Source: Acidobacteria bacterium 5-1
GTDB taxonomy: Bacteria; Acidobacteriota; Blastocatellia; Pyrinomonadales; Pyrinomonadaceae
Reading direction: 5' to 3'
Assembly (NCBI GenBank): GCA_002050455.1
Contig: MWZA01000151.1
Location: 1 to 33,710 of the forward strand
Length of the DNA: 33,710 nucleotides
Part shown: piece by piece, positions 1 to 33,710 of the stretch
How positions within the stretch are numbered: position 1 is the stretch's first letter
Layout of the letters: every line of letters begins with the position of its first letter
The notes under the pieces: generated by a model
The model's database searches: none
The model's input: the letters and a program-made list of their open reading frames with translations, nothing else
Told to the model about the DNA's origin: nothing
Made by a program: the position numbers and the translations under genes

Positions 1-63
1 ACCATAAGTATTGATGTGTCCTGACATCGAGTAGAATACGCGCCGAAAGTTCATAGCTGCTCT

Positions 64-1023
64 TTGAACGTGCCGAAATTAAAAGCCGAAAACTTACATA
101 AACCTGTTTTGCTAACGGAAACCATTGAATTGCTTAAACCGCAAGCCGGTGAGATTTTTGTTGACGCGACACTCGGTTTGGGCGGACATTCGGAAGTGGT
201 TTTGGCGGATTTTGCTCAAACACAAATTGTCGGAATTGACCAAGACGCGGAAGCAGTTGAACTTGCGAGAGAAAGACTTGAGAAATTCGGCAAAAGAGTC
301 AGGATTTTTCAAGCGAATTTTTCGGAAGTTACACAGGTTTTGGGTGATGCGAAAATTGATAAAGTTAACGGTGTTTTAGCCGATTTGGGCGTTTCGTCGC
401 TGCAGTTTGACAGCGCGACACGCGGTTTTAGTTTTCGGTTTGACGCGCCGCTCGATATGCGAATGGATGCCGATGCGGACACGGAAACCGCCGCCGAATT
501 ACTTGAGACGCTTTCAGAGTTTGAAATTGCGCGAATTATTTACGAATACGGCGAAGAAAAATTTTCCCGAAAGATTGCCCGCCGCATAATTGAACGAAGG
601 GAACGCGGTGAGCCGATAAAAACCACAATCGAACTTGCATTATTGGTTGAAAAAGTGGTCAGACGAAGCAAAAAAGACAAGATTCATCCGGCGACGCGCA
701 CATTTCAGGCACTGAGAATCGCCGTCAACCGCGAACTTGAAATTTTAGAGCGGTTTATCCGCGATGCAGTTAATATTTTGAAAAAAGACGGACGACTTGC
801 AGTCATAACTTTTCATTCTTTGGAAGACAGAATCGTTAAGCAAACACTGCAGAAACTCGCCGGAAAATGCTTTTGTCCGCCGCGCTTGCCGCAATGCGTG
901 TGCGGCGCAAGCAGGGAAATTGAGATTTTGACGCGCAAGCCGATTGTGCCAAGTGAAGCGGAAACGGAAGAAAATCCCCGCGCTCGAAGCGCAAAACTCC
1001 GCGCCTGTTTGAAATTAAGCTGA
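64..1023 (+). CDS. rsmH: 16S rRNA (cytosine(1402)-N(4))-methyltransferase RsmH (MraW)
   Basis: RsmH uses SAM to methylate N4 of C1402 in 16S rRNA, in the ribosomal decoding centre. At 319 aa it is family length. The SAM site VDATLGLGGHS lies at residues 33-43, followed by GIDQDAEA. The family signatures ADLGVSSLQFD, RGFSFR, DMRMD, FQALRIAVNRE, TFHSLEDRIVK and the C-terminal RKPIVPSEAE are all visible. It is the usual first or second gene of a dcw cluster, and ftsL and ftsI follow. The start is uncertain: TTG at 64 and GTG at 70 are both in frame and neither has a clear Shine-Dalgarno. No mraZ can be recognised in the 63 bases upstream; its end may lie just outside the window. Confidence 0.96.
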   Translation: MNVPKLKAENLHKPVLLTETIELLKPQAGEIFVDATLGLGGHSEVVLADFAQTQIVGIDQDAEAVELARERLEKFGKRVRIFQANFSEVTQVLGDAKIDKVNGVLADLGVSSLQFDSATRGFSFRFDAPLDMRMDADADTETAAELLETLSEFEIARIIYEYGEEKFSRKIARRIIERRERGEPIKTTIELALLVEKVVRRSKKDKIHPATRTFQALRIAVNRELEILERFIRDAVNILKKDGRLAVITFHSLEDRIVKQTLQKLAGKCFCPPRLPQCVCGASREIEILTRKPIVPSEAETEENPRARSAKLRACLKLS

Positions 1024-1042
1024 ATTAAAATTAATTCAACCG

Positions 1043-1049
1043 AAGGAGA
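1043..1049 (+). promoter_or_regulatory. Ribosome binding site of ftsL-like gene
   Basis: AAGGAGA lies 4 nt before the ATG at 1054. It is one of the few clear Shine-Dalgarno sequences in the cluster, in contrast to genes whose start is preceded by a repeat arm. Confidence 0.7.
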
Positions 1050-1053
1050 AGAT

Positions 1054-1617
1054 ATGAGCCGAAAAAGAGTATCCAGAGCCAAACAAAATCAAAGCCCGAA
1101 CCGCGAACGTAAACCAATTTCCTGGCGATATAGTTTGCTGACGCTTGTTTGCGGGCTTTTTCTCGTCGTCGGACTTTTCGGCGCGGCACGCCAACATTTT
1201 TCGTCCATTGAATTCGGCATCAAAAATTCAAGAATTCGCAAGCAGATAACTGAACTCGAAGCCGGACAGCGCAGATTGATTTTAGCCAAAGAAATCGCGC
1301 TTGCGCCCGACGAGATAAAAAAAATCGCAAAAATTTTCGGTTTAAAGGAAACACCGGCAATCAATATCGAAACTCTCCCCGCCAATTTTGAACCGCAAAA
1401 CAGACCACTTGCGGAAAAATCTAACGACACAAAGCCGCACCAGACGGTAAAACCCGATATTGCGGCGGTTAAGAAAGAGTTGAACAAACCGGCAAAAGAG
1501 GAAAAAGTCGCAAAGAAATCGTCGAAAATAATTACTAAAAAAGACACGCTTCAGAAAATTCCGGTGAAAGAACAAACTTTTACGCGAGAAAGACTCATTG
1601 CCGACAAACAGTTTTGA
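1054..1617 (+). CDS. ftsL: FtsL-like cell division protein
   Basis: Small bitopic membrane protein of 187 aa. A basic cytoplasmic N-terminus (residues 1-25) is followed by one transmembrane helix (about 26-44) and a periplasmic helical, coiled-coil-like segment (about 50-95). The rest is a Lys/Glu-rich low-complexity tail. FtsL joins FtsQ and a DivIC/FtsB-type partner to activate FtsW-FtsI. FtsL sequences diverge strongly, so the call rests on topology and on position between rsmH and ftsI. The tail of roughly 90 residues is longer than in E. coli FtsL (121 aa in total). It begins 30 nt after rsmH behind a good Shine-Dalgarno. Confidence 0.75.
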   Translation: MSRKRVSRAKQNQSPNRERKPISWRYSLLTLVCGLFLVVGLFGAARQHFSSIEFGIKNSRIRKQITELEAGQRRLILAKEIALAPDEIKKIAKIFGLKETPAINIETLPANFEPQNRPLAEKSNDTKPHQTVKPDIAAVKKELNKPAKEEKVAKKSSKIITKKDTLQKIPVKEQTFTRERLIADKQF

Positions 1618-1679
1618 CAAATTGAACGAATTGTAAAGTCTATTCGAGAGTGAAAACGAGAATGCTGACAGCATGAATC

Positions 1680-1790
1680 GAGAGTAGAAACTTAGACAAA
1701 CTTTGCGAAAATCTTTGCGGTTAAGAAAAAGATTTTAACGCAAGGGACGCGAAGACCAGGCGCAAAGAATGCAAGGAAAAGGTCTTTGTT
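1680..1790. repeat. Degenerate GCGCAAAGA-type intergenic repeat
   Basis: The gap 1618-1833 between ftsL and ftsI holds no gene. It contains CTTTGCGGTTAA, then TTAACGCAA and a run of related units such as GACGCGAAGAC and GGCGCAAAGAA. The first two pair as a small hairpin with one bulged base. Related units lie at 12232-12246 and 27476-27521, so this looks like a decayed member of a dispersed repeat family. Confidence 0.5.
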
Positions 1791-1833
1791 TATCGTTATT
1801 TCTTGATTCACATTGATATTAAAAATTTAAAAG

Positions 1834-3831
1834 ATGCCGAACCAGATAAAAAAAAATAAAAATTCGATGCAAACGATCTTCACGCGCTTTATGTTGGTGG
1901 TGGCATTTTTTATTTTGTGGATTGGCGCAATCAGTGTGCGGCTTGTCCATCTGCAGGTCAATCAAAGCGAGTGGCTACGCGAACAAGCTCTCGACCAACG
2001 GCGTGATGAATTAAAAAGTAAGATGCTGCGCGGTTCGATTCTTGACCGCACGGAACGCGCTTTGGCGATGAGCGTTCATGTCAAATCTTTGTATGCCGAC
2101 CCTGCCGAAATCACAGATGTCGAAAAAACCGCTCAACAAGTTGCTGAAGTATTAAAAACAAAGCCGGAGCAGATTCTAAATGATTTGCGCGAAGCAAAGG
2201 AAAAAGGTAAAAGATTTGTTTGGCTGGCGCGGAAACTCGACGAAGACGCGGCGCAAGAAATAAATAAAGCTTTAGAAGACACAAAACTGAAAAAGTTTGA
2301 TTTGCCGAAATTTGCGGGTTTGCATTGGAAAGAAGAACAAAAACGCAATTATCCGTATAAAAAATTAGCGGCGCAGGTAGTTGGTTTCAGCAATTCCGAT
2401 GATGTCGGGCAAGCCGGAATTGAACAGTCGCAGGAAGAACTCCTTAACGGAGCGGTTATTCAAGCGTGGCAAGACCGAGATCGTCTGGGCAGAGTTTATG
2501 ACCAATCGGAAATTAAACGTGAACCGCCGAAAGACATTGTTTTAACTATCAACAGTTCAATTCAATATAAAGTCGAACACGCACTCGAAAAGGGAGTGAA
2601 AGCCGCGCATGCCAAATCGGGTGTGGCAATCGTGCTTGACCCGAAAACCGGCGAGGTTTTGGCGATGGCAAATTATCCGACCTTTGACCCAAATAACTTC
2701 AACGAATTTCCGACGGAAAATTTTAAAAACAAAGCCGTCCAGAACAGCTTTGCGCCGGGTTCAATCTTCAAGCTCGTTACCTATGGAACAGCTTTGCAGG
2801 AAAAACTAATTAAGCCGGATGAATGGTTTAGCTGCGGCAACGGAGTTATCGAAGTCGGCAAACGCGAATTTAGGGACAACCATTGCGGCAAGGCAATTTC
2901 TTTTACGAAGGCTTTAGCGATTTCAAGCAATCTCGGCGCGATTAAAGTCGGCTTGAAAATCGGCGAAAACAAATTCAGTAATTACATTCGCCATTTTGGT
3001 TTTGGCGAAATGAGCGGCATCGAACTTCCGGCAGAAATGCGCGGGCTGGTGCGTCCGTTGGAAAAATGGAAAGGCGATTCGCTTGCTTCAATGTCAATCG
3101 GATATGAAATCGGCGTAACGCCTTTGCAAATCGCTTCTGCTTTTGCGACGATTGCGAACGACGGAGTAAGAGTTCGCCCGCGCATTATAAAAGAAATTCG
3201 CCAAGCAGACGGAAAAGTGATTTCCACGACAGAATCGGAAAATATTCGAGTCGTCAGCGCGGAAGCTGCGCTAAAACTGCGCGGAATGCTGCGCGAAGTG
3301 GTGCTGAAAGGAACCGGAAAAGAAGCTGCAATCGACGGTTACTCGTCCGCCGGAAAAACGGGAACGGCTTGGAAATACGACCCAAAAATAAAGAGAGTGA
3401 GCGGAAGTAAATATGTTTCGTCATTCATCGGCTTTGCCCCGGTTGATGACCCGTCAATTGTGATTGCGGTTGTGTTGGACGAGCCACAAGGCGCGTTGCG
3501 CAACGGCGGACAAGTTTCCGCGCCGATTTTCCGCGAAATCGCCGAGCAGGTTTTGCCCGAACTAAATGTTGTGCCTGACGAAAACATTCGCCCAGACAAT
3601 TTGATGGCACAAGAAATTCCGAGCGAAACCGAAGTTGCACCGATTTCAACCCAAAAGGAAGACGCACCGAAAAAGGCAGAAAAAACCGCGACGAGCGAAA
3701 AAATTAAAGAAACGAAAAAGGAAAACGAGCCGCCGAGCGAAGAGAAAAAATCAATTAAGCAGAAACCAGTGATGCTGAATAACGAAAACGAAAACAAATT
3801 ATCGAGAGAAAGGATAAAACAGAAAACTTGA
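1834..3831 (+). CDS. ftsI: Peptidoglycan D,D-transpeptidase FtsI (PBP3-type)
   Basis: Class B penicillin-binding protein (665 aa) that cross-links septal peptidoglycan with FtsW. It has one N-terminal membrane anchor (about residues 17-37), a dimerisation domain (about 50-230) and a transpeptidase domain. Catalytic motifs are intact: SIFK with nucleophile S310 and K313, SSN at 364-366 and KTG at 508-510. The last 80 or so residues are a Lys/Glu-rich low-complexity tail with no PASTA domain visible. Its TGA overlaps the TTG start of murF by 4 nt, which implies translational coupling. murE, normally found between these two genes, is absent. Confidence 0.96.
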   Translation: MPNQIKKNKNSMQTIFTRFMLVVAFFILWIGAISVRLVHLQVNQSEWLREQALDQRRDELKSKMLRGSILDRTERALAMSVHVKSLYADPAEITDVEKTAQQVAEVLKTKPEQILNDLREAKEKGKRFVWLARKLDEDAAQEINKALEDTKLKKFDLPKFAGLHWKEEQKRNYPYKKLAAQVVGFSNSDDVGQAGIEQSQEELLNGAVIQAWQDRDRLGRVYDQSEIKREPPKDIVLTINSSIQYKVEHALEKGVKAAHAKSGVAIVLDPKTGEVLAMANYPTFDPNNFNEFPTENFKNKAVQNSFAPGSIFKLVTYGTALQEKLIKPDEWFSCGNGVIEVGKREFRDNHCGKAISFTKALAISSNLGAIKVGLKIGENKFSNYIRHFGFGEMSGIELPAEMRGLVRPLEKWKGDSLASMSIGYEIGVTPLQIASAFATIANDGVRVRPRIIKEIRQADGKVISTTESENIRVVSAEAALKLRGMLREVVLKGTGKEAAIDGYSSAGKTGTAWKYDPKIKRVSGSKYVSSFIGFAPVDDPSIVIAVVLDEPQGALRNGGQVSAPIFREIAEQVLPELNVVPDENIRPDNLMAQEIPSETEVAPISTQKEDAPKKAEKTATSEKIKETKKENEPPSEEKKSIKQKPVMLNNENENKLSRERIKQKT

Positions 3832-5288
3832 AACTTGCAGATGCGATAAAATTTATGAACGCCGATGCGTTAAAATTTAATCCTGCTCTACTGAACACGG
3901 AAGTCAATTCGTTTGTGATTGATTCGCGCGAAACGCAGGCGGACGCAGTGTTTTTCGCGCTTTCGCAGCCTGACTATAAAAATAACTGCTTTAACGGCGA
4001 TTTTGAAGACGCGCACAAATATATTCCATCGGCATTTGAAAAAGGCGCGATTGCCTGCGTTGCGCGTCCGGACAGATTTGAAGAACACAAAGCGGTTTTA
4101 GAGCAATTCAAAGACCGCTTGATTTTTGTAACGGACGCGATTTTGGCTTTGCAGAAATTGGCGCACGGCATTTATCTCGAATGGAATAAACCGGTTGTGG
4201 CGATAACCGGAAGTGCGGGAAAAACGACGGCGAAAGAATTGACGGCGCACGTTTTACGCGCCGGCGGATGCAAGGTTTTAAGCAATATCAAAAATTACAA
4301 CAACGGTTTAGGTCATCCGTTAACGGTTTTAAATCTCGCCAAAGACAAAAGTTTCGACATGGCGGTTCTGGAAATGGGAATGTCTACATCAAACAACGAA
4401 ATTGCGCGTTTGTGCAGAATTACGCCGCCGGACGTTGCCGTTGCGCTGAATGTTTTACCGGTTCACGTCGAACATCTCGGCTCGATTGAAAATGTGGCAA
4501 AAGCCAAAGCCGAACTTATTGAAGGAATGAAACCCGGAGGCGTTGCGATTTTGAATGCCGATGATTTTCGCGTTTTGGCGATGCGCAAACTGCACAAAGG
4601 CAACACAATTACTTACGGAATTGAGCGGAAAGCCGATGTTTCAGCCAGCGATATTGAAATGGCGCGATTCGGCGAAACGCGATTTACACTCTGCACGCCA
4701 CAAGGAAAAGCCGAAGTTTCAATGCAGCTTTCGGGACGGCATAATGTTTTGAATGCGCTGGCGGCTGCCGCCGTCGGGTTTTGTTTTGAAATGTCGGCAC
4801 CGGAAATCGCCGCCGCGCTCCGCTTAATCGCGCCGCCGCCGCAGCGCGGAGAGGTTTTGCATTTTGCCGAAGATTTTACGATTATTAATGATGCGTATAA
4901 TTCAAATCCCGCCGCGCTTTTGGGAATGGTGAAAACTTTGGTTGACAGCGGCAGACAAGACGCGAAAAGATTGATTGTCGTTGCGGGCGAAATGCTTGAA
5001 CTCGGCAAAAACGAAAGGGAAATTCACCAAACAACCGGCGAACAAATAGCAGCAAGCGGAATAGATTTTTTAATCGGCGTGCGCGGTCTGGCGCGAGATA
5101 TGACCAAAAGCGCAAAAAATGCAGGTTTGCGCGAAACAAGATTTTTTGATAATTCGACGGAAGCGGGTGAATTTTTAGCAAATGAAGTTAAATCCGGTGA
5201 TTTGGTTTTGGTCAAAGGTTCACGCGGCGTGCGGACGGAAAATGTGATTGAAAAGTTATTGGAAAAGTTTGAAATAAGTGAAAAGTGA
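3828..5288 (+). CDS. murF: UDP-N-acetylmuramoyl-tripeptide--D-alanyl-D-alanine ligase MurF
   Basis: MurF adds D-Ala-D-Ala to UDP-MurNAc-tripeptide, the last cytoplasmic step before lipid I. The protein has 486 aa. The ATP-binding P-loop GSAGKTT is at residues 128-134. It is followed by the Mur-ligase patterns EMGMSTSNNEIARL, NVLPVHVEHLGS, LNADD and INDAYNSNPAA. The GNNGKT-like loop and DAYNSNP favour MurF over MurE. The TTG start lies within the ftsI stop (4-nt overlap). The final codons (FEISEK) coincide with the first arm of the repeat that precedes mraY, so the C-terminus is probably repeat-modified. Confidence 0.95.
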   Translation: MKLADAIKFMNADALKFNPALLNTEVNSFVIDSRETQADAVFFALSQPDYKNNCFNGDFEDAHKYIPSAFEKGAIACVARPDRFEEHKAVLEQFKDRLIFVTDAILALQKLAHGIYLEWNKPVVAITGSAGKTTAKELTAHVLRAGGCKVLSNIKNYNNGLGHPLTVLNLAKDKSFDMAVLEMGMSTSNNEIARLCRITPPDVAVALNVLPVHVEHLGSIENVAKAKAELIEGMKPGGVAILNADDFRVLAMRKLHKGNTITYGIERKADVSASDIEMARFGETRFTLCTPQGKAEVSMQLSGRHNVLNALAAAAVGFCFEMSAPEIAAALRLIAPPPQRGEVLHFAEDFTIINDAYNSNPAALLGMVKTLVDSGRQDAKRLIVVAGEMLELGKNEREIHQTTGEQIAASGIDFLIGVRGLARDMTKSAKNAGLRETRFFDNSTEAGEFLANEVKSGDLVLVKGSRGVRTENVIEKLLEKFEISEK

Positions 5289-5352
5289 GAACTGAAAGGG
5301 AGTAAGTAAGAAAACTGACTTGTCGCTTATCACTTATCGCTTATCACTTATT
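5271..5352. repeat. Heptamer repeat hairpin between murF and mraY
   Basis: The right arm (5324-5352) is about four copies of CTTATCA/CTTATCG. The left arm (from 5271) holds degraded complementary units (ATAAGTGA, AAAGTGAG) and contains the murF stop codon. The right arm ends 2 nt before the mraY ATG at 5355, leaving no room for a separate Shine-Dalgarno. Confidence 0.8.
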
Positions 5353-5354
5353 AA

Positions 5355-6506
5355 ATGCTTTATTACTTTCTGTATCAATTCATTTATCAAACCTACGGGC
5401 GCGGCGGCGAGTCAATTTTTTACAAAGGCTTGAACGTCATTCAATACGTGACGTTTCGCACGGCTTGGGCGACGATTACCGCGCTTCTTGTTTCGCTTCT
5501 TTTCGGCAGCAAAGTCATTAGAAAACTGGCTGACCTGAACATCGGGCAGGAAATTCGGGAAGAATTATCAGAAGAACATCACGCGAAAAAGGGAACGCCG
5601 ACGATGGGTGGAGTTTTGATTCTCGGCTCGGTTTTTCTTTCGACGATTTTTTGGGCGCGGCTCGACAGTTTGTATTTGTGGCTGGCTTTGGGAGCGACAA
5701 CGGCGTTCGGTTTAATCGGTTTTCTTGACGATTACATCAAAATCGTTAAAAAGCGCAGTTTGGGTTTAACGGGCTGGCAAAAGATTCTCGGACAATTACT
5801 GACCGCACTGGTGATTTGGGGCTGTCTTTACTGGGTTGCCAATTATCCTTGGAATTTAAGTATTCCATTCTTTAAGCAAACGGCGATTTCTGATTACGGT
5901 CAAGCGGTTACTTGGATTTATTCTGTGCCATACCTGTTCTTTATCATTTTCGTTCTTTTGGGCGCGTCAAACACGGTTAATCTGACTGACGGAATGGACG
6001 GTTTGGCTTCGAGCGTAACTTTTATTGCGATGTCCGCGCTGACCGCGCTGACGTATGTGGCGAGCGACCGGCGTTGGGCGGAATATCTCGACATTACGCA
6101 CAAACCGGAAGCGGCAGAACTGACGGTTTTTTGCGGCGCGATGGTTGGCGCAAGTCTTGGTTTTTTGTGGTATAACGCGCCTCCGGCGGAAGTTTTTATG
6201 GGCGATGTCGGCAGTTTGGCAATCGGCGGCGCACTCGGCACGGTGGCAATTTTGACCAAACAGGAATTTCTCCTTCCGTTTATCGGCGGCGTTTTTATTA
6301 TTGAAGGAGCTTCGGTGATGTTACAGGTCGGATATTTCAAATTTACAAAGCGCACGACCGGCACGGGAAAACGCATTTTTCTCCAAGCACCGCTTCATCA
6401 TCATTTTCAGTTGGGCGGCTGGAAAGAACCGAAAATCGTGTTCCGCTTTGTGATTATTGCGATTTTATTTGCGTTGTTGAGCCTTTCGACGTTGAAATTG
6501 AGATAA
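5355..6506 (+). CDS. mraY: Phospho-N-acetylmuramoyl-pentapeptide-transferase MraY
   Basis: Integral membrane enzyme that transfers phospho-MurNAc-pentapeptide to undecaprenyl phosphate, giving lipid I. The protein has 383 aa and about ten hydrophobic segments. Family motifs are clear: GTPTMGG, the Mg-binding [27 protein letters not shown], and the late [12 protein letters not shown] loop. The ATG at 5355 gives a standard N-terminus with a long first loop ([12 protein letters not shown]). The start codon directly follows a tandem-repeat arm. Confidence 0.97.
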
Positions 6507-6510
6507 AGAA

Positions 6511-6630
6511 ATTCAAACAGGATGGACAGGATTTACAGGATTATTTGAATTTGTAAAAGCAAAATCGAATTTTTAATCAGTATATTATTTAGTGAATTTA
6601 TCCTGTTTATCCTGTCCATCCTGTTTGAAT
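6511..6630. repeat. Nonamer (ACAGGATNN) inverted repeat before murD
   Basis: The left arm 6511-6541 and right arm 6600-6630 are 31-bp inverted copies with two mismatches, separated by 58 nt of AT-rich sequence. Each arm is about three copies of ACAGGATGG/ACAGGATTT or its complement. The right arm lies inside the longest reading frame of murD. Confidence 0.88.
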
Positions 6631-6642
6631 AGTCTTAGAAAA

Positions 6643-8028
6643 TTGGAAATTAACGGCAAGAAAACTTTAGTTCTCGGCGCGGGAAAATCCGGCGTAACGT
6701 CTGCCGAATTTTTGGCGGAACGCGGCGCGGTGGTCGCGCTTCACGACAAAAAGCCGATTGAAGATTGGACGGATGAAGCACGTTCTTTGAAAAATAAAAA
6801 AATTGGTCTGCTTGACGGACAAATTCCTTCGTGGCTGCTTGACCGGATTGATTTGGTGGTTATCAGTCCGGGCGTTCCGACGGGCGTGATTCCGGCGCGT
6901 TATGTTGAGCGCAAAGACGGCGAAGTTATCGGCGAAGTTGAACTCGGCTTTAGGTTTATCAAAGGTCGCATCGTTGGAATAACAGGTTCAAACGGCAAAA
7001 CGACGACGACGACTTTAATCGGCGAACTTTTGAAAAACGCGGGAATTCCGGTGCAAATTGGCGGAAATATCGGAACGCCGCTTGTTTCTTTAGCAGAAAG
7101 TTCGCGTGAAGACGGTTGGACAGTGGCGGAACTTTCAAGTTTTCAGCTTGAAACGATAAAAGATTTTCGCCCGAATGTCGCGGTTGCTCTAAATGTTACG
7201 CCGAATCATCTTGACCGCTACGATTTTTTCAGCGATTACGCCGCCGCCAAACACCGTTTGTTTATGAACCAAACGGCGGACGATGTGGCAATTTTGAACG
7301 CTGACGACGAAATTACCTTGAGTTGGGCGAAAGGTTTGAAAGCAAATGTCATACTTTTCAGCGTGAAAAAAGAATTGGATGAAGGTTTGTTTTTGCGCGG
7401 ACGAGATTTAATCTGCCGCGCCGACGGCAAGGAAAAAGTTTTGACAACGCGCGACGATATTTTTCTGCGCGGATTGCACAATGTCGAAAATGTTTTGGCT
7501 TCTTTGGCGGCAGGTTTGGCTTGTGGCGCGTCGCTTGATTCAATGTGGGAAACGGTGAAAAATTTCAAAGGCGTTGAGCATCGCATCGAATTTGTCGCGG
7601 AAATCGAAGGCGTGAAGTTTTTCAACGATTCAAAAGCGACGAGCGTTGACGCAAGCGCGAAAGCACTCGAAGCATTGAGTGAGGGCGGCGGCAAAATAAT
7701 TTTGATTCTCGGCGGGCGCGGCAAAAACGCTCCGTATCAGCCGCTCGTCCGTTTGATAAAGGAAAATGTTCGCGCTTTGGTTTTAATTGGCGAAGACGCG
7801 GAAAACATTGAAAATCAATTGAAAAATTATGCAGAGGTTGTCCGCGCCGATTCGATGCCGGAGGCAGTTAGAAAATCTTTTGGGGCAGCGGAAAACGGCG
7901 ATGCGGTTTTGCTTGCTCCGGCGTGCGCGAGTTTCGATATGTTCAGGAGTTTTGAAGAGCGCGGAACGGTTTTTAAACGCGAAGTTGAAAATCTGACTTC
8001 TAAAAAGCAGGTAAGGAAAGCGATATGA
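6643..8028 (+). CDS. murD: UDP-N-acetylmuramoylalanine--D-glutamate ligase MurD
   Basis: MurD adds D-glutamate to UDP-MurNAc-L-Ala in the cytoplasm. From TTG 6643 the protein has 461 aa and starts (M)EINGKKTLVLGAGKSG, matching the usual MurD N-terminal nucleotide-binding fold. The P-loop TGSNGKTTTT is at 114-123, followed by ELSSFQLE, NVTPNHLDRY, LNADDE and NDSKATSVDA. The frame stays open back to a GTG at 6592 (478 aa), but those 17 residues (MNLSCLSCPSC...) are translated repeat, so I prefer 6643. TTG 6625 is another option. Its TGA overlaps the next ATG (ATGA). Confidence 0.94.
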   Translation: MEINGKKTLVLGAGKSGVTSAEFLAERGAVVALHDKKPIEDWTDEARSLKNKKIGLLDGQIPSWLLDRIDLVVISPGVPTGVIPARYVERKDGEVIGEVELGFRFIKGRIVGITGSNGKTTTTTLIGELLKNAGIPVQIGGNIGTPLVSLAESSREDGWTVAELSSFQLETIKDFRPNVAVALNVTPNHLDRYDFFSDYAAAKHRLFMNQTADDVAILNADDEITLSWAKGLKANVILFSVKKELDEGLFLRGRDLICRADGKEKVLTTRDDIFLRGLHNVENVLASLAAGLACGASLDSMWETVKNFKGVEHRIEFVAEIEGVKFFNDSKATSVDASAKALEALSEGGGKIILILGGRGKNAPYQPLVRLIKENVRALVLIGEDAENIENQLKNYAEVVRADSMPEAVRKSFGAAENGDAVLLAPACASFDMFRSFEERGTVFKREVENLTSKKQVRKAI

Positions 8029-8483
8029 AAATCTATTTTTTGATAATGTTTGCCGTGTTTGTAATCGGACAAAGTCAAGGGCAATGCGACAAGGATAAAA
8101 TGCAGAATACAAATAAACCGGCGGTGAGCAGCACAATGCCAAACCAAGAAAAAGAAACGCTGAAATTCGACCGTTTGCCTGACAGCATCAAGCCGGACAC
8201 GAAAATCAGAAAGGATACGAAAAATGACAAAGGCGAAGTTGTTACTTTTGAAGTGATAACTGCCGAACAAAGACTAAAGGAACTCAAAGCCGGATACGAA
8301 GGTGAAAAATTGGTTGACGGCAAAGGACGGGAAATTAAGTTTTTTGAGCCGCTCTGCCGCGGCGTTTCGCAAGGATTTGAAGAAGACGAAAAAGCGCGGA
8401 AGGAAAAAGAAAAAGAACTTGCCGAGCTTGAAAAAAAATATACCGTGATTGTTTTATATTGCGACCCGCAAAAGGTAATGTAA
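8025..8483 (+). CDS. Small exported protein of unknown function within the dcw cluster
   Basis: I do not recognise this 152-aa protein. A hydrophobic N-terminus (residues 1-20, MKIYFLIMFAVFVIGQSQGQ) looks like a signal peptide. The first cysteine (C21) lacks a good lipobox. The mature part is highly charged, with a predicted coiled coil of Lys/Glu near residues 125-142 (EDEKARKEKEKELAELEKK) and two further cysteines. The ATG overlaps the murD stop by 4 nt and ftsW starts 12 nt downstream, so it is very probably co-translated with the divisome genes. A periplasmic role in envelope growth is a guess from position only. Confidence 0.75.
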   Translation: MKIYFLIMFAVFVIGQSQGQCDKDKMQNTNKPAVSSTMPNQEKETLKFDRLPDSIKPDTKIRKDTKNDKGEVVTFEVITAEQRLKELKAGYEGEKLVDGKGREIKFFEPLCRGVSQGFEEDEKARKEKEKELAELEKKYTVIVLYCDPQKVM

Positions 8484-8495
8484 TTGATTTGAGGA

Positions 8496-9683
8496 ATGAC
8501 TAAAAAACTTCGCATTGATTGGTTTTTATTTGTGATTGCCGCCAGCCTCGCGCTGTTCGGCGTAATAATGGTTTATAGCGCGTCGGCGATGATTGCGCTT
8601 AAGGAAACGCAAGGCGAAAGTCAATTTACTTATTTTTATAAACAGTTTAGCTTTACGCTGGCGGGTTTGGCAGTGATGTATCTGTCGAGCAAGATTGATT
8701 ATCGTTGGTATCAAAAAAGTTGGGTCGTCTATGGACTTTTAGCTTTAACCGTCGTGCTTTTATTTAGTGTTTTTAATTTTCCTCCCATCAACGGCGCACG
8801 GCGTTGGATTCGGTATTCGGGTTATTCGTTTCAGCCTTCGGAAGTGGCAAAAATCGCTCTGCCCGTTTTTCTCGCTTTTTTCTTGACGAAAAACGAGGAA
8901 ACAATTGGCGAATTAAAGGAAACGGTACTGCCTTGTGCGGCTGTTTTTGCATTTCTTTGCGCGTTGATTTTGGTTGAGCCTGATCTGGGAACGGTCATTA
9001 TTCTTTCGATAGTTTTTACGGTTGTTTATTTTGCGGCTGGCGCGCGGATTCTGCACATCGGTTCGGTTATTGCCGGTTGTTTTTTGATTGGAGCAATTGC
9101 GCTGATTTCCTCGCCTTATCGCCGAGGACGCATTTTTGCTTTTTTAAATCCTTGGGAAAACGCTGATGATGCCGCGTATCAGGTTGTGCAGGGTCTCTAT
9201 GCGATTGGTTCGGGCGGAATTTTCGGCGAAGGTTTTGCCAAAGGTCAGCAGAAACTTTTTTATTTGCCGTATCCATATTCGGATTTTATTTTCGCCGTCG
9301 TCGGTGAAGAATTGGGTTTAATCGGCACGTTAGCAGTTGTCGCAGCTTTCGGTTTAATGTTATGGCGCGGCGCGCGCGCGGCGCTTCTCGCGCCCGACAG
9401 GTTTGGGAAACTGCTCGGAATGGGCATTATTACGGGAATTATTGTGCAGGCACTTTTTAATATCAGCGTTGTGGTTTCAATTTTGCCCGCCAAGGGCATT
9501 CCGCTTCCTTTTATTTCCTACGGCGGTTCTTCGGTTGTCGTTACGCTGTTTGCCGTCGGAATTTTACTGAATTTGTCGCAACACGCAGGGATTGCTTCAT
9601 TTGAAAAAGCAGAAGAAAAAGAAATACCGACACGCCGGAAAAAGAGGAAAAGTTTGCAGGAAGTTACAGAAAGTTACAGATAG
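8496..9683 (+). CDS. ftsW: Septal peptidoglycan glycosyltransferase FtsW (SEDS family)
   Basis: Polytopic SEDS protein (395 aa) that polymerises lipid II at the septum with FtsI. About ten hydrophobic segments are present. SEDS motifs include VYSASAM near residue 27, NGARRWI, FQPSEVAK, LVEPDLGT, and the C-terminal PAKGIPLPFISYGGSS. The position between murD and murG is the standard one for FtsW rather than RodA. The cytoplasmic tail is basic (TRRKKRKS). The last residues (QEVTESYR) and the TAG stop are encoded by the left arm of a tandem repeat, so the native C-terminus has probably been replaced. Confidence 0.96.
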   Translation: MTKKLRIDWFLFVIAASLALFGVIMVYSASAMIALKETQGESQFTYFYKQFSFTLAGLAVMYLSSKIDYRWYQKSWVVYGLLALTVVLLFSVFNFPPINGARRWIRYSGYSFQPSEVAKIALPVFLAFFLTKNEETIGELKETVLPCAAVFAFLCALILVEPDLGTVIILSIVFTVVYFAAGARILHIGSVIAGCFLIGAIALISSPYRRGRIFAFLNPWENADDAAYQVVQGLYAIGSGGIFGEGFAKGQQKLFYLPYPYSDFIFAVVGEELGLIGTLAVVAAFGLMLWRGARAALLAPDRFGKLLGMGIITGIIVQALFNISVVVSILPAKGIPLPFISYGGSSVVVTLFAVGILLNLSQHAGIASFEKAEEKEIPTRRKKRKSLQEVTESYR

Positions 9684-9737
9684 TTACAGGACAAAAAACT
9701 CTGCAACTCTGCAACTCTGCAACTCTGTAACTTTCTG
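9657..9737. repeat. Octamer/decamer repeat hairpin between ftsW and murG
   Basis: Left arm 9657-9690: three units of AAGTTACAGA/TAGTTACAGG, which include the ftsW stop. Right arm 9698-9737: units of ACTCTGCA/ACTCTGTA followed by ACTTTCTG. A 14-bp perfect inverted match joins 9667-9680 and 9724-9737. The right arm ends 6 nt before the murG ATG at 9744. Confidence 0.88.
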
Positions 9738-9743
9738 AAAACT

Positions 9744-10829
9744 ATGAAGGTTTTAATTGCCGCCGGAGGAACGGGCGGGCATATTTATCCGGGAATTGCC
9801 GTTGCCAAAGAAATTATGCGGCGCGACGGCGAATCAAAAGTTTTATTTGTCGGCACGGCTCGCGGTCTGGAAACAAAAATCGTTCCCGAAAGCGGTTTTC
9901 AGCTTTCTTTGATAAACAGCGCGGGGCTAAAAAGCGTTGGTTTTGCGGGAAAAATCAAAGGCTTGCTAACTTTACCGAAAAGTTTTCTCGAAGCACGCAG
10001 ATTGATAAAGGAATTTCAGCCTGATGTAGTTGTCGGCGCAGGCGGTTATGTTACGGGTTCGGTGCTTTTGACGGCGAGCCTGATGCGTATTCCGACGCTT
10101 GTAATGGAGTCAAACGCGCTTCCGGGTTTTACGAATCGTCGGCTTGCGCCGTTTGCTACCAAAGCCGCGTTGAGCTTTGAAGAAACCGTCAAATTTTTTG
10201 GCAAAAAAGGCGTTGTTACGGGAAATCCGGTTCGCCGAGAGTTTTTTGACATTCAGCCAAAATCAAGAGGCGAAAAAATCAATCTCTTGATTTTCGGCGG
10301 TTCGCAAGGCGCAAGAGCAATAAATTCGGCGATGGTTGACGCGCTCGGAAATCTGCAGGATTATAAAGATAAATTACAGATTACGCACCAAACCGGCGAA
10401 CTTGATTTTGAAAGCGTGCGGCAAGGTTACGCGGAAAACGATTGGCAAACGGCGGACATTCGCCGATATATTTCCGATATGGTTTCGCAGTTTGCAAAAA
10501 CGGATTTGATAATTTGCCGCGCCGGTGCGGCGACTTGCGCGGAGGTTGCGGCGGCGGGAAAAGCCGCGCTGATGATCCCCTTACCGACTGCCGCCGACGA
10601 CCATCAGCGCAGAAATGCCGAAGCACTAGTTAATCAAGGCGCGGCGCGAATGATTCTGCAAAAAGATTTGAGCAGTGAAAATTTGGCAAAAGAGATTATC
10701 AACCTGATTGAATCGCCTGAAAAAATTACCGCGATGGAAAAAGCAGCAAAGAAAATGGCAAAAGCAGACGCGGCAGAGGCTGCGGTAGATTTGATTAAAC
10801 AGTTATCAGTCAGCAAAACTGACAACTGA
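9744..10829 (+). CDS. murG: UDP-N-acetylglucosamine--lipid I GlcNAc transferase MurG
   Basis: MurG converts lipid I to lipid II on the inner face of the membrane (GT28 family, 361 aa). Signatures are the N-terminal GGTGGHIYPGIAVAKE (residues 8-23), VVGAGGYVTG, ESNALPGFTNR, GGSQGARAIN (184-193), and the donor-binding ICRAGAATCAEVAAAGKAALMIP followed by DDHQRRNA. The C-terminal residues SVSKTDN and the stop codon come from a repeat unit. The gene is expected to be co-expressed with ftsW and murC. It has no Shine-Dalgarno; a repeat arm precedes the ATG. Confidence 0.97.
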   Translation: MKVLIAAGGTGGHIYPGIAVAKEIMRRDGESKVLFVGTARGLETKIVPESGFQLSLINSAGLKSVGFAGKIKGLLTLPKSFLEARRLIKEFQPDVVVGAGGYVTGSVLLTASLMRIPTLVMESNALPGFTNRRLAPFATKAALSFEETVKFFGKKGVVTGNPVRREFFDIQPKSRGEKINLLIFGGSQGARAINSAMVDALGNLQDYKDKLQITHQTGELDFESVRQGYAENDWQTADIRRYISDMVSQFAKTDLIICRAGAATCAEVAAAGKAALMIPLPTAADDHQRRNAEALVNQGAARMILQKDLSSENLAKEIINLIESPEKITAMEKAAKKMAKADAAEAAVDLIKQLSVSKTDN

Positions 10830-10842
10830 CAACTGATAACTG
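10800..10842. repeat. Heptamer (ACTGACA) repeat hairpin between murG and murC
   Basis: Right arm 10819-10842 is about three ACTGACA/ACTGATA heptamers. The left arm 10800-10810 (CAGTTATCAGT) is the perfect complement of 10832-10842. The murG TGA is inside the repeat. The right arm ends 3 nt before the murC ATG at 10846. Confidence 0.85.
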
Positions 10843-10845
10843 AAA

Positions 10846-12228
10846 ATGTTTAGGCACGTTAAAAATATACATTTCATCGGCATCGGCGGCATCGGAATGA
10901 GCGGCATTGCCGAGGTTTTGTGCAATCTTGATTTTATTGTTTCGGGTTCGGATTTGAAGAAATCAAAAAATACCGACCGGCTTGAAAAACTCGGCGCGAA
11001 GATTTATGAAGGACACGCGGCGGAAAATGTCGGCGACGCGCAGGTTGTCGTTTATTCATCAGCAGTTAAAGAAGATAATCCGGAAGTTATCTTTGCCAGA
11101 GAAAACAAAATTCCCGTTATTCCGCGGGCTGAAATGCTGGCGGAATTGATGACCTTAAAACCGTATTCGGTAGCGGTTGCCGGAACGCACGGAAAAACTT
11201 CGACAACTTCGATGATTGCGACGATTCTCGGACACGCCGGAGTTGAGCCGACAACCGTTGTCGGCGGCGTAGTTGACACGCTCGGCTCAAACGCGAAACT
11301 CGGCACAAGCGATTGGTTCGTAGCCGAAGCCGACGAAAGCGACCGTTCTTTTTTGATGTTAAATCCGACGCTTGCCGTCGTTACGAACATTGATAAAGAA
11401 CATATGGAATCTTACAAAGGTATGGACGATGTTGTGCAGTGTTTTACGGATTTCATTAACAAAGTTCCGTTTTACGGCGCGGCGGTCATGTGTCTCGACG
11501 ACCCGAATGTGCAGCTTATTATTCCGAAACTAAAACGCCGCCGCGTAACTTACGGAATGACCGCGCAAGCCGATGTTTCCGGTCATAATATTATCCATAA
11601 CGAAAACTTCGGCTCAAACTTTACGGTTTGGAAAGGTGTGGAAGTTTTAGGCGAAATAAATTTGCCGGTGCCGGGCAAGCATAATATTTATAATGCTTTG
11701 GCGGCAACCGCCGTTTCTCTTGAACTGGAAGTTCCGTTTGCCGCAATTGCCGCCGCCTTTGCGAAATTTAAAAACGCCGACAGACGTTTTCAGTTCAAGG
11801 GCGAAGCTAAGGGAATCACGGTTATTGACGATTATGGACATCATCCGACAGAGATTGTCGCCACGCTTTCGGCGGCGAAAAACGGTTCGGGCGGACGGCG
11901 GACGGTAGTCGTATTTCAACCACACCGCTACTCGCGGACAAAGGAATTGATGAATGAATTTGCTTTGGCATTTAACAATGCCGATGTGCTTTATATTTTG
12001 GACATTTACGCGGCGAGTGAACAACCGATTGAAGGCATCACGGCAGAAGTCTTGACCGAAAATGTAAGTAAATATGGACACAAAAACGCAAATTACATCG
12101 GCGACATCGAAACCGCCGCCGAAAAAGTTGTTGAAAATTTGCAGGAGAACGATTTGGTAATCACGCTCGGCGCGGGAAGCATTACGCGGCTTTCCGATGA
12201 AATTTTGGATATGTTAAAAAGAAAATGA
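10846..12228 (+). CDS. murC: UDP-N-acetylmuramate--L-alanine ligase MurC
   Basis: MurC attaches L-alanine to UDP-MurNAc, the first peptide addition in the cytoplasmic pathway. The protein has 460 aa. It shows the Rossmann motif IGIGGIGMSGIAEVL (residues 11-25), the ATP loop GTHGKTSTT (113-121), EADESDRSF, TNIDKEHMESY, and DDYGHHPTE followed by FQPHRYSRT, which together separate MurC from the other Mur ligases. The C-terminal ligase domain ends with VITLGAGSIT. The gene is followed by repeat material instead of the murB and ddl found in many dcw clusters. Confidence 0.97.
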   Translation: MFRHVKNIHFIGIGGIGMSGIAEVLCNLDFIVSGSDLKKSKNTDRLEKLGAKIYEGHAAENVGDAQVVVYSSAVKEDNPEVIFARENKIPVIPRAEMLAELMTLKPYSVAVAGTHGKTSTTSMIATILGHAGVEPTTVVGGVVDTLGSNAKLGTSDWFVAEADESDRSFLMLNPTLAVVTNIDKEHMESYKGMDDVVQCFTDFINKVPFYGAAVMCLDDPNVQLIIPKLKRRRVTYGMTAQADVSGHNIIHNENFGSNFTVWKGVEVLGEINLPVPGKHNIYNALAATAVSLELEVPFAAIAAAFAKFKNADRRFQFKGEAKGITVIDDYGHHPTEIVATLSAAKNGSGGRRTVVVFQPHRYSRTKELMNEFALAFNNADVLYILDIYAASEQPIEGITAEVLTENVSKYGHKNANYIGDIETAAEKVVENLQENDLVITLGAGSITRLSDEILDMLKRK

Positions 12229-12231
12229 ACT

Positions 12232-12246
12232 ACCGCAAAGACAGAG
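12232..12246. repeat. Fragment of the ACCGCAAAGA-type repeat
   Basis: ACCGCAAAGACAGAG begins 3 nt after the murC stop. It resembles the units at 1680-1790 and 27476-27521. It stands directly beside a different repeat, the nonamer element at 12255, so two families share one gap. Confidence 0.4.
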
Positions 12247-12254
12247 AAAAATTA

Positions 12255-12329
12255 AAACAAGATGGACAGGATTCACAGGATAAATTTTTCTTAAGTTAAA
12301 AATCCTATCTATCCTGATTCATCCTGTTT
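12255..12329. repeat. Nonamer (ACAGGATNN) inverted repeat before ftsQ
   Basis: The left arm 12255-12281 (GATGGACAGGATTCACAGGAT region) and right arm 12302-12329 (ATCCTATCTATCCTGATTCA region) are imperfect inverted copies with about a 20-nt loop. It is a second, more degraded copy of the element before murD. Confidence 0.8.
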
Positions 12330-12360
12330 GAAATTTTTTTGCCGGTGGTAAGTGAAAATT

Positions 12361-13188
12361 ATGGCAACACGAAAAAGAACAATCAAACGCAACACAAACG
12401 CAACAGCAAAAAGACGGCGAAGCGCAACGCCGCGCGGACAAAATTCGGCGACGACGACAAGATTCTTGGTGCCGCTTGTTTTCATCGTCGGGATTTTATT
12501 TTGTTTGGGCTTTTTGACATTTATGAGCTACCGAACCGTAACGGCTTCGGCTTTCTTTGATGTCAAAAGAATTGATATTCGCGGCGCAAACCGCGTTTCA
12601 AAAGACGAGATCGAGAAAATCGTGAGTCGTCAAAGCGAAAAATCGGGCGTTTGGAACGCAGATTTGACGGCGATTAGAAATGATATTGAAAAAATCACGC
12701 AGGTCAAATCGGCGGTTGTCTCGCGGATTTTGCCCGACGGCTTGCGCGTCAATTTAATTGAGCGCGAACCGCGGGCGGCGGTGCGGCTCGAAGCGGGCGA
12801 TTTTTGGGCGGACGAGAGCGCGACGTTGTTTGCCGCTATCGGGAAAAACGAATCGCGTCCGCCGTTTGTAATGCTGGGTTGGGACGAAAGTAAAACCGAA
12901 AAAGCGGTTAAAGACAATCGGAATCGCGTAGAAATTTATCTAAAAATGCTGGATGAGTGGCAAGATTATGAACTTGCCAAGCGCGTCAGCACGGTAAATT
13001 TATCAGACTTGCAATCTCCGCAAGCGATTGTACAGGATTCGGGCGAAACTGTAACGCTTGAATTAGCAAAGGAAAATTTCGGAAAACGACTGCAAAAAAG
13101 TTTGGAAATTGTGGCGGGCAGAGGAAAAGAAATCGAATCGGTTTATTTAAATGGTCAAAAAGAAATTTTAGCATTTCGAGTCAAGTAG
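12361..13188 (+). CDS. ftsQ: Cell division protein FtsQ/DivIB
   Basis: Bitopic divisome protein that links early and late division proteins. The basic N-terminal tail (RKRTIKR..., about 40 residues) is followed by one transmembrane helix near residues 35-57. A POTRA domain follows (VKRIDIRGANRVSKDEIEKI), then the FtsQ beta domain with LPDGLRVNLIEREPRA and FWADESATLF. From ATG 12361 the protein has 275 aa. An in-frame GTG at 12352 would add three residues; neither has a strong Shine-Dalgarno. Position directly before ftsA and ftsZ is canonical. Confidence 0.93.
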   Translation: MATRKRTIKRNTNATAKRRRSATPRGQNSATTTRFLVPLVFIVGILFCLGFLTFMSYRTVTASAFFDVKRIDIRGANRVSKDEIEKIVSRQSEKSGVWNADLTAIRNDIEKITQVKSAVVSRILPDGLRVNLIEREPRAAVRLEAGDFWADESATLFAAIGKNESRPPFVMLGWDESKTEKAVKDNRNRVEIYLKMLDEWQDYELAKRVSTVNLSDLQSPQAIVQDSGETVTLELAKENFGKRLQKSLEIVAGRGKEIESVYLNGQKEILAFRVK

Positions 13189-13190
13189 TT

Positions 13191-13265
13191 ATTCCAGATT
13201 CCAGATTCCAAATTGGAAGAAATCTGGAATTTGGAATCTGGAATTTGGAATCTGGAATCTGGAAT
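13191..13265. repeat. Heptamer (GGAATCT) repeat hairpin between ftsQ and ftsA
   Basis: 13191-13213 and 13243-13265 are a perfect 23-bp inverted repeat made of GGAATCT/GGAATTT heptamers and their complement. Additional heptamers lie in the loop (13222-13242). The right arm ends 7 nt before the ftsA ATG at 13273. Confidence 0.93.
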
Positions 13266-13272
13266 ATAAGGG

Positions 13273-14511
13273 ATGAATCGTGAAATACAAGCAGTCGGCT
13301 TAGACATCGGCACAAGCAAAGTTCGGTGCATCATCGGCGAACCGTCCGACGGCGGCGCGATGAATATAATCGGGGTCGGACAAGCTGAATCACGCGGACT
13401 GCGGCGCGGAATTGTAACCACGACTGATGCCGTCGCCGAATCAATCAAAAAAGCCGTCGAAATCGCCGAGCGAATGAGCGGTGCGGAAATCCAAATGGCG
13501 ACGGTTAATCTTTCCGGCGAACATCTGCAAGGCGAAAATAAAAGTGGTGTTGTTGCGGTTGCCGGCGTGGGACGTGAAATCACGACCGAAGATGTTGAAC
13601 GCGCCGTCCAATCGGCAAGTGCGATGCAGCTTCCGGCGGGTTGGAAGATTGTTGACCGCCTGCCGCAGGAATTTATAATTGACGGACAGGACGGAATTGT
13701 TGAGCCGATCGGGATGCACGGAGCGCGGCTCGAAAGCCGTATTCATATTCTTACAAGCCCGAGCGCGGGCGGACAAAATATGGTGAAAGCCATTCACCGC
13801 GCCGGTTTGGAAATTGAAAACATGGTGCTTGAACCGCTGGCGGCGGCTAACAGCACTCTGAGCGATGATGATAAAGAATATGGCTGCGCTTTGGTGAATA
13901 TCGGCGCGGAAATCACGAGCCTGATGATTTTTGGGCGCGGCGCGGTTCAGCACACAACAGTTTTTCCGTTCGGTGGAATGCACTTTACCAAAGATATTGC
14001 CGTCGGTTTGCGCGTTTCAATTCCCGAAGCCGAAAGAATTAAACATCATTACGGCTGTGTCGCGGGATTTTTGATGAAAGGAGAAGAAAGACAGGAAATT
14101 ATCGAAATAACACCCGTCGGCAGACAGGAAACGCGCCAACTCTCGAAAGAAATTTTGTGCGACATTATGCAGCCGCGTGCCGTCGAACTTTTGCAGCACA
14201 TCGCGCACGAAGTTTTTGGCAGCGGCAATCAAATTTCAAGCGGCGTGGTTTTAACCGGCGGTGGTTCATTAAATCGTGGAATGGTCGAGATTGCCGAACA
14301 GGTTTTTGACGCGCCGACGCGGCTCGGTTTTTTGGAAGAAAAACATTTTGGCGGTCTGCTCGACGAGGTGCAGAGTCCCGAATGGGCAGTCGCCGGCGGA
14401 CTTGCCTTGTCCTCGATGCGTTTGCAAATCCGCGAACACAACGCGGGCGGAAAGTCGCCGAAGCGTAAGGTTGCCGAGTGGTTTGAAAATTTTCGAGAAA
14501 AATTTAGATAG
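13273..14511 (+). CDS. ftsA: Cell division protein FtsA
   Basis: Actin-like ATPase (412 aa) that tethers FtsZ to the membrane. It shows the phosphate-1 loop VGLDIGTSKVRCIIGE (residues 8-23), the FtsA-specific 1C domain (about 85-165), NIGAEITSLMIF, and the adenosine motif VVLTGGGSLNRGM. The C-terminal amphipathic helix (KRKVAEWFENFREKF) is the expected membrane-targeting sequence. ftsZ follows after 157 nt with its own Shine-Dalgarno, so separate expression of ftsZ is possible. ftsA itself starts just after a repeat arm. Confidence 0.97.
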   Translation: MNREIQAVGLDIGTSKVRCIIGEPSDGGAMNIIGVGQAESRGLRRGIVTTTDAVAESIKKAVEIAERMSGAEIQMATVNLSGEHLQGENKSGVVAVAGVGREITTEDVERAVQSASAMQLPAGWKIVDRLPQEFIIDGQDGIVEPIGMHGARLESRIHILTSPSAGGQNMVKAIHRAGLEIENMVLEPLAAANSTLSDDDKEYGCALVNIGAEITSLMIFGRGAVQHTTVFPFGGMHFTKDIAVGLRVSIPEAERIKHHYGCVAGFLMKGEERQEIIEITPVGRQETRQLSKEILCDIMQPRAVELLQHIAHEVFGSGNQISSGVVLTGGGSLNRGMVEIAEQVFDAPTRLGFLEEKHFGGLLDEVQSPEWAVAGGLALSSMRLQIREHNAGGKSPKRKVAEWFENFREKFR

Positions 14512-14652
14512 ATTTACAAAAAGTTAATATCTCGACTAGATTTTTTACCGCAAATCGTTATATGCTTTTTCGCCATAGGCACAATATCTTGTTGAAATGC
14601 AGAAACCTCTCGAAAACCCATTACGATTTGTTTTAGCAGTTAAATTTTACAT

Positions 14653-14658
14653 AAAGGA
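14653..14658 (+). promoter_or_regulatory. Ribosome binding site of ftsZ
   Basis: AAAGGA is placed 10 nt before the ATG at 14669. The 157-nt gap before ftsZ is AT-rich and free of the tandem repeats seen at other junctions. It may hold a promoter, but I found no convincing -35/-10 pair. Confidence 0.55.
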
Positions 14659-14668
14659 ATCATAAAAA

Positions 14669-15802
14669 ATGACTACGGACGGGCTTCAAATGAACAAAAA
14701 ATTAAACATAATCTTCGACGAATCACCTATCACGGGCGCAAGAATTGTTGTTATCGGTGTTGGCGGCGGCGGCAGCAACGCAGTTGATCGAATGATTGAA
14801 GCGGGAATAAAAGGCGTTGAGTTTATTGTTGTGAACACGGACGTGCAAGCCTTAAATGGTTCAAAAGCCCCGATAAAAATTCAACTCGGCAGTGAACTGA
14901 CGCGCGGACTCGGCGCGGGTGCGAACCCAAAAATCGGGCGGCAGGCGGCAATTGAAGACACCGAAAAAATAATGGATGTTCTGGAAGGTGCGGATATGGT
15001 TTTTGTAACAAGCGGTTTGGGCGGCGGAACGGGAACCGGTGCTGCGCCCGTCATTGCCGCGCTTGCCATCGAACTCGGTGCGCTGACCGTCGCCGTTGTA
15101 ACGAAGCCTTTTGCCGTCGAAGGCAAAAAGCGGATGACGCAAGCCGAAGAAGGTTTAGCGGAACTTCGCGGCTGTGTTGATACGATAATCACGATTCCAA
15201 ATTCAAAACTCAAAGAAGTCGAAGAAAAAATTTCGATTATAGATGCGTTTCAACGCGCTGATGATATCTTGCTCCAAGCCGTCCAAGGAATTTCGGATTT
15301 AATAATCGTGCCGGGAATTATCAATCTCGATTTTGCCGATGTCAAGAGCGTGATGCAGGGAATGGGTGTAGCTCTGATGGGCATCGGGTTTGGCAGCGGC
15401 GACGGCGCGGCAATTAAAGCGATGAAAGCGGCAATTGATTCCAAACTGCTTGAAGAAAATTCAATCAATGGTGCGCGGGGCGCACTTATCAACATCACGG
15501 GTTCAAAAAATATGCCGCTAGACGAGATTGAAGAAGCAATTTCCCTGATTCATCAGGAAGCCGACGAAGACGCAAACATCATATTCGGAACGGTTTTTGA
15601 CGAGGAAATGGATGACAGTGTAAAAATTACCGTCATCGCCACCGGCTTTGACAGTAAAAAACAAGTTGCGATGCCGCATCCGGCAATTGCCGCTGCTCAA
15701 CCCGATGGATTCGCCGGAAATTTTCCGCCTTCAAAACCTTTAGAAGTCAATAAAGGAGAAGATATAAATGTGCCGACATTTATTCGCCGTCAAGCAGATT
15801 AA
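14669..15802 (+). CDS. ftsZ: Cell division protein FtsZ
   Basis: Tubulin-like GTPase that forms the Z-ring (377 aa). Visible motifs: VGGGGSNAV (31-39), NTD (56-58), the tubulin signature [10 protein letters not shown] (118-127), and the T7 synergy loop NLDFADVK (219-226). A short linker leads to the conserved C-terminal peptide [10 protein letters not shown] (368-377), which binds FtsA. The linker is only about 40 residues. The ATG at 14669 has a Shine-Dalgarno; ATG 14690 is an alternative. The last gene of the dcw cluster. Confidence 0.98.
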
Positions 15803-15858
15803 ATTATAATTTTATGAAATGATGTCTTCACCGAAGAAAAGTACAGGGATATAAAATT

Positions 15859-16146
15859 ATGAAAGATAATTACAATACGCGGGGTTATCCGCATCAAACG
15901 AGCAGCACCGACACGCGCCGGAAACAGCCGCCATCGCCGGAAACAAACGCTGAAACTTATTATTATAAAAAGCAAATAGATTCCCGAACAAAAATGGTAG
16001 TTGTTCTGATAGACGGTGAAGAAATTGAAGGCACAATCGAATGGTATGATCTTGACGCTTTGAAAATTAACCGCCAGGATGCGCCGAATCTGCTTTTACC
16101 GAAACATAATATAAAGTATATGTTTAAGGCGGACGATAAAAAGTAA
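15859..16146 (+). CDS. hfq: Hfq-like RNA chaperone (divergent Sm fold)
   Basis: A 95-aa protein whose second half fits the Hfq/Sm fold. Residues 37-92 hold a helix ([13 protein letters not shown]), the Sm1 strands [20 protein letters not shown], and an Sm2-like strand [13 protein letters not shown]. In classical Hfq, Sm2 contains YKHA; here PKHN takes its place, keeping the K-H pair. The first 35 residues are polar and probably disordered. Hfq hexamers stabilise sRNAs and pair them with mRNAs. The position between ftsZ and pdxA and the divergence mean function is inferred; a Hfq-related protein with a different RNA preference is possible. Confidence 0.75.
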
Positions 16147-16174
16147 AAAAAACATCATATAAAAGAATAGTTTC

Positions 16175-17188
16175 GTGAATGTTAATGCAATCGAAAACAA
16201 TCTAAAACCAAATTTGCCGCGAATCGGGGTAACGATGGGCGATGCCGCCGGAATCGGCGCGGAAATCACGCTTAAAGCACTTGCCGATAAAAATTTAAGG
16301 AAGATTTGCCAGCCAATAATCATCGGCGATGCCGCATTTTTAAGAAAAACTGCCAAGGATTTAGGTTTAGAATTTGATTTTGTCCAACTCGCCGCCGCAA
16401 CCTCGGCTAATCAAACCGCAATTTACGATTTAAATAATCTCGCAGGTGAAATAAAGCTCGGCGAAGATTCAGCCGTAACGGGAAAAGCCGCCGCCGAATA
16501 TATTGAAACTGCCGTGTGGCTTTGGCGCGAGAAAAAAATTGATGCGATTGCTACCGCGCCAATCAGCAAAAAAGCGATTGCTCTCGGCGGTTACGGTTTT
16601 CCCGGACACACAGAATTTCTCGCATATTTAACCGACACGCGCGAATTTGCGATGAGCTTTTTTGCCGAAAAACTGCGTGTTGTTTTGCTTTCAACGCATG
16701 TTTCGCTCCGCGAGGCGATTGGTTTGGTCAAAAAAGAAAAATTGGTTGAACTGATAAAATTTTCCCACCGAGAAATTTCCAGACTTTTAAAAAAGGATGC
16801 AAAACTGGCGGTTGCCGGTCTTAATCCGCACGCTTCGGAAGGCGGAATGTTCGGCACGGAAGAACAAGCTGAGATAATTCCGGCAATTGCCGAATGTCGT
16901 AGAAAATTTAACATAAATGTTTCCGGCGCATTTTCGCCCGACACCATCTTTTTACGCGGGTTTCGCGGCGACTTCGACGCAGTTGTTTCCTGTTACCACG
17001 ACCAAGCCACAATTGCCGTTAAATGTCTGTCTTTCGGTGCGTCGGTCAATGTAACACTTGGTCTGCCGCTGGTCAGAACATCGGTTGACCACGGGACGGC
17101 TTTTGATATTGCGGGAAAAAATATCGCCGATGCTTCGAGTATGAAAGCGGCAATCCGTTTGGCGGCAAACTTATCGGCGAATTCGTAA
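16175..17188 (+). CDS. pdxA: 4-hydroxythreonine-4-phosphate dehydrogenase PdxA
   Basis: PdxA oxidises 4-phosphohydroxy-L-threonine in the DXP-dependent pyridoxal phosphate pathway. The protein has 337 aa. It shows the N-terminal GVTMGDAAGIGAEI (residues 18-31), a metal-binding histidine in FPGHTEFLA (H145), LNPHASEGGMFGTEE, and the C-terminal CYHDQATIAVK and TSVDHGTAFDIAGK, all PdxA family signatures. The start is GTG at 16175, 28 nt after the Hfq-like gene. The 211-nt gap that follows contains no convincing gene. Confidence 0.95.
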   Translation: MNVNAIENNLKPNLPRIGVTMGDAAGIGAEITLKALADKNLRKICQPIIIGDAAFLRKTAKDLGLEFDFVQLAAATSANQTAIYDLNNLAGEIKLGEDSAVTGKAAAEYIETAVWLWREKKIDAIATAPISKKAIALGGYGFPGHTEFLAYLTDTREFAMSFFAEKLRVVLLSTHVSLREAIGLVKKEKLVELIKFSHREISRLLKKDAKLAVAGLNPHASEGGMFGTEEQAEIIPAIAECRRKFNINVSGAFSPDTIFLRGFRGDFDAVVSCYHDQATIAVKCLSFGASVNVTLGLPLVRTSVDHGTAFDIAGKNIADASSMKAAIRLAANLSANS

Positions 17189-17382
17189 AGATATGGAAAA
17201 GTTTGCTAATATGGAAGCAGGACGAGAAAAGAACGCGCAGTTGCAGACGAGGTTGCGGATGTGTGCAGAAAAATCAGTAACCAAACAGCCGGATTAAATT
17301 TTTCTTGATGTAATCTTTTCCGAATGATAGTTTTCAAAACAAACCAATTTTGTGATAAAAAGATTTCCGGCAGAGTTCGATT

Positions 17383-17388
17383 AAGGAG
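17383..17388 (+). promoter_or_regulatory. Ribosome binding site of receiver-domain gene
   Basis: AAGGAG lies 11 nt before the GTG at 17400 and supports that start. Confidence 0.55.
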
Positions 17389-17399
17389 CAAAACCACCC

Positions 17400-18623
17400 G
17401 TGCCAAAACGAAGATTACTTCTTGCAGATGATTCGGTAACCATTCAAAAGGTTGTCAATCTGACTTTTGCCGACGAAGGCATTGAAGTTGTTATCGCCGG
17501 TGACGGCGATACGGCAATGAAAAAATTCGTCGAAGCCACGCCTGATTTAGTCATGGCGGATGTCAATATGCCCGGTTTGGACGGTTATCGAATTTGCGAA
17601 ATGATTAAGCAAGACGACGAAACCAAGCAAATTCCGGTTATCCTTCTGGTCGGTTCGTTCGAACCTTTTGACGAAGAAGAAGCGCGTCGCGTCGGCGCGG
17701 ACGATTATCTGATAAAACCGTTTCAGTCAATTCGCCAATTGGTGCATAAAGTTTCGGTTTTGCTGAATTTAGACATTGGCGGAGAAACTGCAAGCGAAAC
17801 AAGTGCTTTCACTTCGGCGATTGAAGGTGTGGAAACTAAAAACGAAGCTCTCGAATTAAACTCAACCGACAGTGTCGGCAAGCCGTTGGGTGATGCGGGT
17901 ATGGACGACGAAATGATTCAAACCAATCAAATCGGCAGTTTGCCCGCCGACGAAGCCCAAAAGTTTTCATCCGATTCGGCGGCTGAATCCGCGACAGAAG
18001 ATTTCAGACAGCCGTCGGAAACCGGTTTTAGAAATTTAGCCGGATATGAAACGCCGGAAGAAACTTCGGCGAAAACGCAGCCTTTGAGCATTGCGGAACT
18101 CGACAAACTTAACTTTGATTCTTCCGTAACAAACAGTGCAGCGTCGGACGAAAAAGTTTATGAATTGGCGGACGGACAAAACTTCGCAGATAAAGAAGCA
18201 GCCGATAGAATTAAAGCTGCACAACCGGATGCGGAAGATAATCCACCGGTTTCAGAGCAGATAATAACGGACGAAACTAAAGACGAGCAATCTTTTTCAA
18301 CGCAAACTTCCGGCGGCGAAAGCGATTATGCAACGCTGGAAAAAAATTCCGAAACATTTCCGCCGCCCGAAACCGTCGCGCCTTTATATTCCGATGACTT
18401 GAATCGGCTTGACCAGCCGAAGCCGGAAACGGAAGAAAATTTTCAAAAAACTGATAATCAGACTCAACCGAATGACTTTTCACCGGAGTTAATCGAAGCC
18501 ATTGCCAACAAAGTTGCCGAAAACATTACCGATAAAGTCGTCAGAGAAATTGCCCGCGAACTTGCTCCGCAAATAGCAAGTTTGCTTGTCAGACAAATGA
18601 ATCAGGAGCAGATGAAAGAATAG
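17400..18623 (+). CDS. Orphan response regulator with long acidic linker
   Basis: A CheY-like receiver domain occupies residues 1-125: acidic pair D10-D11, phospho-acceptor D54 in VMADVNMPGLDGY, and K106 in DYLIKPF. The Thr/Ser strand reads ILLVGSFEPFDEEEA, a variant I associate with single-domain regulators of myxobacteria and Acidobacteria. Residues 130-350 are Glu/Asp/Ser/Thr-rich low complexity with no domain. A conserved-looking helix ends the protein (ELIEAIANKVAENI...KVVREIARELAPQIASLL). No output domain or neighbouring histidine kinase is seen. It may act by protein contact; the target is unknown. Start is GTG with a Shine-Dalgarno. Confidence 0.88.
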   Translation: MPKRRLLLADDSVTIQKVVNLTFADEGIEVVIAGDGDTAMKKFVEATPDLVMADVNMPGLDGYRICEMIKQDDETKQIPVILLVGSFEPFDEEEARRVGADDYLIKPFQSIRQLVHKVSVLLNLDIGGETASETSAFTSAIEGVETKNEALELNSTDSVGKPLGDAGMDDEMIQTNQIGSLPADEAQKFSSDSAAESATEDFRQPSETGFRNLAGYETPEETSAKTQPLSIAELDKLNFDSSVTNSAASDEKVYELADGQNFADKEAADRIKAAQPDAEDNPPVSEQIITDETKDEQSFSTQTSGGESDYATLEKNSETFPPPETVAPLYSDDLNRLDQPKPETEENFQKTDNQTQPNDFSPELIEAIANKVAENITDKVVREIARELAPQIASLLVRQMNQEQMKE

Positions 18624-18646
18624 CTAATTGCACAACGGTAAATAAC

Positions 18647-18687
18647 GAATGGTTAGTTTTCGCCGCTCAGATGAAAACTAACCATTC
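18647..18687 (+). terminator. Terminator-like hairpin after receiver-domain gene
   Basis: A perfect 15-bp stem (18647-18661 with 18673-18687) encloses an 11-nt loop and is followed by a moderately T-rich stretch (TTGCTTTATC). It begins 23 nt after the stop codon. It is unrelated in sequence to the tandem-repeat hairpin that follows at 18695. Confidence 0.75.
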
Positions 18688-18694
18688 TTGCTTT

Positions 18695-18790
18695 ATCAGT
18701 TGTCAGTTGTCGGTTGTCAGAAATAAACTAACTATTAACTAATTATCTTTCTAATTACTGACAACCGACAACTGACAACCGACAACTGAT
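18695..18790. repeat. Heptamer (ACAACTG/ACAACCG) repeat hairpin before valS
   Basis: Left arm 18695-18720 (TCAGTTG/TCGGTTG units) pairs with right arm 18758-18790 (ACAACCG/ACAACTG units). The right arm is exactly one heptamer longer. The loop is 37 nt of AT-rich sequence. The right arm ends 1 nt before the valS ATG at 18792. Confidence 0.92.
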
Positions 18791-18791
18791 T

Positions 18792-21665
18792 ATGGAAAAA
18801 GCATACAATCCAACCGAAGCCGAAAGCACACATTACAAACGATGGGAAGAACGCGGCTATTTCGCGCCTGAAATTAACGAAAATCCAAACGCCGAAGCGT
18901 TTTCAATCGTCATTCCACCGCCGAATGTAACGGGCAGTCTGCATATGGGACACGCGCTCCAACATACTTTGATGGACGTTTTGACGCGCCGGAAACGAAT
19001 GCAGGGTTACAGAACTTTATTTCTGGTCGGTGTTGACCACGCAGGAATTTCGACACAATTGATGGTTACGCGCCAATTGAAAAAAGACGAACATAAAACG
19101 CCGCAGGACATCGGGCGCGAGACGTTCACGGAAAGAGTCTGGGCGTGGAAAGAAAAATATGGCGGCACAATTACAAACCAAATCCGCCGCGAAGGTCTGT
19201 CGGTTGATTGGTCGCGTGAACGCTTTACAATGGAAGAAAGTTTATCAATCGCCGTGCGAAATGTTTTTGTGCGACTTTATGAAGAAGGCTGGATTTATCG
19301 CGGCACGCGCATCGTTAATTGGTGTCCGCGCGATAAAACCGTGCTTTCAGATTTGGAAGTCAAAGAGGAAACCAGAAAAGACGGCAAACTTTATTATCTA
19401 AAATATCCGATAAAAGATTCGAATAAAAAAATTACGGTAGCGACGACGCGCCCGGAAACAATGCTCGGCGATACGGCGGTTGCCGTCAATGCGGACGATG
19501 AAAGATATAAAGATTTAATCGGCAAAACTATCGAACTGCCTCTGACAGACCGCGAAATTCCGATAATTGCAGATGAATATGTTGACGCGGAATTCGGCAC
19601 CGGCGCGGTGAAAATTACGCCCGCACACGACCCAAACGATTACGAAGTTGGGATGCGTCATAATCTCGAAAAACTTGTTGTGATGAACGATGACGCGACA
19701 ATGAACGCTAACGCAGGCGCGGATTTTGAAGGTTTAGACCGTTACGAAGCGCGTGAAAAAGTCGTCGAAAAATTTGAAGAATTGGGATTGCTTGAAAGGA
19801 TTGACGATTACGAAGTTGTTTTGCCGCATTGCGAGCGTTGCAGAACGGTTGTCGAACCGCTTTTGTCTGAGCAGTGGTTTGTCAACATGTCGGAAATGCG
19901 CGATATGGCTTTGGATTTAATGCAAAAAGAACACGCGCCGCATTTTTATCCAAACGTGCCGCACGAAAAAGTTTATACAACGTGGCTGGAGAATTTGAAA
20001 GACTGGACAATTTCGCGCCAACTTTGGTGGGGACATCAGATTCCGGCGTGGTATGACAAAGCGGGAAATGTTTATGTCGCAAGGACAAAGGAAGAAGCCA
20101 TCAAAAAAGCTGGAACAGACAAATTAGCGCAAGACTCCGATGTTTTAGACACTTGGTTTTCGTCCGCGCTGTGGGCATTTTCAACGCTCGGCTGGACGGG
20201 AGAAGAAGTCCAAAGTCCAAAGTCCAAAGTCCAAAGTCAGGAAACCGAACAACTGACAACCGACAACCGACAACCGACAACCGATTTAGAAACATTTTAT
20301 CCAACCGACGTTCTTGTAACCGGACGCGACATCATTTTCCTCTGGGTTTCGAGAATGGTAATGACGGGTTTGAAATTTTTGGGCGAAAAACCTTTCAAAG
20401 ACGTTATAATTCACGGCACGGTTTTGGACAAAAACGGACAGCGAATGTCAAAAACAAAAAACAACGGCATTGACCCTTTGGATGTTTTCGACAAATACGG
20501 CGTTGATGCAACACGGATGACTTTGGCAGGTTCGTCAACCGGCGCAGATTTCGCTTGGCGCGATGAAAAGGTCGAATCGTTCCGCAATTTCGCCAACAAA
20601 ATCTGGAACGCGACGCGCTTTTGTCTGATGAACAGCGAAGGCGCACAGGTTGATTACACATTCTTAAATCCGAAGGCGGAAGCACGCGAGATTATAAAAA
20701 CTCTAAAAGATGAATTGCGCGAATTTGACGAGGAAGACGAAGAGTTTTTGGATAAAGTAATTCCCGAATTTGCCGCCGACAATCCAAAGGAAAATCTTTC
20801 GATTGCCGACAGATGGATAATTTCGCGCCTTAACAAAACCGCTTTGAATGTGAACAAAGCACTCGAAAATTATCAATTTCACGAAGCCGTTCAGCTTCTT
20901 TACCACTTTTTCTGGGACGATTTTTGCGATTGGTATATTGAACTCGTCAAAGACGAAATCACCTCCGAAGGAGTCAATACAAAGCGCGATACGGCGCGTT
21001 CGCGCATTATCACAATTCTTGAACAAGCCTTGCGCCTGCTTCACCCGTTTATGCCTTTTCTGACGGAAGAACTCTGGCACAAACTACCGGAAGTTTCCCA
21101 CGCTTTGCACAATTGCGCTTACAAAAACGCCGCAGCGACAATTATGCTGACCGATTATCCGCAAGGCGACGCTTCGATGATTGACGAAAAAGCTGAATCA
21201 GAGATGCAAGCCGTTATCGAACTGATTTCAAAGGTTCGCAACATCCGCGCCGAAATGAATATCAAACCGAGCGACAAACCGGCAATTTATGTGGCGGCAA
21301 ATCAAGATTTACAAAAGATTTTCCGCGAAAACAAAGCGCAAATCTTAAAACTCGCCCGCGCTGACGAACTAAAAATCAGCGAAAGTTTAGACGCTCCGAA
21401 AGCCTCGGCACGCGGCGTTTTGAGCGGAAATGTTGAAATTGCCATCCCGCTTGAAGGTTTAATTGATTTTGAAAAGGAAAGCGAACGCCTCGAAAATCAA
21501 TTAACTAAACTAAACACCGAAGGCGAAAGACTGACGAGACAACTTGCCAATAAAAATTTTATCGAAAAAGCACCTGTCGAAAAGGTTAATGAATTACGTA
21601 ATAGAGTTGCGGAAATCCAGCAGCAAACCGCCGCCTTACGGCAAAATCTGACGGCTTTGAAATAA
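18792..21665 (+). CDS. valS: Valine--tRNA ligase ValS with a repeat-encoded insertion
   Basis: Class I aminoacyl-tRNA synthetase that charges tRNA-Val; 957 aa. The HIGH motif is HMGH (residues 51-54) after PPPNVTGSL. The CP1 editing domain spans about 200-350 (TTRPETMLGDTAVAV, GTGAVKITPAHDPND). The KMSKS motif is RMSKT (551-555). The anticodon-binding domain and a C-terminal tRNA-binding coiled coil (about 890-957) complete the protein. Residues 472-498 (VQSPKSK... TTDNRQPTTD) do not fit the family. They are read from a 78-nt tandem repeat placed between GWTGEE and the conserved FYPTDVLVTG, yet the frame stays open throughout. No Shine-Dalgarno precedes the ATG. Confidence 0.97.
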   Translation: MEKAYNPTEAESTHYKRWEERGYFAPEINENPNAEAFSIVIPPPNVTGSLHMGHALQHTLMDVLTRRKRMQGYRTLFLVGVDHAGISTQLMVTRQLKKDEHKTPQDIGRETFTERVWAWKEKYGGTITNQIRREGLSVDWSRERFTMEESLSIAVRNVFVRLYEEGWIYRGTRIVNWCPRDKTVLSDLEVKEETRKDGKLYYLKYPIKDSNKKITVATTRPETMLGDTAVAVNADDERYKDLIGKTIELPLTDREIPIIADEYVDAEFGTGAVKITPAHDPNDYEVGMRHNLEKLVVMNDDATMNANAGADFEGLDRYEAREKVVEKFEELGLLERIDDYEVVLPHCERCRTVVEPLLSEQWFVNMSEMRDMALDLMQKEHAPHFYPNVPHEKVYTTWLENLKDWTISRQLWWGHQIPAWYDKAGNVYVARTKEEAIKKAGTDKLAQDSDVLDTWFSSALWAFSTLGWTGEEVQSPKSKVQSQETEQLTTDNRQPTTDLETFYPTDVLVTGRDIIFLWVSRMVMTGLKFLGEKPFKDVIIHGTVLDKNGQRMSKTKNNGIDPLDVFDKYGVDATRMTLAGSSTGADFAWRDEKVESFRNFANKIWNATRFCLMNSEGAQVDYTFLNPKAEAREIIKTLKDELREFDEEDEEFLDKVIPEFAADNPKENLSIADRWIISRLNKTALNVNKALENYQFHEAVQLLYHFFWDDFCDWYIELVKDEITSEGVNTKRDTARSRIITILEQALRLLHPFMPFLTEELWHKLPEVSHALHNCAYKNAAATIMLTDYPQGDASMIDEKAESEMQAVIELISKVRNIRAEMNIKPSDKPAIYVAANQDLQKIFRENKAQILKLARADELKISESLDAPKASARGVLSGNVEIAIPLEGLIDFEKESERLENQLTKLNTEGERLTRQLANKNFIEKAPVEKVNELRNRVAEIQQQTAALRQNLTALK
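20207..20284. repeat. Composite heptamer repeat inside valS
   Basis: 20207-20240 is about 4.5 copies of AGTCCAA. 20251-20284 is about five copies of ACAACTG/ACAACCG. A 10-nt spacer joins them. The total is 78 nt, exactly 26 codons. The second half has the same unit as the hairpin before valS at 18758-18790. Because 7 is not a multiple of 3, the units are read in rotating frames, giving a seven-residue peptide period (VQSPKSK, TTDNRQP) without stops. Confidence 0.93.
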
Positions 21666-21690
21666 AATTCTGATAGAATAAACACAAGCT

Positions 21691-23280
21691 ATGCTTGAAG
21701 CAAAAGAATTATTAGACATCAAAGAAGCCAGCGTTTGGGCAACCGAATTTTTGGGCAAATCCGTTACGCCTTCCAATATCGCTTATCTAATCAATTACGG
21801 CAGAGTAAAAAAAATTGGAACAGACGGCAGCGTTTTTGTATCGAAAAATGATTTGCTCGATTATTACAAAGCCTATAAAAACTCACGCGAAAATGTTTGG
21901 AAAGATAAATTAGGCGACGATTTGAATTGGGCTTTGTCGTTTGAACAATACACCGAATCGCAAACAACCAAGCACGTTCACCGCCTTCATCCATATAAAG
22001 GAAAATTTATCCCGCAGCTTGTCGAATATTTTCTTGATAATCATACCGACAAATTCAAACAGGAAGTCTTTTTCAAAAAAGGCGACATTGTTCTTGACCC
22101 GTTTTGCGGAAGCGGAACGACGCTTGTGCAAGCCAATGAATTGGGCATTCACGCCATTGGTATTGATATTTCAAAATTCAACGCTTTGATTTCCAATGTC
22201 AAAGTTCAAGACATAGATTTTACCGACCTTGCAACGCAAATCAATGATATAACTTGGAAATTAAGGCAATTTGTTTTGGAAGGGAAACATATTGATTTTG
22301 AGAACAAGTTAGCCGAATTTCTCAGCACATACAATAATGAATTTTTCCCTTCACCTGAATTTAAGATTAGAGCGCGAAAAAAGGAAATAAACGAGAAAGA
22401 ATACGCAAAAATTCACGAAGCAAAGATTTTGGAAAAGTTTAACGAGTTAGTCAAAGAATTTAATCTTAAAGTGAAACAAGACCGACAAGAAAGATTTTTA
22501 GATATTTGGCTTTTACAGCCTGTCCGCGAGGAAATTGATTTTGTTTTTGAGCAAATTAAACAAGTCGAAAATATTCAAACAAAGAAAATTTTGACCGTTA
22601 TTTTAAGCCGCACGATTCGCAGTTGCCGCGCTACGACGCACGCTGATTTAGCCACTTTGGTTGAACCCGTTGCGACAACTTATTATTGCGCGAAACACGG
22701 AAAAATCTGCAAACCGTTGTTTTCAATCGTTTCGTGGTGGGAAAGATATTGCAAAGATACCGTCGGGCGTTTGAAATACTTTGAAAAATTAAAGACCGAC
22801 ACGCATCAGATTTGCTTAAACGGGAATTCTGAAAATCTCGATATATTCGCGGCTTTAAAAGAGAAAAATCCCGAATTTGCCGCGCTTGTTGAAAAGCAAA
22901 AGATAAAAGGAATTTTCTCAAGTCCGCCGTATGTCGGTTTGATTGATTATCACGAACAACACGCTTACGCTTACGACCTTTTCGGCTTTGAACGCCAAGA
23001 CGAGCAGGAAATCGGCTCAATGTTTAAAAAGCAATCAAAAGCCGCGCAACAAGATTATGCCAAAGGAATTTCAAATGTTCTCAATAACTGTAAAAGATTT
23101 TTAGTCGAAGACTTCGATATTTTCCTCGTGGCAAACGACAAATACAATCTTTACCCGCAGATTGCCGAAAACGCCGCAATGCAAATCGTCAATCAATACA
23201 AACGCCCTGTTTTGAATCGCACGGAAAAAGACAAAGGTGCGTATTCGGAAATAATTTTTCACTTGAAGGAGAAACAATAA
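21691..23280 (+). CDS. DNA methyltransferase of a type II R-M system with N-terminal HTH domain
   Basis: A 529-aa SAM-dependent DNA amino-methyltransferase. The SAM-binding motif DPFCGSGTT is at 136-144 with GIDIS downstream. The catalytic motif SPPYVGLIDYH is at 411-421, typical of N4-cytosine (or N6-adenine) enzymes. The long segment between them (including RSCRATTHADLATL) probably recognises the target. Motif I precedes motif IV by about 270 residues, unlike the IV-then-I order of many PF01555 enzymes. Residues 1-62 look like a MerR/excisionase-type helix-turn-helix (NIAYLINYGRVKKIG), which might regulate the locus. It protects host DNA from the TdeIII-type nuclease downstream; it overlaps the next gene by one base. 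Confidence 0.88.
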   Translation: MLEAKELLDIKEASVWATEFLGKSVTPSNIAYLINYGRVKKIGTDGSVFVSKNDLLDYYKAYKNSRENVWKDKLGDDLNWALSFEQYTESQTTKHVHRLHPYKGKFIPQLVEYFLDNHTDKFKQEVFFKKGDIVLDPFCGSGTTLVQANELGIHAIGIDISKFNALISNVKVQDIDFTDLATQINDITWKLRQFVLEGKHIDFENKLAEFLSTYNNEFFPSPEFKIRARKKEINEKEYAKIHEAKILEKFNELVKEFNLKVKQDRQERFLDIWLLQPVREEIDFVFEQIKQVENIQTKKILTVILSRTIRSCRATTHADLATLVEPVATTYYCAKHGKICKPLFSIVSWWERYCKDTVGRLKYFEKLKTDTHQICLNGNSENLDIFAALKEKNPEFAALVEKQKIKGIFSSPPYVGLIDYHEQHAYAYDLFGFERQDEQEIGSMFKKQSKAAQQDYAKGISNVLNNCKRFLVEDFDIFLVANDKYNLYPQIAENAAMQIVNQYKRPVLNRTEKDKGAYSEIIFHLKEKQ

Positions 23281-23471
23281 TGGATGAAGAAAAAATACTA
23301 TATGCAATTACAGTTCAGGATGTAATAAATGTTTCTGAAGAACTCGGAATAGACTTTACGGAAACCGACATTGAATTTATCCAAGACAAAATTGGAGATT
23401 TTATGGGAAGTTCTTGGTCTGATGCGGTTGAATTTGCTCTGCAAGAACTAAAAACAAGAGAACCTAAATAA
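23280..23471 (+). CDS. Small acidic protein of unknown function in the R-M island
   Basis: A 63-aa acidic, probably helical protein (VQDVINVSEELGIDFTETDIEFIQDKIGDF). I do not recognise a family. The ATG overlaps the methyltransferase stop (TAATG), which suggests translational coupling. The endonuclease starts 3 nt after its stop. No helix-turn-helix is obvious, so a classical controller (C) protein is unlikely. Its tight placement between modification and restriction genes suggests a role in the R-M system or a passenger function. Confidence 0.65.
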   Translation: MDEEKILYAITVQDVINVSEELGIDFTETDIEFIQDKIGDFMGSSWSDAVEFALQELKTREPK

Positions 23472-23474
23472 ATT

Positions 23475-24250
23475 ATGCTTTCACAGGAACACAAAAAACA
23501 TATTGTAGAAACAATTAAGAATTGTTTGAGAAGAAAGTTTCAAAATTACAAACCTGAAACCGACAATATGCCGTTTCATTTTGGATTACTTGGTAAAGAC
23601 AGAATGGCTTTGTTTTCTTTTATTCAATCATTGAATACAACTTTCGGAACTTCGATTTACGAACCTGTTGCCAAAGAACTTGCTAAAGGCGTATTCAAAG
23701 AAGCACATTCCCAGTTTGTTTTAGGCAATGTTATTACTCAAGGCGCACAACACGAAATTCAAAGAATAATGAACGATTTGTCTGTTGGAGGAGATGTAAA
23801 TAAGGAAGAGGAAACAGAGAGGATTAGAAAGGCTGCTCAACAGGTGAGTTAAATAAACTTAAACCTATAAAAGTGGATTTATTTCTTATATCGAAAGACG
23901 ATGAAGTATTTATGTTTGATTTGAAAACTGTCAAACCAAATAAAACTGATTTCGTTTCATTTAAAAGAACCTTGCTTGAATGGTTAGCCATTTATTTCCA
24001 CCAATTTCCCGAAGCGAAAGTTAATACTCTGATTTCGATTCCATACAATCCGTATGAGCCAAATCCTTACAAACGCTGGACAATGAAAGGTATGCTCGAT
24101 TTGAAGAAGGAAGTAAAGGTTGCGGAAGAATTCTGGAATTTTCTTTCGGGTGAAGGAACTTATGTTGATTTGCTTGGTTGTTTTGAGCAAGCAGGCATTG
24201 AATTACGTTCTGAAATTGACGAATACTTTCAAAGATTCAATCTCAAATAA
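23475..24250 (+). pseudogene. TdeIII-family type II restriction endonuclease, split by a frameshift
   Basis: Two consecutive frames together form one TdeIII-like nuclease of about 255 residues. The first (23475-23852, 125 aa) has the family N-terminus CLRRKFQNYKPETDNMPFH and GKDRMALFSFIQSLNTTFGT. The second (open from upstream of GTG 23873 to 24250) has KVDLFLISKDDEVFMFDLKT, the expected nuclease core (D...DLK), then YNPYEPNPYKRWTMKGMLDL. Continuity is restored by a -1 change near 23830-23850, where the second frame reads TGELNKLKPIKVDLFL. A real inactivating deletion, a sequencing error or two separate subunits are the options. I see no slippery heptamer. TdeIII itself is reported to cut GGNCC (recalled, not checked). 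Confidence 0.82.
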
Positions 24251-24310
24251 ATTCACATTGAAGTTTGCAAATAATTTTTGTGAGAAAAACAAAATAACTG
24301 AGAAAGACTA

Positions 24311-24397
24311 TTGAAATTTAATTTGGAAAAAAATCGGATTTATCGTGAATTTTTGAACATCGAACTGCCTGCGGACGACGCGGAAATTAGTTTGTAG
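24311..24397 (+). other. Possible gene remnant before nadC
   Basis: A 28-codon open stretch (TTG 24311 to TAG 24397) reads like a natural C-terminus (IYREFLNIELPADDAEISL). It has no upstream extension. It could be the end of a gene broken when the R-M island arrived. Evidence is weak. Confidence 0.2.
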
Positions 24398-24406
24398 GAA
24401 AAAAAT

Positions 24407-25264
24407 ATGATGTGGCTAGAAAACGGCGATATGCTCGCTTCGATAGGTGATTTTTTAGCGGAAGACCTTGGGCGTGGCGATATTACGACGCAGGCAACCG
24501 TGCCGCCGGATGTGCGCGGCGCGGGCAAGTTTCTGGCAAAGGAAGATTTGGTTGTGTGTGGTTTGGAAGTTGCCGAAGTCGTTTTTGCACATCTTGACCC
24601 CGACAATGCCGAAATTATCACAGCCGTTTCCGAAGGCGATGAGGTCGAAGCAGGAACGGTTCTCGCTACTTTGAAAGGCTATGCCGATATTTTGCTGGCG
24701 GGCGAAAGAGTTGCGCTGAATTTGCTGCAAAGGTTGAGCGGCGTGGCGACGCTGACGCGCCAATATGTCAAAGCTGTCGAAGGCACAAACACACAAATTA
24801 TTGACACCAGAAAAACAACTCCGGGTTTAAGAATGTTGGAAAAATACGCGGTTACGGTTGGCGGCGGCAAAAACCATCGGTTTGGACTCGACGACGGCGT
24901 TTTGATAAAAGACAATCACATCGAACTTGCAGGCGGCATCACCGAAGCGATTACGGCGGCGAAACTCAAGGTCGGACATCTGCATAAAATCGAAGTTGAA
25001 ATATCAAATTGGGCGCAGCTGCGCGAAGCAATTTTAGCGGGCGCGGATATTGTGATGCTTGACAACCAAACGCCGAAAGAAGCGGAAAAATTGGTCGAAA
25101 TGGCGCGGAATATGAATCCGAATGTTTTATTAGAAGCATCGGGCGGAATGAATCTCGACACGGTGCGCTCGTTTGCCGAAGCCGGAGTTGATTTTATCAG
25201 TGTCGGACGACTGACGCATTCGGCGCGGGCGGTTGATATTTCTTTTAAGATTCAAATGATTTGA
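24407..25264 (+). CDS. nadC: Nicotinate-nucleotide pyrophosphorylase (carboxylating) NadC
   Basis: NadC (quinolinate phosphoribosyltransferase) makes nicotinate mononucleotide from quinolinate and PRPP in de novo NAD synthesis. The protein has 285 aa. Family motifs: LAEDLGRGDITTQA, AGERVALNLLQRLSGVATLTRQYV, DTRKTTPGLRMLEKYAV, GGGKNHRFGLDDGVLIKDNH, DIVMLDN, EASGGMN and DFISVGRLTHSARAVDIS. The start is one of two adjacent ATGs (24407, 24410), preceded by AGGA at 24396-24399. The gene lies directly after the R-M island, and a tandem-repeat hairpin follows its stop. Confidence 0.97.
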   Translation: MMWLENGDMLASIGDFLAEDLGRGDITTQATVPPDVRGAGKFLAKEDLVVCGLEVAEVVFAHLDPDNAEIITAVSEGDEVEAGTVLATLKGYADILLAGERVALNLLQRLSGVATLTRQYVKAVEGTNTQIIDTRKTTPGLRMLEKYAVTVGGGKNHRFGLDDGVLIKDNHIELAGGITEAITAAKLKVGHLHKIEVEISNWAQLREAILAGADIVMLDNQTPKEAEKLVEMARNMNPNVLLEASGGMNLDTVRSFAEAGVDFISVGRLTHSARAVDISFKIQMI

Positions 25265-25270
25265 AAATTA

Positions 25271-25349
25271 GTGGTAAGTGGTAAATGGTAAGTGGTGAGT
25301 GAAAAACTTAAGATTTAATCCTAGCCATTTACCATTTACCACTTACCAT
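25271..25349. repeat. Heptamer (GGTAAGT) repeat hairpin after nadC
   Basis: Left arm 25271-25295 (GGTAAGT/GGTAAAT units) and right arm 25325-25349 are inverted copies matching at 23 of 25 positions, with a 29-nt loop. The left arm starts 6 nt after the nadC stop. The right arm ends 9 nt before the next ATG at 25359. Confidence 0.92.
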
Positions 25350-25358
25350 TAAAAAAAT

Positions 25359-25802
25359 ATGAATATTATTAAAGTATTAGGTATTGCGGCTGGCGTTGCC
25401 GCGACGGGTTTGGCAAGTTTGGCAATCGCCAATGCGGGCAATGTCGCGGAAACTTCCGCCGACAGCAAAGACGAAAGTCTAAAAACGCGCCGTTATCAAG
25501 TAGATTTGAAAACTTTTGTCGAAGAAACCGAAAGATTGATTTTGGCTCTGACAACTTACGGGCAAAACTGGAGAATTATTTCCGCCGATGTTGCGGAAAG
25601 TTCCGCGACTGTCAAAGCAGAAGTTCCGGTTGTATTTTTTACCGACGATTTGGAAATAAGCGCGAAAAAAGAAGCGGATAAAGAAGAGATAACGGTCGAT
25701 GTGCGTTCAGCTTCGCGCGTCGGCAAAGGCGATTTGGGCGAAAACAGAAGACATATTTTGCAGATATTAAAAGCGTTAGACGAAAAATTTGCAGGTAAAT
25801 GA
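25359..25802 (+). CDS. DUF1499 family exported protein
   Basis: A 147-aa protein with a hydrophobic N-terminus (residues 1-27, ending AIANAGNVA), probably a signal peptide or membrane anchor. The rest fits DUF1499: paired strands (RIISADVAESSATVKAEVPVV) and the closing family signature DVRSASRVGKGDLGENRRHI at 114-133. The biochemical role of DUF1499 is not known. The gene is convergent with the CPBP protease gene, only 26 nt away, and its start codon follows a tandem-repeat arm. Confidence 0.85.
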   Translation: MNIIKVLGIAAGVAATGLASLAIANAGNVAETSADSKDESLKTRRYQVDLKTFVEETERLILALTTYGQNWRIISADVAESSATVKAEVPVVFFTDDLEISAKKEADKEEITVDVRSASRVGKGDLGENRRHILQILKALDEKFAGK

Positions 25803-25828
25803 TTTTTAATGCTGGAGGCGCAAGGTTG

Positions 25829-26788
25829 CTAAGATGCAAAAGTTTCTACAGGTTTCTTTTCTGATAAAACACTTTCTTTGCTTGTTAAAGCCAACATCTC
25901 TTCGGTCGGCTTCAAAAAAGGCAAAAACCAAATAATAAGCGTTGAAACAATAATTGCGATGGTGGCGGCAATTCCGCCTTCGATGCCGTAATCGCCGCCG
26001 GTTATCTGCTTTATGCCAAGCTCAGACACGCGGAAAAGCGGCGCGGTTGTCAATTCCGTAATTCCGCTGACGGGCAAACCTAAAAACGCGCCCTGCGCCC
26101 AGTTCCACATTAAATGCAAACCGAAAACAAACCACAGATTCCGCGTTTTCAAATAGGCAACGCCGAACCAAATTCCCGCTAAAATCGTGTTTAGAATTGA
26201 GATATAATCTGCATTTGGATTGTTGAGATGTGCTGAAGCAAAAAACAGAGAAGTGAGCGCAATTGCCAGCCAAGCGAGTTTGGCGCGGGCAAATGTCTGC
26301 AGCATATAACCGCGAAAAAACGCTTCTTCCGCCGCCGCGCCGACGATAAAAACCGCAAGTGAAATTCCCAAGGTCAATAAAATTGCCGATTGTCTGTTAG
26401 TCCGGTTTAGTTCAAAACTCAATCCGCCAAAAATTATCCCGATAAACGCAGCAAAAAGAAGCGAAACTGCGCCCAAAATCAAACCGAAACTCAAATCTTT
26501 AAACCAGTTTTTCGTGAACCAACAGCCGAGTGCGCGAAACGGTAAATTTTCGAGAAATCTTCCGCACAGCCAACCGACGAAAATCGCAGCTGTCAGTAAA
26601 ATAAAATTCGGATAAATAAAGGAAAGCAGGCTATTTTCGTTAAAACCAATCGGCAAACGGGTAAGAACCTCCCTGACAACCGCGCCGAAAAAAGATGAAA
26701 CAAACAAAACCGCAAACAGAAAGACGAGAAAACGCCAACCGCTTCGCAAGCGGCTTGATTGATTAAAGAAAATTTCGGCGACATTCAT
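25829..26788 (-). CDS. CPBP (CAAX/Abi) family intramembrane metalloprotease
   Basis: A 319-aa polytopic membrane protein with about eight hydrophobic segments. The conserved glutamate pair and arginine motif is at 154-160 (EEAFFRG). A histidine in FFASAHLNN (H187) and HxxxN in GLHLMWNWA (H225, N229) complete the putative metal and catalytic site of CPBP/Abi proteases. Family roles include CAAX prenyl-protein processing in eukaryotes and bacteriocin self-immunity or signalling in bacteria; the substrate here is unknown. It starts 9 nt after the SnoaL-like gene, so the two are probably co-transcribed. Confidence 0.92.
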   Translation of the reverse strand: MNVAEIFFNQSSRLRSGWRFLVFLFAVLFVSSFFGAVVREVLTRLPIGFNENSLLSFIYPNFILLTAAIFVGWLCGRFLENLPFRALGCWFTKNWFKDLSFGLILGAVSLLFAAFIGIIFGGLSFELNRTNRQSAILLTLGISLAVFIVGAAAEEAFFRGYMLQTFARAKLAWLAIALTSLFFASAHLNNPNADYISILNTILAGIWFGVAYLKTRNLWFVFGLHLMWNWAQGAFLGLPVSGITELTTAPLFRVSELGIKQITGGDYGIEGGIAATIAIIVSTLIIWFLPFLKPTEEMLALTSKESVLSEKKPVETFAS

Positions 26789-26797
26789 AATTCATGG

Positions 26798-27361
26798 CTA
26801 ATCTTTTTTCGTTTTCAGATACGTTTTCGGAATTGGCGCGTCCGGCGTTTCGCCTTGCCAGTAAATTGTCAAAACCCACCAGCGCGTTCCGTCGTTGAGA
26901 AGCTGAAAACTGTTGATGCCGCGCTGAAACGGCGTTTTGTCGCCCGACTTGTGAAAGGAAGCGTAAGTCGAAAAAACCTGCGCGATGTTGCCGTAAATAT
27001 CTGTGTGCCGCGCAATTTCCCGTTCGTAAAAACCTTCTTTTTCCATAAATGGCGAAGACCGCTCGATATATTCTTCGGGCGTAAAAGCGCGTGCGCCAAC
27101 AGCTCCTGTTTTCGGATTTTTACCTGATGGAATCAGCCGCGCATCTTTATGAAAAAGCGTGCGGAATCTGTCCCAATCGCGTTTTTGTCCCGCGTCGCCC
27201 GAAATCACTTCATAGACGGCTTTCATAATTGCGTCAATCGAAGAAACATCCGCCGGATTTGCCTCTTTCATCTCGGTTTTTGCTGTATCTTTCGTTTGCG
27301 CCATCGCGTTAAAAGCCAAAGTTAAAATGATTAAGCAAGTCAGCAAAAGGTTTTTTTTCAT
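26798..27361 (-). CDS. Exported NTF2/SnoaL-like protein
   Basis: From ATG 27361 the protein has 187 aa and begins with a signal peptide (MKKNLLLTCLIILTLAFNAMAQ). A longer frame from TTG 27400 would place 13 polar residues before it, so I prefer 27361. The mature part fits a cone-shaped NTF2-like fold: DWDRFRTLFHKDARLIP, EEYIERSSPFMEKEGFYERE, VFSTYASFHKSGD, and WWVLTIYWQGE. Such domains serve as enzymes, ligand binders or immunity proteins. No catalytic residue can be assigned. It lies upstream of the CPBP protease on the same strand. Confidence 0.78.
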   Translation of the reverse strand: MKKNLLLTCLIILTLAFNAMAQTKDTAKTEMKEANPADVSSIDAIMKAVYEVISGDAGQKRDWDRFRTLFHKDARLIPSGKNPKTGAVGARAFTPEEYIERSSPFMEKEGFYEREIARHTDIYGNIAQVFSTYASFHKSGDKTPFQRGINSFQLLNDGTRWWVLTIYWQGETPDAPIPKTYLKTKKD

Positions 27362-27475
27362 AATGCGGATTTTTACGTCGGAAATTGGTTTTGGTTTCAA
27401 AAGGTTAAATTATCGCTTATTTTTTCAGTTATTCGATTTATCTTTTGACTTTCAGAACTTTCCTCAAACACTTTC

Positions 27476-27521
27476 GCTCTGCCTTAAAAATCTCTATGTT
27501 TCCGCGTCTCTGCGGTTCAAA
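27476..27521. repeat. GCGTCTCTGCGG-type repeat at the 3' end of the methyltransferase gene
   Basis: On the minus strand it reads ACCGCAGAGACGCGG then AAACATAGAGA and AAGGCAGAGCG: degenerate units of the CGCAGAGA type. It begins at the stop codon of the methyltransferase gene. The same type occurs, more decayed, at 1680-1790. Confidence 0.5.
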
Positions 27522-28512
27522 TAATCTTTCCAAATCCGCACCAAGAATTTTGATTATGCCAGATTATCTGCATTTCTTGCGCGTTAATCTCTCGCCACCA
27601 ATCTTCAAATTCGGCTTTTGAAATATAAAAAGCCGTCGGCGCAACCAGATGGTCAAAGACGATATTGTGCTGTTCACGCCAGCCGAAACGCGAAATGTAA
27701 TACAAATAATCATTGTAAAAAAGTTTGTCGGCAAGTGGTTTGGCTATCGCGTTAGCAGGTTTGTAAATCAGCTTTGTCGCCAGAAAAACGCCGAAAGTCG
27801 GGAGTTTTGAGAGTTGATAAAGCGTCGGCTGTGAAAGGCGCGAAGTGAATTTTTCACGCATCGGCGAAACATAGTTAGTAATCCATTCGTTATTCTCCGC
27901 GCCGTAAATCCACGCCGAAATATGTCCGCCTTTTTTCACTTTTGAAGCCAGCGACAGAAATGCTTTTTTCGGGTCGGGCGTGTGATGCAAAACGCCGATT
28001 GAAAATGTGTAATCGAAAGCGCGTTTGAATGGCAATTTATAAATATCGGCTTGAACAATGTGGACATTCGGCAAATCTTTTGTCGCCTGAAAAGCCGTTT
28101 CCACCGCCGCGCTCAGATCAATTCCGATAACTTCTTTTGCGCCCCAATTCGCCGCTAAACTCGTGTGCCGACCTTTGCCGCAGCCGCCTTCGAGAACGAT
28201 TTTGTCTTTGAAAAAATTTTCTTTGACAGGTTGCAGCCAGTCCAAAAGTTGTTCGGCGTATTTCGTATCTTCCTGCGTAAAATGCGTCCATTGCCAGCCG
28301 AAGTTTTCGGCGGTGTCGGCTTTATTCTGCTCGATTTTATCAAGCGCGGCAAAACGCGGAACGCCCCGCACGACTTTGTATTCACGGTCGCATTTTCTGC
28401 ACGTCAAAACGGCTTCAATAATTTCTTTTTCTTCGTATTTGCTGGCATACGCGAGCAAAATATCGCCGCCGCAGCTTGGGCAGGCAAGTAAATTTAAAAG
28501 TTTTTCTTTCAT
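27517..28512 (-). CDS. Class I SAM-dependent methyltransferase with N-terminal zinc ribbon
   Basis: A 331-aa protein. Residues 1-55 form a Trm112-like zinc ribbon with cysteines C11, C14, C38 and C41 (ACPSCGG, TCRKCDREY) followed by VVRGVPRF. A Rossmann methyltransferase domain follows, with the SAM motif VLEGGCGKGRH at 106-116, VIGIDLS, and SIGVLHHTPDPKKAFLSL, typical of Methyltransf_11 enzymes. The C-terminal 100 residues include a possible membrane-associated segment. Small-molecule, lipid or sugar substrates are common for such enzymes; the actual one is unknown. The gene shares its strand with the neighbours on both sides. Confidence 0.88.
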   Translation of the reverse strand: MKEKLLNLLACPSCGGDILLAYASKYEEKEIIEAVLTCRKCDREYKVVRGVPRFAALDKIEQNKADTAENFGWQWTHFTQEDTKYAEQLLDWLQPVKENFFKDKIVLEGGCGKGRHTSLAANWGAKEVIGIDLSAAVETAFQATKDLPNVHIVQADIYKLPFKRAFDYTFSIGVLHHTPDPKKAFLSLASKVKKGGHISAWIYGAENNEWITNYVSPMREKFTSRLSQPTLYQLSKLPTFGVFLATKLIYKPANAIAKPLADKLFYNDYLYYISRFGWREQHNIVFDHLVAPTAFYISKAEFEDWWREINAQEMQIIWHNQNSWCGFGKII

Positions 28513-28525
28513 TAAAAAGCAAAAT

Positions 28526-28587
28526 AGAACACGGATACACGGGGAAATTTGAATTTATCTGTCTAATTCGCGTTCATCTGTCTGATA
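28526..28587. repeat. ACACGGAT-type repeat between two minus-strand genes
   Basis: 28526-28544 holds AACACGGATACACGG. 28554-28587 holds TTTATCTGTCTAATTCGCGTTCATCTGTC, a degenerate inverted set of ATCTGTN(7) units split here by description only. The second arm encodes the last residues of the upstream gene (TDERELDR). A loop of about 10 nt separates the arms. Confidence 0.5.
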
Positions 28588-29043
28588 TTTTTTCTTAAAC
28601 TCTTCAAATTCCCGAAACGGAAACGGCTGTCGCCAGTTGAATTCAAACTCATCGGTTTCGCGGTCGGCGTAAAGTTGGTTAAAGGTTTCGGCAAATGACC
28701 CGCAAACATCCTTTATTTTTCCCTGATGCGAATAAACCAACTCGCGCTCAGTTGATTCGCGCTCTTCAGTTGGATATTGATAAATCTCCAATCGAAGATT
28801 TTCGCCTTCTTTGACGAAACGAAAATCAAACTCTTCGGGATTGCGATTCCACGGCAAAACATATTCATTATTTGCGGAATTTTCGTTTAACAAATCCGAC
28901 AAAATCAGCAAAAGTTCCGCCAAAGCGCGCTTGTGCGGCGCGTGTGCCGTCGTTGTATGAAATTCGGTTGCGCCATCGTCAAAACCGATTGACATCCAGC
29001 CGCATTGCGGCGAGTTAAAACTGACTTCTAATTTTCCTGACAT
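28555..29043 (-). CDS. Hypothetical protein
   Basis: I do not recognise this 162-aa acidic protein. It has no signal peptide or membrane segment. It begins with a strand-rich part (LEVSFNSPQCGWMSIGFDDG), then a helix (HKRALAELLLILSDLLNE) and strands with many charged and aromatic residues (EFDFRFVKEGENLRLEIYQY). The architecture resembles small cytosolic immunity-type proteins, but that is a guess. The C-terminus (YQTDERELDR) is encoded by repeat sequence. It is divergent from thyA. Confidence 0.65.
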   Translation of the reverse strand: MSGKLEVSFNSPQCGWMSIGFDDGATEFHTTTAHAPHKRALAELLLILSDLLNENSANNEYVLPWNRNPEEFDFRFVKEGENLRLEIYQYPTEERESTERELVYSHQGKIKDVCGSFAETFNQLYADRETDEFEFNWRQPFPFREFEEFKKKYQTDERELDR

Positions 29044-29045
29044 AG

Positions 29046-29153
29046 CTTTTTCGTTTTTGGAATTTCAAATAAGTATAGTATCTTTTGGGTTTGCTTTCGA
29101 CAAATTTGCAGTTAAACTTTCAATAAAAATCGTAAATCTAAAATCCAAAATCG
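29046..29153. repeat. Heptamer (AAAATCC) repeat between hypothetical gene and thyA
   Basis: 29126-29153 is four heptamers: AAAATCG, TAAATCT, AAAATCC, AAAATCG. A degraded inverted arm (CGTTTTTGGAATTTCAAAT) lies at about 29050-29069, next to the start of the divergent gene at 29043. The right arm ends 1 nt before the thyA ATG at 29155. Confidence 0.65.
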
Positions 29154-29154
29154 A

Positions 29155-29949
29155 ATGAAACAATACCAAGAATTTCTAAAACATATTTTAGAGAACGGAA
29201 CGCGCCGCAAAGACCGCACGGGCGTTGGCACAATTTCGACTTTCGGTTATCAAATGCGGTTTGATTTGCAGGCAGGTTTTCCCGCCGTAACCACGAAAAA
29301 ACTGCATTTTCGCTCGATTATTCACGAACTTTTGTGGTTTTTGAAAGGCGGCACAAACATTAAATACTTAAATGACCAGAGAGTTTCTATCTGGGACGAA
29401 TGGGCGAATGAAAACGGCGATTTGGGTCCGATTTATGGCAAGCAATGGGTTTCGTGGGAAACAAAAGACGGGCGCGTTATCAATCAAATCGCCGATGTAA
29501 TTGAGCAAATCAAACACAATCCGTATTCGCGGCGGTTGATTGTTTCGGCTTGGAATGTCGGCGAACTCGAAGAGATGGCATTGATGCCCTGCCACATTCT
29601 TTTTCAGTTTTATGTTTCGGACGGCAAGTTGTCCTGCCAATTGTATCAGAGGTCAGCCGATAGTTTTCTCGGCGTTCCTTATAATCTGGCTTCTTACGCG
29701 ATTTTGACGCAGATGATAGCGTTGCAATGCGATTTGCAAGTCGGCGATTTCGTTTGGACGGGCGGCGATTGTCATATTTATTTAAATCATCTTGAGCAGG
29801 TAAAACTGCAATTATCGCGTGAGCCTTTTCCATTACCGCAATTAATAATTAAGCGGAAACCTGCTTCGATTTTTGATTATGAATTTGCGGATTTTGAAAT
29901 AAAAGATTATCAATCGCATCAAGCAATCGTCGCGCCGATTGCTGTTTAG
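29155..29949 (+). CDS. thyA: Thymidylate synthase ThyA
   Basis: ThyA methylates dUMP to dTMP using methylenetetrahydrofolate. At 264 aa it matches the E. coli enzyme in length. The catalytic cysteine is C146 in [11 protein letters not shown]. Other motifs: [70 protein letters not shown] and [13 protein letters not shown]. Presence of ThyA implies a standard folate cycle. A stand-alone gene here; no dihydrofolate reductase gene follows. Confidence 0.98.
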
Positions 29950-30002
29950 TTCGCCAAATTTAATGTGGACCTTTTTTCTTATCAAAATTCTCGGCTGTGT
30001 TT

Positions 30003-31649
30003 TCAAAGTAATTCAACGTGATAATGGTCGCCTTCGACAATTATTCGTCCTCCGACTTGATTGACGGCTTTTTTGAGAGAATTAAAATTTGTCGTCGCTT
30101 TCCGAATATCAATTGCATTGCCGAGAAGATGACTGGAAATAAAAACCGGAGGCTGCCGCTTAATTTGATTTTCAATCACCTTTCTCATCGCTTCCACCGC
30201 GATTGCCGGATTACCTCTGTTTGCCCGAAACGCGGTTAAAATTTCATCAATCGCCGATTTATTTTTGTATAAATTTCTGACTTTCGCCTCGCCTTCAATA
30301 ACTAATTTGTTATAAAGTGCGGACGCTTGGCGGTCGGGCGGACGGTAACCGCTCGTTACAATAAGTTTGCCGCCGGTTTTTGCAAAATAATTATCGGCAA
30401 CTTTGGCAGTCTTGGCTTGCAGATTTTCGGTCATCAAAATACCAGATACGACGGAATAACGCTCGCCGTCTTTGGCAGGGAAACCATCGGATTTTGCCGT
30501 TTTATCGGGCAAAATCCGGTTAAACAAATTCCTGAAACTTACCGTCTCGATGATGCCGCTTTCCTGAAGTCCGTTTGCGTGTTGGAATTTTTTAACCGCC
30601 GCTTCAGTTTGCAGACCGAAAATGCCGTAACCCGAATCAACTTGGGCTTGCGTCATAAATTTGAGTTTGACCAGACGGTTTTGGACGGCTTTAATAAGCT
30701 GCGGATTCGGATTTCCTTTCGCAATTCCCGCCTTGATGGAATCAATCGCTTTTTGCTCAACGGCACTGAATTTACCTGTTGCCAAAATGCCTAAATGATT
30801 TTGCAGCATCTCGACAGCGGTTTGCGTTTGCCGTCCGAAAATGCCGAAACTGCTGCCGATATTTTCCATTTTTAGATAACCGAGCATTATCAGAGAGTCT
30901 TGCAATTTTTTTACAAGTTCGCCTCTGGTGCCGTTTTTCAAAACGATAGTTTTCGTTTCATTAAGAGTGTCGGGAAACAATACAAAACCCGTGGCTTCAT
31001 CCATCAAGCCCGTCGCGGCAATACCTCTTGACTTTTGAAACTTAGCCAAAACCCGTGAAGTATTTACTCCCCATTTCCCGTCCGCAAATCCGGTTTGCAA
31101 ATCTGCGGGAACGATTCCGATATCCAAAAGTCGCTGCTGAACGATTTTGACACCGCCGAACAATCTTGCACTAACGATTGTCGCTGCTTCACGCGCCGTA
31201 ATTTCACCGTCGTTATTCCAGTCAAGCGGATTTAACTTGTATTCCGGCGTGCCGATCTTAAACAGAACGGCATCGGATCTTTTCGGCGAGCCTGAGAGAA
31301 TCGCCGTATAAACCGCTTCGAGCGAGCCGAGTTTTCCGGCAAACGGACTGAAAAACTTTTCGACATATTCGAGCTGCTCAACCGCCGTCATCCGTTTTAA
31401 CTTATCGGTCGTCGTTCCGAGAATCTTTGCCGTCGCTTTTAGAAATTGAATTAAACCGGTTGCGCCAATCGGATTTTGAATGGCGGGATTAAAAGTTCCG
31501 CCGGTTTCAAAACTCATCGCGGCAAGCACGTATTCCGGTTTTGTTTCCAAACGCTCCGCCATAATTTCCACAGCAAATATGAAATCTTCGGTAACAAAAA
31601 TGCTGCCTTTCACTCCTTGAATTTGTCCGTAATTAAATTTTGCTGACAT
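30003..31649 (-). CDS. Modular peptidoglycan hydrolase: transglycosylase-like, EF-hand, PG-binding and M15 peptidase domains
   Basis: A 548-aa protein. Residues 20-130 fit a lytic transglycosylase (catalytic Glu candidate E48 in AAMSFETGGTFNP; GATGLIQF at 62-69). Residues 143-154 (DWNNDGEITARE) form a textbook EF-hand calcium loop. Three peptidoglycan-binding repeats follow (about 165-228, 235-300, 315-380; WGVNTSRVLAKFQ, GIFGRQTQTAVEMLQ, GIFGLQTEAAVKKFQ). Residues 400-548 fit an M15 D,D-/L,D-carboxypeptidase with metal ligands in SSHLLGNAIDI (H507, D514) and GDHYHVE (H544). There is no signal peptide, so it may be released by lysis or a specialised secretion machine. Possible endolysin-like or effector role. 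Confidence 0.85.
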   Translation of the reverse strand: MSAKFNYGQIQGVKGSIFVTEDFIFAVEIMAERLETKPEYVLAAMSFETGGTFNPAIQNPIGATGLIQFLKATAKILGTTTDKLKRMTAVEQLEYVEKFFSPFAGKLGSLEAVYTAILSGSPKRSDAVLFKIGTPEYKLNPLDWNNDGEITAREAATIVSARLFGGVKIVQQRLLDIGIVPADLQTGFADGKWGVNTSRVLAKFQKSRGIAATGLMDEATGFVLFPDTLNETKTIVLKNGTRGELVKKLQDSLIMLGYLKMENIGSSFGIFGRQTQTAVEMLQNHLGILATGKFSAVEQKAIDSIKAGIAKGNPNPQLIKAVQNRLVKLKFMTQAQVDSGYGIFGLQTEAAVKKFQHANGLQESGIIETVSFRNLFNRILPDKTAKSDGFPAKDGERYSVVSGILMTENLQAKTAKVADNYFAKTGGKLIVTSGYRPPDRQASALYNKLVIEGEAKVRNLYKNKSAIDEILTAFRANRGNPAIAVEAMRKVIENQIKRQPPVFISSHLLGNAIDIRKATTNFNSLKKAVNQVGGRIIVEGDHYHVELL

Positions 31650-31752
31650 AGTATTTTTCCTATTAACATTGCTTAGATGATAAGCACATCTGAATAACTG
31701 CCGCCGTTTGACATAATATCGAAAATTTATTTTCTAACTTACTCCTAAAAAT

Positions 31753-32622
31753 ATGAACATTGAAAAATTTCTCGTGCCGGAAGGCAAAAAGCTAATTTTA
31801 AAAAAATACCAAGCCGACTTTACCGGCGATTACAAAGATAAACAGTTGGCGGTCAGAGATTTGGAGAAAAACATTGAACGATTAGCCGAACTCCAGGTTG
31901 TTCTTTACGCGCAGAACACGCACGCGCTTTTGATGATTTTTCAGGCAATGGACGCGGCGGGCAAAGACAGCGCAATCAAGCACGTGATGAGCGGTTTGAA
32001 TCCGCAAGGCTGTGAAGTTACTTCGTTTAAACAGCCTTCGACGGAAGAACTCGACCACGATTACCTGTGGCGTTCAATGAAAAAACTGCCGGAACGCGGG
32101 CGCATCGGAATTTTCAACCGTTCTTACTATGAAGAAGTTTTAGTTGTGCGCGTGCATCCTGAAATTTTGCAGCTTCAGCAATTGCCCAAAAAGGTGGAAA
32201 ATGACAAGGACATTTGGCAGGAACGCTGTTCACAGATTCGGAATTTTGAAACTTACCTGGCGGAAAATGGCATTCACGTTTTGAAATTTTTTCTTAACGT
32301 ATCAAAGAAAGAACAGAAAGAGCGGTTCTTAAAACGCATTAACACGCCGGAAAAGAATTGGAAATTTTCGGCGGCGGACGTAAAAGAACGCGGTTTTTGG
32401 GACGACTATATGCATGCTTACGAAGATGCTTTACAAAATACCAGCACGAAAGATGCACCGTGGTTTATTGTGCCTGCCGACAATAAATGGTTCACGCGCG
32501 TCGTGGTTTCAAACATTATCATCAACAAAATGGAATCGTTGAATTTGCAGTATCCAGAGGTGAGCGAAGCGCATTTGAAAAGTCTTTTGGAAGCAAAGGA
32601 ATTGCTTGAGAACGAAAATTAG
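31753..32622 (+). CDS. ppk2: Polyphosphate kinase 2 family (polyphosphate:nucleotide phosphotransferase)
   Basis: PPK2 enzymes transfer phosphate from polyphosphate to nucleoside mono- or diphosphates. The protein has 289 aa. The Walker A loop is AMDAAGKDS (65-73), followed by [19 protein letters not shown] and the Walker B/lid motif [19 protein letters not shown] (119-137). [18 protein letters not shown] and [24 protein letters not shown] are also typical. Single-domain length and sequence style suggest the class that can act on AMP and ADP, but class assignment needs alignment. Divergent from the peptidoglycan hydrolase gene with a 103-nt shared upstream region. Confidence 0.93.
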
Positions 32623-32651
32623 TCCAAAATTTTATCTAAAATTGACGTTGC

Positions 32652-33530
32652 TTATTGTTCGTCGTCCGGTTTGGTTTTCTTAAAATTATACCGCAGCAAA
32701 ACACGCATCGGCAGAGGTTTTCCGTTGCGGCTCGCGGGTCGCCAATTCATTTTGCGAACGGTTTCAGTAACCGATTCGTCCAAGCCAAAACCTGCCCAAC
32801 GAACGATTTTCGTTCGCAGAATTTTGCCGTTTTCGTCCACATCAATCTCAATATCAACCGTCGCTTCAACGCTGTAAAGATAAGCCGTTCGCGTATATGA
32901 CGGTTTGATGCTTCGATACGGCAAAGGCGGACGGAAATTTTTGGCTTCAGGCGAATCTTCGGCTGGTAATTCCTCTAATTTTGGCGCAGGCTTTTCGTTT
33001 AATTCTTCTTTGGTTGTGCTTTTTAATTTGTCGGAAATTTCCGCCGCCAAATCATTTATCAAAGCAAACAATTTTCCGTCGGCTTTTTCCGCGTTTTCCG
33101 CCTCGCCGCCCGCGAGTTTCCAAAAAATCAGCCGACCTGTCCGCGAACTAATCGCATAAACGGCGGCGTAAGATTCCTGATATTCTTTTCGTTCAAACGA
33201 ATACCGCACTAAATTTTCCGCCTTTATCAGCAAAAAGTAATCACAGCCGATTGCCGCGCCGACGTTTTTCGCCTCTTCGAGCGAAAGATTGAAAGGTTTT
33301 TCGTGTTTGGCGGAAAGAAACGCGATTTCGCTCAAAGAATCGTCCAAAATTTTAAAATTCGGTGAAAGGGAAGTTTCGAGTTTTTCGGCAAATTGTTTGG
33401 TTTGTGCAGTTTTTTCAGGAACTAAAACGGCTAGTTTTTGAGCAGCGACAGGAAAAGTTAAAGAAAGAAAAAAAAGAAAAGAAATAACGATTAACGCAAA
33501 TTTACACAGATTATTTTGGTAGTGTCTCAC
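32652..33530 (-). CDS. Exported TonB C-terminal-domain protein, start altered by an insertion sequence
   Basis: A 292-aa protein as open from GTG 33530. A hydrophobic segment (residues 11-30, FALIVISFLFFLSLTFPVAA) fits a signal peptide. The middle (about 33-150) is an alpha/beta domain of unknown family. A Pro/Glu-rich linker (180-195) leads to a TonB-like C-terminal domain (about 205-285: AYLYSVEATVDIEIDVDENG, LDESVTETVRKMNWRPASRNG), here without a typical TonB anchor. The first four or five codons lie inside the presumed end of an IS (from 33518), so the original start has been displaced. No ATG is available before the signal peptide. Confidence 0.82.
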   Translation of the reverse strand: MRHYQNNLCKFALIVISFLFFLSLTFPVAAQKLAVLVPEKTAQTKQFAEKLETSLSPNFKILDDSLSEIAFLSAKHEKPFNLSLEEAKNVGAAIGCDYFLLIKAENLVRYSFERKEYQESYAAVYAISSRTGRLIFWKLAGGEAENAEKADGKLFALINDLAAEISDKLKSTTKEELNEKPAPKLEELPAEDSPEAKNFRPPLPYRSIKPSYTRTAYLYSVEATVDIEIDVDENGKILRTKIVRWAGFGLDESVTETVRKMNWRPASRNGKPLPMRVLLRYNFKKTKPDDEQ

Positions 33531-33710
33531 AATTTATGCTGATTGAAAGAAGAGATGGGAAAGTCATCTAAAGTAATGTGTGTTACCAACAGATAACTTG
33601 TCCGCATTGTTCTTCTTTCAACCTAAAAAAGAATGGCAAAACGCGCAATAAAAAGCAAAAGTATCAGTGCAAAGATTGTCGTCGGCAATTTATTACCGAT
33701 TACACTTATC
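33518..33710 (+). mobile_element. Left end of an IS1-like insertion sequence (truncated by window)
   Basis: The sequence GGTAGTGTCTCACAATTT at 33518-33535 is a candidate terminal inverted repeat, since IS1-family ends commonly begin GGT. It is followed after about 40 nt by a transposase reading frame with an InsA-like zinc ribbon. The right end is outside the window, so neither the inverted repeat nor a target duplication can be confirmed. Confidence 0.55.
33578..33710 (+). CDS. IS1-like InsA transposase, N-terminal part
   Basis: An open frame from GTG 33578 to the window edge. It encodes a zinc ribbon with CPHC and CKDC pairs (ITCPHCSSFNLKKNGK, then KYQCKDCRRQFITDYTY). This matches the N-terminus of IS1 InsA and related transposases, in which this domain binds the terminal repeats. 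The frame is closed upstream by TAA at 33569-33571. The protein is cut by the window end, so frameshifting to an InsB part cannot be examined. Confidence 0.75.
   Translation, partial: MCYQQITCPHCSSFNLKKNGKTRNKKQKYQCKDCRRQFITDYTY

What the first reader, a model, noticed from the sequence alone, without database searches (positions are those of the whole stretch)
20207..20284. In-frame tandem repeat insertion in the catalytic core of valS
A 78-nt composite repeat (AGTCCAA units, then ACAACTG/ACAACCG units) lies between the conserved segments STLGW and FYPTDVLVTG of ValRS. It adds about 26 residues (VQSPKSK..., TTDNRQP...) with no stop and no frame change. The second unit is the same as in the hairpin that precedes valS. 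This shows that such repeats can jump or be copied into an essential gene and be tolerated, and it gives the element a length of 78 nt, a multiple of 3. Unlike the others it is not an inverted pair but two different families fused.
Basis: seen in the sequence. Interest (0 to 1): 0.85.

Follow-up and report, generated by a model that had tools for sequence, protein, structure and literature searches.

The report
Heptamer repeats colonising core-enzyme loops
In a lineage of Acidobacteriota, short DNA made of 7-letter repeats has been inserted, in frame, into a floppy surface loop of the essential enzyme valyl-tRNA synthetase; many other core enzymes of the same genus carry similar inserts, so this is one case of a genus-wide spread of repeats through protein loops.

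Summary
In valS (18792-21665) an AGTCCAA array (20206-20239) and an ACAACYG array (20249-20284) interrupt a loop that is 10-15 residues long in 93 of 96 ValRS compared. The net gain is 21 residues (63 nt), not 26. The gene looks intact, and AlphaFold2 gives residues 473-495 as the only segment below pLDDT 50. The sister species G007 has an empty site. Two other Pyrinomonadaceae carry unrelated repeats in the same loop; the tree needs three changes.

It is not an isolated jump. Period-7 arrays sit in frame in MutS2, RecG, Mfd, TilS, MetH, TruB, DnaX, FeoB and others. Congeners fill the same loops with different heptamers or leave them empty. The "fused" pair recurs as a ~78-nt composite, same order and strand, in mutS2, feoB, an aldehyde dehydrogenase gene, recG and a congener. 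In ORFs, close array pairs have different units (11 of 12); outside, most are inverted (15 of 19). Of arrays open on both strands, 26 of 29 read in the hydrophilic direction.

Best reading: dispersed heptanucleotide repeats, partly copied as composites, filtered by frame, stops and solubility; near neutral for ValRS. How they move is unknown. Closest kinds: STRR/TAACTGA repeats and Rickettsia palindromic elements.

The parts
18792..21665 (+). valS, valyl-tRNA synthetase, 957 aa, with the in-frame insert
   Evidence: NCBIfam valine--tRNA ligase over residues 2-952; only full-length ValRS found in the genome
20207..20285 (+). composite of two heptamer arrays, peptide VQSPKSKVQSQ-ETE-QLTTDNRQPTTD; same build as composites in mutS2, feoB, aldehyde dehydrogenase and recG
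20206..20239 (+). array 1, unit AGTCCAA, about 4.7 copies; net +30 nt against the empty site if the ETE codons are native
20240..20248 (+). linker GGAAACCGA; holds GAAACCGA as in the TETE codons of empty sites, so possibly native
   Evidence: sequence
20249..20284 (+). array 2, unit ACAACCG (first copy ACAACTG), about 5 copies; net +33 nt
20208..20276 (+). residues 473-495, the only segment of the AlphaFold2 model below pLDDT 50
18693..18724 (+). left arm of the inverted heptamer pair before valS
   Evidence: I4
18754..18791 (+). right arm, ACAACTG/ACAACCG units, ending at the valS start codon
13190..13266 (.). another inverted heptamer pair (ATTCCAG / CTGGAAT) of the same general class
25268..25352 (.). 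another inverted heptamer pair (AGTGGTA / TACCACT)

Best explanation
The feature is a lineage-specific, in-frame insertion of dispersed heptanucleotide repeats into a tolerant, disordered surface loop of ValRS, one of many such insertions in core genes of this Pyrinomonadaceae genus. Shown: the insert, the empty sister site, an intact gene, recurrence at the same loop, genus-wide turnover in other enzymes, composites of the same build in unrelated genes, and biases in orientation and pairing. Inferred: arrays arise and lengthen by 7-nt slippage; some array pairs are copied as ~78-nt composites, by template switching in replication or repair or by another copying step; only those insertions survive that keep the frame, lack stops, encode hydrophilic peptides and fall where the fold does not care. 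The insert adds a floppy extension and probably has no function for ValRS. I give about 0.6 to one composite event in valS and 0.4 to two neighbouring insertions that kept the native ETE codons.
For: Arrays and frame. Empty site in G007 and other congeners; loop 10-15 residues in 93 of 96 ValRS, 27, 34 and 40 in the three repeat alleles. Three separate changes on the ValRS tree. Codon-position divergence 0.095/0.052/0.266 to G007. Disorder confined to the insert. The same loops of MutS2, RecG, TruB and a prenyl synthase filled by different heptamer peptides in each congener. Composites align over the whole valS insert: feoB 78% over 81 nt, mutS2 84% over 62 nt, alignment, independent full-length match in G006. 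Same codon phase at the end of array 1 in four composites. 26 of 29 arrays in the hydrophilic direction (p 1.5e-5). Pairs: different units inside ORFs, inverted outside (Fisher p 1.7e-4). Units linked by single changes, 50 pairs against 21.7 expected.
Against: No mover, conserved flank or target duplication was found. The valS linker resembles the native codons, not the linkers of the other composites, which speaks against one composite event. Contigs were partly chosen because they hold these units, so genome-wide counts are rough. Neutrality is not measured.
Confidence: 0.77

Rival explanations
1. Local birth only: each array grew in place by 7-nt slippage from a chance duplication in a loop under weak constraint, and nothing is copied between loci. 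Similar units arise because some heptamers slip more readily and because only a few peptides are tolerated.
For: No conserved flanks; arrays of many different units (39 in 98 arrays); in G007 the aldehyde dehydrogenase site keeps array 1 but has another array 2; valS junctions look like the native sequence (GAAGT, GAAACCGA).
Against: The same ordered composite with shared linker letters in unrelated genes and in another species; AGTCCAA arrays at some 25 places in this genome but in only 7 of 297 genomes of the phylum; unit network above shuffles.
Confidence: 0.3
2. The insert is useful: it changes ValRS (binding, stability, localisation) or serves as a switch through copy-number change.
For: It is retained in an essential gene, and the same loop was filled three times.
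Against: Each occupant has a different peptide, the sister lacks it, and the same happens in many unrelated enzymes. A one-unit change (7 nt) would shift the frame of an essential gene. The segment is predicted disordered.
Confidence: 0.08
3. Assembly or binning artefact: the repeat was joined wrongly into valS.
For: The genome is a 223-contig draft at 79% completeness, and repeats can mislead assemblers.
Against: Arrays of 34 and 36 nt are shorter than ordinary reads; the frame is kept at both junctions; independent draft genomes show the same kind of in-frame insert in the same loops.
Confidence: 0.04
4. A REP/MITE-type element moved by a transposase such as RAYT.
For: Outside genes most close array pairs are inverted repeats, and Y1 transposases occur in most relatives.
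Against: Own genome: only a broken pair of matches; G020 and G015 have 13 and 9 matches but no arrays in 40 kb sampled each; G001 has arrays and none. No conserved ends or target duplication.
Confidence: 0.05

Closest known systems
Heptanucleotide repeats of cyanobacteria, Beggiatoaceae and Bacteroidetes (STRR; TAACTGA direct repeats, MacGregor 2015, PMC4679880)
   Same: Unit of 7 nt, many dispersed arrays, patchy distribution, arrays just before start codons, some copies inside ORFs; the exact TAACTGA unit is also in this genome (L149 11765-11789), and its reverse peptide LSVISYQ appears in the MutS2 loop of G008.
   Different: There, coding copies were mostly at protein ends or in hypothetical proteins. 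Here they are inside many conserved enzymes, as composites of two units, with turnover between sister species. The paper does not mention Acidobacteria.
Rickettsia palindromic elements (RPE; Ogata et al. 2000, described in PMC2229807)
   Same: Small dispersed DNA found both between genes and in frame inside conserved protein genes, tolerated by the enzyme.
   Different: RPEs are 105-146 bp palindromes that fold as long stem-loops; here the coding form is ~78 nt, not palindromic, and built of two direct heptamer arrays whose units change.
GGGNATC heptamer repeats of Xanthomonas and Nostoc (Rehm et al. 2015, PMC4692102)
   Same: Heptamer arrays, preference for about four units, paired convergent arrays in Xanthomonas, a minority intragenic.
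   Different: Those are G-rich and form G-quadruplexes; the units here are A-rich without G-tracts.
REP elements with RAYT transposases, and MITEs
   Same: Intergenic copies are mostly inverted pairs that can fold as hairpins.
   Different: No conserved ends, no target duplication and no relation to RAYT counts.

Membership tests
Heptanucleotide simple sequence repeats (STRR/LSSR) | Tandem arrays of 7-nt units above chance, dispersed in the genome | tested here: met
   31 period-7 arrays against 0 in shuffles of 259 kb; AGTCCAA at about 25 places, 0 in the reversed control
Heptanucleotide simple sequence repeats (STRR/LSSR) | Mainly intergenic, few in coding regions | tested here: not met
   40 of 98 arrays lie inside ORFs of 200 aa or more in a partly selected sample; in blindly chosen contigs 2 of 7
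Rickettsia palindromic element (RPE) | In-frame presence inside conserved protein genes, with empty sites in relatives | tested here: met
Rickettsia palindromic element (RPE) | Palindromic element of 105-146 bp that folds as a long stem-loop, also when inside a gene | tested here: not met
   Coding composites are direct pairs of different units, 77-79 nt
Rickettsia palindromic element (RPE) | Sequence homology to RPE families | not tested
   No RPE sequences were fetched
REP/RAYT or MITE | Conserved terminal inverted repeats and target-site duplication | tested here: not met
   Flanks of 21 AGTCCAA arrays show no shared ends
REP/RAYT or MITE | Cognate Y1 transposase in genomes rich in the element | tested here: not met
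   No clear relation between PF01797 counts and arrays
Phase-variable SSR | Copy-number variants within a population that switch a contingency gene | not testable with these tools
   No reads or strains of the same species at hand; the host gene is essential

The most novel reading that the evidence does not exclude
The ~78-nt composite is a protein-coding mobile element: it is copied as a unit, in one reading frame, between unrelated genes and between species, and its two heptamer arrays can later be exchanged separately; one copying or synthesis activity working in a 7-nt register drives both the intergenic hairpins and the coding composites of this lineage.
Probability: 0.25. Interest if true: 0.85.

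Novelty: new variant of a known kind. Interest (0 to 1): 0.64.

Why it matters
If right, tandem repeats of a kind known mostly from intergenic DNA are being turned into protein sequence in many essential enzymes at once in a bacterial genus that is not a reduced-genome parasite like Rickettsia, with fast replacement between sister species. That is a natural experiment on which enzyme loops tolerate insertions, a route to new disordered protein segments, and a testable case for how heptamer repeats spread. It also warns that indels in ValRS, MutS2, RecG or TruB of this family are repeat turnover and not phylogenetic signal.

Tried and rejected
RAYT/Y1 transposase as the driver: no relation between its counts and the arrays. 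A larger mobile unit with shared flanks: flanks of 21 AGTCCAA arrays differ. Target-site duplication at valS: nothing beyond a possible GAA GAA. Carriage by viruses: 22 and 14 stretches among 2.9 million viral contigs hold the two units, no sign of a vector. A length divisible by 3 as a rule for the arrays: coding arrays run from 19 to 61 nt; only the net change must be divisible. One shared insertion in the three occupied ValRS: disfavoured by the tree and by the different units. Literature searches for such repeats in Acidobacteriota found nothing on the point.

Full report
What was checked. The window is contig C128 of a 3.2 Mb, 223-contig genome (79% complete); its nearest named relatives are Acidobacteria, Pyrinomonadaceae and Chloracidobacterium MAGs. 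valS spans 18792-21665 and is the only full-length copy found. Tandem Repeats Finder gives 4.7 copies of AAGTCCA at 20206-20238 and 5.9 copies of AACCGAC-type units at 20243-20284. The frame is open throughout.

Empty and occupied sites. In the genus the loop reads GW(N/T/D)GE-(V/T)TETE-DLKxF, 13 residues; here it has 34, a net gain of 21 residues or 63 nt. Over 96 ValRS with a readable loop, 93 have 10, 11, 13 or 15 residues; only this one (34), G005 (40) and a Chloracidobacterium-labelled MAG, JANYIL010000106 (27), are long, and all three carry different repeats. A PMSF tree of 25 ValRS puts the empty G007 as sister (99/95), and its well supported branches force three changes. One gain with several losses is formally possible but would also need the repeats to be replaced.

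Is the enzyme intact? NCBIfam names it valine--tRNA ligase over residues 2-952. Codon-position divergence to G007 is 0.095, 0.052 and 0.266, as under purifying selection; HMGH and RMSKT motifs are present. The AlphaFold2 model (mean pLDDT 85.6) has exactly one segment of three or more residues below 50, residues 473-495, between helices 461-466 and 497-502. Its best PDB match is Thermus ValRS 1gax, and the phmmer alignment to 1gax breaks at the same place, residue 471 to 495 of the query at residue 472 of 1gax.

Not an isolated case. In 259 kb of the genome, period 7 is the dominant tandem period: 31 arrays at a threshold where shuffles give none. Arrays are in frame inside MutS2 (two), Mfd, RecG, TilS, MetH, PDH-E2, TruB, DnaX, a phytoene/squalene-type synthase, an asparaginase-family protein, a histidine kinase, FeoB, a ComEC-like protein and others. 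Aligning MutS2, RecG, TruB and the synthase with relatives shows the same loops filled in each congener by different heptamer peptides (VQSPKSK, TTDNRQ, RITNYEL, NPKSKIQ, QLSVISY, KGQRTKD) or empty (MutS2 loop 1 of G004 and G006), while more distant genera have short or unrelated linkers. In sampled stretches the arrays are patchy: present in the genus and in G016, G010 and G034, absent in G020, G015, G028, G029, G030 and G045, and rare in Firmicutes control loci.

The composite. BLASTN shows that this arrangement is itself repeated: the valS insert aligns with feoB over 81 nt (78%) and with mutS2 over 62 nt (84%); an aldehyde dehydrogenase gene and recG join through mutS2. The alignment shows about four units of AGTCCAA type (ATTCCAA in recG), a linker of ~10-15 nt, then about four ACAAC-type units, always in this order and on the coding strand. 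A sequence model built from these five finds further full-length forms in the genome and in congeners; the best non-seed one, in G006 (48 bits), reads VQSPKSRVQSRQTSAANDEQRTADE inside another gene. The four own composites of AGTCCAA type end array 1 in the same codon phase, while three single arrays end in three different phases. Against one event in valS: its linker GGAAACCGA contains the native GAAACCGA of empty sites, and each array alone keeps the frame (+30 and +33 nt). I leave this at about 0.6 to 0.4. In G007 the aldehyde dehydrogenase site keeps the AGTCCAA array but has another second array, so arrays also turn over separately.

Signs of selection. In ORFs of 200 aa or more, 40 arrays were found; 29 have units open on both strands, and 26 of these read in the more hydrophilic direction (p 1.5e-5; 14 of 16 without the AAAGTCC family, p 0.004). 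Array pairs within 80 nt are inverted in 15 of 19 cases outside such ORFs but in 1 of 12 inside (Fisher p 1.7e-4). So hairpins and hydrophobic or stop-bearing directions seem to be filtered out of proteins. Arrays in one gene are not fully independent, and the contig sample was partly chosen for these units.

How it may move. Units form a network of single changes beyond shuffled units (50 pairs against 21.7, maximum 35 of 200), the same units recur at many loci, and AGTCCAA arrays are patchy in the phylum (7 of 297 genomes, one of them in another family). This favours spread with mutation over purely local birth. No transposase, flank or duplication points to a known mover. Template switching between repeats with 7-nt slippage is the mechanism I consider most likely; it is inferred.

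Comparison with the literature. Heptamer repeats are known from cyanobacteria, Beggiatoaceae, Bacteroidetes and Xanthomonas (PMC4679880, PMC4692102). Coding copies of TAACTGA repeats were reported mainly at protein ends or in hypothetical proteins. RPEs in Rickettsia are the known case of in-frame elements in conserved genes (PMC2229807). I found no report for Acidobacteriota in the library searched, which is not proof of absence.

Limits. Most genomes used are draft assemblies; raw reads were not available; coding status in the sample rests on open frames, codon use or family hits; the model's seeds match it by construction; AlphaFold2 used 30 sequences; neutrality and mobility are inferences.

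Noticed in passing
18693-18791, and the 300 nt before valS in L002, L003, L004, L008, L009, L013: In most congeners the stretch just before the valS start codon carries heptamer arrays, often as an inverted pair, with a different unit in each species and no clear Shine-Dalgarno: the position is kept while the unit is replaced.
   Followed up: partly
6511-6546, 6595-6630 and 12251-12286: A 9-nt family (ACAGGATTT / TTTATCCTG) forms an inverted pair and a distant copy, a different unit length in the same sort of place.
   Followed up: no
9697-9732: Octamer array AACTCTGC x4.5 ends 12 nt before the start of a murG-like ORF (9744); a 10-nt array (CAGAAAGTTA) lies just before it at 9657-9689.
   Followed up: no
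L189 13835-13919 and L370 (G007): FeoB carries a second composite at its N-terminus that is shared with the sister species G007 at the orthologous site, so some composites are older than the species split.
   Followed up: partly
G220 (another family of the phylum): This genome has 61 AGTCCAA array matches while the sampled genome of the same genus (G066) has none, which suggests sudden local gain or transfer.
   Followed up: no
L149 11765-11789: An exact TAACTGA-type array, the unit described from Beggiatoaceae and cyanobacteria, is present in this Acidobacteriota genome.
   Followed up: no
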